Part shown: in pieces, positions 1-64,000 of the stretch | Numbering within the stretch: position 1 is the stretch's first letter | How the letters are laid out: every line of letters starts with the position of its first letter | Made by a program: the position numbers and the translations under genes | Assembly (NCBI RefSeq): GCF_014287585.1 | Contig: NZ_JACOOJ010000028.1 | Coordinates: 1-64,000 of the forward strand | DNA from: Parabacteroides hominis | GTDB lineage: Bacteria > Bacteroidota > Bacteroidia > Bacteroidales > Tannerellaceae | Reading direction: 5' to 3' | DNA: 64,000 nucleotides | Notes under the pieces: generated by a model | Database searches by the model: none | Told to the model about the DNA's origin: nothing | The model's input: the letters and a program-made list of their open reading frames with translations, nothing else

Positions 1-81
1 ACAAGCCTTTCGGGACAATTAAGCAGAGGTGACAAGCGAGCCAGGGTAACTGAAATAGTATTGACAAGTGAAGTCGTTTAA
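1..81 (+). CDS. possible 3' end of a gene cut by the window edge
   Basis: Frame 1 is open from the first base to a TAA at 79-81, giving about 26 residues ending in TEIVLTSEVV. It could be the C-terminus of a plus-strand gene that starts to the left, or chance. No family is recognised. Short repeats of the type gacaag(c/t)ga occur in the same stretch. Confidence 0.2.
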   Translation, partial: TSLSGQLSRGDKRARVTEIVLTSEVV

Positions 82-292
82 CTACCCAAAAAATGACAAG
101 TGATTTTAGGAATAGACATTGCTTTTATCCTTGTTTCAAAACACCTATGTTTTAATTGCAAAGCATAGACGTTTTGAATTCGAAACATATATCTTTTAAA
201 AAAGGATGCTTTCCGATCATGAAAGGGATAATTATCTGTTTGGAAAAAGGTGCTGACTCCTTCCGGTAAAAGTATGCACCTTTTCACTGACG

Positions 293-367
293 GGACGGTA
301 TCTTTTCCAGTATAGCCTATAGGCTGTAAAATATAGCCCTAAGGGAATATTTTACAGCTCCTGTCCC
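293..367. repeat. nested inverted repeat
   Basis: An outer pair (gggac 293-297 with gtccc 363-367) encloses the perfect palindrome AGCCTATAGGCT (313-324) and an 11-bp stem, CTGTAAAATAT at 324-334 with ATATTTTACAG at 347-357. The leading motif acgggacggta (290-300) also occurs at 39723-39733, again just before the longer dispersed repeat. Confidence 0.6.
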
Positions 368-402
368 ATAAAAACACATATATAAGTCGTTTTACAAAAA
401 TT

Positions 403-571
403 GCATTCACCTTCACACACTCTGTAACTCATTAAATAACTGCCGGTTGCTGTGAACCCTGTGAAGGCAGTGATGAGTTCTTGTTTTTTCTGTTTCTTTG
501 TAAACCACATTCACAGGGTTCACAGAAAAACGCTGTACATTAGTCATTTACAAACATTGTGAAGGTGAACC
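403..571. repeat. dispersed intergenic repeat, copy 1
   Basis: It opens with GCATTCACCTTCACAC (403-418) and closes with GTGAAGGTGAAC (559-570), which are near reverse complements. A second inner pair, CTGTGAACCCTGTGAA and TTCACAGGGTTCACAG, makes the element doubly palindromic. The copy at 39773-39936 has the same ends and size (164 against 169 nt). It has no ORF, and resembles a MITE-like or folded-RNA element. Confidence 0.65.
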
Positions 572-636
572 ATAAAACAAAAAGATTTGTTTTCGAGAGG
601 TATTTCCTCCTTTATGGACAGCTGCATTTGGTTCGG

Positions 637-1524
637 TTATTCACCTTCGACAGCACGCGTCTGCAATACCTTGGAGTTGGGTGGAACGCTATGGGTTAAC
701 CAGATGTTGCCGCCGATCACGGAACCGTGGCCGATTGTGATCCTTCCCAAGATAGAGGCATTGGAATAAATCGTAACCTGATCTTCGATGATCGGATGGC
801 GCGGAACGTCCAGAGGCAACCCTTCTTCGTCCAGGGTAAAGTTCTTTGCTCCTAATGTTACGCCTTGATACAGGCGGACATGATTCCCGATAACAGCCGT
901 CTGCCCGATCACGACACCTGTTCCATGATCGATACTGAAATACTCACCTATCTGCGCTCCCGGATGAATGTCTATTCCCGTATCCGAATGAGCCATTTCC
1001 GTTATAATACGCGGAATCACAGGCACACCGAGTTTCAGCAGTTCATGAGCTACCCGCTGATAAAGAATAGCATGTATGGCCGGATAGCAGAAAATAATCT
1101 CGCTGGGGCTTTTGGCTGCCGGATCGCCATCTAAGATTGCTTTCACATCCGTCGATAATAGGTACTTGATATGCGGAATCTTATTAATGAAAGCGATGGC
1201 TATTTCCGAAGCCCGGTCCTTGGAGTCGCAACAACGTTCGACTTCAAAGCACAGGCCGTTATAGATTTGTTCCAGCAACAGGTCATATACCTGCTCCAGA
1301 TATACGCCTGTATAATATTGTATGGAATCCGTCTGTGCCTCCTGCTCCGTCCCGAAGAAACCGGGGAAAATAACCTTGCGAAGCAGGCTCATGATCTCTC
1401 GCAACGCCGTTACCGACGGCGAGGGTTTCTGGTGTAGCGGAATGTATTTATACTCCGCTAAACCTGTAGTCGATAAGAGTTCTACGTTTTTTTGAATCTC
1501 TTCTAATATCTTTGTCCTGTTCAT
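637..1524 (-). CDS. cysE: serine O-acetyltransferase
   Basis: Transfers acetyl from acetyl-CoA to L-serine, giving O-acetylserine for cysteine synthesis in the cytoplasm. The 295 residues are a helical N-terminal region (about 1-160) followed by a left-handed beta-helix of hexapeptide repeats (about 183-285). The core segment includes HSDTGIDIHPGA near 179 and the probable catalytic His200 in SIDHGTGVVIGQ. The length fits the longer serine acetyltransferases. The ATG lies 2 nt after the stop of the Kelch lipoprotein gene, so it is probably the last gene of the kinase/phosphatase operon; why a cysteine gene sits there is unclear. Confidence 0.93.
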   Translation of the reverse strand: MNRTKILEEIQKNVELLSTTGLAEYKYIPLHQKPSPSVTALREIMSLLRKVIFPGFFGTEQEAQTDSIQYYTGVYLEQVYDLLLEQIYNGLCFEVERCCDSKDRASEIAIAFINKIPHIKYLLSTDVKAILDGDPAAKSPSEIIFCYPAIHAILYQRVAHELLKLGVPVIPRIITEMAHSDTGIDIHPGAQIGEYFSIDHGTGVVIGQTAVIGNHVRLYQGVTLGAKNFTLDEEGLPLDVPRHPIIEDQVTIYSNASILGRITIGHGSVIGGNIWLTHSVPPNSKVLQTRAVEGE

Positions 1525-1526
1525 GA

Positions 1527-3728
1527 TTAATTATCCCATATCGGATTATACATGATAAATTTGTTGGCATAATAAAGATCCTGCCCCAAAATATAGATTA
1601 TACCATTCAACATAAACATATGGTAATTGTTCATGCGATAACCCAATAAAGAACGATCCGTCCATTCACGACTTGACAAATTATATTCCCATATCTTCCC
1701 GTTATTATCAATCATGAAAAAGCTGTTTCTCTGTTCATCATAGACACCAGATGAGACGCTGCCTATTTTATCAGGAATAGATATCGGATTCCAGATTTTC
1801 AAACTATCGGAAGATTCCCAGAAACCGTTTCTTATACCACTTCCGTCTTCTCCCAATCCGGCATAAACCTTATCTCCTACAACTTGGACAATACCACCGC
1901 GCTGACGAACCGGAAATTCAGCGATTACTTCCCAAGCCCCATCCGGTGAGGACAGATCGTAGCGCAATATCTTATCCATATTGTTGATTCCATTCGATCC
2001 CCCCAGAACATACAAAGAGTCTCGATAGACGAAGCTGACGGAACCGAAACGGCCTTCCGGTAATGAATATTGGGCAGGATCCGACCAATTGTTGTCCAAA
2101 TTGTATATCTGGCAATTAGTCCCTATTGTTTGTTTGTCGATACCGCCAAGAATATATGCCTGATTTCCATAAACTGTAGCACTCATTTGAGAGTAAGCAT
2201 TAGGACAATCGGCCATAGAAATCCATTCATCTGACTCTATATTATATCCAAACATCTCTTTGCTGCGTTCGCCACCTAAGTCTCCCCCTACGACATAGAT
2301 ACGATCGTTGAGAGTAAATCCGGCAGAGAATTGCCTATTAGCTCCCGGATAAATATTTTTACTTTCAAAAATATTCGGAGTGGTAAAAGATTTAGTTTCT
2401 CCATAACCGGTCAAACCGCTTTCATTTGTAGCATAAGTTCTTGCATAATAGACTGTGGCTCCCTTTAACGAAGGCAATGCATACATGAAAAGCGTATCGT
2501 CTACAGCAACATGATTATCCTTGATACTCGGTTCCTTATTGCTTGAAGACCAACAAATACCCCACTCAACAGCAGCACTTTTACCTCCATTCTGCAACTC
2601 CCCGCCGATATGAACCGTTCCGTTGCTTTTGATCGAATCTGGAGTGATAGGGAATGTTATGATATTCGGTTTTTCGCTTTTTGTTGAAATCGTAATTTCT
2701 TCTTCACTATATACAGTGCCGAACTCATTCACGGCATAGGCGCGTGCATAATATTTCTTAGCCGATTCCAAGCCCCGGATTCTTCCTGTAAAATTGCCGT
2801 CATCTGTAATGTTCGTACAAATAACCGTATCGGCCTCTATCGTCGGCTCTTCCTCGACACTCCAGCAAAAACCATAGGCACTGACAGGCGCATCTCCTTC
2901 ATTAATCAAGAAAGCAGAGAGATCGGCAGTGGTGAAAGTCGTACTATCCTTTATCAAACTCAGTTTGCCTACCAAAGGCTTGCCATCTGTAGTCCGGAAA
3001 GAATCTACATTAAAAGCAAACTCGCCAAACTGATTTTTGGCAAAAGCACGAACATAATACCAAGTCTCCGGCTCCAGATTCGTAATCTGGCAGGAGAAAG
3101 TATCGACAGTTGCCAGGTCGCTCCCCTCGTATGTGATAATTGAATCTTGATCCGAAGGTTCGATATTTCCGGTTTGCTCTTTTTTCTTGTAGTAGAAACC
3201 TAATTTTTCAATGCCGACTCCCTTGTTCTTGACTTTTCCTTTCATCCAGGCGGAAGTTGCTTTTACAGTAGTGCTATCCACGTCCAAAGTCGCAACTTCA
3301 CCAATGCCGTTTATTGTCGTATACGCTCCTTCTGTTTTTGAAAATGCAGTATCTACAGCATTAATAGCATAGGCATATACATAATATTTTGTACTATCTT
3401 CCAAATTGGACATAGTAACTGTAAAATTATGGTTTTCGATTTTATCAGCTTTTGCATATCGCTTGTTGCGCATGTTATCAAGCGGTTCCGTCCCCTCTTG
3501 GGTACTCCAACAAACCCCACATTCTTTTACAGGCAGACCGTTTTCTTTCATTATCTGAGCCTTTAAGGTAATCGAAGAAGCATAAGCTTCTCCTTCCATT
3601 GAAGTCTCAGAAACCTCCGGAGCCTTTGCATTCTGCAAGCGCGTATCCATATCCGGATCTTCCACACATCCGGAAAGCACCCATAAAAATGAAACAACTG
3701 ATAAAAAGATTGAGTATATGTATTTCAT
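1527..3728 (-). CDS. lipoprotein with four FN3-like repeats and a C-terminal Kelch-type propeller
   Basis: A 733-residue predicted surface or periplasmic lipoprotein: the signal peptide ends in a lipobox with Cys21 (VLSGC), followed by acidic residues. Four Ig/FN3-like units of about 100 residues cover roughly 38-450; each has a G(V/F/I)CWS segment and a YYxRAYAxNxxG segment. From about 455 the sequence turns into Kelch-like blades (DRIYVVGGDLGG, NQAYILGGID, DSLYVLGGSN). Such proteins usually bind partners or glycans; no catalytic residues are seen. It lies 12 nt after the barrel gene in the kinase operon, so an envelope sensor or output role is an inference. Confidence 0.85.
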   Translation of the reverse strand: MKYIYSIFLSVVSFLWVLSGCVEDPDMDTRLQNAKAPEVSETSMEGEAYASSITLKAQIMKENGLPVKECGVCWSTQEGTEPLDNMRNKRYAKADKIENHNFTVTMSNLEDSTKYYVYAYAINAVDTAFSKTEGAYTTINGIGEVATLDVDSTTVKATSAWMKGKVKNKGVGIEKLGFYYKKKEQTGNIEPSDQDSIITYEGSDLATVDTFSCQITNLEPETWYYVRAFAKNQFGEFAFNVDSFRTTDGKPLVGKLSLIKDSTTFTTADLSAFLINEGDAPVSAYGFCWSVEEEPTIEADTVICTNITDDGNFTGRIRGLESAKKYYARAYAVNEFGTVYSEEEITISTKSEKPNIITFPITPDSIKSNGTVHIGGELQNGGKSAAVEWGICWSSSNKEPSIKDNHVAVDDTLFMYALPSLKGATVYYARTYATNESGLTGYGETKSFTTPNIFESKNIYPGANRQFSAGFTLNDRIYVVGGDLGGERSKEMFGYNIESDEWISMADCPNAYSQMSATVYGNQAYILGGIDKQTIGTNCQIYNLDNNWSDPAQYSLPEGRFGSVSFVYRDSLYVLGGSNGINNMDKILRYDLSSPDGAWEVIAEFPVRQRGGIVQVVGDKVYAGLGEDGSGIRNGFWESSDSLKIWNPISIPDKIGSVSSGVYDEQRNSFFMIDNNGKIWEYNLSSREWTDRSLLGYRMNNYHMFMLNGIIYILGQDLYYANKFIMYNPIWDN

Positions 3729-3740
3729 AAATTATCCTTA

Positions 3741-4688
3741 TTAGAAAAATAGACCGATACCGGCATTCAAATCAACATATTTAAAATTCAGCGTATTGCA
3801 CCCCGCACTTACAAATACAGGACCGAACTTTACCATTACATCCAGATCAGCAGCCAACCCGCTATAAGAATGATCCAAATTCTTCGCCCAATAGGATTTT
3901 TCTATTCTATAATCCGAATTGTCGATCGTGGTATATTCGCATAGCAATTCCCGACTGCCATATCCCAAACCTACGGATGTATATAACCAGGATGTGCATT
4001 TAACAACCAAACCAGCCGTTCCGGCATAGCTATTCACCTTCTTCTTGTTCGTGAAATGAAATGGATTATCGGGCGCAGAGCCGACATACTCATCTGTTCC
4101 CCGGCATTCACCGTCGTAGTCCTTAAAACCTAAATTGGTTTTAAAACGTACAAACCAACCCAAACGGGACTTCACGCCTCCCACTGTCAAACCATAAGGA
4201 GCCTCTATGGAATAGGCATAACCGACAAAAAACTTCATCGGTTCTTTGGGTTTGTCCGGCTTTATTTGATTGGCAGAGGGATAGAAGACAGGTTCCACCG
4301 GTTTGCGGAGTGTTTCCAGACGGTCTTGCCAGGACTTTGCCAAAGTTTCATTTTTGGAAGTTCCTATACCCTCGGTATAATAGATTATCAACTGCGAAAT
4401 AGCTGTCGTATCCTTATTATTAGCCATCAGTTCCAGGCAAGCCCGGCACTTGTTCATCAGACTATGCATCGAAGGGCGCATCCGCTGGTTGGCTAACCAA
4501 ATCGACGTGAGCTGCCCGATACTGTAAGGGTCGCATTGCACGACACCTTCTTCATACCACATCCTTGCATCGCTATAGTCCAGGCGTTTCATCGCCTCGT
4601 CACCTTTTCTGTTATATTCTGTTTTTTGTTGGGCCAACAAACACATCGGCAACACAACAAAAAGAGTCAAAATCCAAAGTCTCTTCAT
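3741..4688 (-). CDS. predicted outer-membrane barrel protein with periplasmic helical repeats
   Basis: After a signal peptide (MKRLWILTLFVVLPMCLLAQ) come helical TPR/Sel1-like repeats (about 20-120), e.g. GDEAMKRLDYSDARMWYEEG. The last 170 or so residues alternate aromatic and polar positions, with strand-like segments ending in NAGIGLFF, typical of a small Bacteroidetes beta-barrel. I chose the ATG at 4688 because it gives a clean signal peptide and avoids overlap with the kinase stop (4696-4698); an in-frame ATG at 4718 would add 10 residues. The kinase upstream also has a helical extracytoplasmic repeat region, so the two may meet in the periplasm (inference). No named family recognised. 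Confidence 0.75.
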   Translation of the reverse strand: MKRLWILTLFVVLPMCLLAQQKTEYNRKGDEAMKRLDYSDARMWYEEGVVQCDPYSIGQLTSIWLANQRMRPSMHSLMNKCRACLELMANNKDTTAISQLIIYYTEGIGTSKNETLAKSWQDRLETLRKPVEPVFYPSANQIKPDKPKEPMKFFVGYAYSIEAPYGLTVGGVKSRLGWFVRFKTNLGFKDYDGECRGTDEYVGSAPDNPFHFTNKKKVNSYAGTAGLVVKCTSWLYTSVGLGYGSRELLCEYTTIDNSDYRIEKSYWAKNLDHSYSGLAADLDVMVKFGPVFVSAGCNTLNFKYVDLNAGIGLFF

Positions 4689-4695
4689 AAACACG

Positions 4696-6480
4696 TTAAT
4701 AATACGTTGATCCTTCATTTATCAATACACCATCAGCATTATAGATATCGAACAAGCCATCCTGACGTTCGAAAGCGCGGCCATTTTCGGCAATCCCAAC
4801 ATTGCGGTATTTACATGGAATACGCTCGTTGGCATCCGAATCGATCGCCCCGTATAACATGGTCGATTTCTTTCGTACAATTGTAAAGTTCCCGAAAGTC
4901 TTCTTCATCTCATACTGAGCTTTCCTGTCGGCCAAGAGTTTGGCAGCTTCCTTCTCGTCACAAGAGATCAGGAGGCGTACGACTTCTTCCGTCAACTTGG
5001 TTTCTTTCGCTTTCGTGAAATCTTTCTTTGCATTCGTAAAGTCAGCTTTTCCCATCTTCTCCTTGCCGGATGCTATTAAAGCGGCATATTCCGCATCAAT
5101 TTCTTCGGCAGTAGGCTGTGCTGGCTGTATTGTTATTTTATTCTCTTCAGCCGGGACCTGCTTTGTCTCCGGTTGTTTCCGGGGTTCATCAAGAACTACG
5201 GGTGTAACCTTTTGCGGAGATTCTTCTTTTTTTACCTCCGGAACGGTTGTTTCCAGAAGGGGTTGTTCAGAATCTTTCTCTTCTTCAACCGGATTAATCA
5301 ACTCCGTTACATCCGGTTTCGTAGAGGTCTTGTTCCCCTGTACCAGAAAAGCGACAGCAGATCCTATGCAGGCAAATATAGCAATAACCACGGATATCAG
5401 CATCCCTTTTCTGTTTTTCTTACGGGGCTGAGAGATAATTTCTTCGTTGTTTACAATCGTACGATCTTCGTCATCCTCATTCTGAGGCGGTTGTTCACTT
5501 TGGTGTATGACCGTTGTCTCATCATCCGCTTCCTGCCCGTCTGTGTTTTGCAATCCATTCGCGGGTGTTTCTTCTTCTTCCGCAGGAAGGTCTAATACTG
5601 CCATCATTTCGGCTACCGTCTGGAAACGATCGGTCGGAATGATTTGCATTGCCTTGATTATGGCAGCTTCCGTCTTAGGCGATATATCCTTATTCAGTTC
5701 AGACGGATTCAGCAAAGGGCGCGTTGCCCGCAAAATAGATTCGGTCGGAATCTTTCCTGTCAACAGGTTATACATGGTAGCGCCCAGCGAATAGATATCC
5801 GGGCAGGGAGAAAAACTCTGTGTTCCTTCGTTATCATATTGCTCGATCGAGGCAAAGCCTTTTGACAAGGTAAGCATGGTCGTACTTGTTTCCTGTTGCT
5901 CGATGTCGTATCGCTTGCTTACGCCGAAATCGATCAGACGCGCTTTCCCTGACGAGTCGATCAGGATATTGCTGGGTTTGATATCCAAGTGAAGAATGTT
6001 CTTTTCGTGTACAAACTGGAGTGCTTCTCCAATCTGGCGAACATACCTGAGAACTTTCGTTTCCGGCAATACGCCTTCCCTGTCCATCATATACTTGAGG
6101 GAGCAGCCGGAAATATATTCCATGGCAATATAAGCCGTGTCGTTTTCTTCGAAAACTTCCAGCACATTCACTATATGGGGATGGTGGACTTCAGAAAGTA
6201 TCTTGGCTTCCTTGATAAGTTTCTCCTTGAATTTATCGAAAAGAACCCTTCCCGTCTCGGAATGTACCTTGACAGCAAAAGATTCTGCTTCCCTGTAACA
6301 ATAGTCTTTAAAGAAGTATTCTTTTATACAAATAGGCACCTCTGTTTGCACAGTTCCTAACGAGCCCTTCACTTCCGTATACCAGACGCCTTTGTAAGTT
6401 ATACCAAAGCCGCCCTGACCAATTACATGAGTGATCCGATATTTTCCATTCTGAAGAACATGTCCGTTTGGCAAATTCAT
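4696..6480 (-). CDS. transmembrane eukaryotic-like Ser/Thr protein kinase
   Basis: 594 residues. The cytoplasmic kinase domain (about 12-295) has the glycine loop GQGGFGITYKG (21-31), Lys53 in ICIKEY, the catalytic loop HLDIKPSN (164-171, Asp166) and DFG (184-186). A charged linker (300-358) carries Thr motifs DETTVI and DRTIV that look like FHA-binding phosphosites. One membrane helix follows (about 360-381). The outside part has a Pro/Glu/Lys-rich linker, a TPR-like segment (about 455-510) and a WG-like tail. The normal HRD is HLD, common in this bacterial group. It lies in one operon with an FHA protein and a PP2C phosphatase, which should be substrate or adaptor and antagonist. Confidence 0.93.
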   Translation of the reverse strand: MNLPNGHVLQNGKYRITHVIGQGGFGITYKGVWYTEVKGSLGTVQTEVPICIKEYFFKDYCYREAESFAVKVHSETGRVLFDKFKEKLIKEAKILSEVHHPHIVNVLEVFEENDTAYIAMEYISGCSLKYMMDREGVLPETKVLRYVRQIGEALQFVHEKNILHLDIKPSNILIDSSGKARLIDFGVSKRYDIEQQETSTTMLTLSKGFASIEQYDNEGTQSFSPCPDIYSLGATMYNLLTGKIPTESILRATRPLLNPSELNKDISPKTEAAIIKAMQIIPTDRFQTVAEMMAVLDLPAEEEETPANGLQNTDGQEADDETTVIHQSEQPPQNEDDEDRTIVNNEEIISQPRKKNRKGMLISVVIAIFACIGSAVAFLVQGNKTSTKPDVTELINPVEEEKDSEQPLLETTVPEVKKEESPQKVTPVVLDEPRKQPETKQVPAEENKITIQPAQPTAEEIDAEYAALIASGKEKMGKADFTNAKKDFTKAKETKLTEEVVRLLISCDEKEAAKLLADRKAQYEMKKTFGNFTIVRKKSTMLYGAIDSDANERIPCKYRNVGIAENGRAFERQDGLFDIYNADGVLINEGSTYY

Positions 6481-6525
6481 AACTATACTATGCGCAATTC
6501 TATTAATCTGCCAAAATTACGCTAT

Positions 6526-7329
6526 TTATATAAAAGAATAAAGGAAAGAAAGAATATTTTGCTTAATTCCTGTGGAATCTAACACATTTTGTATAGGTAT
6601 GATATAAAAAGAAAAGTTATCGCGTGTTTTTCCGCTGCAAGCGGACATGATTGCATTTTTAATCTCTTCCGGGTTGCCTGAATGCTTGAATATATCAGAA
6701 AGTTCCTCATTGTTAATACGTTCGAGTACACCGTCCGAACACATAAACAGATAATCACCAGCCTTGATATCGTTCAAAAGCACAACATCGGCCTCCGTCG
6801 GGTGGTCTGTCCCCTGGATGGCCCGTATGATTACATTTCGCTGCGGGTGATGCGCAGCCTCTTCACGGGTGATTTTTCCTAATTTCACCAACGAATTGAC
6901 CAACGAATGGTCTTCGGTCCGGAATAAGATTTCGCCTTTCCGGAAGTGGTAAATCCGGCTGTCTCCCACATGCGCCAAGGTTATGCCGACCGAGCCTACA
7001 AAGGTCATTGTCAGAGTAGTAGCCATTCCTTTGGCTTCCGGATGAATTGCCACATAATCATCAAAACGCGCTTCGGTATAACGAATTGCTTTGTTTATAA
7101 AACCTGCACTCGGCTCACCTTCACGAAAAGTCGAGAAAAAAGTCTGGAAAGACTCGCAAGCCAACGAACTTGCAATCTCTCCTTTTTCAGCGCCACCGAC
7201 ACCGTCACATACCAAAAATAAGTTCTGATTGGAGTTTGCCGTCTCCGGCAGAGGAAAGATGGAATCTTCATTATTCAATCTGCCTCCTTTTTCGCTGACT
7301 GCCCAGGGTTTGCCGATCGTTATATTCAT
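6526..7329 (-). CDS. PP2C-family Ser/Thr protein phosphatase
   Basis: 267-residue metal-dependent phosphatase. It has the usual PP2C motifs in order: GGRLNNEDS (about 15-23), VCDGVGGAEKGE (about 39-50), the AHVGDSRIY segment (about 119-127), TEDHSLV and MCSDGVLERI. The aspartates of the DG, GD and SDG motifs would bind the two metals. It is soluble, with no membrane segment. It sits between the FHA gene (15 nt away) and the kinase gene (45 nt), the usual pairing in which it reverses the kinase. Bacterial Stp/PrpC-type enzymes are the nearest comparison. Confidence 0.93.
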   Translation of the reverse strand: MNITIGKPWAVSEKGGRLNNEDSIFPLPETANSNQNLFLVCDGVGGAEKGEIASSLACESFQTFFSTFREGEPSAGFINKAIRYTEARFDDYVAIHPEAKGMATTLTMTFVGSVGITLAHVGDSRIYHFRKGEILFRTEDHSLVNSLVKLGKITREEAAHHPQRNVIIRAIQGTDHPTEADVVLLNDIKAGDYLFMCSDGVLERINNEELSDIFKHSGNPEEIKNAIMSACSGKTRDNFSFYIIPIQNVLDSTGIKQNILSFLYSFI

Positions 7330-7343
7330 AGCATAGACTATTT

Positions 7344-7859
7344 TTATTCATTAAACCGGAGAACTGTGCGACCGATAATAATTTCATCATTATTATTGAG
7401 TACGACAATCTCTCCATTCTCTAAGTAATTGCTATTATATAACGTATGATTTTTACTATTATTGTCAGAAAGATAATGTTTATAGCCTCCTTTGGCATCT
7501 TTTTTCACTTCGATCCGGATATGTTCCCGGCTCATTGATTTATCAGTCGTCACAATACCGATCGTAGCAGTGGATGCATTGGATTTTCGTCCGATAATAT
7601 AGACACCTTCCTGAAGGGGGAAAGTTTGCTCCGGCGTATCAGCATTTGCAATTACAGAGAGACGTCCGGTCGTCATACGAAGGGGCTGTATCAGAACCGT
7701 TTCCGATTCAGATGCGGCACTTCCTTTCTCCATAGACAGTAGAGAGACAGGAATCGGTTGTTTGCACTTCGGGCACTTGAAAGAGGTGATATCGAGGGGA
7801 ATTTTCCCCTCGTCTACCTTTAACCCAACATGGCAATGTGGACATTTAACGGAAATCAT
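7344..7859 (-). CDS. FHA-domain protein with N-terminal zinc-finger motif
   Basis: 171 residues. Residues 1-40 hold two CxxC knuckles (CPHCH at 6-10 and CPKCK at 29-33), like the MJ0042-type zinc finger. The FHA domain (about 65-171) reads phosphothreonine and shows GR (90-91), SREH (110-113) and an Asn-rich loop NNSKNHTLYN. Between them is SESETVLI (about 50-57), whose Thr has the look of a self-recognition phosphosite. The ATG overlaps the stop of the acidic 79-aa gene by 4 nt, implying translational coupling. Probably a phospho-dependent adaptor of the neighbouring kinase. Confidence 0.88.
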   Translation of the reverse strand: MISVKCPHCHVGLKVDEGKIPLDITSFKCPKCKQPIPVSLLSMEKGSAASESETVLIQPLRMTTGRLSVIANADTPEQTFPLQEGVYIIGRKSNASTATIGIVTTDKSMSREHIRIEVKKDAKGGYKHYLSDNNSKNHTLYNSNYLENGEIVVLNNNDEIIIGRTVLRFNE

Positions 7860-8095
7860 AAAATAAACGATATATCAGATCCGTCAATATCGGTTGAATA
7901 TGTATCCAGCATGTCTGCATCGGACAACATAACAGTGTCATCAGATAATGTAATAAAATCAGAAACATCAATACTTTCGTCAATCATTACAACATCCGAC
8001 AAGTCGTTTCCCCCGTCCACATCCACGATAACAGCGTCGGTCAGCATAGCGTCGTCGCTGTCTAAAGTCACGAATGTGTAATCCTCTTCTTGCAT
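7856..8095 (-). CDS. very acidic small protein of unknown function
   Basis: 79 residues, with about a quarter Asp/Glu and many Ser/Thr, and almost no basic residues. The pattern is loosely repetitive: D-x-x-M/V-L-(S/T)-D (DDAMLTD, DDTVMLSD, DADMLDT). There is no signal peptide or membrane helix. It is the first gene after a good promoter (8124-8153), and its stop overlaps the FHA start by 4 nt, which argues that it is real. No family recognised. Given its Ser/Thr in acidic surroundings it could be a kinase substrate or FHA ligand, but that is only inference. Confidence 0.7.
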   Translation of the reverse strand: MQEEDYTFVTLDSDDAMLTDAVIVDVDGGNDLSDVVMIDESIDVSDFITLSDDTVMLSDADMLDTYSTDIDGSDISFIL

Positions 8096-8123
8096 AAAAT
8101 GTTATAATTAAATTTTCTGGAAA

Positions 8124-8153
8124 CAAAAGTAAGGAAACGGATTGACATCCAAA
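8124..8153 (-). promoter_or_regulatory. promoter of the kinase/phosphatase operon
   Basis: On the minus strand, TTTG (8150-8153) is followed by 18 nt and TACTTTTG (8124-8131), matching the Bacteroidetes consensus TTTG-N19-TAnnTTTG. It lies about 30 nt before the acidic-protein ATG. Confidence 0.6.
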
Positions 8154-8229
8154 CACAAAATAGTTCCTTATAATCAAATGTTTGGGTTTACTGTACGAAA
8201 GTATTACTTTTAGTATATGAAACGGAATC

Positions 8230-8883
8230 CTATTCGCTCACCCATTTAGCCTTACAGGAGGACATCGGGCATTGTTTTCTATTGCGCAATGATTCCCAGG
8301 GTATTTCACCTAAAAACGTTCCGCACTTGGGGCAAACATAGTCGATTTTGAATTGATTGGTCAAATCTTGCAGCAGCTGCGGTATCTTGGCCGACTGTTT
8401 CGCGCCCAGATAAATACCGACTGTCGGGGCGCAGATCGTGATAAAGAGGCTCAGTCCGAACAATTCCGGACTTCCTTTCCCAAGAAAACCGATCACAACC
8501 CCCACTACACCGGGAAGGGCAAACGGAAGAGACTGGAACAATCTGGTTTTAAATTGGTTAGAGGATTGTATCTTAACCTTTGCTTGAATGTAATTATCGT
8601 ACACCTGCTTCAGTGCTGCAAACTCCTCGCTGTAATCATTGTTGGACTTCAAGGCTTCGGATATGTTCAACACATAATAGTCTCCCAACTTGATCGTATC
8701 GCTGGGAGTAACATGTTTCTTAACGATCTGGGAACCATTGACAAATGTCCCGTTTGTCGACCCCAAATCTTCAAGCAGCCAACATCCCCCTTCTTCACGA
8801 ACCAGCTTTGCATGGTATCGGCTGACATGAGGGTCGTTTACTACAAAATCATTATCGTTTGCTTTTCCAACCTTAATGATCAT
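8230..8883 (-). CDS. membrane FHA-domain protein with C-terminal zinc ribbon
   Basis: 217 residues. An FHA domain starts at once (1-75): VGKANDNDFVV, SRYHA (about 21-25) and GSTNGTFVNG. A coiled, Gln/Lys-rich stretch (about 85-115) is followed by two probable membrane helices (about 118-160, with a Gly-rich turn). The end (about 184-213) has CPKC and CPMSSC, a zinc-ribbon pattern. Its start overlaps the LytTR gene stop by 4 nt. Together with the other FHA protein this gives two phosphothreonine readers beside one kinase; this one would hold a reader at the membrane. Confidence 0.87.
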   Translation of the reverse strand: MIIKVGKANDNDFVVNDPHVSRYHAKLVREEGGCWLLEDLGSTNGTFVNGSQIVKKHVTPSDTIKLGDYYVLNISEALKSNNDYSEEFAALKQVYDNYIQAKVKIQSSNQFKTRLFQSLPFALPGVVGVVIGFLGKGSPELFGLSLFITICAPTVGIYLGAKQSAKIPQLLQDLTNQFKIDYVCPKCGTFLGEIPWESLRNRKQCPMSSCKAKWVSE

Positions 8884-9272
8884 TCCGTAACAACTTTTGG
8901 TTCTTCTGGTTTTAGCATTTCCTTCTCAAGCGTATCTTTCAACACCTTCAAAGGGTCTTTGGATATTACTAATTCTCTCGGTTTCCCGTCATGCGTCAGT
9001 AATAATAATTTTTGCTTAGGCAGATTTATCTGTAGGATATGATTTTTATTAATGATATGGCTTTTGCCTACACGCATCAAGATTGCGTTACAGCCTGCCA
9101 CCTGTTTCTCCAATATTTCTTCAATTTTCCCTATATTAATTGCAAATGTGAATTGAATCCCGTTGGATAATAGTAATTTGGTGTAATTTCTATCTGCTTC
9201 AAAATAGAGGATCTGCCCTATTTTAATACGCAATAATTCATCTCTCGTCTTAATTATTAAATATCGCTCCAT
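8880..9272 (-). CDS. LytTR-type DNA-binding regulator without receiver domain
   Basis: 130 residues that are essentially one LytTR domain: YLIIKTRDELLRIKIGQI, ILYFEADRNYTKL, RVGKSHIINKNHI are typical segments. No receiver or membrane domain is present, so the signal must come from a partner. The ATG at 9272 is preferred. An upstream TTG at 9311 would add 13 residues but lies on a TACATTTG promoter-like box (9309-9316). The 4-nt overlap with the membrane FHA gene suggests the two work together, perhaps linking kinase status to transcription (inference). Confidence 0.87.
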   Translation of the reverse strand: MERYLIIKTRDELLRIKIGQILYFEADRNYTKLLLSNGIQFTFAINIGKIEEILEKQVAGCNAILMRVGKSHIINKNHILQINLPKQKLLLLTHDGKPRELVISKDPLKVLKDTLEKEMLKPEEPKVVTE

Positions 9273-9308
9273 ACGTAAGATATTGTTTATTCGTTCATCA
9301 TCAGAAAA

Positions 9309-9337
9309 CAAATGTACGCTATTTTGCGGGATCTAAA
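9309..9337 (-). promoter_or_regulatory. probable promoter of the LytTR-FHA gene pair
   Basis: Minus strand TACATTTG (9309-9316), with a weak TTTA box 17 nt upstream (9334-9337). The -7 match is good but the -33 is poor. Confidence 0.4.
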
Positions 9338-9377
9338 AAAATATCCGGACAGAAAAATTTATTTTTCACCCGGATAT
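9335..9377 (-). terminator. terminator after ppdK
   Basis: Read on the minus strand, ATATCCGG (9377-9370) pairs with CCGGATAT (9348-9341) around an A/T loop, and a run of T follows. A second stem (tggcgg/ccgcca, about 9390-9413) precedes it. Confidence 0.7.
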
Positions 9378-9429
9378 TCAATACAATCTGGCGGAGAAAT
9401 CCTTCCCCGCCATGTATGAATCCAAATCA

Positions 9430-12150
9430 TTAATCTTCCAAAGCCGCTTGCGCCGCCGCAATGCGTGCGATCGGAACGCGGAACGGTGAACAGGATACAT
9501 AGTTCAATCCTACTTTGTGGCAGAACTTCACGGAAGAAGGTTCACCGCCATGCTCGCCGCAAATACCGCATTTCAAGTCCGGACGGATAGCACGCCCCTT
9601 TTCGGTAGCCATACGGACCAATTGTCCTACTCCATTCTGGTCGAGAACCTGGAACGGATCGACTTTCAGAATCTTCTTTTCCAGGTAAACCGGCAGGAAG
9701 GAAGCGATATCGTCGCGAGAGTAACCGAAGGTCATCTGTGTCAGGTCATTTGTCCCGAACGAGAAGAACTCGGCAGAAGAAGCAATACGGTCTGCAGTCA
9801 ATGCGGCACGCGGGATTTCGATCATCGTACCGACTTTGAAGTCGATGCTGTCTCCCATTTCCTCGAACAATTGTGCAGCTGCTTTGCGGATCACTTTTTC
9901 CTGTTCCTTGAATTCGTATAAGATACCCGTCAGCGGAACCATGATTTCAGGTTTTGCTTCGATACCTTCTTTCTTCAGTTCAAGGGCAGCTCCCAATATG
10001 GCACGTGTCTGCATTTCCGTGATTTCAGGATATGTATTACCTAAACGGCAACCACGGTGTCCTAACATCGGGTTATGTTCGCAAAGCGATTCCACGCGTT
10101 TCTGAATTTCTTTGACCGATACGCCCATTGCTTCCGCCATTTCTTCCTGGCCTTTCATATCATGAGGAACGAACTCGTGCAAAGGAGGATCGAGCAGACG
10201 TACGGTTACCGGACAACCGGCCATTGCCTTGAAAATACCTTTGAAGTCTTCTTTCTGGTAAGGCAGGATCTTTGCCAGAGCATTCTTACGTCCTTCCGCA
10301 TCTTCCGCCAGGATCATTTCACGCATAGCCTTGATCTTTTCACCTTCGAAGAACATATGTTCCGTGCGGCACAAACCAATACCTACGGCTCCAAAATTGC
10401 GTGCGATCGTAGCATCGTGCGGAGTATCGGCATTCGTACGGACCTGCAACTTTGTATATTTGTCAGCCAATGCCATCAGTTCGGCAAAATCACCGGACAG
10501 TTCAGCAGCCTTTGTTTCAACCTTCCCTACATAAACCGTACCGGTCGTTCCGTTGATAGAAATATAGTCGCCTTCTTTCAGCTTAACGCCATCCACTTCG
10601 ACAGTCTTATTCTTATAATCGATTTCCAAAGCTCCGGCGCCGGATACGCAACATTTACCCATACCGCGGGCAACAACGGCAGCGTGTGAAGTCATACCGC
10701 CGCGGGCAGTCAGGATACCTTCGGCAACAGCCATACCCGCCAAATCTTCAGGAGATGTTTCGATGCGGACCATTACGACTTTCTTGCCGTCAGCATGCCA
10801 TTTTGCAGCATCATCGGCAAAGAACACGATCTGTCCGGTAGCAGCTCCTGGGGATGCCGGCAAACCTTTCACCCAAACTTTCGCTTGTTTTTCAGCCAAT
10901 TTATCGAATACCGGGTGAAGCAACTCATCCAATTTATTCGGTTCGATACGTTTCAGAGCCGTTTTCTCGTCAATCATGCCCTGATGCAACAGGTCGATCG
11001 CAATTTTAACCATTGCAGCACCGGTACGCTTTCCGTTACGGGTTTGCAGGAACCACAGTTTTCCTTCCTGTACGGTGAATTCCATATCCTGCATATCGTG
11101 ATAATGGTTTTCCAGTTTCGTTTGCAGTTCGTCCAGTTGTTTATAGATTTCCGGCATGGCTTCTTCCATTGAAGGATATTTGGCTACGCGGTCTTCCTCT
11201 GAAATACCGGCACGTTCCGCCCAACGCTGCGAACCGATCTTGGTGATCTGTTGCGGTGTACGGATTCCTGCCACAACGTCTTCCCCTTGTGCATTAATCA
11301 GATATTCGCCATTGAACAGGTCTTCGCCATTACCGGCATCACGAGAGAAACATACGCCGGTAGCGGAAGTATCGCCCATATTACCGAACACCATAGCCTG
11401 CACGCTGACAGCCGTACCCCATTCGGCAGGAATACCTTCCATCTTACGATAAAGGATGGCGCGTTCGTTCATCCAGCTGTCAAACACGGCACAGATAGCG
11501 CCCCAAAGCTGTTCGTATGCAGAAGTCGGAAAATCTTTGCCGGTCTGAGCTTTGACAGCCGCTTTGAATTTAGCAACCAGCGTCTTCAGGTCTTCCACAT
11601 CCAGCTCATTGTCAAGTTTAACGCCTTTGGCTTCCTTTACCTCTTCGATAATTGCTTCAAACGGATCGATATCTTCCTTGTTGGTCGGTTTCATACCCAG
11701 CACGACATCTCCGTACATCTGAACGAAACGGCGATATGAATCCCATGCAAACCGGGGATTGTTTGTCTTACGGCTCAAGCCTTCGACCACTTCATCGTTC
11801 AAACCTAAGTTCAGGATTGTGTCCATCATACCCGGCATGGAAGCGCGGGCTCCGGAACGAACGGATACCAATAACGGATTGGCTACATCTCCAAACTTTG
11901 AATTCATCAATGTTTCGATATTAGCAATCGCTTTTTCAACATCTGATTTCAACAATTCAACCACTTTGTCTTTTCCTAAATCATAGTATTCGGAACATAC
12001 TTCTGTGGTAATTGTAAATCCCGGAGGAACCGGGACACCAATCAGATTCATTTCGGCAAGGTTAGCACCTTTACCACCCAGCAGATTTCTCATATCCGCT
12101 TTACCTTCGGCTTTTCCATTTCCGAACGTGTAAACTCTTTTTCTTTCCAT
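9430..12150 (-). CDS. ppdK: pyruvate, phosphate dikinase
   Basis: Interconverts pyruvate, ATP and Pi with PEP, AMP and PPi. At 906 residues it has the full family length: N-terminal ATP-grasp domain (about 1-340; GGKGANLAEM, SVRSGARASMPGMMDTILNLGLN), a swivelling phosphohistidine domain with the catalytic His in GGMTSHAAVVARG (about 455), and a C-terminal PEP/pyruvate barrel (about 520-906) with GLCRTEHMF, CGICGEHGG and FFSFGTNDLTQ. In anaerobic Bacteroidales it can run in glycolysis to gain PPi-linked energy or supply PEP. It is monocistronic: hairpins lie on both sides. A TATATTTG box at 12207-12214 (minus strand) is a possible promoter. Confidence 0.97.
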   Translation of the reverse strand: MERKRVYTFGNGKAEGKADMRNLLGGKGANLAEMNLIGVPVPPGFTITTEVCSEYYDLGKDKVVELLKSDVEKAIANIETLMNSKFGDVANPLLVSVRSGARASMPGMMDTILNLGLNDEVVEGLSRKTNNPRFAWDSYRRFVQMYGDVVLGMKPTNKEDIDPFEAIIEEVKEAKGVKLDNELDVEDLKTLVAKFKAAVKAQTGKDFPTSAYEQLWGAICAVFDSWMNERAILYRKMEGIPAEWGTAVSVQAMVFGNMGDTSATGVCFSRDAGNGEDLFNGEYLINAQGEDVVAGIRTPQQITKIGSQRWAERAGISEEDRVAKYPSMEEAMPEIYKQLDELQTKLENHYHDMQDMEFTVQEGKLWFLQTRNGKRTGAAMVKIAIDLLHQGMIDEKTALKRIEPNKLDELLHPVFDKLAEKQAKVWVKGLPASPGAATGQIVFFADDAAKWHADGKKVVMVRIETSPEDLAGMAVAEGILTARGGMTSHAAVVARGMGKCCVSGAGALEIDYKNKTVEVDGVKLKEGDYISINGTTGTVYVGKVETKAAELSGDFAELMALADKYTKLQVRTNADTPHDATIARNFGAVGIGLCRTEHMFFEGEKIKAMREMILAEDAEGRKNALAKILPYQKEDFKGIFKAMAGCPVTVRLLDPPLHEFVPHDMKGQEEMAEAMGVSVKEIQKRVESLCEHNPMLGHRGCRLGNTYPEITEMQTRAILGAALELKKEGIEAKPEIMVPLTGILYEFKEQEKVIRKAAAQLFEEMGDSIDFKVGTMIEIPRAALTADRIASSAEFFSFGTNDLTQMTFGYSRDDIASFLPVYLEKKILKVDPFQVLDQNGVGQLVRMATEKGRAIRPDLKCGICGEHGGEPSSVKFCHKVGLNYVSCSPFRVPIARIAAAQAALED

Positions 12151-12338
12151 ATTCGACAGTATTTAATTTTAGATTTTAGTTTTGCTATCTCCAGATTGCA
12201 ATACTGCAAATATATGCTATTTAAAGATCGCATAGATATATATGGTTAAATAATTTTAGATGTTTTACAACTATTTTTGACCATCTATGTTCGGTAAATA
12301 ACTACATTTGCGTGCGGAAATTTTTAAAGCCTAAAAGA

Positions 12339-12390
12339 AATAGCCTGCATTCCGAAAGTTTTTTATAAGACTTTCGGAATGCAGGCTATT
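12339..12390 (-). terminator. terminator after the acetyl-CoA synthetase gene
   Basis: A perfect 21-bp stem (12339-12359 with 12370-12390) and a 10-nt loop lie between ppdK and the upstream gene. On the minus strand TTTCTTTT follows. The length of the stem is unusual. Confidence 0.75.
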
Positions 12391-12417
12391 TAGTATCAAG
12401 ATGTTATCTGAGATTTA

Positions 12418-14478
12418 TTATTTCTCGATCCGGATACGTGCGTCTACGGCAAACAGTCCGCGCTCGGTTGCAACCAGAGGATTAATGTCCATCTCCTTGA
12501 TTTCGGAAGCAAAGCGGAGCAGCGTAGACAGGCGGACTATGATATCCGCATATTGCTGTTCATCCACTCCCCGCTGGCCACGCGTACCTTTTATAATAGG
12601 ATAACCGCGCAGGGAACGGATCATGGAATAAGTCTCGTCATACGACAAAGGAGACAAGCCATAAGACACGTCTTTCAGCACTTCAACAAAAATTCCTCCC
12701 AGACCGCAAAGCACGACATGCCCGAAACGGTCTTCATACTTGGCTCCCAAGAACAACTCCTGCCCTTTCAACATCGGCTGTACCATAACGGCTGTCACAT
12801 CAGGCAAACGCATCATCCGTTCATATTCGAAAATCAGATGTTCTTCACTGCGGATATTCAGGGCGACGCCCCCCATATCGCTCTTATGTATAGGACCGAC
12901 AACCTTAGCTACAACCGGGAACTTCACTCTCTTGGCAAAAGCTACCAGTTCGTCGCGATCGGTCGACGTGAACTCTTCCACCAACGGTATCTGGGCAGCT
13001 TTCAACAAAGTACGGACTTCTTCGGGATTCAAATAGCCGCTGCCCGGCAACCGGTCGATAATACGGCGGACTTCGGGAACATCGACACCATACAACTGGA
13101 TATCCGTACTCATGGGCCTCGGCGTATTGAGCACACGCGAGAGGGCTGTTCCCAATGTCACTTCATCAGAAAAGTTCACATGTCCTTTCTTCACGAAGCT
13201 TTTCACTTCCGGACCCGCCGTTACGATAGAAGGCAATACCGGGAAAATCGGTTTCTTGCACTCTTCCATTTTCTTATGAAGCACTTCGTACGTATCGTAT
13301 AGTTTTACCAATCCCGGACTGCCGAAGATAACCATCATCAGGTCGATGTCTTCAAAGCGGTTTTCACAGAAATCGATAGCGGTGGCCAGATGTTCGGGAG
13401 TACCTGTACCGATGATATCTATCGGATTGCCGACGGCGGCTCCCGGATATAACTTGGACTTTAATTCCGCAGCAAGCGGGCCGTCCAGTTTTGGCACGTT
13501 CAGGCGTCCCTTTTCCAAGGCATCCGCCAACATGACGGCAGGTCCTCCGGCGTGTGTGATAATCGCACAATTCTTGCCTTTCACCTCTTTCAAAGTAAAG
13601 ATACTGGCAACAGTCGTCAATTCCTCACGGCTGAAGCAACGCACGATACCTGCTTTACGGAACAGGGCTTCCACTGCCGAATCCGAACTGGCGATCGCTC
13701 CCGTATGCGAAGAAGCGGCACGTTTGCCGACATCCGTACTTCCAGCCTTGATCGCAGCGATATGGCAACCTTTGCGGATCAGAGAAGAAGCATGATACAG
13801 GAGTTTATCGGGATTTTTGATCTGCTCGATATAAAGCATCTTTATTTTGGAGTCGAGAACCGGGTCAAAGTTGCGGTCCATATATTCGATCACTTCTTCC
13901 ACACCGATCTGCTTGGAATTACCGACAGACCAGACGGAAGAAAAACGAAGTCCTTTTGTCAATGCCGATTCGATAATGAAAAGCGCCGTACCGCCTGAAC
14001 TGGAAACGAAATCGACCCCGTCTGCATGAAATTCCGGGATCGGCTGGGTAAAGACGCCGTGATAGTGCATATTCATCAAACCGATGCAATTCGGGCCGAT
14101 CAATGAAGCACCGGCTTCGTTAATACTCTTCAGCATCTGTTCTTCCAGTATCGCCCCTTCATGCGTTTCCTCTCCGAAACCGGCCGAAATAACGATGAAC
14201 GCCTTTACATTTTTCTGTTTGGCAAGCACATCCACCGCTTCCGGGCAGGCCGGACCGGGAATAGAGATGATTGCCAGTTCCGTTTCCGGGATATCGTGCA
14301 CCGAATGATAGGATTTCAGGCCCTGCACATCGTCTTCTTTGGCATTTACGACATACAGTTCGCCTTTATACTTCCCGTCCAGCAGATTACGGACCAAACG
14401 GCCACCCGGTTTATGCACATTATTGGATCCTCCCACCACTACGATGCTCTGAGGATTAATTAATTCTCGGTTAATCAT
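12418..14478 (-). CDS. acd: acetate--CoA ligase (ADP-forming), fused alpha-beta
   Basis: Makes ATP from acyl-CoA, ADP and Pi, releasing acetate or another acid; typical of anaerobes and archaea. It is 686 residues from the ATG at 14478 (an in-frame TTG at 14502 is less likely). Order: CoA-binding Rossmann domain (about 1-140; SIVVVGGSNNVHKPGGRLVRN), succinyl-CoA-ligase-like domain (about 140-450, with SSHTGAIASSD holding the likely phosphohistidine) and an ATP-grasp domain (about 460-686; VVAKVVGPIHKSDMGGVALN, GLGGIFVEV). Alpha and beta parts are one chain. Substrate choice cannot be read from sequence. Confidence 0.92.
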   Translation of the reverse strand: MINRELINPQSIVVVGGSNNVHKPGGRLVRNLLDGKYKGELYVVNAKEDDVQGLKSYHSVHDIPETELAIISIPGPACPEAVDVLAKQKNVKAFIVISAGFGEETHEGAILEEQMLKSINEAGASLIGPNCIGLMNMHYHGVFTQPIPEFHADGVDFVSSSGGTALFIIESALTKGLRFSSVWSVGNSKQIGVEEVIEYMDRNFDPVLDSKIKMLYIEQIKNPDKLLYHASSLIRKGCHIAAIKAGSTDVGKRAASSHTGAIASSDSAVEALFRKAGIVRCFSREELTTVASIFTLKEVKGKNCAIITHAGGPAVMLADALEKGRLNVPKLDGPLAAELKSKLYPGAAVGNPIDIIGTGTPEHLATAIDFCENRFEDIDLMMVIFGSPGLVKLYDTYEVLHKKMEECKKPIFPVLPSIVTAGPEVKSFVKKGHVNFSDEVTLGTALSRVLNTPRPMSTDIQLYGVDVPEVRRIIDRLPGSGYLNPEEVRTLLKAAQIPLVEEFTSTDRDELVAFAKRVKFPVVAKVVGPIHKSDMGGVALNIRSEEHLIFEYERMMRLPDVTAVMVQPMLKGQELFLGAKYEDRFGHVVLCGLGGIFVEVLKDVSYGLSPLSYDETYSMIRSLRGYPIIKGTRGQRGVDEQQYADIIVRLSTLLRFASEIKEMDINPLVATERGLFAVDARIRIEK

Positions 14479-14557
14479 GACATTTTGATTAATTTGGTTC
14501 AATGAATGGGAACAAATATAGTTTATTTCTCCGTTTATCCATCAAATCCGGGGTAAT

Positions 14558-15334
14558 TTATTTACATTTTGCACATTCTTCCACCAGCCAATCGCACCAG
14601 ACATCCATTCCCGTGCCTTTTGTTGCAGACACTTCGAATATTTGCAAGTGATGATTTACCTTCAATGCGTTATTGCGCAGCGTCTCCACATCCGTGTCCA
14701 GATAAGGCGCCAGATCGATTTTGTTGATCACGCAGATATCCGCTTCCAGGAAGATATGGGGATATTTCAACGGTTTGTCATCCCCTTCGGTAGTACTGAC
14801 GATAACGACTTTCTTCGCCTCTCCCAGATCGAACATGGCGGGGCAAACGAGGTTGCCTACATTTTCCACAAACAGGAGGGAACCGTCGGAGGGATTCAGA
14901 TGCTTGACGGCGTGATTCACCATATCGGCTTCCAGATGGCAACCGGTTCCGGTATTGACCTGGAAAACGGGGACGTCAAGGGCGGCAATGCGGTCGGCAT
15001 CATTCGAGGTCTGCTGGTCTCCTTCGATGACGCAGATTTGCGAGGGTAATTCGCGAGCCGTACCGGAAGTCAACCGGCGTATCGTCTCTTTCAATAAGGT
15101 CGTCTTACCGGAGCCTGGCGAACTCATCAGATTCAGGCAGAAGATATGTTTCGCCTCGAAATAGCCTCTGTTACGTTCGGCCAACAGATTATTGCGCTGG
15201 AGAATATCCTGTTCCAGCGTTATTACTTTTCCTTCATCGTGATGATGGTGGTGATGTTCATGTCCGTGTTCGTGATCATGGTCATGATTGTGATCGTGAT
15301 GATGATGCTCTCCGCATCCGCAAGTTCCACACAT
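14558..15334 (-). CDS. hypB: hydrogenase nickel insertion GTPase HypB
   Basis: GTPase that delivers Ni to the hydrogenase large subunit with HypA. 258 residues from the ATG at 15334, chosen because it gives the usual MCGTCGCG start and lies 14 nt after hypA. The N-terminus has CGTCGCG and then a stretch rich in His (16 His within about 9-35), a nickel store. The G domain shows SSPGSGKTTLLKE, EGDQQTSNDADRI, NVGNLVCPA and NKIDLAPYL. Longer readings into hypA are spurious. Last gene of the hypF-hypA-hypB group. Confidence 0.95.
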   Translation of the reverse strand: MCGTCGCGEHHHHDHNHDHDHEHGHEHHHHHHDEGKVITLEQDILQRNNLLAERNRGYFEAKHIFCLNLMSSPGSGKTTLLKETIRRLTSGTARELPSQICVIEGDQQTSNDADRIAALDVPVFQVNTGTGCHLEADMVNHAVKHLNPSDGSLLFVENVGNLVCPAMFDLGEAKKVVIVSTTEGDDKPLKYPHIFLEADICVINKIDLAPYLDTDVETLRNNALKVNHHLQIFEVSATKGTGMDVWCDWLVEECAKCK

Positions 15335-15348
15335 AAGCGTTTGTCTTT

Positions 15349-15690
15349 TTATTTTACAACAATTGATTTGATCCGAAGTTCCCGCCCCTTTGTGATATTT
15401 ACCAAATAAGAACCACAATTGGGGCATGGAGAAAACAAATTCCCCACAGGAAAGACCGTTTCGCAATCGCTGCACTGTCCTTCCCCGTCTATATAGCGGC
15501 GGATGATCTTTGCTTTTTCGAGCAAAGTACCTTTCACTGCACTTTCCATCGCAAACTCCAATGTTTGCAACTCCACTCCAGCAAGACGACCTATCTCGAG
15601 TTCCACTTCTTCTATCTGCGAAGAATGATGTTCGCGAGCCTGTTGTTCGGATAGCTGAACAATACTTTGAGCGATCGATAATTCATGCAT
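15349..15690 (-). CDS. hypA: hydrogenase nickel chaperone HypA
   Basis: 113 residues from the ATG at 15690, which gives the family's invariant MHE start (His2 binds Ni). Two CxxC pairs near 73-93 (CSDC and CPNC) form the zinc site. It hands Ni to the hydrogenase large subunit together with HypB. It lies 14 nt upstream of hypB; the 162-nt gap before it (after hypF) holds the palindrome array at 15747-15834. Confidence 0.95.
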   Translation of the reverse strand: MHELSIAQSIVQLSEQQAREHHSSQIEEVELEIGRLAGVELQTLEFAMESAVKGTLLEKAKIIRRYIDGEGQCSDCETVFPVGNLFSPCPNCGSYLVNITKGRELRIKSIVVK

Positions 15691-15746
15691 ACCTGTATTT
15701 TTTATCATTACTGCCTCCTCCTATTTTCCTTCCAAGGACTTTTTTG

Positions 15747-15834
15747 TTTCATACCGATGAAAATAAATTTTCATGCCGGAGAAACTTTTGTTTCATGCTG
15801 GTGAAACTTTTGTTTCATGCCTGTGGAAAAGGTG
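15747..15834. repeat. four-copy palindrome array, 22-nt period
   Basis: Four units start at 15747, 15769, 15791 and 15813: TTTCATACCGATGAAA, TTTCATGCCGGAGAAA, TTTCATGCTGGTGAAA and TTTCATGCCTGTGGAAA. The period is exactly 22 nt, two turns of DNA. Units 2 and 3 share the spacer cttttg. The array lies inside the gap between hypF and hypA. Each unit is a short dyad; the function is unknown. Confidence 0.8.
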
Positions 15835-15852
15835 GTAATTTATTATCTTTTG

Positions 15853-18144
15853 TCACATAAACAATTGCTGCGATGCGGCAATCGCCAGTTGCCCGACCGC
15901 TACGCCTCCGTCGTTGCAGGGAATACGTCCCGGCACAAACAGAGGAATACCTGCTTCGGCAAACATACGCTGCAACTGTTCCGTCAAACGTCTGTTCTGG
16001 AAACAACCGCCGGAGATCACGACTTTGTCCGCTCCGGTCTGCTTCCTGAACCGTTTAGCCATCTCTACCAAGAGCCATGCCAACGTATTGTGGAAGCGGG
16101 CGGATAACTCCGTCGCCGGGATTCCGACAGCAAGATCCTCCAATATTCCTTCAAATACGGGACGCATGGAAATAGACTCCCCTTCTATTAAAACAAAATA
16201 ACGTCTTTGATGTTCATCGGAAGCCAATTGTTCCAACTTGACGGGAGCTTCCGCCTGATGCGTGGAGATATCGCAGACACCCAGCAAGGAGGCAATGGCA
16301 TCGAACAGCCGGCCTGCACCGGATGTATAGGGCGTATTGATCCCTTTCTCCATCATTTTCAGAAGCATTTGTATCTTCGCTTCTCCTACCCGTTCCTTGA
16401 AACCGGCAGGAAAAGGTATCTCGTTTCCATAATAATGCCACAGGTAAGCAACCGCCATGCGCCAAGGCTCGGTCGAAGCCTTATCCCCTCCGGGAAGCGG
16501 TACGTATTCCAGATGCGAAAGCCGCTTATATTCCCGGCGGTCACAAAGGAAGACCTCGCCGCCCCAGGCTTTGCCGTCATCTCCTAAGCCCGTTCCATCC
16601 AGGACAAGCGCGATTACCGGCTCGTCCAACCCGTATTCCAGCATACAAGCGGCAGCGTGCGCATGATGATGCTGCACGCGCAATAACGGGAGATGAAGAT
16701 CCGACGCATAGCGTTCCGCCTCACGGGAAGAAAGGTAGTCAGGATGCAGATCGCAGACTAAAAGAGATGGCCGGAAACGGAAAAGATGCTGAAAGCGTTC
16801 GAGCGACTCCTTATAGAATCGATATGTCTCCCAATTCTTGAGGTCGCCGATATACTGGCTTTGCAAGATCGTTTCTCCCTTCCCTACGGCAAACGTATTT
16901 ACCTTTTCGGCTCCGAAAGCTAAGATTCCTTCAACCGGAACATCTGCAAAGAACGGTTCCGGCACATATCCCCGTGAGCGGCGTATCAGGCAAGGTTGAT
17001 CGCCGCAAACTTGCAGCACCGAATCGTCCACCCGGTTATGGATATCGCGGTTATGATGGAGCAAAAGGGGAATTTTGCCGGCCAGTTGCTTTTCAGCCTC
17101 TTCCGGGGTAATGGCTATCGGGTATTCACTGAGATTGCCGCTCGTCATTACCAGTGCAGGCGTGTCTAACCGTTCAAACCAATCGAAATGGATCGGCATA
17201 TAAGGAAGCATACATCCTAAAGTCTCCATCCCCGGATTGATAGACGGAGCCAATGGCCGACGTTGTTTCAGCAGCACGATCGGACGACGCCAGGAAAGCA
17301 AGGATTCTTCTTCCACCTCATTCAAGAATACATACCGGCGTATATTCTCCATATCGCGAAACAGCACGGCAAAAGGTTTGCCATCCCGCTGCTTGATCTC
17401 CCGCAGCCGGGAAACCGCCTTTTCATTTTTCGCATCGCAAATCAGGTGATAGCCACCTATTCCTTTCGCGGCAATCACTTCGCCCTCGCGAAGCAAACGG
17501 GAAGAAAGGTCGAGCAGTTCCGGATAGTCCGTAACCTTTACCTTATTATATAATGTATAGTAAGACGGTCCGCAATGATTGCAGGCAACAGGCTCAGCAT
17601 GAAAACGCCGGTCGCTGACAGTCGTGTACTCCTTCCGGCAGGCCGGGCACATCGGGAAAGCCGACATGGTCGTCTGGCCTCTGTCGTAAGGCAGATCACG
17701 GATGATGGAAAAGCGAGGTCCGCAATGCGTGCAATTGATAAAAGGGTATTGCAGGCGGTGCGGTTGTGTCTTCCGGTCACGCAAGCATTCGGGGCAAACG
17801 GCAATATCGGGCGCAACCTGCGTCACTTCGTCCGATTCCGAATGGCTGGGGGTAATACGAAAGTCTGTGTATGGATTTTTTGCTTCTATCCTTTCCGAAA
17901 CGGTTATCCGGTGGATGGATGCCACAACCGGATGTTCACGACGTATGCGTTCGATGAAAAGCTCCCGCTGTCCGAGAGTAAGGACGGCCCGGATGCAGAC
18001 TCCGTTATTCCGGTTGTCCACTTCACCGCATATCCCCATTTCGTTGGCTATCCGATAGATAAACGGGCGGAAACCTACTCCCTGCACTAAACCCTGGACG
18101 GTCAGGATCGATATGACAACCTCCTCCTCTTTCATCTTCTTCAT
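15853..18144 (-). CDS. hypF: carbamoyltransferase HypF
   Basis: Makes the cyanide ligands of the NiFe centre from carbamoyl phosphate, loading carbamoyl on the HypE C-terminal cysteine. The 763 residues contain an acylphosphatase domain (about 8-98; GLVQGVGFRPFIYR), two zinc-finger pairs (CPEC, CTHC, CPAC, CNHC; about 115-195), a YrdC domain (about 205-390) and a Kae1-like domain to the end (HHHAHAAACMLEYG, GTGLGDDGKAWGGE, SGGCFQNRRLTEQL). A start at 18135 is also possible. It runs divergently from hypC. Confidence 0.96.
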   Translation of the reverse strand: MKKMKEEEVVISILTVQGLVQGVGFRPFIYRIANEMGICGEVDNRNNGVCIRAVLTLGQRELFIERIRREHPVVASIHRITVSERIEAKNPYTDFRITPSHSESDEVTQVAPDIAVCPECLRDRKTQPHRLQYPFINCTHCGPRFSIIRDLPYDRGQTTMSAFPMCPACRKEYTTVSDRRFHAEPVACNHCGPSYYTLYNKVKVTDYPELLDLSSRLLREGEVIAAKGIGGYHLICDAKNEKAVSRLREIKQRDGKPFAVLFRDMENIRRYVFLNEVEEESLLSWRRPIVLLKQRRPLAPSINPGMETLGCMLPYMPIHFDWFERLDTPALVMTSGNLSEYPIAITPEEAEKQLAGKIPLLLHHNRDIHNRVDDSVLQVCGDQPCLIRRSRGYVPEPFFADVPVEGILAFGAEKVNTFAVGKGETILQSQYIGDLKNWETYRFYKESLERFQHLFRFRPSLLVCDLHPDYLSSREAERYASDLHLPLLRVQHHHAHAAACMLEYGLDEPVIALVLDGTGLGDDGKAWGGEVFLCDRREYKRLSHLEYVPLPGGDKASTEPWRMAVAYLWHYYGNEIPFPAGFKERVGEAKIQMLLKMMEKGINTPYTSGAGRLFDAIASLLGVCDISTHQAEAPVKLEQLASDEHQRRYFVLIEGESISMRPVFEGILEDLAVGIPATELSARFHNTLAWLLVEMAKRFRKQTGADKVVISGGCFQNRRLTEQLQRMFAEAGIPLFVPGRIPCNDGGVAVGQLAIAASQQLFM

Positions 18145-18155
18145 TTACGTTTTGA

Positions 18156-18187
18156 CAAATGTAATCCCTTTCACAGGAATACGCAAA
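18156..18187 (-). promoter_or_regulatory. promoter of hypF-hypA-hypB
   Basis: Minus strand TTTG (18184-18187), 20 nt, TACATTTG (18156-18163), just 12 nt before the hypF start. The match to the Bacteroidetes promoter is good apart from a spacer 1 nt longer than usual. Confidence 0.5.
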
Positions 18188-18286
18188 CAAGGCGGATGGC
18201 AATTTTCTATAGCCCTTATAAATTATATCTATCTGAAAGATAAACAGAAATGTGTGATATCATACATTTCTTCAGAACATATTGCC

Positions 18287-18294
18287 TACTTTTG
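18287..18294 (+). promoter_or_regulatory. possible -7 element of the hypC-hydrogenase operon
   Basis: TACTTTTG lies 33 nt before the hypC ATG and faces the hypF promoter. No clear TTTG is seen at -33. Confidence 0.4.
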
Positions 18295-18327
18295 AAGTTA
18301 GATAAATATAACAAAGATTTTACTAAT

Positions 18328-18558
18328 ATGTGTCTCGCAATACCTGGAAGAATACTGAGCCTCGATGACTCCATCCCTGAGCTTAAAATGGCTAAAGTGG
18401 ATTTTAGCGGAATCGTAAAAAATATATGTGTCCAATGGGTCGACGTTTCCATTGGCGACTACGTGTTGGCTCATGCCGGTATGGCCATTTCCGTTGTCAA
18501 TGCGGAAGAGGCGGAAGAAACGCTGAAAGATTTAAAGCAATTGACAATTGACTGTTAA
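18328..18558 (+). CDS. hypC: hydrogenase assembly chaperone HypC
   Basis: 76 residues from the ATG at 18328, which gives the diagnostic start MCLAIPGRIL; Cys2 holds the Fe(CN)2CO unit with HypD. Longer readings to 18250 use a non-family N-terminus. The family motif continues with an acidic tail (NAEEAEETLKDL). First gene of the plus-strand hydrogenase operon, 35 nt before hypD. Confidence 0.95.
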   Translation: MCLAIPGRILSLDDSIPELKMAKVDFSGIVKNICVQWVDVSIGDYVLAHAGMAISVVNAEEAEETLKDLKQLTIDC

Positions 18559-18593
18559 ATGCGGATAAGAGCCAAACTAAATTGTCCATTGTC

Positions 18594-19727
18594 ATGAAAT
18601 ACATAGACGAATACAGAGATAAAGAGCAAGTACAATCGCTCGTCCGGGCTATCCGGCAGGTGGTGACGAGGCCCTGGCATATCATGGAGATATGCGGGGG
18701 GCAGACACATGCCATCGCCCGTTATCGCCTGGAAGAGATGTTGCCGGAGGAAGTCAAGCTGTTGCATGGGCCGGGCTGTCCGGTTTGTGTCACGCCGGTC
18801 GGAATCATTGACCGCGCGATCGGGCTGGCCAAGCGGCCAGATGTCATACTGGCCTCTTTCGGTGATATGATGCGCGTACCGGGAAGCCGGGAAGACCTGT
18901 TACAGGTCAAGGCCAATGGGGCGGATATCCGTATGTTGTATTCACCTTTGGATGCCGTCAGTCTGGCAGCCGGCCATCCTGACAAGAAAGTCATATTCTT
19001 CGCGATCGGTTTTGAAACGACCGCTCCCGTACACATGATGGCTTTGAAGGAGGCCGTACGGAGGAAGTTGGAAAATTTCTACCTGCTTACCTCCCTGTTC
19101 ACTGTGCCGCCTGCCATCGAGGCGATCCTCTCCGATCCTGAATCGCGTGTCGACGGCTTCCTGACAGCGGGGCATGTTTGTGCCATCACCGGAAATGAGG
19201 CGTATCATCTCCTCGCTAAGAAATATAAAACACCGATGGTCGTGACAGGATTCGAACCTGCCGACCTGCTTTTAGGCATTTACCGTTGTTTGCTTCAACT
19301 GGAAGCAGGTATATATAAGGTAGAGAATGCTTATAAACGCGCCGTACCCGAAGAAGGAAATCCGGCGGCCCGCGCCTTGATGGACGAAACACTGGAACTT
19401 TGCGACCAGGAATGGCGAGGCATCGGAGTTATTCCGCAAAGCGGATTACAACTGAAAGAGATATTTGCACGGCAAGACGCTTCACACTTTCTCCCCGTGC
19501 CTGAAGCGGTCAGTAATGCCGAGGATGAGTCGGCGTATCAAGTCCGCCCTGACAAAAAACCGTCGAGCATGGGAAGGGGACGGTGCATCGCCGGTGATAT
19601 TATGCGAGGGACGAAACAAACAAAAGACTGTCCCTTCTTCGGAACGCTCTGCACGCCCGACCACCCGGTCGGCGCGCCGATGGTTTCCTCGGAAGGTGTC
19701 TGTGCGGCTTATTATAGATATAAATAG
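18594..19727 (+). CDS. hypD: hydrogenase iron-ligand scaffold protein HypD
   Basis: Fe-S protein that assembles Fe(CN)2CO with HypC and HypE. 377 residues from the ATG at 18594 (a TTG at 18582 would add 4). Motifs: MEICGGQTHAI (about 31-41), GPGCPVCVTP, FAIGFETTAP and TAGHVCAITG, with C-terminal cysteines for the 4Fe-4S cluster (RCIAGDIMRG, CPFFGTLCTPDHPVGAPMVS). It is 9 nt upstream of hypE. Confidence 0.96.
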   Translation: MKYIDEYRDKEQVQSLVRAIRQVVTRPWHIMEICGGQTHAIARYRLEEMLPEEVKLLHGPGCPVCVTPVGIIDRAIGLAKRPDVILASFGDMMRVPGSREDLLQVKANGADIRMLYSPLDAVSLAAGHPDKKVIFFAIGFETTAPVHMMALKEAVRRKLENFYLLTSLFTVPPAIEAILSDPESRVDGFLTAGHVCAITGNEAYHLLAKKYKTPMVVTGFEPADLLLGIYRCLLQLEAGIYKVENAYKRAVPEEGNPAARALMDETLELCDQEWRGIGVIPQSGLQLKEIFARQDASHFLPVPEAVSNAEDESAYQVRPDKKPSSMGRGRCIAGDIMRGTKQTKDCPFFGTLCTPDHPVGAPMVSSEGVCAAYYRYK

Positions 19728-19736
19728 ATTCAGAAT

Positions 19737-20777
19737 ATGATAACGACAAATTGCCCCATTCCTTTCTCCGGTTCCGACTGCGTGCTATTGGCACACGGTG
19801 GCGGCGGACGAATGACACATCAACTGATAAGCAGCATCTTCTATCCTGCTTTCCGCAATCCTCTGTTGGAACAGGATCATGACGGATGCGTCTTTCAGGT
19901 AGAGGCCGGACGGATGGCCTGCTCGACCGATTCGTTTGTGGTCGACCCTGTTTTTTTCCCTGGTGGAGATATAGGCGACTTAGCGGTCAATGGGACCGTA
20001 AACGACTTAGCTTGCTGCGGCGCCCGTCCGCTTTACCTGACTGCCGGCTTTATCTTGGAAGAGGGATTGCCTCTTGCCGACCTCCGGCGCATCGTCCTGT
20101 CGATGAAGGCGGCAGCCGAACGTGCCGGCGTGCAGATCGTCGCCGGCGACACGAAGGTGGTGGAACGGGGCAAATGCGACAAACTCTTCATCAATACAAG
20201 CGGTATCGGCGTCGTACCCGAAGGTGTCCGCATTGCCCCCGACAGGGCGCAACCCGGCGACGTGGTCATCTGTAGCGGACCGATCGGCGTACATGGCATC
20301 ACCATCCTCTCCGCCCGTGAAAGTCTGGGTTTTGAAACAAATCTGAAAAGTGACACAGCTTCGTTAAACAATATGATTGACGGGTTGTTAAAAGATATAG
20401 AGGAAGTCCATGTCCTGCGCGATCCGACACGAGGCGGCGTAAGCGGAACGTTGAACGAAATCGCACAGGCAGCCGGTGTGGAAATCGTCCTGGATGAAGC
20501 GTCGCTACCCATTCCCGATGCCGTACGCGGCGCTTCGGAGATATTAGGTCTCGATCCGCTCTATATAGCAAACGAAGGATTGGTGCTGGTGATCCTGCCG
20601 GAAGAAAAGGCGGAACAGGCACTTGCCATCATGCGGAACTGCCCGGAAGGAAAGAATGCCGCCATCATCGGCCGTATTCCGGAAAAGGGCAATGCTTTGG
20701 TTAAAATGAAGACGTTGTATGGTAATTACAGGATTGTCGATATGCTCAGCGGCGAACAGTTGCCGAGGATATGCTGA
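19737..20777 (+). CDS. hypE: carbamoyl-dehydrating protein HypE
   Basis: Turns the thiocarboxamide on its C-terminal cysteine into thiocyanate with ATP, feeding CN to HypCD. 346 residues, PurM/AIR-synthase fold: LAHGGGGRMTHQLI at the start, STDSFVVDPVFFPGGDIG, VNGTVNDLACCGARP and DPTRGGVSGTLNEIA. It ends in the essential PRIC tail, so the carbamoyl acceptor Cys346 is present. Followed by 68 nt and the small-subunit gene with no terminator in between. Confidence 0.96.
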   Translation: MITTNCPIPFSGSDCVLLAHGGGGRMTHQLISSIFYPAFRNPLLEQDHDGCVFQVEAGRMACSTDSFVVDPVFFPGGDIGDLAVNGTVNDLACCGARPLYLTAGFILEEGLPLADLRRIVLSMKAAAERAGVQIVAGDTKVVERGKCDKLFINTSGIGVVPEGVRIAPDRAQPGDVVICSGPIGVHGITILSARESLGFETNLKSDTASLNNMIDGLLKDIEEVHVLRDPTRGGVSGTLNEIAQAAGVEIVLDEASLPIPDAVRGASEILGLDPLYIANEGLVLVILPEEKAEQALAIMRNCPEGKNAAIIGRIPEKGNALVKMKTLYGNYRIVDMLSGEQLPRIC

Positions 20778-20845
20778 TACAGGTGCCAACCGAGGCTTCG
20801 ACACCATGCCAACTAATAAATGTTAAAACATTAACAAGTTAAGAT

Positions 20846-21943
20846 ATGGAACACAAAAGACCGTCTATCTACGAAGAATGCCTGCAGAAAGGCATCTCCC
20901 GCCGGGATTTCCTGAAATTCTGTACCACTGTTGCCGCTCTGATCGGACTCGAATCCAGTGGAGTGGCACAAGTAGTAAAAGCACTGGAAACGAAGCCCCG
21001 GCTCCCTGTCATCTGGCTTCACTTGCAGGAATGCACCTGCTGTAGCGAATCGTTCATCCGCTCTTATCATCCCACGGTAGGCAACCTGCTGTTCGATAAT
21101 ATCTCGCTTGACTATACGGAAACGCTGATGGCCGCCTCCGGCTTCCAGGCCGAAGCCTGCAAGGAGGAGACCATGAAGAAGTATTGGGGTGAATACATCC
21201 TGATGATCGAAGGTTCTATCCCGACCAAAGACGAGGCGTATTGTTGCGTCGGCGGAAAGAGTGCCATGCAGATCGTCGAGGAGTGTGCCGAAGGGGCGAA
21301 AGCGATCATTGCGTGGGGCAACTGCGCCTCTGCCGGTTGCGTGCAGGCTGCCAATCCGAACCCCACCGGGGCAAAAGCCATCCACAAGCTGATCAAAGGG
21401 AAGCCGCTGATGAACGTGCAGGGCTGCCCTCCCATCGCCGATGTTATGACAGGCGTGATCGTCTACATGCTGACCTACGACCGTATGCCGCAACTTGACG
21501 CCCTCGGACGCCCGAAGATGTTCTATAGCCGCCGCGTGCACGACACGTGTTACCGCCGTGCCAATTTCGATGCCGGCCTGTTTGTCGAAAGTTTCGACGA
21601 CGAGAACGCCAAACGGGGCTACTGCCTGTATAAGGTCGGCTGTAAAGGGCCGAACACCTATAATGCTTGCGGTATCATCAAATGGAACGAAAGCACCAGC
21701 TATCCGATCCAGAGCGGACACCCTTGCCTGGGCTGTAGTGAAGCGGGATTCTGGGATATGAGCCCCTTCTACAAGCGATTGCCCGATGTACACGGTTTCG
21801 GTATCGAAGCGACTGCCGACCAGATCGGCCTGGCTGTCGGTGCCGCCACGGTCGCCGGTATCGCCGTGCATGCCGTAGCCACCAACATCCGCAAGAAAGA
21901 GTTGATCGACAACGACGAGCCCGAAAGCAAATCGACTGTCTAA
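20846..21943 (+). CDS. hyaA: [NiFe]-hydrogenase small subunit, six-cysteine (O2-tolerant) type
   Basis: 365 residues. A Tat signal (SRRDFLKF, 18-25) directs export of the folded dimer. The proximal-cluster region has Cys63, Cys65 and Cys66 (QECTCCSES), Cys160 and Cys165 (GNCASAGC) and Cys194 (GCPP): all six cysteines of the [4Fe-3S] cluster of E. coli Hyd-1, where positions 19 and 120 are the extra ones. Ligands for the distal and medial clusters follow (HDTCYRR, GYCLYKVGC, HPCLGC). A C-terminal helix (about 318-342) anchors it in the membrane. The symbol follows E. coli Hyd-1; hynA or hupS are alternatives. Confidence 0.95.
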   Translation: MEHKRPSIYEECLQKGISRRDFLKFCTTVAALIGLESSGVAQVVKALETKPRLPVIWLHLQECTCCSESFIRSYHPTVGNLLFDNISLDYTETLMAASGFQAEACKEETMKKYWGEYILMIEGSIPTKDEAYCCVGGKSAMQIVEECAEGAKAIIAWGNCASAGCVQAANPNPTGAKAIHKLIKGKPLMNVQGCPPIADVMTGVIVYMLTYDRMPQLDALGRPKMFYSRRVHDTCYRRANFDAGLFVESFDDENAKRGYCLYKVGCKGPNTYNACGIIKWNESTSYPIQSGHPCLGCSEAGFWDMSPFYKRLPDVHGFGIEATADQIGLAVGAATVAGIAVHAVATNIRKKELIDNDEPESKSTV

Positions 21944-21990
21944 TCTTCATCTCTTAATTCTTAATTATCAATTATTAATTCAAAAAAGCC

Positions 21991-23712
21991 ATGTCAGAAA
22001 GAATAGTAGTAGACCCGCTTACCCGCATAGAAGGCCATCTGCGGATCGAAGCCGATATAGAGAACGGAAAGATTAAAGACGCCTATAGCTCCGGCACGAT
22101 GGTGCGCGGAATCGAAACGATCGTGAAAGACCGCGACCCGCGTGACGCCTGGGTATTCGTAGGACGTGTATGCGGGGTGTGTACCTCCATCCATTCGCTT
22201 TGTTCCGTACGGGCGGTAGAAAACGCGTTCGATATCGTCATCCCGCCTAATGCCGAGATGGTGCGTAATATCATGACTGCCGTGCTGTATATGCACGACC
22301 ATGTTGTCCATTTCTACCAGTTGCACGCGCTCGACTGGGTGGATGTCGTTTCCGCCCTTAAAGCCGATCCCGCCGAGGCTTCGCTGCTTGCGCAGAAACT
22401 CTCTCCCTGGCCAAAAAGCTCCACCGGCTATTTTACGGCACTGAAAGAACGGCTCACGAAGTTCGTGGGAAGCGGACAGTTAGGAATCTTCGCCAACGGG
22501 TACTGGGGGCATCCGGCCTATAAGCTGACTCCCGAACAGAACCTGATCGCAGTCGCCCACTATCTCGAAGCCCTCGAATGGCAAAAAGAAATCGTCAAGG
22601 TACATGCCGTATTCGGCGGTAAGAACCCGCATCCCAATTATCTGGTAGGCGGCATGCCGTGCAGTATCGACCTGAACGAAGCCAACGCGATCAACACCGA
22701 ACGCCTGGACCTGGTCAAACAAAAGTTACAAGAGGCAAAGACCTTTATCGACCAGGTGTATATCCCCGACCTGCTGATGATCGCCAATGTCTACAAGGAC
22801 GAATGGAGCAAGTTAGGCGGCGGTGTGAAGAACTACCTCGCCTATGGCGATTTCCCGATGTACGAATACGGGGAGACGGACAACTACAAGATGCCGCGCG
22901 GGATCGTCCTGGACCGCGACCTGTCGAAAGTGCATCCGGTCGATGCCAACTCTCCGGAAGAAATAAAAGAGTATATCTATCACTCCTGGTATAACTATAC
23001 GCAGGGCGATAAAGCCGGCCTGCACCCGTACGACGGCGAAACGAACCTGAACTATACAGGTCCCCGCCCCCCTTACACGCATCTGAATGTTGAAGACAAA
23101 TACAGCTGGATCAAGACGCCGCGCTGGAAAGAGGAACCGATGGAAGTCGGCCCGCTCGCCCGTATGATCGTTGCCTATGCCGCCGGCAAGGAGCCGCAAA
23201 AATCGCTGATCGACGACACGCTGAAACAACTCGACCTGCCTGCCGAAGCGCTCTTCTCCACCCTCGGACGTACAGCTGCCCGCGGGCTGGAAACGAAGCT
23301 CACGGCCGATTGGGCGCTTGAGTTTTACGACCGCCTGATCAAGAACCTCGAAAACGGCGACTCCCGTATGGTCAACCATTATATGTGGGAAAGCGAAGCG
23401 TGGCCGAAACATGCCCAAGGCGTCGGCCTGACGGAAGCGCCTCGCGGTGCTTTAGCACACTTTATCGTGATCGAGAACAACAAGGTGAAGAACTACCAGA
23501 TGGTCGTACCGACTACCTGGAACGCTTCTCCACGTGACGAAATTGGCAAACTGTCCGCTTATGAATCAGCCCTGATCGGTACGCCGATACATGATCCGAA
23601 GCAGCCGTTGGAGATTCTCCGTACCATCCACTCGTTCGATCCCTGTCTGGCATGTGCCGTGCACCTGTATGACGAAGAGGGGAAATATGTGCATCAAATG
23701 GACACGTTCTAA
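21991..23712 (+). CDS. hyaB: [NiFe]-hydrogenase large subunit, group 1
   Basis: Carries the NiFe active site for H2 oxidation. 573 residues. The N-terminal ligand motif is RVCGVCTSIHS (Cys61, Cys64; most relatives have RICGVC) and the C-terminal one is DPCLACAVH (Cys552, Cys555). The last 15 residues after His558 are the extension removed by the maturation protease. RGIE (about 39-42) is the usual start signature. It lies 47 nt after the small subunit. No Tat signal, as expected, since it is carried out with its partner. Confidence 0.97.
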   Translation: MSERIVVDPLTRIEGHLRIEADIENGKIKDAYSSGTMVRGIETIVKDRDPRDAWVFVGRVCGVCTSIHSLCSVRAVENAFDIVIPPNAEMVRNIMTAVLYMHDHVVHFYQLHALDWVDVVSALKADPAEASLLAQKLSPWPKSSTGYFTALKERLTKFVGSGQLGIFANGYWGHPAYKLTPEQNLIAVAHYLEALEWQKEIVKVHAVFGGKNPHPNYLVGGMPCSIDLNEANAINTERLDLVKQKLQEAKTFIDQVYIPDLLMIANVYKDEWSKLGGGVKNYLAYGDFPMYEYGETDNYKMPRGIVLDRDLSKVHPVDANSPEEIKEYIYHSWYNYTQGDKAGLHPYDGETNLNYTGPRPPYTHLNVEDKYSWIKTPRWKEEPMEVGPLARMIVAYAAGKEPQKSLIDDTLKQLDLPAEALFSTLGRTAARGLETKLTADWALEFYDRLIKNLENGDSRMVNHYMWESEAWPKHAQGVGLTEAPRGALAHFIVIENNKVKNYQMVVPTTWNASPRDEIGKLSAYESALIGTPIHDPKQPLEILRTIHSFDPCLACAVHLYDEEGKYVHQMDTF

Positions 23713-23724
23713 AAAAGCAGTTCA

Positions 23725-24465
23725 ATGAAAAGTCGTAAGAAACGTTTAAGAGAAGTATATGTATGGGAGCTTCCCGTGCGTATCTATCACTGGCTGAATG
23801 CACTTTGTATCGTGATACTCTGCATCACCGGTTTTATCATAGCCGACCCGCCCGCCATCATGACGGAGACGGAGGCAAACTTCAGCTACTGGTTCGGCAC
23901 GGTACGCTTCATCCATTTCGTGGCGGCGTTCGTGTTCTTTTTCAACTTCGTGTTCCGCTTGTACTGGGGGTTCGTCGGGAACCGATACGCGCGCTGGAAC
24001 AACTTCATCCCGCTGAAGAAGTCGCAATGGAAGGAGATTCTCGAAGTGATCAAGGTGGATATCCTGATGATTAAGAACAAGCCGGTGGACAGTATCGGGC
24101 ATAATGCGCTGGCAAGCGTTATTTACTTCGGTACGTTCTGGGCGTTCCTGCTGCAATCCATTACCGGGTTCGGCCTGTATGCCAAGATGAGCGAGTCTGT
24201 CTTTCCGCAACTGTTCGCCTGGACTATTCCGTTGATGGGTGGCGACCTGATGGCCCGCGAGATCCATCATTTCCTGATGTGGTTCTTCATCCTTTTCGCC
24301 ATCGTGCATATTTATCTGGTGTTCTACCATGATTATATCGAGCAGCGCGGTGAAACGTCCTCTATTATCGGTGGCTGGAAGTTCATCGAAGAAGAGATTG
24401 CAGACAAGGAAGAGGTAACGGAAAATGCAGAAGTAATCACTAAATCCGCCCGTAAGAATGAATAA
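23725..24465 (+). CDS. hyaC: Ni/Fe-hydrogenase b-type cytochrome subunit
   Basis: 246-residue membrane dihaem cytochrome b that takes electrons from the small subunit to menaquinone. Four helices: about 20-40, 64-88, 126-150 and 184-206. Candidate haem histidines are in RIYHWLNA (His22), RFIHFVAAF, REIHHFLMW and IVHIYLVFYH. The charged tail (about 218-246) is Glu/Lys-rich. It begins 12 nt after the large subunit and overlaps the protease gene by 8 nt. Confidence 0.95.
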   Translation: MKSRKKRLREVYVWELPVRIYHWLNALCIVILCITGFIIADPPAIMTETEANFSYWFGTVRFIHFVAAFVFFFNFVFRLYWGFVGNRYARWNNFIPLKKSQWKEILEVIKVDILMIKNKPVDSIGHNALASVIYFGTFWAFLLQSITGFGLYAKMSESVFPQLFAWTIPLMGGDLMAREIHHFLMWFFILFAIVHIYLVFYHDYIEQRGETSSIIGGWKFIEEEIADKEEVTENAEVITKSARKNE

Positions 24466-24907
24466 GGATATATTGGTATTGGGTGTCGGCAACCTGCTGT
24501 TGAAGGACGAAGGAGTCGGCATCCATGTAATACGGGCCCTCGAAAAGGAGGAACTTCCTCCTAACGTCTCCCTGATGGACGGTGGTACGGGTGGCCTGCA
24601 TCTGATAAGCTGGATACAGGATTATAACCGGATCATCATGGTCGACGCAACGCTCGACCACAATCCTCCGGGAACGATCCGCCTGATCCGTCCCCGCTAT
24701 GCGACGGACTTTCCGCCCCTGATGAGTGCGCATGAAGTCGGCCTTCGCGACATGATCGAAGCCATGATATTGACGGAGAAGCTGCCGGACATACAACTGA
24801 TCGTTGTCTCTGCCGAAGACATCAGCGAGGTCGGAATGGAACTGACCCCTGCGGTCGAAGCGGCTGTCCCGGAAGTGGTGGAAATGGTCAAACAAATCAT
24901 ACAATGA
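24458..24907 (+). CDS. hyaD: hydrogenase maturation endopeptidase
   Basis: 149-residue protease that clips the large subunit after the C-terminal His once Ni is in place. The family motif GVGNLLLKDEGVGIHVI is at about 9-25 (Glu18 a Ni ligand), with DGGTGGLHL, VDATLD and SAHEVGL (His about 89) further on. It overlaps the cytochrome gene by 8 nt and is the last gene of the operon. Confidence 0.94.
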   Translation: MNKDILVLGVGNLLLKDEGVGIHVIRALEKEELPPNVSLMDGGTGGLHLISWIQDYNRIIMVDATLDHNPPGTIRLIRPRYATDFPPLMSAHEVGLRDMIEAMILTEKLPDIQLIVVSAEDISEVGMELTPAVEAAVPEVVEMVKQIIQ

Positions 24908-25032
24908 TTCTATCATAAATGTTCTATTGAGGGACTTACCTGTCACGCGGGACAAAAGGCCTGCCAGGTATCAGTTTACTGTACATGTTTCGTGTGTTTT
25001 TAGTTTAGTAATCCAATAAGGAACAAATATGC

Positions 25033-25074
25033 AAAAAAAAGAGCTGCCCCCTTTGACAGGAACAGCTCTTTTTT
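25033..25074. terminator. bidirectional terminator
   Basis: AAAAGAGCTG (25037-25046) pairs with CAGCTCTTTT (25063-25072); A runs on one side and T runs on the other let it work on both strands. It lies between the convergent hydrogenase operon and the thioredoxin-like gene. Confidence 0.8.
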
Positions 25075-25090
25075 GCTAATAATCTAATGA

Positions 25091-25591
25091 TTAACTCTTC
25101 TTCAATACCTTAGTCAGCTCTTGCGGGGTTACATTGGCGGCGATAATAACACCCTTGTCGTCGATCAGGAAGTTGCGGAATCCCTTCTGCAGGTTATACT
25201 TCCCGAATAGTTCTGACTTTCTGCCAAGTTCTTCATGAAATTGCTTTGTGCCTTCCAGTTTGTCGGCTTTTACCGTTTCGGTAAAAATGGATTCTTTCTC
25301 GTCCAAAGAGATCGAATACATCGCAATCTTGTCTGAACTCAACTTGTTGACTTCATTCCATAATTGAACGTTACGGGCCCGCGATTCAGCATCGTAAGCT
25401 GCCCAGAAATTCAGCAATGTGTAACGTCCTGAATGATTTTGGAAACTGAAATTGCTTTCGTTTCCTAAAGACTCTATTCTCGGAGCAAGGTCGCCAGGGT
25501 TAATACCGACTGTCGGCTTTGCGTTTTTAGTCCCGGCAGACACTGCAAGCAGCGCAACCGCAACAAAGAGAACATAAGCTCTTACTTTCAT
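25091..25591 (-). CDS. thioredoxin-fold protein lacking the catalytic cysteines
   Basis: 166 residues with a signal peptide (MKVRAYVLFVAVALLAVSAG) and a TlpA/redoxin-like domain (about 33-166: PGDLAPRIESLG, TLLNFWAAYDAESRARN, FLIDDKGVIIAAN). At the place of the usual FWATWCxPC site it reads FWAAYDAES: both active-site cysteines are missing, and no other cysteine remains. It cannot act as a classical thiol oxidoreductase; a binding or structural role is more likely. It stands alone, with its own terminator. Confidence 0.8.
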   Translation of the reverse strand: MKVRAYVLFVAVALLAVSAGTKNAKPTVGINPGDLAPRIESLGNESNFSFQNHSGRYTLLNFWAAYDAESRARNVQLWNEVNKLSSDKIAMYSISLDEKESIFTETVKADKLEGTKQFHEELGRKSELFGKYNLQKGFRNFLIDDKGVIIAANVTPQELTKVLKKS

Positions 25592-25909
25592 ATCATCATT
25601 TTTATGTTAAACTTAATCGGAGCATTATTTTGAAAATTCCTCTCCGACTCCTGATTTTCAGGAAGTAAACAAGGGCTTCACCTTCGCTAAGGAATCGCTT
25701 TCTTGTTCTTAACGGTTGCAAATATACGGGCAAAAGCCCTTTTCTGCCAAATGATATAACACTTTTCTGCCAAAAAGCAAGATTTTTTATATGTTTTATT
25801 GCACCAATAGAACGAAAACAGTATGTTTTGCAGCATATCATTAATCTTATTTCACATATACTCGTCGATCGACTCAGCCAAAACTTATTGTCTTATTGTC
25901 TCTTTTTTC

Positions 25910-25968
25910 AAAATACCCGGTAGTCTAAATCGAAACTCATACCCATAAAAATCGAATTTATAGGGCAT
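25910..25968. repeat. dispersed repeat, family 2, copy 1
   Basis: The block aaaatacccggtagtc, then taaatcgaaac, is shared with 56136-56194 (aaaatacccattggtc, then caaatcgaaac), followed in both by a palindrome around ATCGA(A/T)TTT. Confidence 0.55.
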
Positions 25969-26115
25969 ATATTTACAATTGCATGCGCGGATAATATTTA
26001 TTAATAATTTTATACATATTATAATGCTGATTATCAAGAATGTATAATATAGCCCTTAAAAGAGGGGGATATTGTATTTTTTTTCTTCTTACCCTAAAAA
26101 TAAATACCTTTTTCT

Positions 26116-26146
26116 CTTGCTTATTCCATAATTTGCTCTACATTTG
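26116..26146 (+). promoter_or_regulatory. promoter of the ABC-GntR operon
   Basis: CTTG (26116-26119), exactly 19 nt, then TACATTTG (26139-26146): a strong Bacteroidetes promoter. Start of transcription is expected near 26150-26155, inside the operator. Confidence 0.7.
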
Positions 26147-26147
26147 C

Positions 26148-26171
26148 AGTGTACTAATAAACTAATACACT
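26148..26171. promoter_or_regulatory. inverted-repeat operator for the GntR (YtrA-type) repressor
   Basis: AGTGTA (26148-26153), 12 nt, TACACT (26166-26171). The arms match the YtrA operator of Bacillus subtilis as I recall it (AGTGTA-N13-TACACT). It overlaps the expected start site, so binding should block the promoter: autoregulation by the GntR gene of the same operon. Confidence 0.7.
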
Positions 26172-26185
26172 AAAGAAGCAAATCT

Positions 26186-27013
26186 ATGATTACAATTAAA
26201 GACGCAAGTCTCAGCTACAAACGCAATAATCCTGTCATCGACAGGATTGACCTGGATATCCAACCGGGTTGCATCTATGGTCTGTTAGGAAAAAACGGCG
26301 AAGGAAAGACCACGCTGTTGAACGTCCTGAGCGGACAGCTTTTCCTAAACGAAGGGACATGCCACGTATTCGGTGAAGATCCGGCTAAACGGAATGCAGG
26401 ATTGCTGCAAAAGCTGTTTCTGTTGCCGGAGGAAATCAATATGCCGGATGTGACGGCCATGCAGTATATCCGGATGTATGCACCTTTCTACCCTACTTTC
26501 AGCCATGATATTCTGAAAGCCTGTTTCGAATCGTTTGAAGTCGACTTCTCCGCCCGTCTCAAAAAAATGTCACAAGGCCAGCGGAAAAAGATCGCGATCA
26601 CATTGGCCCTTGCCGTTCACACCCCGCTCCTGTTGATGGACGAACCGACCAACGGATTGGATATCCCTTCCAAAGATGTGTTCAGGAAGCTATTGGCCTC
26701 TTTTACGAACGAGGAACAGACGGTTATCATTTCGACTCATCAGGTGCGTGACCTGGAAAGCCTGATCGATGCGGTTCTTATTCTGGATAATAAAAAAATC
26801 ATTCTGAATAGCAGATTGAACGAGATCAGCCGTAAACTCTTTTTCCGCCTTACGAACCCTGAAGAAGATGTTTTGTACCGGAACCAGACTCCGTTCGGCC
26901 TCATGGGAGTCGGCGAAAATACCGATGGCGAGGAAACTCCTGTTTCACTGGAACTCTTGTTTAATGCAGCAACCCTGCATCCTCAAGAAATTAAAAGAAT
27001 ATTCAACCGATAA
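26186..27013 (+). CDS. ABC transporter ATP-binding protein
   Basis: 275 residues. Walker A GLLGKNGEGKTTLLN (about 33-47), signature MSQGQRKK (about 128-135), Walker B LLLMDEPTNGLD (about 149-160) and the H-loop STHQ (about 189). The C-terminal 75 residues are a variable tail. It energises the membrane protein encoded next (27027). With a YtrA-type GntR gene in the operon it resembles the ytr systems that answer cell-wall-active agents; substrate unknown. Confidence 0.92.
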   Translation: MITIKDASLSYKRNNPVIDRIDLDIQPGCIYGLLGKNGEGKTTLLNVLSGQLFLNEGTCHVFGEDPAKRNAGLLQKLFLLPEEINMPDVTAMQYIRMYAPFYPTFSHDILKACFESFEVDFSARLKKMSQGQRKKIAITLALAVHTPLLLMDEPTNGLDIPSKDVFRKLLASFTNEEQTVIISTHQVRDLESLIDAVLILDNKKIILNSRLNEISRKLFFRLTNPEEDVLYRNQTPFGLMGVGENTDGEETPVSLELLFNAATLHPQEIKRIFNR

Positions 27014-27026
27014 ATCATTTACAGCC

Positions 27027-27758
27027 ATGAACGATAAAATTAGTTTACAACGAATCAAATTACTGCTGCGTGCAGACTGGATAGAACACAGAACGCAAGT
27101 GTCTTTTGTCATCGGCTCTTTCCTTGCGGCCTTTATTGTTTTCTTTCTGATCACTTTGCAAGGAGATGCGACAACAAAAGAATTTATCAGGAAACAGTAT
27201 TTCTTTTATGGACTGGGCTTATTCGGGTCTTTCATTTATTATTGCCGCTATATCGGGGCGAAGGTGCACGAACCCAAAGGGTTGTTTCTGACTCTTCCTG
27301 CCAATACAATGGAGAAATTTAGTGCATTCTTGTTGGAAGGATTCATTTTGATTGCCGTTTTCCATCTTTTGTTATGGCCGGCATTATACGTCATATCTCT
27401 GACAGTACCCGGCTATTCCGTCATAAGTTTTTTCGATATAATGAGAACGTTCAAAATCTCTTTGCCGATTATCGCTTTTTTATCTTCACTTGTCTTCCTT
27501 TCCTACATTACTTTTCGGAAACATGCTTTTCCGGCGGTCATTCTCGCCTATACATTATTATTAGGAGGCACGATATTTATGATCAAAAAAATTGTGATCG
27601 AGGCATTAGGTTCACAACAAGGAGTATTTACGGAAATGACACCAATGTATTATACGGTGAACTTCCTGGTCCGATACCACGTAATCGCTTTTGTGGCAGC
27701 AACTCTCGGCATACTTTATATTGCTTATCTCAAACTAAAAGAAAAGGAATTAAGATGA
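27027..27758 (+). CDS. ABC transporter membrane protein
   Basis: 243 residues from the ATG at 27027. About six hydrophobic helices are visible (for example IGSFLAAFIVFFLITL, FSAFLLEGFILIAVFHLLLW, IAFLSSLVFLSYITF, AVILAYTLLLGGTIF, VIAFVAATLGILYIAYL). It begins 13 nt after the ATPase and would form the channel part. Its stop overlaps the GntR start (ATGA). Export of lipids, peptides or a drug is possible; not decidable from sequence. Confidence 0.88.
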   Translation: MNDKISLQRIKLLLRADWIEHRTQVSFVIGSFLAAFIVFFLITLQGDATTKEFIRKQYFFYGLGLFGSFIYYCRYIGAKVHEPKGLFLTLPANTMEKFSAFLLEGFILIAVFHLLLWPALYVISLTVPGYSVISFFDIMRTFKISLPIIAFLSSLVFLSYITFRKHAFPAVILAYTLLLGGTIFMIKKIVIEALGSQQGVFTEMTPMYYTVNFLVRYHVIAFVAATLGILYIAYLKLKEKELR

Positions 27759-28144
27759 ACTATAATACTAATCAATCCATATTTGTCCAGATAGCCGAAC
27801 GTATTTGCGACCGGGTGTTGAGCGGTGATTACCAGGCAGACGCCCGCATCCCCTCGGTCCGCGAACTGGCTGTTGAAATGGAGGTGAACCCCAATACCGT
27901 CATGCGCTCGTACGAACGTTTGCAAGCTAACGGAATCATCTACAATAAAAGAGGCATAGGCTATTTCATCTCGCCCGATGCAGAAAAAGAAATACGACGG
28001 ATGCGGCATAACCAGTTTGTGGAAGAAGTCCTCCCGTCAGTCTTCAAAGAAATGCACCTGTTGGGTGTCGATCTGGAAGAACTGGCAAACGCTTACAATC
28101 AATATTCAACAACAATAAATTCCGATAATCATGAAAAGAAGTAA
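27755..28144 (+). CDS. GntR-family (YtrA subfamily) transcriptional regulator
   Basis: 129 residues from the ATG at 27755, which overlaps the upstream stop by 4 nt. Residues about 8-75 are the GntR winged helix (IFVQIAERICDRVLSGDY, IPSVRELAVEMEVNPNTVMRSYERL). A short C-terminal helix pair of about 50 residues without a large effector domain marks the YtrA type. It probably binds the inverted repeat at 26148-26171 and represses its own operon. Confidence 0.92.
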   Translation: MNYNTNQSIFVQIAERICDRVLSGDYQADARIPSVRELAVEMEVNPNTVMRSYERLQANGIIYNKRGIGYFISPDAEKEIRRMRHNQFVEEVLPSVFKEMHLLGVDLEELANAYNQYSTTINSDNHEKK

Positions 28145-28535
28145 TATATTATTAATCCTGCTTTTTGCTCTCCTGTATGTGATCCCTTTTTTAGTATGGA
28201 TGTACTTCGTTTATGCCGGAGACAAATCTTATACCGGCATATCCGATAAATACCAAGTAGTCAAAATAGACAACCCGGATCTTACAGCCAATCAGGTAGC
28301 CATAGACACTCAAAGGGCATCTGCCTTCCCGAAACGAGAGATGCTGGAAACTTCGAGACGAAGCTACCTGTATTATAAAGGTAATAAACAATATCTGCCC
28401 GAAGTCTCTGTCTATGGCGACACGATCCGAATCGGCAAAGCACAGGATGCAAAAGATAAAGACCTTACATTAAACATCCATATGGCCAAACTTAAAACCG
28501 TTCTGCTGAACGGACAAGTGATCTGGGAGAAATAA
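28131..28535 (+). CDS. small membrane-anchored protein of unknown function
   Basis: 134 residues. One N-terminal helix (about 6-27, LLILLFALLYVIPFLVWMYF) is followed by an extracytoplasmic part with strand-like, Lys-rich segments (SYLYYKGNKQYLPEVSVYGDTIRIGK). It overlaps the GntR gene by 14 nt, so it is translated with the ABC operon and may be an accessory part. No family recognised. Confidence 0.75.
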   Translation: MKRSNILLILLFALLYVIPFLVWMYFVYAGDKSYTGISDKYQVVKIDNPDLTANQVAIDTQRASAFPKREMLETSRRSYLYYKGNKQYLPEVSVYGDTIRIGKAQDAKDKDLTLNIHMAKLKTVLLNGQVIWEK

Positions 28536-28559
28536 AAATCCAATTGCTAATTATCAAAC

Positions 28560-28604
28560 AACAGCGAAGACTTTCCCTGTCCGATGGGGAAAGTCTTCGC
28601 TGTT
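28560..28604. terminator. bidirectional terminator hairpin
   Basis: A perfect 18-bp stem (28560-28577 with 28587-28604) and a 9-nt loop between convergent genes. No long T-run follows on plus, so it may end transcripts by strength of the stem. Confidence 0.7.
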
Positions 28605-28629
28605 AATATTCAGTATCGGTCTTTCGGAT

Positions 28630-29154
28630 TTATTTATCACTGTAAGGCGAAGGCATCGGCATACCTTCCTTTATATATTCGTCATATACAACAGTCGGAT
28701 GATCCTGCGGAGATGTGACATTATATTCTTCTTTGAAGTTATCGCGACGGAAGTTCTTCAGTTTCAGATTTTCCGAACTGTAAGTACGCAAGGTTTGCCT
28801 TTTATTCCCGGTTAGGGAACTTTCCACTACTTCCGAATCCAAAATATTCATTTTCGGAGTGAGGGACGGCAAAAGCTTCTGTTCGAGTAAACCGCGATAG
28901 GCCCCGATGTATTCACACCATACAGCATTTCCACGCGTAAAAATACGATAGGTATAATTGGACCATGCTGTCCGGATGTGGATTTCATGTTGCCAGATTT
29001 CAATACAGGCTTCTGAATCGTAGTTCGGGTCCTTGATCGTTACCCGCTCCAATCCATGCATCTTTTCCAGGATTTTCGTTTGCCATTTGTCTGAATGCAT
29101 TATTTCAGCAATAATCTCAGGCAATCTTTCCTTAATTTCAAACTGAATCTTCAT
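28630..29154 (-). CDS. hypothetical protein
   Basis: 174 residues, no signal peptide or membrane helix. The sequence is mixed alpha/beta: an N-terminal helical stretch (KERLPEIIAEIMHSDKWQTKILEKM) and strands (EACIEIWQHEIHIRTAWSNYTYRIF). The end is Pro/Ser-rich (EGMPMPSPYSDK). Not recognised. It stands alone between a terminator and a 375-nt gap. Confidence 0.65.
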   Translation of the reverse strand: MKIQFEIKERLPEIIAEIMHSDKWQTKILEKMHGLERVTIKDPNYDSEACIEIWQHEIHIRTAWSNYTYRIFTRGNAVWCEYIGAYRGLLEQKLLPSLTPKMNILDSEVVESSLTGNKRQTLRTYSSENLKLKNFRRDNFKEEYNVTSPQDHPTVVYDEYIKEGMPMPSPYSDK

Positions 29155-29529
29155 CTTCGTGTGCCTGCCAGTCAGGACTTCTTAAGGTTGCCAGGTTCTG
29201 TTATTAATACAATATCTCTAAATCAACAACAATAAATACACGTGGTTTGTTTACAAAACAATCGTTTTTTGTACATATCTCGTGCATCTTTGTTTCACAA
29301 TATAATACTATGCCATCATTTCGCGGCAGATTGACCACATATAAACGTCTATTTGTAACTTTCGTAAAGATAATAGTAAAATATCATTTATCAAAGAGAA
29401 TTCCTTTTTTTTGATGCCCTATTTTTATTTGTAACCCGCATATCGGAATTGGATTTTAAATATTATCTTTGCGATAGATAATAATAACAAATATTTTAGC
29501 GTATCAGGGTAAGAGTATAATGTTTGCTT
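29155..29529. other. intergenic region before the histidine kinase
   Basis: No gene seen. The only clear signal is TATCTTTG at 29464-29471, a possible -7 element of the kinase gene, without a good -33 partner. Confidence 0.5.
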
Positions 29530-31089
29530 ATGGAATTCATACTAATCATAGAGACGATAATCTGTGTCATTCTTCTATTGCTTTTGGTCAGAAGTAACAG
29601 AAAGCAGACCTCATATAAAGCCAGGGAAGCTAAAATTATAGATTCCCAGCAATTTTGCCTGAACATATTGGATAATCTCCCTTTTCCCGTATTTGTCAAG
29701 GACATCAATGACGATTTCAGATATAAACTTTGGAACAAAGAAGCCGAAAAGAAATCAGGGACAAAGCGGGAAGATATTTTGGGACGCTCCGATTTTGATA
29801 TATACGGCGAAGAACGCGGTCGCAAGTATCGCCAAATAGATGAGCAACTGGTAAAGAACAAAGTCGAATACCAAGCAGAAGACGATTATATTACGCCTGA
29901 CGGAACAGTACACAATACGATCGTAAACAAGTCTGTTATAACATTGGGAAATAATCACTGGCTTTTGGTTGTCCGCTGGGATATCACACAGATAAAAGAA
30001 TATGAGAAAGAACTGATCCAGGCTAAAGAAGAACTGGAAAATGCAATAAAAAACCAAAATCTGGTACTGAACAGCATCAATTTCGGACTCGTGTTTGTCG
30101 ATAAAAACTATGTCGTCCAATGGGAATCGACAGCCAACTTGCATGAGATCGCCAAAGGAAGGCATTATAGTGCCGGAAAAGTTTGTTATCAGACAGTGAT
30201 GGGACGTGAAGCACCTTGTTTGCAGTGTGCTTTAAGTAAAGCGATAGAAACAGGGAAACCGGTACGCCACGAGTTAACCGAAAAAGACACGGTTATCGAA
30301 ATCAGCGCCATCCCGGTTTATGCAAACACCGGAGAAATACAAGGCGGTCTGATGAAGATCGAAGATATCTCGGATAAAAAACGTATCGAGCGTCTGCAAT
30401 ACGAAGTAAAGAAGGCTGATGAAGCCAACCGTTTGAAATCGGCCTTTTTAGCAAATATGAGCCATGAGATCCGTACACCTTTGAATGCTATCATAGGCTT
30501 CTCCAACCTACTGATCGAGACAGACGATCCTGAAGAAAAAAAGGAGTTTGTCCATATCATCACCTCTAACAACGAGCTGTTGCTACAACTGATAAACGAT
30601 ATTATCGATATGTCCAAAATAGAATCCGGAACCCTCGATTTCACCTATTCCGACACGGATATCAATCAGTTGCTGGAAGATATTTGTCAGCAAATGAAAA
30701 TGAGAAACACAAGGCCGGAATCTGTTAAAATCGAATTCGTACAAAGGCAATCCGAATGTATTATCAATACGGATAGTAACCGTATCATGCAAGTCATGAT
30801 CAATTTCATAACCAATGCCATGAAATTTACCGAACAGGGCAGCATCACCTTCGGTTATGAAAAAACTGAAAAAGACATCTGCTTTTTTGTTAAAGATACT
30901 GGAATCGGAATACCGTCAGACAAGAAAGACCAGATATTCGACCGCTTCGTCAAATTGAACACTTTCGCGCAAGGAACAGGGCTTGGACTGTCCATATGCG
31001 TCATGATTGTTGAAAAATTCGGAGGTACAATCGGCGTAGATTCCCAGGAAGGTGAAGGGTCGACCTTTTGGTTCCGTTTGCCCCTCTGA
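29530..31089 (+). CDS. PAS-domain sensor histidine kinase
   Basis: 519 residues from the ATG at 29530 (a TTG at 29524 also reads in frame). One N-terminal helix (about 3-20), PAS domain 1 (about 42-155, [19 protein letters not shown]), PAS domain 2 (about 170-285) with Cys219, Cys230 and Cys233 (CY..., CLQC), then a HisKA domain with His312 ([18 protein letters not shown]) and an HATPase domain ([30 protein letters not shown]). There is no receiver and no response regulator beside it. The cysteines could sense redox or bind a cofactor (inference). Confidence 0.94.
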
Positions 31090-31139
31090 AATAAATCCGA
31101 TTTTTTTTATACTTTTGCCTTCATTAATAGGATTAGTCA

Positions 31140-32432
31140 ATGCTTAAATATTTTGTTGTATTTGCGGGAGCCTCTTTGTTTGCTATTTCTTTGCCGGCAA
31201 AGGCTCAGGAGCAACGCGATATTGTTGCGCTCTCCTCTGAAGAAATAACGACTCCTTCAGATACCGTGCCTCGAAAGGAGGCTGTCATCGTAGACGGAGT
31301 GAAATTGAACGAAAAGCAGTTGAAACGCTACTACCGTCAATTGCGTAAAGATTCCATCCGGGCTCACAAAAATATATGGTGGTCCGTACTGGGTGGCCCT
31401 TCATATACGCCGGAAGCTTCGTTTGGTGTGGGCGGTGCTGTCCTTGCCAGCTTCCGGATGAATAAACAGGACACGATTTCCCAACGCTCTTTCCTGCCTG
31501 CCGGTTTGAATTTGTCTATAAACGGGACCATTGTCGTCGCAGGCGCCGGAACGTTTTTCTTCAATGAGAACCGTTTCCGTATCTATATGAATTATGGTTA
31601 CCGGAACGAACCTTCACACTATTACGGGAAAGGATTTGAAAAGGCGGAGAATCTCGAAAGGGGCGATTCTACTACCCGGTTTCATCGAAGCTATTTTCAA
31701 TTGTATCCGCGATTTGTATGGGAAGTCCGTCCGCATTTCTATTTAGGCGGCTTGTTTGATCTGAACTACACAAAAGTTTCGGATGTTAATCCGGTAATGA
31801 AAAATGATCCCTATTACCAGAAATTCAAAAGCAAAGATTCGGATGAATGCAAATATTTCAACGTCGGTATCGGCGGGCTTATCCAATATGACACTCGCGA
31901 CGATGTGGCGACACCTACGCGCGGTATGTTGTTAGGAGCCAATTTCAAACTGTTCGGTAAATATTTAGGAGGTGCTTATAACTACGAGATTATCGAGCTT
32001 GAATACCGACAATTTAAAAACGTATTCCGTCCGCGTAGTACACTTGCCTGGATCGCCAAAAGTCAAATCGGTTTAGGGGACGTTCCTTTTACGGAACTCC
32101 CGACTTTCGGTTCTCCTTTCGACCTTCGCGGTTATTATATGGGCAAGTACCGGGATAAGTCGATGGCTTACGGAATCGTTGAATATCGTCATATGTTCGG
32201 CTCCCCGGCTAAATACAAAAGCGGGAACTTCTGGGCAAAATGCGGTTTTGTAGCATGGGTTGGAACCGGAACGATCGGGGAAACTCCTTTTGACTGGAAT
32301 AAATGGAAACTCAACTTCGGAGCCGGCCTTCGCTTTCAGATGCAGCCGGGAAAGAATTTCAGACTGGATATAGGCAAAGAACCCGGACAGCCGGGCATGC
32401 AGGTCTATATGAATATGACAGAGGCTTTTTAA
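31140..32432 (+). CDS. BamA/TamA-type outer-membrane barrel protein
   Basis: 430 residues: signal peptide ending near KAQEQ, a short charged linker with a coiled region (about 55-80, EKQLKRYYRQLRKDS), then a barrel (about 85-430) of the surface-antigen D15 type: QYDTRDDVATPTRGMLLGANF, SPFDLRGYYMGKYRD and a C-terminal strand. No POTRA domains are present, so it is not the main assembly factor BamA. TACTTTTG at 31110-31117 may be its -7 element. Convergent with the next gene. Confidence 0.82.
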   Translation: MLKYFVVFAGASLFAISLPAKAQEQRDIVALSSEEITTPSDTVPRKEAVIVDGVKLNEKQLKRYYRQLRKDSIRAHKNIWWSVLGGPSYTPEASFGVGGAVLASFRMNKQDTISQRSFLPAGLNLSINGTIVVAGAGTFFFNENRFRIYMNYGYRNEPSHYYGKGFEKAENLERGDSTTRFHRSYFQLYPRFVWEVRPHFYLGGLFDLNYTKVSDVNPVMKNDPYYQKFKSKDSDECKYFNVGIGGLIQYDTRDDVATPTRGMLLGANFKLFGKYLGGAYNYEIIELEYRQFKNVFRPRSTLAWIAKSQIGLGDVPFTELPTFGSPFDLRGYYMGKYRDKSMAYGIVEYRHMFGSPAKYKSGNFWAKCGFVAWVGTGTIGETPFDWNKWKLNFGAGLRFQMQPGKNFRLDIGKEPGQPGMQVYMNMTEAF

Positions 32433-32545
32433 GAAGGAAGATAAATCCAACTTTCTAATAGACATAATTTAGGCACGGATTACAGGAAAGAAAATAAGTT
32501 GATCCGTGTAAATCCGTAAAATCCGTACCTCAAAAAATCGTGATG

Positions 32546-35101
32546 TCAGAATGACATTCGCATCATAAAGCGAACACCTTTCGTCTGGATACCCGGATGA
32601 TCGCGATAGTTCAAACGCCAGACATAATCAAGACGAAGGAACTTAAAGATGTTTTCAATGCCGACACTGGCTTCCATATAGGGAGCTTTACCAAACGTGT
32701 ACGAACCGTCAGGGAAAAGATACAGGCCGTCTCCCCCATTCATCGGGTTGTTTTTCGCCGTCAGATGTCCCCACATCCCACGGAAACAAAATACCTCTCT
32801 CCATTTCAACTTCTTGACAAGCGGCAGGCGGTTCAGCAAGTTTCCGTTCATGTAGTACGTCAAATCCCAAGAGGCATATTCGTCGCTGATGAACTCCATC
32901 GCGTTCATATTCGTATAAGATTCCGGCTGGATCGTATAAGAAAGATTGGCATTCGGCAGGATCAACAAAGGATATGGAACCTTGTTCCATACTTTCCCCG
33001 CTTTCGTGATTAGATCGATATAGCCGAAAGCCGAGAACCAGAAACGCTTCTGAATACCGATATCCGTACGGTGATAATCGTACGACGAACCCAGCAAATC
33101 TTTCTTTGCCATTACATGGCTGAAGTTGAAGATCAGCGCATCGAAAGTAATCGGATAGCGAAGGTTACGCGTCTGGTAGAACTTTTCATCTTTGGCATAA
33201 CGGAACTTCAATTCCAGTTCTGTCATATCATAACTCTTAACCGGGCTGATGATACCATCCGGCCCGATCCGGTCGAACACGGCATATTCGGTTGCATATT
33301 CACGACGGTTACGGATGACAGCCCCATAAGCCAGACCATTATAATGTTCGTGATAGTAGGTCAGTTCGGCTTGCCGCAGATAAGTGGCCCGCGTATCTTT
33401 CTGGCGTTTCCAGGCCAGGAACATATTATCCTTGCTGGCATACATATATTGCTGTCCTAACTGGTTGATATCGTACATATATTCCAGGCGGATCGAGTTT
33501 AGCGGGAACTCCTTGCGGTATTCTTTACGATCATTGAATGAGTACTCGACAAGAGCATCATATTTCAGCTTTTCGTCTTTTGTTCCATACGCCATATATC
33601 CGTCAAAGAACAGGTTCTTGCTAAACGCCGTCGTCGTTGTCCCTCCCACACGGAAACGGGCCCCTTCGATCGCATTACCACTGATTGCCGTATTCATGGG
33701 GCCGAACTCGAACTTGCTTTTCAGCGGGTCCTTATTAGTCGGGATATAGCCGGACACAAGAACCGATACAACTTTTTCCGTTATATAAAAGATCGGAACA
33801 GAACGGAATTTAGCCATCAGCTTTTCGACCGAGTTCGGATTCTTCTTTATCGCCTCTTCCGGGCGGTTGCTTGTCCAGAAATCCTCCGATTGCTGATAGG
33901 CGTCCTTCAGCGTGATGACAGGTGCGCTCTCCTTAAACACAAGCGCCCGTTCGGCATCGGGTTCATCGAAAGAATGGTTGCTGTAGATATTCAGTCGCCG
34001 CGCATACATGCCTTTTGATTTCTCGCTCAATTTGAAGTTGACATTGATGTCGTCCTTCGTAATGATCCGGGTACTGTCGGGCGTACGTTCGAATGTTTGC
34101 TCGATCGTCATTCCGGAAACGAAGTTCAGGTTGATGTCTTTAGGAACATTCAGAATTGCCTTCTGTACAAAGAATGTGGAATCGAGCGTAACAAACAGAT
34201 GGCCGGTGAAACCGAATGTCTCCGAGTTGAAAGGGACAAACCCTAAATCCACACATTTCTGTCCGTTCACATTTAATGTATCGAGCAGATAATATTTGTA
34301 ATAATTCGGTCCGATAGTAGACAACGGACTGACAAACCGCTGTAAAAACAAAGGGATATCATTCTTGAAAATATCGACTTCCCGGAAAACCTCGTTCAAA
34401 AACTGCTGGATACCATCACGCGAGAATATTTCATCCACACCGGATGATTTGTTCCCTTTTACAATACGTTTCTCCGACTTCGGCTCTTTACGGTAATAGA
34501 TAGATTCCACCTTTTCCTTTTCCGATACCGGAAGGATAGTCGTACCGATATCAAGCGTATCGACAAAATCGATCAAGAAATCGAATTTGCCCGGTTTTCC
34601 GTTCTTTTTGGGTTTGGGATGATAATCGTTCATCGCAAAGACCATCTTCTCATATTGATCGTATTGGAAATAATCGTGGTTACGCGGATCATTGCTTTCC
34701 CGTGAGGCAATAACCTGCTTTACGAACTTAACGGCCGGATTCTCTTTTTTGCTGTATTTCTCTTTCTTGGGCTTTACGACGACTTCATTCAAAGTAATTC
34801 CGTTCGGAGCCAATTTTATTTTCAGATTATTCGTTTTACCCGGAACAACCTTCACTTCTTTCGTATCGTACCCTAAGTAAGATACTTCCAGATTTTTGAC
34901 ATCGGTCGATGCGGAGAATGAAAAGTTACCATCCCCGTCAGTTGCCGTTCCTATTGTCGTCCCTTTAAATATAAGAGAAACGTAGGGTAACCCCTCCCCC
35001 GTAATCGAATCGGTTACAATTCCTTTTATGATCGTATTCTGTCCGTTTGCTATCCATACCGTAAACAAGGATGCCAGCAAAAAAACAATCTTCTTCCCCA
35101 T
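32546..35101 (-). CDS. DUF5686 / carboxypeptidase-regulatory-like outer-membrane protein
   Basis: 851 residues from the ATG at 35101 (GTG at 35104 is also in frame). Signal peptide (MGKKIVFLLASLFTVWIANG), a carboxypeptidase regulatory-like domain (about 22-105: IKGIVTDSITGEGLPYVSLIFKGT, TDGDGNFSF), then the long DUF5686 region with many aromatic strands to the end (GVRFMMRMSF). Members are predicted outer-membrane proteins of Bacteroidetes without a known job. A TACTTTTG box at 35151-35158 (minus) lies before it. Confidence 0.85.
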   Translation of the reverse strand: MGKKIVFLLASLFTVWIANGQNTIIKGIVTDSITGEGLPYVSLIFKGTTIGTATDGDGNFSFSASTDVKNLEVSYLGYDTKEVKVVPGKTNNLKIKLAPNGITLNEVVVKPKKEKYSKKENPAVKFVKQVIASRESNDPRNHDYFQYDQYEKMVFAMNDYHPKPKKNGKPGKFDFLIDFVDTLDIGTTILPVSEKEKVESIYYRKEPKSEKRIVKGNKSSGVDEIFSRDGIQQFLNEVFREVDIFKNDIPLFLQRFVSPLSTIGPNYYKYYLLDTLNVNGQKCVDLGFVPFNSETFGFTGHLFVTLDSTFFVQKAILNVPKDINLNFVSGMTIEQTFERTPDSTRIITKDDINVNFKLSEKSKGMYARRLNIYSNHSFDEPDAERALVFKESAPVITLKDAYQQSEDFWTSNRPEEAIKKNPNSVEKLMAKFRSVPIFYITEKVVSVLVSGYIPTNKDPLKSKFEFGPMNTAISGNAIEGARFRVGGTTTTAFSKNLFFDGYMAYGTKDEKLKYDALVEYSFNDRKEYRKEFPLNSIRLEYMYDINQLGQQYMYASKDNMFLAWKRQKDTRATYLRQAELTYYHEHYNGLAYGAVIRNRREYATEYAVFDRIGPDGIISPVKSYDMTELELKFRYAKDEKFYQTRNLRYPITFDALIFNFSHVMAKKDLLGSSYDYHRTDIGIQKRFWFSAFGYIDLITKAGKVWNKVPYPLLILPNANLSYTIQPESYTNMNAMEFISDEYASWDLTYYMNGNLLNRLPLVKKLKWREVFCFRGMWGHLTAKNNPMNGGDGLYLFPDGSYTFGKAPYMEASVGIENIFKFLRLDYVWRLNYRDHPGIQTKGVRFMMRMSF

Positions 35102-35232
35102 CACAATTTCTTATCCTTTTATTTTTACTTTATCCCTAAATAAACCGCTGCAAAAGTATAACAGATTCTTTTTACAGAGTGTTCCAAAACACGCACATTA
35201 TATTCCAATTACAAAAAATCTTCCTACCTTTG

Positions 35233-35325
35233 CCTCCCGAAAGGGGTGCCATACTGTTAACGGGCTGAGATTATACCCTCGCGAACCTGATGCGGGTAAT
35301 GCCGCCGTAGGAAAAGAACAGACAA
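35233..35325 (+). promoter_or_regulatory. TPP riboswitch
   Basis: The conserved parts are in order: GGGGTGCC (35243-35250), CTGAGA (35265-35270), ACCC (35275-35278), GAACCTGAT (35283-35291), GGGTAATGCC (35294-35303) and GTAGGAAA. It lies about 30 nt before thiD. A downstream pair ggaaaa/tttttcc (about 35310-35337) overlaps the ribosome-binding region, suggesting control of translation. TACCTTTG (35225-35232) looks like its -7 element. Ends are approximate. Confidence 0.95.
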
Positions 35326-35353
35326 GGCTTTTTCCCTCCTTTTGTATGTAGAC

Positions 35354-36193
35354 ATGAAAATAAACACGACGTTTCGCTATCCGGTGGCACTTACTATTGC
35401 CGGTTCAGACAGTGGCGGTGGTGCCGGTATACAAGCGGATCTGAAAACATTTTCGGCTTTAGGAGTCTTCGGGGCTTCTGCCATCACATCGGTCACGGCC
35501 CAGAACACACAGGGGGTAAGAGGAATACAAGCTATTTCTCCGGAGATCGTCGAAGGGCAAATCAATGCCGTATTCGAGGACCTGACAGTCGATGCCGTTA
35601 AGATCGGGATGCTGCATAACCGGGAAGCTGCCCGGATCGTAGCCTGCTCGATCGACCGTTTTTGCCCGTCAAAAATTATTCTCGATCCGGTTATGATCTC
35701 GACAAGCGGCAGCAAACTGATAGAAGATGAAACCATCGAAGTCATTGTGAAAGAACTTTTTCACCGCGTCACACTGATTACACCGAATATCGACGAAGCA
35801 GTTTTTCTTTCCGGTATGCCGATACGCAACGAGGAAGAAATGGAAATTGCCGCACAAAAATTGTTGGCTTTGGGATGCCGTTCCGTACTGATGAAAGGCG
35901 GGCATCTGGAAGGTAAAGAAATGGCCGATATCTTGTTCACACGCGATGAAGCCCCGCTCCGACTGACAGTACCGACTGTTGATACTCAAAACACACATGG
36001 TACAGGTTGTACGCTCTCGTCCGCCATCGCCGCCTATATGGCCTTAGGGAAAAAGTTACCCGATGCCGTACGTTCGGCAAAAGATTATATAACGGCAGCC
36101 CTTAAGACCGGGGCCGATGTAAAGACCGGGCATGGACACGGGCCTCTCGATCATTTCTTCGATCCCGTTCCCCTCATAAAAATAGAAGTATGA
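35354..36193 (+). CDS. thiD: hydroxymethylpyrimidine / phosphomethylpyrimidine kinase
   Basis: Phosphorylates HMP twice to HMP-PP for thiamine synthesis. 279 residues from the ATG at 35354 (a TTG at 35342 is in frame but less likely). Ribokinase fold with [21 protein letters not shown] (about 13-33), [21 protein letters not shown] and the end motif [15 protein letters not shown] with its catalytic Asp/Gly-rich turn. First gene after the TPP riboswitch; its stop overlaps the next start by 4 nt. Confidence 0.96.
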
Positions 36194-36789
36194 AAAAGCT
36201 GATCGTTATTACTGCACCCCGCTTTTTCCAGGGAGAAGCGTCCATCCTTTCACATCTGTTTAATGAAGGAATGCAACGTCTTCATCTGCGTAAACCGGAT
36301 AGCGATGCAAATGAATTGCGCAAATTGCTGGATCGGATTCCGGATATCTACTATCCGAAAGTCGTGCTTCATGACTGTTTCGGGCTGGCGGTGGAATATG
36401 GCCTGGGAGGCGTACACCTGAACAAACGCAACAGCCACGCTCCGGACGGTTTTGCAGGCACAATCAGCCGCTCATGCCATTCGATCGGGGAACTTGGACA
36501 GTTCCGGGGACTCGACTATCTATTTCTAAGTCCTATTTTTCAAAGCATATCCAAAGAAGGTTATGGGAATGGCTTCGAGACGGAAACACTCAGGCAGGCT
36601 TCCGATGCCGGGATCATCAATAACAAAGTCATAGCCTTAGGAGGCATAGACCTGACGACTCTTCCACTTCTACGTCCTTTCCGCTTCGGTGGAGTTGCCG
36701 TATTGGGAGCACTTTGGGGAAATCACCCTTCGGCGGATAAAGAGGATTCTATAATCACACAATATAAAAAGCTACAAGCATGGAATTAG
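36190..36789 (+). CDS. TenI/ThiE-like thiamine phosphate synthase family protein
   Basis: 199-residue TIM-barrel protein of the ThiE/TenI family. Visible motifs: MQRLHLRKPD (about 28-37), GGVHLNKRNSH (about 76-86), SRSCHSIGEL, YLFLSPIFQSISKEGYG and ALGGI. ThiE enzymes usually have VQLR and GP..T.TK where this reads HLRK and SPIFQSISKEG, so it may be the thiazole tautomerase TenI or a paralogue rather than the synthase; the true ThiE follows. Overlaps thiD by 4 nt and thiE by 10 nt. Confidence 0.85.
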   Translation: MKKLIVITAPRFFQGEASILSHLFNEGMQRLHLRKPDSDANELRKLLDRIPDIYYPKVVLHDCFGLAVEYGLGGVHLNKRNSHAPDGFAGTISRSCHSIGELGQFRGLDYLFLSPIFQSISKEGYGNGFETETLRQASDAGIINNKVIALGGIDLTTLPLLRPFRFGGVAVLGALWGNHPSADKEDSIITQYKKLQAWN

Positions 36790-37517
36790 ATGATTTTTTA
36801 TATACAAGTGCAGGCAGAGGAAGGTATGCCTGTTTTACCGGTACTAACCGGTTGATGTTCATCACACATCGTACGGACAAATACACAGAGCTGGATGAGG
36901 TCAAAATGGTGACTAAAGGCGGTTGTACCTGGGTCCAACTCCGCATGAAAGATAATTTGAACTTGGAAGTCGCCAAAGCTGTCTCGCATTTTACCCTGTT
37001 CGACTGCGACACAGATTGCGCCTGCTGCCTGGACGACGATCTGGAAATGGCCTTCAAAGCCGGCATCCACTGCGTCCATTTAGGTAAAAACGACATACCG
37101 GTTTCCGAAGCCTGGTGCCGCATCATCGAGAAAGGACAAGAAGACCTCTTCCTTGTGGGAGCAACGGCCAACACGTTCGAAGATATCCTGAGAGCAGACC
37201 GGGAAGGAGCTTCCTACATCGGCCTGGGTCCCTACCGCTATACCGAGACAAAAAAGAACCTGAGCCCTGTGTTGGGATTGGAAGGGTATCGAAAAATCAT
37301 GGATCAATGTAGAGAAGCTGGTCTCGAAATTCCTATCTTTGCCATCGGAGGGATCGAGTTTGAAGACATCGCCCCCCTGATGGAAACAGGAATAGAAGGC
37401 ATCGCCGTTTCCGGAGCGATCATCAATGCCGAAGATCCGGTCGAAGAGACACGCCGTTTCATACGGGAGATCAACAAGCATAAACCGGACCCTTGCAGAG
37501 ACGATTCAGAAATATAA
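36780..37517 (+). CDS. thiE: thiamine phosphate synthase
   Basis: Joins HMP-PP and thiazole phosphate to give thiamine phosphate. 245 residues. The family barrel starts near residue 25 (MFITHRTDKY), with WVQLRMKD (about 55-62), HCVHLGKNDIP, GATANTFED, YIGLGPYRYTETKKNL and FAIGGIE. The first 25 residues are an extension, so the true start could be the Met at 36855; 36780 keeps coupling by a 10-nt overlap with the previous gene. Confidence 0.93.
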   Translation: MELDDFLYTSAGRGRYACFTGTNRLMFITHRTDKYTELDEVKMVTKGGCTWVQLRMKDNLNLEVAKAVSHFTLFDCDTDCACCLDDDLEMAFKAGIHCVHLGKNDIPVSEAWCRIIEKGQEDLFLVGATANTFEDILRADREGASYIGLGPYRYTETKKNLSPVLGLEGYRKIMDQCREAGLEIPIFAIGGIEFEDIAPLMETGIEGIAVSGAIINAEDPVEETRRFIREINKHKPDPCRDDSEI

Positions 37518-39245
<1,728 letters not shown>

Positions 39246-39306
39246 AAAGATTTGAAGTATCCAAATGCTGATTTGTCAGATGTGACCATACGATAGATCT
39301 AAAAAC

Positions 39307-39421
39307 AACTATCATACCATCATGTTTATTGTATATGACTTGAATATCATAACATACAAACATGATGGTTCCCTTTTCAACTATCATGCAACTATCATAA
39401 ATCAGCTGTTTAACCATCATT
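39307..39421. repeat. AAC(T/C)ATCAT repeats and inverted repeat
   Basis: Direct copies begin at 39307, 39379, 39390 and 39412, and an inverted copy (ATGATGGTT) at 39362-39370. A perfect 12-bp inverted repeat, ACCATCATGTTT (39316-39327) and AAACATGATGGT (39358-39369), encloses 30 nt. Confidence 0.6.
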
Positions 39422-39479
39422 TTAGCCGTTTTACTCAAAATAGATTACCGGAGTCGGCTTTTTTCTCTTTTCTTTAAAG

Positions 39480-39629
39480 TCATACCCCTAAGACTATATT
39501 TGCATCGATATTCAGCTTCCGGCTGATCTCACGAGCGACTTTCAAAGTCGGCTTGCATCTTTCCTGTAAGGCTACCGTCTCTTTTGGGAAGGAGACGGCA
39601 ACTCTTTCGGAAGGAATGCTTGTCGCTTT
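39480..39629 (-). other. short open stretch, possible gene remnant
   Basis: Open for 49 codons on minus with no ATG, ending in protein-like KVAREISRKLNIDANIVLG before TGA. It may be the C-terminus of a lost gene; nothing upstream continues it. Could be chance. Confidence 0.2.
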
Positions 39630-39772
39630 TCAAAATCAAGGTATAGTTTTTTTCGGAATAGTCTATACCCTTTTTACCTGTACCCTATAGCTTTTTACCG
39701 GATAGGTCATAGGCTGTTTTTTACGGGACGGTAGCCATAAAATATGGTACGTAAAGTATTTTTTTTAAATCA

Positions 39773-39936
39773 GCATTCACCTTCACACGGCTTGTAACCG
39801 TTTAAATTACAGCATTTTGCTGTGAACCCTAATGTGAAAGCGGTTTTTTTGCAGGTAAGCGTCTCCAGAGTTCACAGCCTTCACATCAAGTCGCTACAGG
39901 ATAGGCATTTACAGGGAGTGTGAATGTGAACCCTGA
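39773..39936. repeat. dispersed intergenic repeat, copy 2
   Basis: Opens with GCATTCACCTTCACAC, as does copy 1 at 403, and closes with GTGTGAATGTGAACC. TTGCTGTGAACCCT and GTTCACAG are kept inside. The middle is diverged, so the ends and inner dyads are under constraint or the copies are old. Confidence 0.65.
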
Positions 39937-39948
39937 TACAAAAAAACA

Positions 39949-40350
39949 TTAGAACTTCCGGAACGTATACGTTTTCCCCTCGCGGCTTAAGATCAGTTGC
40001 TTGGATTCCAATTTATCGATTGTATAAGTTTGTTTGGAAGAATCCCAGTCGGTATAAGGCAGGAATTTACTGATCGGCCTCGGATCATTCTCTAATTCCA
40101 GCAGCAATGTTTTTTCACCTTCCAACGTGTTGTAGCCATATTGATGGCGGAAAGAATCGATTTCCGTAACGTACACCTGGTACATAAACAAAGAATGTTC
40201 AAAATTAAAATAAACCGTGTCGACATTCTGCACGTCACCGCTTGCTTCTACCTTCTGTAATTGCCATTTGCCGAACAACTTGGATTCTGTGTCCTTGCTG
40301 CACGAGACGAACAGGATCACACAAAACGCTATCAATATATTTCTAACCAT
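39949..40350 (-). CDS. small lipocalin-like lipoprotein
   Basis: 133 residues from the ATG at 40350, which gives a lipoprotein signal (MVRNILIAFCVILFVSCSKD; Cys17). The mature part has a lipocalin-like start, LFGKWQLQKVEASG, and about eight strand-like segments ending KTYTFRKF. Longer in-frame starts (ATG 40377, TTG 40380) would spoil the signal peptide. Members of such families in Bacteroidetes have no proven ligand. Divergent from the GH43 gene. Confidence 0.75.
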   Translation of the reverse strand: MVRNILIAFCVILFVSCSKDTESKLFGKWQLQKVEASGDVQNVDTVYFNFEHSLFMYQVYVTEIDSFRHQYGYNTLEGEKTLLLELENDPRPISKFLPYTDWDSSKQTYTIDKLESKQLILSREGKTYTFRKF

Positions 40351-40452
40351 ACTCTTTTTTCTGCTTAAATCGGACATCAAAGGAAAGGAAATAATTTCAA
40401 TTTTGTATATTTGTCGTCATTTATTATGTGTTTTTAATTTTACAGACATTCT

Positions 40453-41565
40453 ATGAGACAAATGAAACAATTTGTAATACTGCTTTCAGCAGTATTCACT
40501 TTTTCTTCCTGCGTACACAAGGCGCAGAAGGAACAACAGGAAAAAAGTATCGTGCATACCAATCCCCTCCCCGTACAGTTTGGTGATCCGTATGTATTGC
40601 TGGCTTCGGACGGCATATACTATATGTATGGAACAGGCGGAGGCGCCGTCGACGGCTTCAGTGTGTATTCCTCTCCCGACATGGTAAACTGGAAAGCCGA
40701 AGGACAGGTATTCCGAGGGAACGTCCCGGGATCATGGGGAGTCGCCAACTTCTGGGCTCCGGAGGTGTATGAACGCAATGGCAAGTTCTATATGCTGTAC
40801 AGTGCCGACTGGAAAGAAAATCCGACTAACGAACTGGAAAATTTCCGTATCGGAGTGGCCGTTGCAGACAAACCGACAGGACCCTTCAAAGAATTATCAG
40901 ACAAACCTTTGTTTGATCCGGGTTATCCGGTTATCGACGGGAACCTGATCGACGACGAGGATGGACGGACCTATATGTATTTCTCCCGTTGTTGCTACAA
41001 ACATCCGGTGGAAAGCGAAATTGCCGAACAGGCTAAAAAAAATGGGAAATTCGACGAGATAGAAGAAAGCTGGATATACGGCATCGAGGTAAAACCGGAT
41101 TTGACAGAGGTGATCGGCGAACCGGTCCTGCTGCTCAGACCGCCTGTAAAACTGGACGACACGCAATCCGAATGGGAAAGCCGCTCCGTTACTTCCGGTG
41201 AGATTAACCGCCGTTGGACGGAAGGGCCCTACACGATGAAAAAGGGAGATACCTACTATATGATGTATTCGGCCAATTATTATAAAGGCAAGAATTATGC
41301 TGTCGGCTATGCGACTTCAAAAAGTCCGCTCGGTCCGTTTGTCAAATCGAACGACAATCCGGTACTTCAAAAGAATGTGGAACGGGGAGGTATCGTTACC
41401 GGTACGGGGCACAACAGCGTGACCTGGTCGAAAGACGGCAAGCAGATGTATTGTGTTTATCATGGTTACACCCAGAAAACAGGAAACGAGCGGGTCGTCT
41501 TTATCGACAAGATGGGAATCGATGAGAACGGCAAGCTCTATGTGGAAGGACCGACCGCGGAATAA
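40453..41565 (+). CDS. glycoside hydrolase family 43 lipoprotein
   Basis: Predicted arabinosidase/xylosidase-type enzyme on the cell surface or in the periplasm. 370 residues: lipobox FTFSSC (Cys20), then a five-bladed propeller. Candidate catalytic residues: general base Asp in VQFGDPYVLL, the middle Asp in GYPVIDGNLIDDEDG and the acid Glu in RWTEGPYTMKKGDTYYMMYS. GTGHNSVTW is the usual last blade. TATATTTG at 40403-40410 may be its -7 element. No SusC/D genes next to it. Confidence 0.92.
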   Translation: MRQMKQFVILLSAVFTFSSCVHKAQKEQQEKSIVHTNPLPVQFGDPYVLLASDGIYYMYGTGGGAVDGFSVYSSPDMVNWKAEGQVFRGNVPGSWGVANFWAPEVYERNGKFYMLYSADWKENPTNELENFRIGVAVADKPTGPFKELSDKPLFDPGYPVIDGNLIDDEDGRTYMYFSRCCYKHPVESEIAEQAKKNGKFDEIEESWIYGIEVKPDLTEVIGEPVLLLRPPVKLDDTQSEWESRSVTSGEINRRWTEGPYTMKKGDTYYMMYSANYYKGKNYAVGYATSKSPLGPFVKSNDNPVLQKNVERGGIVTGTGHNSVTWSKDGKQMYCVYHGYTQKTGNERVVFIDKMGIDENGKLYVEGPTAE

Positions 41566-41640
41566 ATTAAAAATTAAGAATTAAGAATTAAAAAATATCA
41601 TCGACCGTAATTTTTTAATTTTTAATTCTTAATTTTTAAT
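41566..41640. terminator. AT-rich bidirectional terminator hairpin
   Basis: 31-nt arms (41566-41596 and 41610-41640) pair with one mismatch around a 13-nt loop. It consists almost only of A and T and sits between convergent GH43 and hisB; direct taaga-att repeats make up the arm. Confidence 0.7.
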
Positions 41641-42768
41641 TCACAAAGTTCCTTTCGTGCTCGGCAGTTCAAACCTGTAAATATCGCGGCGGATAGCCAT
41701 CTTGATGGAACGGGCCAAAGCCTTGAAGATTCCTTCTATCTTATGATGCTCGTTTGTGCCTTCCGCTTTAATGTTCAGGTTCATGCGGGCGGCATCGCTC
41801 AGGCTTTTAAAGAAATGCAAGAACATTTCGGTCGGCATATCCCCTACTTTCTCACGGTGAAAGGCTGCATCCCAGACTAACCAGGGACGTCCGCCGAAAT
41901 CAAGCGCCACACTGCACAGACAATCGTCCATCGGCAGGCAGTAACCGTAGCGTTCGATCCCCCTCTTATCGCCCAAAGCCTTTAACAAAGCTTCTCCAAG
42001 CGCAATAGCCGTATCTTCTATCGTATGATGTTCGTCTACTTCCAGATCCCCTTTTACCCGTACCGTCAAATCGATACCCGAATGTTTTCCGATCTGGTCG
42101 AGCATGTGGTCGAAGAAACCGAGACCGGTGGAAATCTCCGTCCGCCCATGTCCGTCCAGGTTCACTTCCACAAAAATATCCGTCTCCCTTGTCGTACGTC
42201 GAACAGTGGCCCGGCGTTCTCCGGCAAAAAGATATTCCGTAATCCGGTCCCAATCGTCCGTAATCAGGACGGGAGAAATAGCCGGATTCTCCGTGAGCAA
42301 CCGTCGAGCCTCGCCGTCATCCGGACGAAGCCATATCCCTTTTGCCCCTAAATTGACTGCCAGCTGCATATCCGTCAGCCGGTCACCTATCACATAGCTA
42401 TTTGCCAGATCATATTCGCCGGACAGATAATTGCCCAACATGCCTGTGCGAGGTTTCCGGTTCGGAGAGTTTTCTTCCGGAAAAGAACGGTCGATCAGGA
42501 TATCGTCGAAACGGATTCCCTCGCCTTCCAATGTCTTCAACATCTTGTTATGTGCCGGCCAGAAAGTATCTTCCGGAAAAGAATCCGTACCTAAACCGTC
42601 CTGGTTCGTCACCATCACAAACTCGAAATCCAGTTGCTTACGGATAAAGTACAGGTTACGGAATACCTTCGGATAAAACTCCAGCTTTTCCAGACTGTCC
42701 AGCTGATAATCCACCGGCGGTTCTATCACAATCGTTCCGTCCCTGTCTATGAATAAGGCTCTTTTCAT
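41641..42768 (-). CDS. hisB: bifunctional histidinol-phosphatase / imidazoleglycerol-phosphate dehydratase
   Basis: Two steps of histidine synthesis on one chain. 375 residues: HAD phosphatase (about 1-165; FIDRDGTIV with Asp8 and Asp10, [22 protein letters not shown]) and IGPD (about 180-375; [47 protein letters not shown], metal-binding His clusters). This fusion is common in enterobacteria and Bacteroidetes. It starts 5 nt after hisC. Confidence 0.96.
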
Positions 42769-42773
42769 ATTTT

Positions 42774-43805
42774 CTACATCCTTTTAAGCGCTTCGAGCAA
42801 AGCATCGTTTTCACCCGGCTTGCCGACTGTAATGCGAAGGCAGCCGTTACACATGGTCACGTTTGTCCGGTTGCGGACGATGATACCCTGTCTAACCAGA
42901 TTCTTATAGACCGTATCGGCATTCGTCACTTCGACCAGGATAAAGTTTGCATCCGTAGGATAAATCTTGCGCACGCAGTTCAACTCCGGCAGTGCGGTCT
43001 GCAAACGAATCCGTTCGGAAAGGATCGAACGAAGCTGGTCTTCCATCCGTTCCTTGTTTTCAAGTACATACAAGGCGCGTTCCTGAGTCAGCAGATTAAC
43101 ATTGTACGGATATTTGATCTTATTGAGGATCGCAATGATTTCGGGAGAAGCAAAAGCCATCCCCAATCGGATTCCGGCAGCCCCCCATGCTTTCGACATG
43201 GTCTGCAAGACGATCAGGTTCGGGAATTTGTCCAACTCGCCTAAGAATGAAGGTTCGATGGAGAAGTCGACATAAGCCTCGTCTATCACAACGATTCCCT
43301 GGAACGTGTTCAATACTTTATAAAGACGGTCACGGCTCAGGTTATTTCCCGTCGGGTTGTTGGGTGAACACAGGAATATCACCTTCACCCAGTCGTTTGC
43401 TGCCTCCAAAAGGCTGTCGGTATCGAGGTCGAACTTCCGGTCTAACTTGATCTTCCGGAACTCTACGTTATTGACATTGGCTGCTACTTCATACATCCCG
43501 TAGGAAGGGTCGATGCTTACGATGCTGTCGATAGACGGTTCGCAAAACGCACGGATAATCAGATCGATCGGTTCGTCACTTCCGTTCCCCAGGAAGATAG
43601 ACTCGCGTTTCACCCCTTTGAGTTCCGCAATCTTCTTTTTCAGTTCCCATTGCAAGGGATCGGGATAGCGGTTGTACGGTCTGTTAAACGGGTTCTCGTT
43701 TGCATCCAGGAAAACGGAGGCATTGCCCTGAAACTCATCTCTGGCGGACGAGTAGGGCTTCATGTTCCAGACATTGGGTCTGACTAAATCTTTTAAGTCT
43801 TTCAT
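42774..43805 (-). CDS. hisC: histidinol-phosphate aminotransferase
   Basis: PLP enzyme (fold type I) turning imidazole acetol phosphate into histidinol phosphate. 343 residues. [17 protein letters not shown] at about 35, [15 protein letters not shown] (about 78-92), [10 protein letters not shown] and the PLP lysine in [15 protein letters not shown]. The start overlaps the hisD stop by 4 nt. Confidence 0.95.
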
Positions 43806-45091
43806 AATGTGTTCAATCTGATTGTTACTGCATTCTTGTGCGCATCCAACTGCTCGTTGGCCGCCATTGCCTGAATCGTCCCGCCCAACTGCTTGATGCC
43901 GTCGGCCGTGATCTCCTGGAACGTGATCTTTTTGATAAAACTGTCCAGGTTCACGCCACTGTAGGCTTTTGCATATCCGTTGGTCGGTAACGTATGGTTC
44001 GTACCGGAAGCATAGTCGCCTGCGCTTTCCGGCGTATAGGGCCCCATAAAGACACTGCCTGCATTCTCGATCTGCCCGGCAATATCAGCATAATCGGTCG
44101 TCTGGATAATCAGATGTTCCGGAGCGTACAGGTTGGTGAAGTCGATCACTTCCTGTTTATCCTTCAGCACGATAAGACGGCTGTGGCCCAACGATTTTTC
44201 CGTGATCTCCTTACGGGGCAACCGGTCCAGTTGTTCCCGGATCGCTTGCATGACCGGTTCGACGATGCTTTCGGATGCCGTCACCAGCATGGCCTGGCTG
44301 TCTACTCCATGTTCTGCCTGGGAAAGGAAATCGGCGGCGATAAAGGCAGGATTGGCCGATTCGTCCGCTATCACTTCCACTTCGGAAGGACCGGCAGGCA
44401 TGTCGATGGCCACCTCTTTCAGGCTGACCAACTGTTTGGCTGCCGTCACATACTGGTTACCGGGCCCGAATATCTTATATACCTTCGGAACCGATTCCGT
44501 TCCGTAAGCCATCGCCGCTATGGCCTGAATGCCTCCAGCCTTGAATATCTTGCTAACTCCTGCCGTTTCCGCGGCAAACAGGATTGCGGGGTGTACCTTT
44601 CCTTCCCTGTCGGGAGGCGTACAAAGCACGATTTCCTTACAACCGGCAATACGGGCCGGGACAGCCAACATCAGGACGGTAGAGAAAAGAGGAGCCGTTC
44701 CACCCGGAATGTACAAACCTACCTTTTCTATAGCTACCGCTTTCTGCCAGCAGGTGACGCCCGGTGTCGTCTCCACCTTCTTTCCTGTAAAACACTGTGA
44801 AGCGTGGAATATCTCTATGTTATTCTTTGCCTGACGAATAGCCTGCTTCAGGTCTTCGGGCACAAGCTCCTTAGCTTCCGCTAATTCCTGTTCGGAAACC
44901 TGCAATCCTTTGAAAGTTGCAGGATCTATTTTGTCGAACTTCTCCTCATACCGGATAACGGCGGCATCTCCTCCTTTCCGGACTTCATCCAGCACCGTGC
45001 GAACCGTATCGAACAGTGTCGTGACATCCAGCGCCGGACGCAGGGCCAATGAGGCCCATTCTTCTCTTGACGGATATTTGATTACTTCCAC
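43802..45091 (-). CDS. hisD: histidinol dehydrogenase
   Basis: Oxidises histidinol to histidine with two NAD. 429 residues. [60 protein letters not shown] and YAPEHLII are family motifs. The start is GTG at 45091: a stop lies two codons upstream and no ATG fits. The unusual start codon may lower translation. It follows hisG by 33 nt. Confidence 0.96.
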
Positions 45092-45124
45092 TTTCTAAAT
45101 TGATAATTAAAAATCAAAAAATGT

Positions 45125-45976
45125 TTACAAAATCATTTTCTCAATCGGTATCACCAATATACCTTCTGCTCCCAACGATTTCAGTTTACCGATGATTTCC
45201 CAGAAATGTTTCTCCGCTATGACAGACTGGACAGACACCCAGTTCTCGTCGGCAAGCGGCGTGATGGTCGGGCTCTTCATACCCGGCAGCACTTCTATGA
45301 TCTCGTTCATCTTGTCTTTCGGAGCGTTCAGCAATACATATTTCTTGCCTTCCGCAACCTGGATCGCCTCGAAACGGAACAACAGTTCATCCAGGATAGC
45401 CTGTTTTTCATCCGACAGGTTGTTGTTGGCAATCAACAGGGCTTCGCTCTGCATGATGACTTCCACCTCTTTGAGCTGATTGCTCACCAATGTGCTGCCG
45501 GAGCTGACAATATCGAAAATCGCATCCGCGAGGCCGATACCCGGCGCAATTTCCACAGATCCGCTGATTACGTGAAGGTCTGCTTTCACTCCCTTTTTGG
45601 CCAGATAAGCCTTCAGTATTTCCGGATAAGAAGTAGCGATCGTCTTTCCGGCGAACCATTCCACCCCCTGGTAATCTTCATCTTTCGGAATGGCGAGTGA
45701 AAGGCGGCATTTGCTGAATCCCAAACGTTTGATCAGCTTCGCCTCCTGTCCTTTCTCTACATATTCGTTTTCGCCTACGATACCTATGTCGGCAACGCCA
45801 TTGGCAACTGATTGCGGGATATCGTCGTCGCGAAGGAATAAGACTTCTACAGGAAACCCTTTTGCCGACAACAGCAAAATACGTTTTCCCCTGTTCAGTT
45901 TGATACCGGCTTCTTCCAAGAGAAGCATTGTTTCATCGTAAAGACGACCTTTAGATTGTACTGCGATTCGTAACAT
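45125..45976 (-). CDS. hisG: ATP phosphoribosyltransferase (long form)
   Basis: First step of histidine synthesis, feedback-inhibited by histidine. 283 residues: catalytic domains (about 1-210; AVQSKGRLYDETMLLL, VADIGIVGENEY, GSVEIAPGIGLADAIFDIVSSG) and the C-terminal regulatory ACT-like domain (about 210-283) of the long form. First gene of hisG-D-C-B; the rest of the pathway is not in the window. Expressed through the leader attenuator at 46012-46136. Confidence 0.96.
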   Translation of the reverse strand: MLRIAVQSKGRLYDETMLLLEEAGIKLNRGKRILLLSAKGFPVEVLFLRDDDIPQSVANGVADIGIVGENEYVEKGQEAKLIKRLGFSKCRLSLAIPKDEDYQGVEWFAGKTIATSYPEILKAYLAKKGVKADLHVISGSVEIAPGIGLADAIFDIVSSGSTLVSNQLKEVEVIMQSEALLIANNNLSDEKQAILDELLFRFEAIQVAEGKKYVLLNAPKDKMNEIIEVLPGMKSPTITPLADENWVSVQSVIAEKHFWEIIGKLKSLGAEGILVIPIEKMIL

Positions 45977-46011
45977 GTTTATTTTGTTTATATATATTAT
46001 TCCAAAAACAA

Positions 46012-46043
46012 AATAAGGCCCACCGTAAACGGCAAGCCTTATT
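46012..46043 (-). terminator. his attenuator terminator
   Basis: On the minus strand AATAAGGCTTGCCG (46043-46030) pairs with CGGTGGGCCTTATT (46025-46012) around TTTA: 14 pairs counting G-U. TT-G-TTTTT follows. The 5' arm can pair instead with CGGTGGGCT at 46083-46075, which nearly copies the 3' arm. It ends 36 nt before hisG. Confidence 0.88.
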
Positions 46044-46074
46044 CATTTATATCATATGTTCCTACATACCACAC

Positions 46075-46083
46075 AGCCCACCG
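46075..46083 (-). promoter_or_regulatory. his anti-terminator segment
   Basis: CGGTGGGCT right after the leader stop can bind the 5' arm of the terminator (anti-terminator) or CTCCACC inside the leader (46115-46109). This is the third element needed for attenuation. Confidence 0.75.
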
Positions 46084-46085
46084 AA

Positions 46086-46136
46086 CTATTGCCCGTTGTA
46101 ATGATGATGGTGGAGATGCAGAACTGTACTTTTCAT
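46086..46136 (-). CDS. hisL: histidine operon leader peptide
   Basis: A 16-residue ORF, MKSTVLHLHHHHYNGQ, with five His codons of which four are in a row. Its ATG is about 20 nt after the promoter -7 box and its TAG is 2 nt before the anti-terminator segment. Ribosome stalling at His would free that segment; reaching the stop would cover it and let the terminator form. It is too short for usual gene calling. Confidence 0.88.
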   Translation of the reverse strand: MKSTVLHLHHHHYNGQ

Positions 46137-46156
46137 TTGTTATTATTTTTACGCTG

Positions 46157-46186
46157 CAAAGTTACAATAATAATTGAATTGGCAAA
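46157..46186 (-). promoter_or_regulatory. his operon promoter
   Basis: Minus strand TTTG (46183-46186), 18 nt, TAACTTTG (46157-46164). The start is expected about 10-15 nt before the leader-peptide ATG. Confidence 0.7.
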
Positions 46187-46229
46187 TAAAACTTACAAAA
46201 GATTAGCTAAGCAGGGCAATTTTTTTCTC

Positions 46230-48776
46230 TCAATCGTGCAACCTGTACAAATGATCCGCCTGCTGACGGATTTTATTTGAAAGCAGGACCGGATAGTCCG
46301 GGTGGGTGGCAAAGAAATCGTCCACCTCCTTCTTAGCTTCCGGCGAAGTATGTCCGCTCAGCAAAGCCCGTACCCAGTCGCGCGGGAAAAAGATATCCCC
46401 CGTACGCTGCACTTCCTGCAAGACTTCCAGAGCCGGACGGATATAACCGACCGCTTCTTTCTGGCGCAACTGGCAGTTCAGGTTCGACAAGGCAGCCGAA
46501 GCCCACGGTTCGACACGGCGGTTCCCGGCTACGAGCAGGGATGCAAATACACTGTCGCGTACTTCCTTTCGGGGAGAGACGGATGGCGAGATGAACGCAT
46601 ATTGCCGTTTACGGTCTGGGTTGGTGATCCGGGCTTGCTGGGTTGCTACAATTTCATCGGCTTTGTCAGGCATTTGGATTGCCAGGCCGTACGACAGGCT
46701 GATATAATCGTTTTCGCTCAGCGAACAACCGGCAGGCGCTTTCCCGTCTTTCCAGAGCGCGTACAGTCTTCCGACCGCTTCCGGCGAACGGGCAATGGAG
46801 CGATACTGACGGAACGCCTGCAAACGTCTCTGGGGTTGTTCTGCCGTTGTCACGATTCGCCAAAGCACCTGTTCCAGTTTCTTCGGATCAGAGGGATATA
46901 AACGCTGGCAATTGCCGATATATCCGAGGGCTACCGAGAACAACAGGGAATTATTTTCCCCCGGCAGATAATCCAACATGGCTTCCATATAGGATTCCGA
47001 AGAGATCGTCCGGTTCAATAAATTCTCATACAGTGTAATTAACAAGGAACCTCTCAACACTTCGTCCTTGCAAACGGGAAGATAGGCCAAACAAGCCTTT
47101 GTATCTTTTTCAAGCAGACGGAAGAAACCATATCCTTTGCCGTCGGCATTGGGAATGACGAAGCTGCCTTCGCCTGCCTGCCTTTTCAAATCCACAAACT
47201 TCAACCTCTCGTCTTTTGCAAATGTAGCTTGCACTTCCTCAGTCTCCCCATCCGGATGAACGATAAGAAAAGACAAATCCTGTTCCCACAGAAGTCCGCG
47301 ACCTAATGGGTCAGACTGTTCGACATACAATTTTTTACCTGCCTCGCAAGAGATTTCAGGCATACCCTTTTCATTCACCCAGACATGGCTCCAGGCAGAC
47401 AGGTCGTCGTCCGTATATGTGTCCAAGATACCGATCAGCCCTTCCCAGGTCGCATTCCCGTAAGCATACGTTTTCAGATATTCCCGGATTCCTTTCCGGA
47501 AAGGCTCCTTCCCCATTTTCTTCACCAGCATTTCCAGGATAACCGGAGACTTATCATAGATGATATTGCCGTACATCAAGCCTGCATCCCGCATATTCTC
47601 CAGTTGCTGCTTTACCGGATTGGCGCCTGCGGTACGGTCTTCGGAATAGGCCGCCGGGATATAATCGAGCATGAAGTTCAGGGAATGGTTCACCTCCGGA
47701 AACAGAGGCTCGATCATCCGGGAGGCATAATAATTGGCAAAGACCTCTTTTGTCCAGACATCATTGAACCATTCCATCGTCACGAAGTCCCCGAACCACA
47801 TATGCGAGGTCTCGTGCGCAATCAGGGAACTGCGTCCTAAACGCTCGTTCAATGTCGGGTTCTCGTTCAGGAACATCCGCCCGTCCGTATATAAAGTCGC
47901 TCCCGTATGTTCCATTCCGCCGAACTGGAATCCCGGCATAATGATCAGGTCGTATTTGGCAAAGGGGTACGGTATCTGGGTATATTCCTCCTGCCATTCG
48001 AGTGCATCGAACACTTCGGAGGCAATATCGGGGCACTGTGCCACCTTCTTCGGATCGGTCTCGCGATGGTAGATCGAAATATTCCGCCCGTCGCGCGAAT
48101 AAGTTTCCCGTGTCAGCTTACCGGCGACGAAAGAGAAAAGATAGGTACTGAGCGGTTCCGTTTCCCGGAAATAAACCCGCCTGCGTCCGGTGACGGAAGT
48201 CGAATCCACCTGCTCGATCGCCCCGTTAGCGACAGCCTGCCAGGAGGACGGAACTTCCAACGACAGGGTGAAAACCGATTTCATATCCGGCTGGTCGAAA
48301 CAAGGGAAGAGCGTACGCGCCCGGTCAGGGACCAGCAACGTATATAGGAATTCATCCCGGCGGTTCAGCGACTGGTCGTTTGCCGTAAATTCGACGGTTA
48401 CGCGATTCTCTCCGTTTGCCACGTCTTTTGCGCCGATCACGATATGTTCGTCCTTAACTGTATAAGGGACTTTCCTGCCATTCAACAAAACCGAGGCAAC
48501 CTGTTCCGGTTCTCCCCGGAAGTCTATGATAACCGGCTGCTTTTCCCGGACGGCAAGCGTTATTTCCGCTGTGCCTGTGACGGCCTCTTCGCGCGATTCC
48601 GGGATGGAGAAAAAGAGGTTGTAACGAACCCCCTCGAAATGTTCTTTCCTGAACTGAGCCAATTCCCGGCTGACTCCCGGTTGCAACAGCACCGCATCCG
48701 GCGCAGGATTACCGCAAGCTGTCAACAAACCGATAGCCGCCACTCCTATAAGTTGTTTTATATTTTCAGTATTCAT
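46230..48776 (-). CDS. M1-family metallo-aminopeptidase lipoprotein
   Basis: Zinc aminopeptidase, 848 residues, anchored as a lipoprotein (LLTAC, Cys21). N-terminal beta domain (about 35-230), catalytic domain with HETSH (321-325) and the third ligand Glu344, and a helical C-terminal part. The substrate loop normally reading GAMEN is GGMEH here (about 286-290), a change at a position that helps bind the free amino end. Third gene of an operon with M16 and DUF4268 genes; 16 nt after the latter. Confidence 0.94.
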   Translation of the reverse strand: MNTENIKQLIGVAAIGLLTACGNPAPDAVLLQPGVSRELAQFRKEHFEGVRYNLFFSIPESREEAVTGTAEITLAVREKQPVIIDFRGEPEQVASVLLNGRKVPYTVKDEHIVIGAKDVANGENRVTVEFTANDQSLNRRDEFLYTLLVPDRARTLFPCFDQPDMKSVFTLSLEVPSSWQAVANGAIEQVDSTSVTGRRRVYFRETEPLSTYLFSFVAGKLTRETYSRDGRNISIYHRETDPKKVAQCPDIASEVFDALEWQEEYTQIPYPFAKYDLIIMPGFQFGGMEHTGATLYTDGRMFLNENPTLNERLGRSSLIAHETSHMWFGDFVTMEWFNDVWTKEVFANYYASRMIEPLFPEVNHSLNFMLDYIPAAYSEDRTAGANPVKQQLENMRDAGLMYGNIIYDKSPVILEMLVKKMGKEPFRKGIREYLKTYAYGNATWEGLIGILDTYTDDDLSAWSHVWVNEKGMPEISCEAGKKLYVEQSDPLGRGLLWEQDLSFLIVHPDGETEEVQATFAKDERLKFVDLKRQAGEGSFVIPNADGKGYGFFRLLEKDTKACLAYLPVCKDEVLRGSLLITLYENLLNRTISSESYMEAMLDYLPGENNSLLFSVALGYIGNCQRLYPSDPKKLEQVLWRIVTTAEQPQRRLQAFRQYRSIARSPEAVGRLYALWKDGKAPAGCSLSENDYISLSYGLAIQMPDKADEIVATQQARITNPDRKRQYAFISPSVSPRKEVRDSVFASLLVAGNRRVEPWASAALSNLNCQLRQKEAVGYIRPALEVLQEVQRTGDIFFPRDWVRALLSGHTSPEAKKEVDDFFATHPDYPVLLSNKIRQQADHLYRLHD

Positions 48777-48792
48777 TGTAATTAAAATCTTT

Positions 48793-49248
48793 TTATTCCC
48801 TCAAATACTCTGCGATGGACATGAAGTTCCGTTCCAACAGATACATTTGGCTTGCCATAAAGGAGAAAAACTCGCCCCAGTCCTGACGGCGGTGAAAATC
48901 GATCCCGGATTTGGAGGTGTAAATACGGGCTACCTGCTTTCCGGTATCACGCACAAAACAAATGTCCCAGATCAACCCCTCCAGAAAATCCATTTCCAGC
49001 GTATCCTTATACCACGTCAGGCGTTCGAACATTTCCAGCCGGGCTTCTTCGCCCCTATGGTTCACTTCGAGGATGACAAAAGCGCCATCTCTTGTTGCAT
49101 CGAATTTGAGTTCGACTCCTTTCACCTTCGTATCATACAAAGTCCACATTTTCTTGCGTCCTCTCAGATACGGCTGTACTTCACAAAATGAGGCGAAACT
49201 TTCCCAAAATTCAAGTTTCAGGTTCTTGAGCTCGTCTTTACTATACAT
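48793..49248 (-). CDS. DUF4268-family protein
   Basis: 151 residues, soluble. Segments such as LEFWESFASFCEVQP, GRKKMWTLYDTKVKGVELKFDATRDGAFVILEV and DWGEFFSFMASQMYLLERN fit the DUF4268 family, which often occurs with nuclease-like folds; no catalytic set is clear here. It touches the M16 stop (adjacent bases) and precedes the M1 gene, so it belongs to that operon. Confidence 0.85.
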   Translation of the reverse strand: MYSKDELKNLKLEFWESFASFCEVQPYLRGRKKMWTLYDTKVKGVELKFDATRDGAFVILEVNHRGEEARLEMFERLTWYKDTLEMDFLEGLIWDICFVRDTGKQVARIYTSKSGIDFHRRQDWGEFFSFMASQMYLLERNFMSIAEYLRE

Positions 49249-52137
49249 TTATTTATATATGTCTTTCTTTTTCACTTTTACTATCGTACCGTATTCGGCC
49301 AGCTTGTTCATATCGATACGTTTCCGGTTTCCGGCAATCACGTAAACGACCGGGCGGCCACTGATCTGCTCCTGATAGAAGCGGGAAATATCCTGCATAT
49401 CCATCGTTGCGATATCCCGCAGGAATTCTTCAGCCGGATCACGGTCGAAACCTTCCATACGCGCACTTGCCACTTTCTCGGACAGGTTACGGAAAGGCGG
49501 ATAATCGTTATTGATGCGGTTGGCCAACATCTGTTTGATCGCCTCCACCCTTTCCGGCTTCAACGGCATTTCCCGGATCAGCGAATCCAGTACGCCCAAC
49601 GCATCCAGCGTCTTGTCGCTCTGGGTGGACAGCATTGCCGTAAAAGATCCGGCAGTCCCCTTATGCGCATGGTTCGGCAACTGATAACGACCGCTTGTCC
49701 GGTATGCAAAAGAGCGGAACTCCCTAATCTCCTGGAACATCAGCGACGACATATCGCCCCCGAAGTAGACGGAGAACAGCCGGGAGGCATGGCGGGAAGC
49801 CTTGTCATCGACTGGATCGCCCTTGACATAGCTGTAAACGATGCTCTGCGTCATATCCGGCATATCGATAAAAAAGACTGTCGGCTTGTCGTATTGCTTC
49901 AACTCGCGGTAATAGGGAGAATTGGAGGCTACGGTCGTCCGCTCCAACGGGATATGCCGGCGAATCGTCCCGATCACCTTCTCCACAGGCAATGTGCCGC
50001 AGTAGTGAAGGTCGCACTGTACGTTCCGTACCTTATCATAGACCGCCAACAGATCTTTGCCCTTCAGCTTCTTGATCTGTGAGAGTGAAAGCTTGCGCAG
50101 GTAACGGGACTGGTCGCCGTACTTCACCTGTTCTAACAAAGCCGATGCCACATTGTCGCCCGACTTGAAAAAGGCTTTTTCCGAGACTTTGGCATCGTCC
50201 ACAATCTGACGGAGCTTCTTGTCGTCTGCCTTTGCATGGCGGATGAAGTCGCCCACAAGTTCCATCGTCTCGTCGATATGGTTATCGAAACCGGTCACCT
50301 TCATGACAAAAGCATCGGGCGTCACATCGAAAGCAAGCGTGCTCCCGATCGATTGCAAGCGGCTGCGGAACTGCTCGAAGGGCAAAGAATCGGTTCCTAA
50401 CAATTGCAGGTAGTTGATGAGCTGCATCAACTCCGGTTGCTCCAATGCACCGATTCCATAGGAGATATTGAAGGTGAAAATATCGTTCAGCGGATTAGGA
50501 GTCGTGTATAACGTCACCAAAGGAGCCAGCTTCGACGTCTTCACATCCTTTTCGAAATCGATGATACGAGGCGCTACTTGCTGTTCCGGTATCTTCTCCA
50601 ACTGTTCGGCATAGGAAGAGGAAGCGTCTGCATGCCGGGGGACGACCGGGGAAAAAGCCGGTTTCGGCAGATTGTCCTTCGGATATTTCCCCGTGCTCTT
50701 GGTTACGCACAGATAGTTATTGCTGAAATATTTTTGGGCGACACGCACGACATCCTCTTTCGTGATAGACTCGATCCGCGCCACCTCGTTCAGGTAATCG
50801 TCCCAACTCTTTCCCTGCGAGAACAGATTCATCATGACCGTCGCACGCGAGTCGATATTCTCCAATGCGGAAGCATACTGCCGTTTCTGTTCCAGTTTCA
50901 GGCTGTTGAACACTTCGTCGCTAAAGTCTCCGTTCTTCACCCGGTTGATCTCGTTCCAGACCATCTTCTCGGCCGAACTGTACGACTGGATCAACAATTT
51001 CGGCATAATGGCGACCGCGAGGATCCCCGCCTCATTCATGCTTTCGTTGATGGCAAGGGCTCCCATCAGCTTATGTTCCACCATCAGTTTGTCCAGATAG
51101 CCCGTACCGTTGGCGTTGTTCAGCAGGTTGACCGCTATATTCAAGGCAACCTGGTCCTCATGGTTGGCCGAAACACCCCGGAAACCCAGCCCCATCGCTT
51201 TAATAAAGGGGATCGGGAACTTCACCTTCATTTTCTCCCGTCCGTTGAACGGCGGTAGCATCACCTTCTCCGGCTTCGGAACGTTGCCCGAACGGATGCG
51301 TGAAAAGGTCTTTTCCAGGACAGGCATAACCTGCTGCGTATCAAAATCGCCGCTAAGGATCAGCGCCATATTGGATGCCACATAATAGTCCTCGAAAAAC
51401 TTGCGCATCTCCGTCAGCCGCGGATTCTTGAGGTTCTTCGTGCTGCCGATAATCGGATAGGCATAGGGGTGAGGCCCGAAATAACGAGCCATCAACGTGT
51501 CCATCACCTGGCCGCCGATGAAGTCACCGTACATGTTCTTCTCCTCATAAACCGTTTCCAGTTCGCTTTGGAAAAGACGAAAGACGGGGTTAATCAGGCG
51601 TTCGCTGTTGATCTCCGCCCATTGGACCATATATTGCGGGGAAAACGTATTGAAATAGATCGTAGCATCGTATGAGGTCGCCGCATTCAGGCCGGAACCC
51701 CCGAACCGGCTGATCAGCCGGTTGAACTCATTGGGTATGACATATTCGGAAGAGCGGATGCTCAGTTCGTTGATCTCCTTTTGCAGGCGGGCACGTACCG
51801 CAACATCTTCCGTCATGGCCAGTTCGTCGTATTTCATGGCGATGGAGTCCAGCAAGACCTTCTCCGACTCGTAATCGAGTGTCCCGATACGTTCTGTTCC
51901 CTTAAACATCATGTGCTCGAAATAATGGGCGATACCTGTGTCCGGACAATCCTTCGACCCCGCTTTCACGACGACGGCGCCGAAAACCTTCGGCTGGCTG
52001 TGATCTTCGTTCAGCCAAACGGTCAGTCCGTTTTCCAGTTTATATTCTTTTACTTTGAGAGCGCCCAATTCCTCTGCTTGCGATTGATAAGAACAACATG
52101 CGAATACCATCATCACTACTTTTAAATTCACGGTCAT
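49249..52137 (-). CDS. M16-family zinc peptidase (two-lobed)
   Basis: 962 residues from the ATG at 52137; longer readings to 52239 only add a second hydrophobic stretch. Signal peptide or lipobox (VFAC, Cys14). The inverted zinc motif HYFEH is at 71-75 (HxxEH), with the distal Glu in ESELETVYEEKNMYGDF. The second lobe (about 500-962) is inactive, as usual for pitrilysin-like pairs. A TATCTTTG box at 52162-52169 (minus) may be the promoter. First gene of the peptidase operon. Confidence 0.94.
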   Translation of the reverse strand: MTVNLKVVMMVFACCSYQSQAEELGALKVKEYKLENGLTVWLNEDHSQPKVFGAVVVKAGSKDCPDTGIAHYFEHMMFKGTERIGTLDYESEKVLLDSIAMKYDELAMTEDVAVRARLQKEINELSIRSSEYVIPNEFNRLISRFGGSGLNAATSYDATIYFNTFSPQYMVQWAEINSERLINPVFRLFQSELETVYEEKNMYGDFIGGQVMDTLMARYFGPHPYAYPIIGSTKNLKNPRLTEMRKFFEDYYVASNMALILSGDFDTQQVMPVLEKTFSRIRSGNVPKPEKVMLPPFNGREKMKVKFPIPFIKAMGLGFRGVSANHEDQVALNIAVNLLNNANGTGYLDKLMVEHKLMGALAINESMNEAGILAVAIMPKLLIQSYSSAEKMVWNEINRVKNGDFSDEVFNSLKLEQKRQYASALENIDSRATVMMNLFSQGKSWDDYLNEVARIESITKEDVVRVAQKYFSNNYLCVTKSTGKYPKDNLPKPAFSPVVPRHADASSSYAEQLEKIPEQQVAPRIIDFEKDVKTSKLAPLVTLYTTPNPLNDIFTFNISYGIGALEQPELMQLINYLQLLGTDSLPFEQFRSRLQSIGSTLAFDVTPDAFVMKVTGFDNHIDETMELVGDFIRHAKADDKKLRQIVDDAKVSEKAFFKSGDNVASALLEQVKYGDQSRYLRKLSLSQIKKLKGKDLLAVYDKVRNVQCDLHYCGTLPVEKVIGTIRRHIPLERTTVASNSPYYRELKQYDKPTVFFIDMPDMTQSIVYSYVKGDPVDDKASRHASRLFSVYFGGDMSSLMFQEIREFRSFAYRTSGRYQLPNHAHKGTAGSFTAMLSTQSDKTLDALGVLDSLIREMPLKPERVEAIKQMLANRINNDYPPFRNLSEKVASARMEGFDRDPAEEFLRDIATMDMQDISRFYQEQISGRPVVYVIAGNRKRIDMNKLAEYGTIVKVKKKDIYK

Positions 52138-52441
52138 GCTACAGATTTGTAATATCAGCGTCAAAGATAAGAATAAAAAACGAGAGATTGAGCGGATGAG
52201 CGCAAGAAGGTTGTAAACAAGTGACTTAAAGGAAAGCAAGCTCTACAAGAAATAATTTCGAATACTCGAAAATCAGTAAAAACGGTACAAATTCCCTCTT
52301 TATCGTTACGTCCGCTTTTATTAGGATATGATAATTTTGCATCATCAAAATAAGAGAAACATGGCTGCCCGTGTCCCAACATGGCTTGAAGACATCGAAG
52401 CCTCAAATGTAACAGAAACTCACGATAAATAATATAACAAC
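52138..52441. other. divergent intergenic region
   Basis: Holds a possible M16 promoter box, TAATTTTG at 52332-52339 as a -7 for the plus-strand cassette, and a 23-codon ORF at 52361-52432 (starts MAARVPTWLED) of unknown status; it may be a remnant of a lost gene or a leader. Confidence 0.45.
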
Positions 52442-52752
52442 ATGGTAAAAGCAATTTTTAACAAGATGAATGCAAAAACAATCTTATGTACATTTATAAT
52501 TCTCTTTTTCATGCACCCGCAGATAATGGCGCAAACCGAGACAAAAGCCGATTATCCCGATATTATCAGGAGGAAGGCTCGCCGAAGCGCATCATCAAAA
52601 AAGGGGATGTAATCGTATCGCCCGTCGATGTCCGTCATTGGAACGGGGCTACACCCGACAAACCGTTGGTCTGCCTCACCGTAACCGAACACTCTGTCGA
52701 CGGTCATGTTGTACAACTGCGTGCTGTAACGGAAGAAGAGTATAAACAATAA
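52442..52752 (+). pseudogene. broken secreted cupin gene (internal deletion/frameshift)
   Basis: From the ATG at 52442 a clear export signal is read (NAKTILCTFIILFFMHPQIMAQ is its hydrophobic part), but the frame ends at TAA 52609-52611. From about 52554 another frame carries the C-terminal half of a cupin (YYQEEGSPKRIIKKGD, VDVRHWNGATPDKP) to the stop at 52752. The N-terminal half of the cupin is absent. The join near 52550 therefore looks like a deletion with loss of frame. The gene lies 19 nt before the reductase. Confidence 0.75.
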
Positions 52753-52771
52753 ATCAAGGAGGAACATACAA

Positions 52772-53716
52772 ATGAAGAATCAATCATCTATCGTATTGGG
52801 AACATGGTCATGGGGCACAGGAGCCGTAGGCGGCGACCAGGTATTCGGCAACCACGTAGGCGTGGAAGAACTGAAGCCCGTATTTGACGAAGCCATGAAG
52901 AACGGGCTGAATCTTTGGGATTCCGCCGTCGTCTATGGCATGGGTGCATCGGAAAACGTGCTTGCGGCATTTACCAAAACATGCTGCCGCGAGGAGGTGA
53001 AAATCTCCACGAAGTTCACACCTCAAATCGCGAGCGATACGGAAAATCCCGTAGCCGATATGCTTGCCGGAAGCCTCGCGCGCTTCGATACGGACTACAT
53101 CGACATCTACTGGGTTCATAACCCTGCGGATGTGGAACGCTGGACGCCCTACATGGCGGCATTGGTAAAGAGCGGAAAAGTGAAGCACATCGGCGTGTCC
53201 AACCATAACCTCGCCCAAATCAAGCGTGCTGAAGAAATCCTTTCGGCGGAAGGTATACACATATCGGCAGTACAGAACCATTACAGCCTGCTCTATCGCT
53301 CGTCGGAACGAGCCGGCATTTTGGATTATTGTCGGGAGAACGGTATCGACTTCTGGTCATACATGGTATTGGAGCAAGGCGCACTCTCCGGCAAGTATGA
53401 CACGCAACATCCCCTTCCCAAAGGCAGTCAGCGTGGCGATACCTACAACCCGATGTTGCCGCAGATCGAGAAACTCGTGGCGGCCATGCGCACCGTAGGC
53501 GACCGATACGGCATTTCGCCCGCTCAGGTGGCATTGGCATGGGCAATAGCCAAAGGCACGACACCCATTATCGGTGTAACCAAAGTGACACAAGTGCAGG
53601 AAGCGGCACAAGCGGCAAGTATCGTTCTGACCGAAGAAGAAATCCGCACACTGGAAGCCAGTGCCGAAAGTTCAGGAGTAGATACACGCGGCTCTTGGGA
53701 AATGCCGATGATTTAA
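52772..53716 (+). CDS. aldo/keto reductase
   Basis: 314-residue NADPH-dependent oxidoreductase, (beta/alpha)8. The catalytic tetrad is present: Asp50 (NLWDSAVVYG), Tyr55, Lys81 (KISTKFT) and His116 (YWVHNPADV). GVSNHN, WAIAKGTTPIIGVTK and the C-terminal helix complete the family pattern. The strong Shine-Dalgarno AAGGAGG 10-15 nt before the ATG is unusual for this genome, as in the next gene. Substrate unknown. Confidence 0.93.
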   Translation: MKNQSSIVLGTWSWGTGAVGGDQVFGNHVGVEELKPVFDEAMKNGLNLWDSAVVYGMGASENVLAAFTKTCCREEVKISTKFTPQIASDTENPVADMLAGSLARFDTDYIDIYWVHNPADVERWTPYMAALVKSGKVKHIGVSNHNLAQIKRAEEILSAEGIHISAVQNHYSLLYRSSERAGILDYCRENGIDFWSYMVLEQGALSGKYDTQHPLPKGSQRGDTYNPMLPQIEKLVAAMRTVGDRYGISPAQVALAWAIAKGTTPIIGVTKVTQVQEAAQAASIVLTEEEIRTLEASAESSGVDTRGSWEMPMI

Positions 53717-53731
53717 GAGAGGAGGTAGATA

Positions 53732-54742
53732 ATGAAGCGACTAATTTTCATCCTATCGTTTATGTTCACTTTCTTTAAGGTAACGGCGCAACAAGCCATC
53801 GATGTACATTGCCACAACGTATTGCCTGAATTTAAGGCGCTGCTCGACCGGCACGGTGCAGCGTTGGAAGAAACCTTCCCGCTGCCCGACTGGGATGTCT
53901 CCTCTCATTTGGAATTTATGGAAAAGGCAGGCATCCGGACAAGCCTGCTCTCCATGCCCGCTCCGCAACCCTATTTCGGCGATACGGAGGAGTGCCACAA
54001 AGCAGTGCGTCACTACAACGAAGCCTGTGCCAAACTGAAAACGGACTATCCCGGCAAGTTCCTTTTCTGCGCTTCGCTACCTCTGCCCGATGTGGATGCA
54101 GCCATCGAAGAGGCTATTTACGCACTTGATAAGCTCGGTGCGGACGGCATCAAGCTGGCGACCAACAGCCGGGGACAGTATGTAGGCGACGAAGCACTCG
54201 ATCCGCTGATGGAGGTGTTGAACAAGCGTAAGGCAATCATCATCTTGCACCCGCATAAGCCGTCTCCGGTGAACAACGGCATCATTGCCACCACGCCGCT
54301 TGCCGTTTACGAGTACCCGTCCGAAACTACCCGCACGGTTATCAACATGATAGCCCGCAATGTTCCGGCGCGTTATCCCGACCTTAAGATTGTTGTGCCG
54401 CACTGCGGCTCGTTCCTGCCGTTGGCTATTCCCCGCATGAAAGGCCTCCTTCCGGTAATGCAGATGAAAGGCTATATGCAGCCTGTCTATTGGGAAGCCA
54501 ACCTCTCTCGTTTTTATTACGACCTTGCCGGAAGTGCAACACCCGAAGTGGTGAAATCTCTGCTGACCATCACCACTCCCGACCATTTGCTTTATGGCTC
54601 CGACTATCCCTATCAACCTGCCGAGGTACTGACCGAAAATCTGAAACGCTTGCAGGCTTGGATGGCGGAGGACAGGGAGCTTACACCACATTTGAAAAGC
54701 ATTATGGCAGGAAATGCAGCAGCATTGTTCAACAACAAATAA
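53732..54742 (+). CDS. exported amidohydrolase-family metal hydrolase
   Basis: 336 residues with a signal peptide (MKRLIFILSFMFTFFKVTAQ). Amidohydrolase 2 / ACMSD-like barrel: metal motif DVHCH (His26, His28), IILHPHKPSP, VVPHCGSFLPL and the last Asp in LYGSDYPYQP. Reaction (decarboxylation or hydrolysis) cannot be told. An AGGAGG ribosome site lies 7-12 nt upstream. It forms a cassette with the reductase and the broken cupin. Confidence 0.88.
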   Translation: MKRLIFILSFMFTFFKVTAQQAIDVHCHNVLPEFKALLDRHGAALEETFPLPDWDVSSHLEFMEKAGIRTSLLSMPAPQPYFGDTEECHKAVRHYNEACAKLKTDYPGKFLFCASLPLPDVDAAIEEAIYALDKLGADGIKLATNSRGQYVGDEALDPLMEVLNKRKAIIILHPHKPSPVNNGIIATTPLAVYEYPSETTRTVINMIARNVPARYPDLKIVVPHCGSFLPLAIPRMKGLLPVMQMKGYMQPVYWEANLSRFYYDLAGSATPEVVKSLLTITTPDHLLYGSDYPYQPAEVLTENLKRLQAWMAEDRELTPHLKSIMAGNAAALFNNK

Positions 54743-54753
54743 AATTCTCTTAA

Positions 54754-54873
54754 TCATGTAGCAATAGAAAAGAACAACACACCGGAAATGTGTACCAAGC
54801 AGCCGATGCAGTCCGACAGTACATCAGCTCATTTTCAAAAATACAAGCAGGGAATGTTGCACTTTGCGATTGA
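54754..54873 (+). other. open stretch, possible gene remnant
   Basis: 39 codons without an ATG, ending QAADAVRQYISSFSKIQAG... and TGA at 54871-54873. Amphipathic helix-like, as at a protein C-terminus; may be what remains of a gene lost after the cassette. Weak. Confidence 0.2.
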
Positions 54874-54927
54874 TCGGATAAACCAAACGGACATTTAATT
54901 GTTATCCCAATAAAAAGCCAATACGAT

Positions 54928-56097
54928 ATGATAAACTTAGGCAGTTGGATGAACGGCATCCTGATCGGTTGGGGCGTAGACCCTAAAATTGCAAATACAT
55001 TCGACGAAATGATTATCGCCGCCTTCTTGGTCATACTGGCGATCGGGCTGGATTACCTGTGCCAGGCGATCTTTGTCGGCAGTATGAAGAAGCTGGCGCA
55101 GCATACGCATTACCAGTGGGACTCGTTGCTTCTCAAACGTAAAGTCGTCCACCACTTGGTCCACACGATACCGGGCATCCTGGTCTATGCCCTGTTGCCT
55201 CTGGCGTTTATACGGGGGAAAGGTTTGTTGCTTTTATCCCAGAAAATATGTGCCGTGTATATCGTGTTCGCTTTGTTGCTGGCGATAAACGGTTTTATTC
55301 TGGTGTTCTTGGATATGTACAATATGCGGCAGGTGAATAAGAACCGCCCGATCAAAGGGTTCATGCAGGTGCTTCAGGTCTTGCTGTTCTTTATCGGCGG
55401 GATCGTCATCATCGCCATCCTGATCGGGAAATCGCCGGCCAGCCTGTTTGCCGGATTGGGCGCTTCGGCGGCGATCCTGATGTTGGTATTCAAAGATACG
55501 ATCTTAGGATTCGTGGCGGGCATACAACTTTCCGCCAACGATATGCTGCGGCCGGGCGACTGGATCACGGTTCCCGGCTCGAACGCGAACGGTATCGTGC
55601 AGGAGATCACGCTGAACACGGTCAAGATTCAGAATTTCGATAATACCATTTCCACCATCCCGCCTTATACGTTGGTAAACGCTTCGTTCCAGAACTGGCG
55701 GGGAATGGTCGAATCGGGCGGTCGCCGTGTGATGAAGTCCATCTTTCTCGACCTCAATACCATCAAATTTTGTACGCCGGACATGCTCGACACGTTCCGC
55801 AAGGAGATCCCATTGCTTGCCGACTATAAGCCGGACGAAGGCGTGACGCCTACCAATTCGCAGATGTTCCGTGTCTATGTGGAGAAATACCTGACAAGCC
55901 TCCCGGTCGTCAATACCGACCTCGATCTAATCATCAGCCAGTTGCAATCGACTGAATATGGTGTGCCTATCCAGATATATTTCTTCTCCCGCAATAAAGT
56001 ATGGAAAGAATACGAGCGTATCCAGTCGGATATCTTCGACCATTTCTTCGCGATGGTCCCTAAGTTCGATTTAAAGGTTTATCAATATTCGGATTAA
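54928..56097 (+). CDS. MscS-family mechanosensitive channel
   Basis: 389 residues. Four or five N-terminal helices (about 25-180), then the MscS pore helix and beta domain (about 165-260; SLFAGLGASAAILMLVFKDTILGFVAGIQLSANDMLRPGDWI) and a mixed C-terminal domain. It releases ions on membrane tension. A paralogue follows 276 nt downstream with near-identical pore DNA. Confidence 0.93.
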   Translation: MINLGSWMNGILIGWGVDPKIANTFDEMIIAAFLVILAIGLDYLCQAIFVGSMKKLAQHTHYQWDSLLLKRKVVHHLVHTIPGILVYALLPLAFIRGKGLLLLSQKICAVYIVFALLLAINGFILVFLDMYNMRQVNKNRPIKGFMQVLQVLLFFIGGIVIIAILIGKSPASLFAGLGASAAILMLVFKDTILGFVAGIQLSANDMLRPGDWITVPGSNANGIVQEITLNTVKIQNFDNTISTIPPYTLVNASFQNWRGMVESGGRRVMKSIFLDLNTIKFCTPDMLDTFRKEIPLLADYKPDEGVTPTNSQMFRVYVEKYLTSLPVVNTDLDLIISQLQSTEYGVPIQIYFFSRNKVWKEYERIQSDIFDHFFAMVPKFDLKVYQYSD

Positions 56098-56135
56098 GGA
56101 TCGTGATAAAACAGACCTTATTGTCAAATTTGTAA

Positions 56136-56194
56136 AAATACCCATTGGTCCAAATCGAAACACACGGGCATGAAAATCGATTTTCATACCCGTG
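56136..56194. repeat. dispersed repeat family 2, copy 2, with 32-bp palindrome
   Basis: Shares aaaataccc..tggtcc and aaatcgaaac with 25910-25968. Positions 56163-56194 are a 32-bp palindrome with one mismatched pair (CACGGGCATGAAAATC and its complement). The core TTTCATxCCCGTG also resembles the hypA-hypF array unit. Confidence 0.65.
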
Positions 56195-56373
56195 AAAATA
56201 AAATTTCCCGCAAGGGTAATATTTTTTAACAAACTTATATTTTCGCAATCGCCTATATCTCAGGATGATGACCTTTTTGTCGCTTTTTATGGGGATTATT
56301 GTATTTTTATTAGGTAGTTTTGTATACAAATTCAAGGTTATCGCAGGTACACTTGATTAATCATTTAAAGAAT

Positions 56374-57639
56374 ATGCACGCAATACAAGAATGGATTAAC
56401 AATCATCTGATCGAATGGGGAATTATCAGTAGTTCGGCAAATGAACTGGACAATGCGATCGTCCTGCTGCTGATCATTGTCGCAACGGTCGGTATCGACT
56501 ACGCTTGCCGCTATATCTTCCTGAATATGTTTAAACGGCTTGCGAAGAGAACCCGCAACCAGTGGGACGACTTGATCGTCGAGCGCAAGATTATCAACAA
56601 GCTGATGCACATGATTCCTGCCATCCTGGTGTATGTGTTGCTGCCGTTGGCTTTTCCGGTCGATGAGACGCCTAAGATACTGGGAATCCTGCAAATGATA
56701 TGCAAGATTTATATCATTGCCGTTTCGCTTCGTTTTATCAGTGCCTCCCTGAACGTCGTACATGAAATATACAACCGGAAGGAATCGCTCAAGAACAAGC
56801 CGCTGAAAGGCTTCATCCAGTTATTGCAGGTAGCCGTTTTCTTTATCGGTTTTATACTGATCATCAGTATTCTGATCGGTAAGTCGCCGACGACGCTGTT
56901 CGCCGGACTGGGTGCTTCCGCCGCAATCCTGATGCTGGTGTTCAAAGATACGATCTTAGGATTCGTGGCCGGCATACAGCTTTCCGCCAACGACATGCTG
57001 CGTCCGGGCGACTGGATCACGATGGAGAAATATGGGGCGAACGGGACGGTTATCGAAGTCACGCTGAACGCCGTCAAAGTCAAGAACTTCGACAATACGA
57101 TTACGACGATTCCCCCTTATGCCCTGGTGAGCGATGCTTTCCAAAACTGGCGCGGGATGTCGGAATCTCCCGGACGACGGATCAAGCGTTCTATCAATAT
57201 CGATATGAACAGCGTGAGCTTCTGCACGCCGGAGATGTTGGCTAAATTCCGGAAAATATCCTTACTGACAGACTATATCGACGAGAAAGAAAAAGAACTG
57301 AACGCCTATAACGAAGAGCACCGGATCGACGGTTCCATCCGTGTAAACGGCCGGCGGCAAACGAATATCGGCGTATTTCGCGCCTACCTGGTCAATTACC
57401 TGAAAAGTCTCCCGGAGGTCAGCAAGGAACTGACCTGCATGGTCCGCCAGTTGCAACCGACGGAAACCGGTATTCCGATCGAACTCTATTTCTTCTCCTC
57501 CGTAAAAGACTGGGTTCCCTACGAAGGCATTCAATCCGACGTATTCGACCATGTTTTGGCCGTAATCCCGGAATTCGGGCTCAGCGTCTTCCAGAACGTC
57601 TCCGGCAGTGATTTGAGGAGCCTGAAAATAGTGCAATAA
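56374..57639 (+). CDS. MscS-family mechanosensitive channel (paralogue)
   Basis: 421 residues from the ATG at 56374 (a TTG at 56320 would add 18 non-family residues). Same layout as the preceding channel: helices in about 20-185 and the MscS core TTLFAGLGASAAILMLVFKDTILGFVAGIQLSANDML. A 30-40-residue insertion in the C-terminal domain (about 305-335, KEKELNAYNEEHRIDGS) sets it apart. Ends in a terminator hairpin. Confidence 0.93.
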   Translation: MHAIQEWINNHLIEWGIISSSANELDNAIVLLLIIVATVGIDYACRYIFLNMFKRLAKRTRNQWDDLIVERKIINKLMHMIPAILVYVLLPLAFPVDETPKILGILQMICKIYIIAVSLRFISASLNVVHEIYNRKESLKNKPLKGFIQLLQVAVFFIGFILIISILIGKSPTTLFAGLGASAAILMLVFKDTILGFVAGIQLSANDMLRPGDWITMEKYGANGTVIEVTLNAVKVKNFDNTITTIPPYALVSDAFQNWRGMSESPGRRIKRSINIDMNSVSFCTPEMLAKFRKISLLTDYIDEKEKELNAYNEEHRIDGSIRVNGRRQTNIGVFRAYLVNYLKSLPEVSKELTCMVRQLQPTETGIPIELYFFSSVKDWVPYEGIQSDVFDHVLAVIPEFGLSVFQNVSGSDLRSLKIVQ

Positions 57640-57640
57640 C

Positions 57641-57680
57641 AAAAAAAAGCGTCACCCGCCATAGGGTAACGCTTTTTTTG
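57641..57680 (+). terminator. terminator after the MscS pair
   Basis: AAAAAAAGCGT pairs with the copy ACGCTTTTTTT, with an inner CCC/GGG, and a T run follows on plus. Confidence 0.75.
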
Positions 57681-57718
57681 TTCGTCTATAGGACATCAGT
57701 AAAAAATAATAGTTATAC

Positions 57719-59995
57719 ATGAAAAACACGATTCTTGCTTTTTGCTGTATCTTGCTACAGCAACCGCTCTTTGCCGAAAACAAGGATTGGCTGATCGACG
57801 GAAGCCCGTATAAGACGGAAGCCAATCTTTCATCGGATAAAAAACAAATCGAATTGACAAACGGCCTCCTTCGCCGTACCTTTTCGCTAACACCCAACGG
57901 TGCGACAATCGCGCTGGACAACCTGATGACGGGACAAAGCGAACTGCGTGCCGTACGGCCGGAAGCCGTGCTTGTCATCAATGGGAAAGAATATCCGGTC
58001 GGCGGCTTGGAAGGGCAACCTGTCCATAATTTCCTGACAAAAGATTGCTTGTCCGGTATGCAGCTTTGCGATTCGGCATTTGTCTTGGCCGATTATACGG
58101 TCGGCGAGACAAAAGAACGTTTTCCCTGGAAACCGAACGATGCCTGGATCAGCAATACATATCCGTGGCCTGCTCCCGGCAAACGTATCACCTTCACTTA
58201 TAAGGCTCCCCGGAAGATTACAGACGAGTGCAAAGGCTTAACCGTCCGTATCGTCTACGAACTGTACGACGGCGCCCCGATCCTGTCCAAGTGGATCGAA
58301 ATAGATAACAAAGGGCAAAAGGCTGTCACGCTGGATTCCTTCAAATCGGAAGTTCTTGCCTTGGTAGAGACCGCTCCGAAAGTCCACTACGGCGAACCCC
58401 ATGAGGTGCGCATGATGGCACAGGAACCGGGATATTATACGGAAGATTACCGCAAAAAGCCTGTACAGACGGATGCTCCGCGTGACTATATCGACCGCTT
58501 CACCCAACTATTCGTCGTTACGGACTATGCAATGGGCGGAGATATGGAAGCAATGAAAGACAATCCTGCCGTCCGTTGGGTATTCGATCATCCGGAATAT
58601 GAGTTTACGGGTATCCGCTATTACGGCCAATATAAGCCGGCACGGTTGGAAGTGACGCCGCTATTAGGGCCGGCCGAAGAGATCGCACCGGGAGAAAGTT
58701 TCACATCCTGCCGTGCTTTCGAAATGCTCCGCGACGCGACAGACCAGGAAAGACGAGGGCTTGCCGAGTGTAAATTCTGGCGCATGATGGCTCCCTGGAC
58801 ACAGGAGAATCCGATCTTTATGCACGTAAGGGAATCAAGTGACCAGGCTGTCAAACAGGCAATCGACCAATGTGCGGCTGTCGGTTTCGAAATGGTGATC
58901 ATGACCTTCGGCAGCGGTTTCCAGATCGAAAATGATTCGGCCTCCTATCTCCAACGCATGAAAGCATTGAACGGTTATGCTGCTGACAAAGGTATCGCTA
59001 TCGGCGGCTATTCATTGCTGGCAAGCCGTGGAGCCAAACCTGAAGATGCTGCGATCAGCCATCACACAGGACATCCGGCAAAGACACGCGAAGAAGGCAG
59101 TCGTTTCGGGCTTTCCCCTTGTATCGCTTCGGATTGGGGCAGTGATTATTTCAAGCGTCTGAAGGATTTCTTCAATACGACCGGCATGAACGTATTCGAG
59201 AACGACGGTTCCTATCCTGGCGATCCCTGTGCCTCCACCGTCCACAGCGGACACAAAGGGTATCTGGATTCGCAGTGGAAACAGTGGAAAAGGATCAGTT
59301 CGTTCTATCAGTGGAGCCGGGCAAACGGCATCTATCTGAATGTCCCGGATTGGTATTTTCTGATGGGTTCCAACAAAACTCCGATGGGGTACGTTGAAAC
59401 CAACTGGTCCCTGCCAAGAGCCTATCAGGAAATTATCGAACGGCAGAATATCTACGACGGAACCTGGCAGAAAACGCCCAGCATGGGATTTATGTTTGTC
59501 CCTCTTACCCAATATCACGGTGGTGGGGCGGCTGCCACTATCGAACCGTTGAACGAACATCTGGATCATTACGAGACACGGCTTCGTAACCTGTTCGGCG
59601 CCGGTGTGCAAGCCTGCTATCGCGGTCCCCGCCTCTATGACACGGAACAAACCCGAAGACTGGTGGCCCAATGGGTTTCTTTCTATAAGCAGTACCGCCA
59701 AATCCTGGATTCGGATATTATCCACCTGAGACGTCCGGACGGACAGGACTGGGACGGCATCATGCATGTCAACCCGCAGTCGAAGCGGAAAGCCTTTATT
59801 TCCGTCTATAATCCGTTGGACATCGCGATAGAGAAAGAAATCGAAGTCCCTTTATATTATACGGGACTGACGGATAAGGCAATCGTGAAGGAACAGGACA
59901 AAAACGGGAAGGAGTACTCGCTCGCCCGCGATTATTCCATCTCACTGAAGATACGGATTCCGGCAAAAGGCTATAATTGGTACATCATCGAATGA
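57719..59995 (+). CDS. alpha-galactosidase-like glycoside hydrolase
   Basis: 758 residues. Signal peptide (MKNTILAFCCILLQQPLFAE), N-terminal beta-sandwich (about 30-345), central barrel (about 350-640) and C-terminal sandwich. The barrel shows VFENDGSYPGDPC (about 496-508), whose Asp is a candidate nucleophile, plus WYFLMGSNKTPMGY. The gross layout is that of the GH36/GH27-type clan, but I cannot assign a numbered family. It shares long motifs with the gene at 62310 (NLMTGxxxLRAV, GGLxGQP, APWTxENPIFMH), so the two are paralogues. Next to a GH89 gene. Confidence 0.8.
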   Translation: MKNTILAFCCILLQQPLFAENKDWLIDGSPYKTEANLSSDKKQIELTNGLLRRTFSLTPNGATIALDNLMTGQSELRAVRPEAVLVINGKEYPVGGLEGQPVHNFLTKDCLSGMQLCDSAFVLADYTVGETKERFPWKPNDAWISNTYPWPAPGKRITFTYKAPRKITDECKGLTVRIVYELYDGAPILSKWIEIDNKGQKAVTLDSFKSEVLALVETAPKVHYGEPHEVRMMAQEPGYYTEDYRKKPVQTDAPRDYIDRFTQLFVVTDYAMGGDMEAMKDNPAVRWVFDHPEYEFTGIRYYGQYKPARLEVTPLLGPAEEIAPGESFTSCRAFEMLRDATDQERRGLAECKFWRMMAPWTQENPIFMHVRESSDQAVKQAIDQCAAVGFEMVIMTFGSGFQIENDSASYLQRMKALNGYAADKGIAIGGYSLLASRGAKPEDAAISHHTGHPAKTREEGSRFGLSPCIASDWGSDYFKRLKDFFNTTGMNVFENDGSYPGDPCASTVHSGHKGYLDSQWKQWKRISSFYQWSRANGIYLNVPDWYFLMGSNKTPMGYVETNWSLPRAYQEIIERQNIYDGTWQKTPSMGFMFVPLTQYHGGGAAATIEPLNEHLDHYETRLRNLFGAGVQACYRGPRLYDTEQTRRLVAQWVSFYKQYRQILDSDIIHLRRPDGQDWDGIMHVNPQSKRKAFISVYNPLDIAIEKEIEVPLYYTGLTDKAIVKEQDKNGKEYSLARDYSISLKIRIPAKGYNWYIIE

Positions 59996-60028
59996 CATTT
60001 GTAATATCTAATTCAACTAACAAATAGA

Positions 60029-62287
60029 ATGAAACTTAAATTACTACTGCTTACCTTCATCCTGGTGTGTACAGGATGTAAAAATGACCCGCGGATACAG
60101 GCGGCCTACGACTTGATCGAACGTGTGACTCCCGGATACGGGAAACAATTCAAACTGGAATTAATGGAACCTGTCGATGGAATGGATGCGTACGAGATCA
60201 CGTCCGACAACGGCAAAGTCGTACTGCGTGGAAACAATACGGTCTCACTGGCGACGGCATTCAACCAATATTTGAAATACACCTGTAATGCACATGTTTC
60301 CTGGTTCGGCAATCAACTGGACCTGCCGAAGCAATTGCCTATGCCCGTCCCCGTTAAAAACACGATCAATGGCAAATATCGTGTCTACATGAATTATTGT
60401 ACGGTCAGCTACTCGGCTGCCTGGTGGGATTGGGAACGCTGGCAGCGAGAGCTTGACTTTATGGCTATGAACTCGATTAATATGCCGTTGTCTGTTGTCG
60501 GACTGGAAGCTGTCTGGTACAATACCCTTCTCAAACATAAGTTTACGGACGAAGAAGCACGCCGGTTCCTGGCCGGTCCGGGACATTTTGCATGGCAATG
60601 GATGCAGAACTTGCAAAGTTATGGAGGTCCGCTCCCCAAATCTTGGATCGACAAGCATATCGTTTTGGGAAAACAGATTATCGACCGGGAATTGGAATTG
60701 GGTATGCAACCCATTCAACAAGGATTTTCCGGCTATGTTCCGCGTGAGCTGAAAGAAAAATACCCGGATGCCAAGATACAGTTGCAACCTTCCTGGTGCG
60801 GTTTCACCGGGGCGGCGCAGTTGGACCCGACCGATTCTTTGTTCACTGTGATCGGACGTGACTTCCTGGAAGAAGAAAAAAAACTCTACGGAGCGCATGG
60901 CGTTTATGCGGCTGATCCGTTCCACGAAAGCCAACCGCCTGTCGATACACCGGAATATCTGAGCGCCGTCGGCAATTCCATTCACAAACTCTTCAACGAT
61001 TTTGACCCGAATTCGATTTGGGCAATGCAGGCATGGAGCCTTCGCGAACCGATCGTGAAAGCTGTTCCGAAAGAGAATCTGCTGATCCTGGACCTGAACG
61101 GAGCCAAGAGCCAGCAGGAAAATGCTTGCTGGGGGTATCCGCTTGTTGCCGGAAATCTGCATAACTTCGGGGGGCGTATCAACCTGCACGGAGATTTGCG
61201 TCTGCTTGCTTCCAACCAATATGTAAATGCAGTAAAAAAGAATCCGAATGTTTGTGGTTCCGGTCTCTTTATGGAGTCTATCGAGCAAAATCCGGTATAT
61301 TATGATCTGGCTTTCGAAATGCCTCTCCATAAAGATGAAGTCAATATCGAAGAATGGCTCTGCCGTTACGCAGACCGTCGCTACGGCAGACCGTCCGAAA
61401 ACGCGCATCAGGCTTGGTTGCATCTGTTGGAAGGGCCCTATCGCCCCGGAACAAACGGGACGGAACGCAGTTCCATCATCGCCGCCCGTCCTGCTGTAAA
61501 TGTAAAGAAATCCGGTCCGAACGCGGGTCTGGGGATCCCCTACTCTCCTCTGTTGGTAGTTCAGGCCGAAGGCTTATTGCTGAAAGATGCCGGCAGACTG
61601 AAAAGTTCCGATCCTTATCGCTTCGATATTGTCGATGTCCAGCGGCAGCTGATGTCCAACCTCGGACAGGCTATCCATAAACAGGCGGCAGAGGCGTTCC
61701 GTAAAAAAGACAAGGAAGCATTCACCCTGCATAGCAGCCGTTTTCTCGAAATGTTGCGCGATGCCGATGAACTGTTGCGTACGCGTCCGGAATTTAATTT
61801 TGATAAATGGTTAACGCAGGCCCGTAGCTGGGGGAATAATAATGAAGAAAAAGACCTCTTTGAAAAAGATGCGACCGCGCTTGTCACCGTGTGGGGAGCT
61901 GATGGTGATCCGCTTATCTTCGACTACTCCTGGCGGGAATGGACGGGATTGATAAACGGATATTATCTGAAACGCTGGGAAAAGTTCTACGCGATGCTTC
62001 AGGATCATCTCGATGCCGGGACAAGCTACAACGAAGAAGGCTTGCCGCAAACACACGGTCGTGAAGCCTTCCGTGCTAATGATTTCTACAGTGCTCTGGG
62101 AGATTGGGAACTTCAGTTCGTTTCCACTCCTGACAAAGTCCGCACGCCTATCACGCAAGGGGATGAAGTGGAAACCGCTACCCGCCTGTATAAAAAGTAT
62201 GTCCGTCTCGCCGCCGAATATTATAAAGACGAAATCGAGGCAGATGAAATCCATGAAGGCAATATCTTTGAAAACCTGGGTGAATAA
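60029..62287 (+). CDS. alpha-N-acetylglucosaminidase (GH89) lipoprotein
   Basis: Releases terminal alpha-linked GlcNAc, as found in gastric mucin and heparan sulphate. 752 residues: lipobox VCTGC (Cys17), NAGLU N-terminal domain (about 20-110), barrel (about 115-440) and helical C-terminal domain. Candidate catalytic glutamates are Glu300 (YAADPFHESQPP) and Glu416 (MESIEQNP), matching the two conserved Glu of human NAGLU. It lies 33 nt after the galactosidase-like gene and 22 nt before its paralogue, so the three form one operon. Confidence 0.95.
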   Translation: MKLKLLLLTFILVCTGCKNDPRIQAAYDLIERVTPGYGKQFKLELMEPVDGMDAYEITSDNGKVVLRGNNTVSLATAFNQYLKYTCNAHVSWFGNQLDLPKQLPMPVPVKNTINGKYRVYMNYCTVSYSAAWWDWERWQRELDFMAMNSINMPLSVVGLEAVWYNTLLKHKFTDEEARRFLAGPGHFAWQWMQNLQSYGGPLPKSWIDKHIVLGKQIIDRELELGMQPIQQGFSGYVPRELKEKYPDAKIQLQPSWCGFTGAAQLDPTDSLFTVIGRDFLEEEKKLYGAHGVYAADPFHESQPPVDTPEYLSAVGNSIHKLFNDFDPNSIWAMQAWSLREPIVKAVPKENLLILDLNGAKSQQENACWGYPLVAGNLHNFGGRINLHGDLRLLASNQYVNAVKKNPNVCGSGLFMESIEQNPVYYDLAFEMPLHKDEVNIEEWLCRYADRRYGRPSENAHQAWLHLLEGPYRPGTNGTERSSIIAARPAVNVKKSGPNAGLGIPYSPLLVVQAEGLLLKDAGRLKSSDPYRFDIVDVQRQLMSNLGQAIHKQAAEAFRKKDKEAFTLHSSRFLEMLRDADELLRTRPEFNFDKWLTQARSWGNNNEEKDLFEKDATALVTVWGADGDPLIFDYSWREWTGLINGYYLKRWEKFYAMLQDHLDAGTSYNEEGLPQTHGREAFRANDFYSALGDWELQFVSTPDKVRTPITQGDEVETATRLYKKYVRLAAEYYKDEIEADEIHEGNIFENLGE

Positions 62288-62309
62288 CCTCCTCAAAAAA
62301 GATCATATT

Positions 62310-64000
62310 ATGACAATAAAACAACTTCTGATTGCAGGTTTCTGTTGTGTGACTCCCAGTCTGATAGCCCAGACTGGCAAGATAAAACTGTCGGAGATGG
62401 ATCTGTCCTCCATCTATCAGCCATACGGGACTCCGGCATCCGGCAAAGCAGTCACCGGCGAACCTTTACAGGTTGCCGGTACGCTTTTTGCGGATGGCGT
62501 AGGTGTACAGGCAAACAGTAAAATAAAGATTTCACTTCAGGGAAAATCTACCCTTTTCACATGCAAGATCGGTGTCAACGACCAGTCGGTTAATTACAAG
62601 GACAGCCATCTTGCCAAGATTCCTTTGACCGACGGAACGATGCTCTTTTACGACCAGGCAAACGGTCGCAAACAATATGTCGGGACGGGAAAAGGAAACG
62701 GAGAATTGGAAAAGGGAAGTGTAATCTTCAAAATCATCGGAGACGGAAAAGAACTGTATAACAGCGGTATCATACGTGGAGGCGAGACTGCCAGAGAAAT
62801 CTCCCTCCCTATCGAAGGTATCAAGATACTGGAGTTGGAGGCGGAAGATGCAAATGACGGGATCAGCGGTGATCATGCCGACTGGCTGGAAGCCGTTGTT
62901 TCCTATTTCGAGATTCGGCCATCCTTGATCGTTCCCGAATACCAGGGAGAGGTTGCCTCCATGCCTAAAGAGGTTGAACAATCCTTGCAACAGAAAATCG
63001 GGCAACTCGAAGCAGTAAGCCTGCCCTTGCCGTCTCCCGGCTACGATTGGCTGATCCGTAACGAGGAAGCCAAAGCGGCAGTTCGTCAGGCAAACCAGGG
63101 AAAAGATCTCGTATTGAGCAATGGATTGGTCAGTCGTGTATTCCGTATTTTCCCTAACCTCGCGACAGTCGACATTCAAAATCTGATGACCGGAGAAAAT
63201 ATGTTGCGTGCCGTGAGCAACGAGGGTATTCTGACGCTCGATGGCAAAAGCTACTCGTTGGGCGGACTGGACGGGCAGCCCGAATTCGGTTACACCCAGT
63301 ACAAATGGCTCGACCGGATGAAACCTTTTGCCAATTCGTTCCGTGTCGTCGATTTCCGGATTTCAGAAATCACTCCGCGCATTAATTGGAAAAGTAAACG
63401 GTGGGCATTGGAAAAAAAACAGAACCCGTCCGGTAAGCAGCTTACTTTTCTATTAGAAGGACCGGACGAACTGAAAGGCGTAAAAGTCAAACTGCATTAT
63501 GCCCTTTATGACGGTCTGCCTTGTATTTCCAAATGGTTCGAGATCGAAAACCGGACAGGGGCGGATATCAATCTTGATTCCTTCGTACTGGAACAGTTAG
63601 CTATGGCGGAGCCGGAGTCGCCTGTGGAAGCCAAGCGCCCGGAAATGTTCCGAAAACCGAATATTCATGTCGAAAGCGATTGGGGCTTTCTGGGTTTCAT
63701 CGAAAAGATTGCCGACAAGACTGAGCACTGGAATCCCGATCCGCGCTACACTTCACAGTGTAATTATCCACTGTTGACTCCTTGTCTGTTAGAGGTTAAA
63801 TTGCCAATGGGACCGGACGAGCGAATCAGCAACGGCAGTTCTTTTTCCAGCTTCCATACCTGGCTGATGCCTTTCGACAGTGAAGACAGGGATCGGAAAG
63901 GGCTGTTTGTCAAACGGATGTACCGGACGATTGCTCCCTGGACAACTGAAAACCCGATCTTCATGCATTGTACCTCCAGCGATCCTGAGGTCGTGAGACA
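62310..64000 (+). CDS. alpha-galactosidase-like hydrolase with N-terminal NPCBM domain (partial)
   Basis: Starts at the ATG at 62310 and is open to the window end (563 codons, cut off). Signal peptide, then an NPCBM/NEW2-like carbohydrate-binding module (about 25-210, with LFADGVGVQANSKIKI), then the same sandwich and barrel as the gene at 57719 (LSNGLVSRVF, IQNLMTGENMLRAV, APWTTENPIFMH). The binding module is absent from its paralogue. It probably works on the same host glycans as the GH89 enzyme. The catalytic barrel lies mostly beyond the edge. Confidence 0.82.
   Translation, partial: MTIKQLLIAGFCCVTPSLIAQTGKIKLSEMDLSSIYQPYGTPASGKAVTGEPLQVAGTLFADGVGVQANSKIKISLQGKSTLFTCKIGVNDQSVNYKDSHLAKIPLTDGTMLFYDQANGRKQYVGTGKGNGELEKGSVIFKIIGDGKELYNSGIIRGGETAREISLPIEGIKILELEAEDANDGISGDHADWLEAVVSYFEIRPSLIVPEYQGEVASMPKEVEQSLQQKIGQLEAVSLPLPSPGYDWLIRNEEAKAAVRQANQGKDLVLSNGLVSRVFRIFPNLATVDIQNLMTGENMLRAVSNEGILTLDGKSYSLGGLDGQPEFGYTQYKWLDRMKPFANSFRVVDFRISEITPRINWKSKRWALEKKQNPSGKQLTFLLEGPDELKGVKVKLHYALYDGLPCISKWFEIENRTGADINLDSFVLEQLAMAEPESPVEAKRPEMFRKPNIHVESDWGFLGFIEKIADKTEHWNPDPRYTSQCNYPLLTPCLLEVKLPMGPDERISNGSSFSSFHTWLMPFDSEDRDRKGLFVKRMYRTIAPWTTENPIFMHCTSSDPEVVR

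Follow-up and report, generated by a model that had tools for sequence, protein, structure and literature searches.

A probable histidine attenuator before hisGDCB of Parabacteroides and its relatives in Bacteroidota

Does the DNA between an aminopeptidase gene and hisG in Parabacteroides hominis hold a complete histidine attenuator, as a first-pass annotation made from the sequence letters had proposed, and which of its segments are kept in related bacteria? The window, i.e., the whole stretch of 64,000 nucleotides that was analysed, carries a His-rich leader ORF and a terminator before the his genes on its minus strand, and in all likelihood this region acts as a ribosome-mediated transcription attenuator of Parabacteroides hisGDCB, as sequence comparison and modelled folding suggest. 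The mechanism is very probably the classical one, known in kind, in an element that matches no Rfam family. Indeed, none of the 4227 families reached its gathering score in the window (0 matches); the histidine leader family, which the library presumably includes, also stayed below its gathering threshold there. The map of its segments was corrected, and its relatives are widespread.

The genes at the locus are listed below, with the family models that scored above cut-off given in brackets.

45125..45976, minus strand: hisG, ATP phosphoribosyltransferase (TIGR00070 and TIGR03455), start codon ATG at 45976, first gene of the presumably regulated operon
43802..45091, minus strand: hisD (TIGR00069)
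42774..43805, minus strand: hisC (TIGR01141)
41641..42768, minus strand: hisB, bifunctional (NF003937)
46230-48776, minus strand: aminopeptidase gene upstream of the leader, 93 nt to the leader ATG

The genes hisG, hisD, hisC and hisB probably form a single operon. The first-pass annotation had placed a promoter, a leader, a segment and a terminator in this order before hisG, and all of them were found on the minus strand at about the places it gave: from 5' to 3', TTTG/TAACTTTG, the ORF MKSTVLHLHHHHYNGQ, CGGTGGGCT and, after a spacer, a stem of 15 pairs with its T tract. The elements, including the pairings discussed below, are as follows.

46157..46186, minus strand: predicted promoter, TTTG at 46186-46183, an 18-nt spacer and TAACTTTG at 46164-46157
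46086..46136, minus strand: leader ORF MKSTVLHLHHHHYNGQ, ATG at 46136, 16 codons with five His, stop codon TAG at 46088-46086
46058..46124, minus strand: outer part of pairing 1:2, GTTCTGCATCTCCACCATCATCAT at 46124-46101 with GTGGGCTGTGTGGTATGTAGGAAC at 46081-46058, predicted by the fold without a ribosome
46082..46095, minus strand: conserved hairpin, the inner part of pairing 1:2, CGGGC at 46095-46091, loop AATA, GTTCG at 46086-46082
46075..46083, minus strand: segment 2, CGGTGGGCT, 5' side of the antiterminator
46044-46011, minus strand: intrinsic terminator stem of 15 pairs, followed by the T tract, with 34 nt from the stem to the hisG start
46030..46040, minus strand: segment 3, AAGGCTTGCCG, common to antiterminator and terminator
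46015..46025, minus strand: segment 4, CGGTGGGCCTT, 3' arm of the terminator, with the T tract running to about 46003

The 16-aa leader with its five His codons was confirmed at 46136-46086, four of these codons being consecutive, and its stop codon lies partly in the loop and partly in the 3' arm of the conserved hairpin. CGGTGGGCT is likewise present, two bases after the stop (46083-46075) and not directly after it as had been proposed. We take TTTG/TAACTTTG to be a match to the Bacteroidota -33/-7 consensus. The motif TAnnTTTG was found 8-80 nt upstream of the leader ATG in 55 of the 58 leaders examined, the window included (8% in shuffles), and in 34 of the 58 it lies at -28. Of the short ORFs of 7-45 codons that start with ATG in the 64-kb window, seven have at least three His in eight codons, and by eye only the leader among them has five. 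Over a set of 62 leaders, the window included, the number of His ranged from three, which was the entry threshold of the set, to seven, with a median of five. Both His codons are used (258 CAT and 48 CAC), so a synonymous change of the His codons seems to be tolerated. Thus, the short ORF rich in codons of the product amino acid that is expected of an attenuator stands before hisGDCB (5 of 16 codons) and is conserved.

The switch may be pictured in the following way. Transcription probably begins just upstream of the leader ORF. Without a ribosome, the leader would fold on itself (1:2) and the terminator 3:4 would form; with charged His-tRNA, the ribosome would reach the stop codon and cover segment 2, and the terminator would form as well. 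When His-tRNA is scarce, the ribosome would stall on the His run and disrupt 1:2, whereupon segment 2 could pair with segment 3 and RNA polymerase would read into hisG. The parts of such a switch are in place, they are conserved, and their alternative pairings are compatible; read-through would respond to histidine, and transcription is probably coupled to translation at the his leader. In classical attenuation, which was worked out in enterobacteria, the ribosome must keep pace with RNA polymerase, and Bacteroidota mostly lack Shine-Dalgarno initiation. A conserved his attenuator of Bacteroidota would make this coupling testable in an abundant gut lineage, and the alignment supplies exact positions for mutants.

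A HisG scan gave 328 relatives, and the best 80 loci were examined. Their titles name Parabacteroides, Tannerella or Tannerellaceae in 72 cases, Massilibacteroides in three, and other or vaguer Bacteroidales names in the rest, the nearest HisG among these best 80 of 328 being 98% identical (Parabacteroides acidifaciens). The core element was recognized by pattern at 63 of the 80 loci, and the conservation of the His-rich ORF, on which the earlier proposal depended, holds: a leader with at least three His was found in 62 of the 64 element-bearing sequences (window included). The two exceptions, L064 and L065, retain the hairpin and terminator with a leader below three His codons and are perhaps decaying attenuators. 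The pattern-defined element is missing in 17 of the 80 loci (L011, L035, L040, L041, L042, L047, L049, L058, L060, L066, L070, L073, L074, L076, L077, L079 and L080). Among these, L049 and L060 still have a leader rich in His, beside a hairpin that has diverged, L042 and L073 hold apparent remnants, and L079 offers just 17 nt upstream of hisG. Before hisG at L073:11-82 there is a tRNA-Gln gene (anticodon ctg) followed by an apparent terminator, with no His leader. Direct repeats with a 23-nt spacing, of two different sequences, occupy the leader's place upstream of hisG at L041:1822-1936 and L011:703-841.

With zero mismatches, the core motif occurs at the hisG site only in each of three Parabacteroides genomes; a second copy was rejected, the other matches having three mismatches and numbering 6 vs. 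4 for a reversed-pattern control. The hisF operon lies elsewhere in three Parabacteroides genomes (hisF recognized by family model, its neighbours hisH, hisA and hisIE by eye), and a leader before it was also discarded, as neither G001 nor G002 has a short ORF there that reaches three His in eight codons. In the hisF region of G003, two nested ORFs reach the three-His threshold and are unlike a leader.

Pairing was analysed in an alignment of 62 sequences, the window included. Unaided, RNAalifold returned the terminator, a small hairpin where the leader ORF ends, and two pairs flanking this hairpin. In the window itself, three terminator-like sites were found in the 401 nt scanned (0.3 +/- 0.6 in shuffles), with 46044-46011 having by far the longest stem. 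The fold of leader plus terminator had a z of -2.46, with 2 of 200 shuffles equally good, vs. -0.27 and 72 of 200 for the leader without the terminator, and therefore the excess fold stability sits in the terminator. Terminator and hairpin, taken as a named structure, are paired in 98.0% of cells (28-58% in slid versions), and 0 of 500 shuffles attained any of five measures, an excess that supports the structure rather than proves it, since related sequences can exceed such shuffles by kinship alone, without structure. Changes on both sides were seen in 5 of the 11 pairs of the terminator helix and in one hairpin pair. Hence, the intrinsic terminator that an attenuator has between leader and first gene is present, with covariation. 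The mutually exclusive pairing 2:3 is kept throughout the 62 sequences, 98.9% of 558 cells being paired (30-52% in slid controls). It has no change on both sides, one-sided changes only, and does not exceed shuffles, so that covariation is uninformative here and the antiterminator appears to be constrained rather than covarying.

It could be argued that leader translation acts on hisG chiefly in a different way, such as through Rho access or re-initiation at hisG, and that the hairpin is secondary. Some distant loci do have a His-rich leader and no terminator recognized by the scan, as, in a set of 193 loci that includes five repeats, a His-rich ORF is present in 164 and is accompanied by a terminator in 125. 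However, the terminator is strong and covarying in the window and its family, and we consider such a route very unlikely.

The proposal had let CTCCACC in the leader pair with the middle segment, and this had to be revised: the complementarity exists as claimed, and CTCCACC is not a conserved segment, being present in 1 of 62 leaders, the window alone. The conserved part of 1:2 is the short hairpin with the consensus CGRRC-loop-GUUCG, which is paired in 98.4% of cells over the 62 sequences and appears in the unmasked fold of 49 of the 62. In rows L036 and L050 the alignment of the hairpin is shifted by one position, an error that accounts for four of the cells counted as "broken"; L025 has one true mismatch. 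The leader stop codon starts in or close to the hairpin loop in 54 of the 62. Most leaders end in NGQ or close variants (NGQ 24, NGR 7, SGQ 6 of 62), which could mean that the nascent peptide acts, its C-terminal NGQ stalling or releasing the ribosome in place of scarce His-tRNA at the His codons. Nevertheless, 7 of the 62 leaders (L025, L036, L039, L045, L050, L059, L061) pass the hairpin in another reading frame and have other peptide ends (IVR, TVR, LVR, ADS), with the stop lying downstream in five of them, whereas the RNA sequence of the hairpin is retained in all seven with the one mismatch in L025. Moreover, the codon changes in the 5' arm are mostly purine changes that preserve pairing with U. 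Because the hairpin is kept where the reading frame differs, it belongs to the RNA and is not a motif of the peptide, and control by the nascent peptide is very unlikely.

The outer part of 1:2 fared less well. In the window, a looser outer pairing is predicted between the Leu-His codons and GGUAUGUAG. Across the 62 sequences, the outer stem has no significant covariation (134 of 171 cells, counted on the 19 of 62 rows that were in register, a value matched or exceeded by 276 of 2000 shuffles), and as at least six outer pairs also form in 85% of shuffled leaders, a criterion of this kind is useless. Compared with the shuffled leader, the real 1:2 fold is better by a mean of only 2.5 kcal/mol over the 62, with z<0 in 54 and z<-2 in 9, and in silico the leader fold sequesters segment 2 in this set. 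Covariation of all three pairings had been suggested as a check, and it was observed for the terminator, came down to a single two-sided change in the inner part of 1:2, was replaced by one-sided changes in the kept pairing 2:3, and failed in the outer part of 1:2.

The dependence of the switch on ribosome position was modelled on folds that ended with segment 3. In these, the bases under a ribosome footprint, which reached from 18 nt upstream to 12 nt downstream of the first A-site base, were barred from pairing. The footprint size is that of E. coli, and the masked fold describes an equilibrium, as a stand-in for what is a kinetic process. Without a ribosome, segment 3 was paired with segment 2 at a mean fraction of 0.04, and a single leader of the 62 went beyond 0.5. 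This mean was 0.69, 0.72 and 0.81 when the A site was placed on the first, middle or last His codon (beyond 0.5 in 55, 55 and 58 of 62, respectively), and it was 0.00 with the ribosome at the stop (0 of 62), partly by construction as the mask covers segment 2. When the leader was shuffled, the value without a ribosome went up to 0.38, the real one being lower in 60 of the 62. Followed by ribosome position, the pairing exceeded 0.5 from about 30 nt before the hairpin, reached a peak of 0.87 just before it and was 0.08 three nt into it. The His run falls within the stretch that favours antitermination, from about 30 nt to 1 nt upstream of the hairpin, and thus sits where stalling would matter; in silico, the switch depends on ribosome position as in an attenuator. 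The proposed four-segment his switch is thus upheld by the conserved His ORF, promoter, antiterminator and terminator in Tannerellaceae together with the switching in silico, with its 1:2 detail replaced by the CGRRC/GUUCG hairpin.

The distribution beyond the close relatives was followed in two draws, both of them mostly better HisG matches and not representative: a phylum draw of 89 of 170 other hits (the 29 best, then 60 hand-picked) and an order draw of 69 of 74 other hits. Within 450 nt of hisG, 65 of 89 loci of the former and 51 of 69 of the latter have a short ORF in which a stretch of eight codons holds four or more His, compared with 1 of 89 and 1 of 69 on the reverse strand. No other amino acid rose above 13 of 89 and 12 of 69 on the forward strand, and Met on the reverse strand (34 of 89 and 28 of 69) is the complement of CAT runs. 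Eight of the 60 hand-picked loci (L222-L229) belong to a HisG group that shares about 34% identity with the query, and none of the eight has a His leader. The hairpin and T tract might be taken for the 3' terminator of the aminopeptidase gene, with coincidental His codons, since that gene lies on the same strand, 93 nt before the leader ATG. This reading is very improbable and was rejected: of the 60 element loci for which 800 nt or more are available upstream, just 14 have the aminopeptidase there, while the element stays with hisG. The promoter motif between the aminopeptidase stop and the leader and the forward bias of His-dense ORFs also speak against it.

As to the attenuator reading, masked folds of the wider set gave, in 80 of 134 modules, a His-stalled pairing of the terminator 5' arm at least 0.2 above both other states, an only moderately clear result, as the best His position was used and favours this reading. 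Five loci (L201, L206, L212, L214 and L235) have His-rich leaders with up to 10 His and no evident terminator before hisG in the folds; these may be regulated by another route.

A 2004 paper by Vitreschak and others (FEMS Microbiol Lett 234:357) reportedly mentions some attenuators in Bacteroidetes/Chlorobi. The his leader of E. coli has seven His in a row. The window differs from the E. coli/Salmonella system in its five His (four consecutive), its Bacteroidota promoter and the short conserved hairpin at the leader stop, and shares with it, as far as the available text of the comparison goes, the His-run leader ORF, the antiterminator/terminator alternatives and the codon-specific sensing (PMC9413887). 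His attenuators are named there in Proteobacteria, with some Firmicutes added; those of the Bacillus cereus group, Eubacteriales and Erysipelotrichales resemble the present ones in their leaders with three to five consecutive His, antiterminator and terminator, and in having been found by comparison, and differ in being from Firmicutes. Words beginning with Bacteroid- are absent from the main text of that article (PMC9413887). As summarized in 2010, in the part of the article available, amino-acid leader-peptide systems were known only in Proteobacteria and Actinobacteria, and Firmicutes were then added (PMC2965389).

The remark of the first-pass annotation that such leaders are best known in Proteobacteria is right, although a precedent exists in Bacteroidota. 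For Flavobacterium psychrophilum, the accessible text speaks of "strong clues" for leader-peptide attenuation before amino-acid operons, and structured 5' elements, one of them before hisG, also occur in other genera of Flavobacteriaceae (PMC9723704). This is the same phylum and another family, and the accessible text shows no leader sequence or segment anatomy. In Bacteroides thetaiotaomicron, short ORFs in long 5' UTRs were described as reminiscent of attenuation leaders, the word histidine being absent from the text available (PMC7366714). Leader genes have also been counted by their distance to the next gene in many phyla including Bacteroidetes, with no his leader of Bacteroidetes in the available portion of that report (PMC4833913). 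Among the literature matches listed, from a search mostly of journals without subscription, none described a his leader for Parabacteroides, Bacteroides or any other member of Bacteroidales in the portions available.

The most novel finding, and the part most worth following, is the tandem form in relatives. Two His leader ORFs, each with its own terminator, stand in series before hisG in 14 distinct genomes among 188 loci (the 193 minus five repeats), distributed as follows, while the window has one module only.

L142, L146: tandem modules in the G330 family, 2/2 genomes
L157: tandem modules in G240
L244, L245, L249, L250, L252, L267, L270: tandem modules in the G346 family, 7/28 loci with enough upstream DNA
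L156, L274, L275, L276: tandem modules in the G264 family, 4/5

Judged from this anatomy, the chances seem evenly balanced that three or more families of Bacteroidales include genomes with two complete His modules for the same signal, one behind the other on a single transcript, with the single module of the window as the simple form of a class across much of the phylum. The distance from the first terminator to the second ORF is 4-84 nt; TAnnTTTG is absent from this gap in 14 of 14 and present upstream of the first ORF in 7 of 14. A module beyond -190 was found in 13 of 188 loci on the forward strand, compared with 0 of 188 on the reverse strand and 0 of 564 mononucleotide shuffles. Counting against this reading, the masked-fold switch was seen in 10 of the 28 tandem modules, and in both modules of only one locus (L249) among the 14. 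The tandem attenuators of Salmonella mgtCBR also have two short leader ORFs on one leader mRNA, and, in the text available, respond to two different signals, ATP and proline (PMC3641672), vs. His codons in both modules of the relatives. No same-codon tandem pair in a biosynthetic operon is named in the available text of the literature matches listed. If true, a tandem attenuator should multiply read-through probabilities, tighten repression and steepen the response, and the relatives would offer a natural test of how stacked like sensors affect a response curve. By eye, the upstream modules are alike between the genomes of a group, and the tandem arrangement therefore looks kept rather than fresh.
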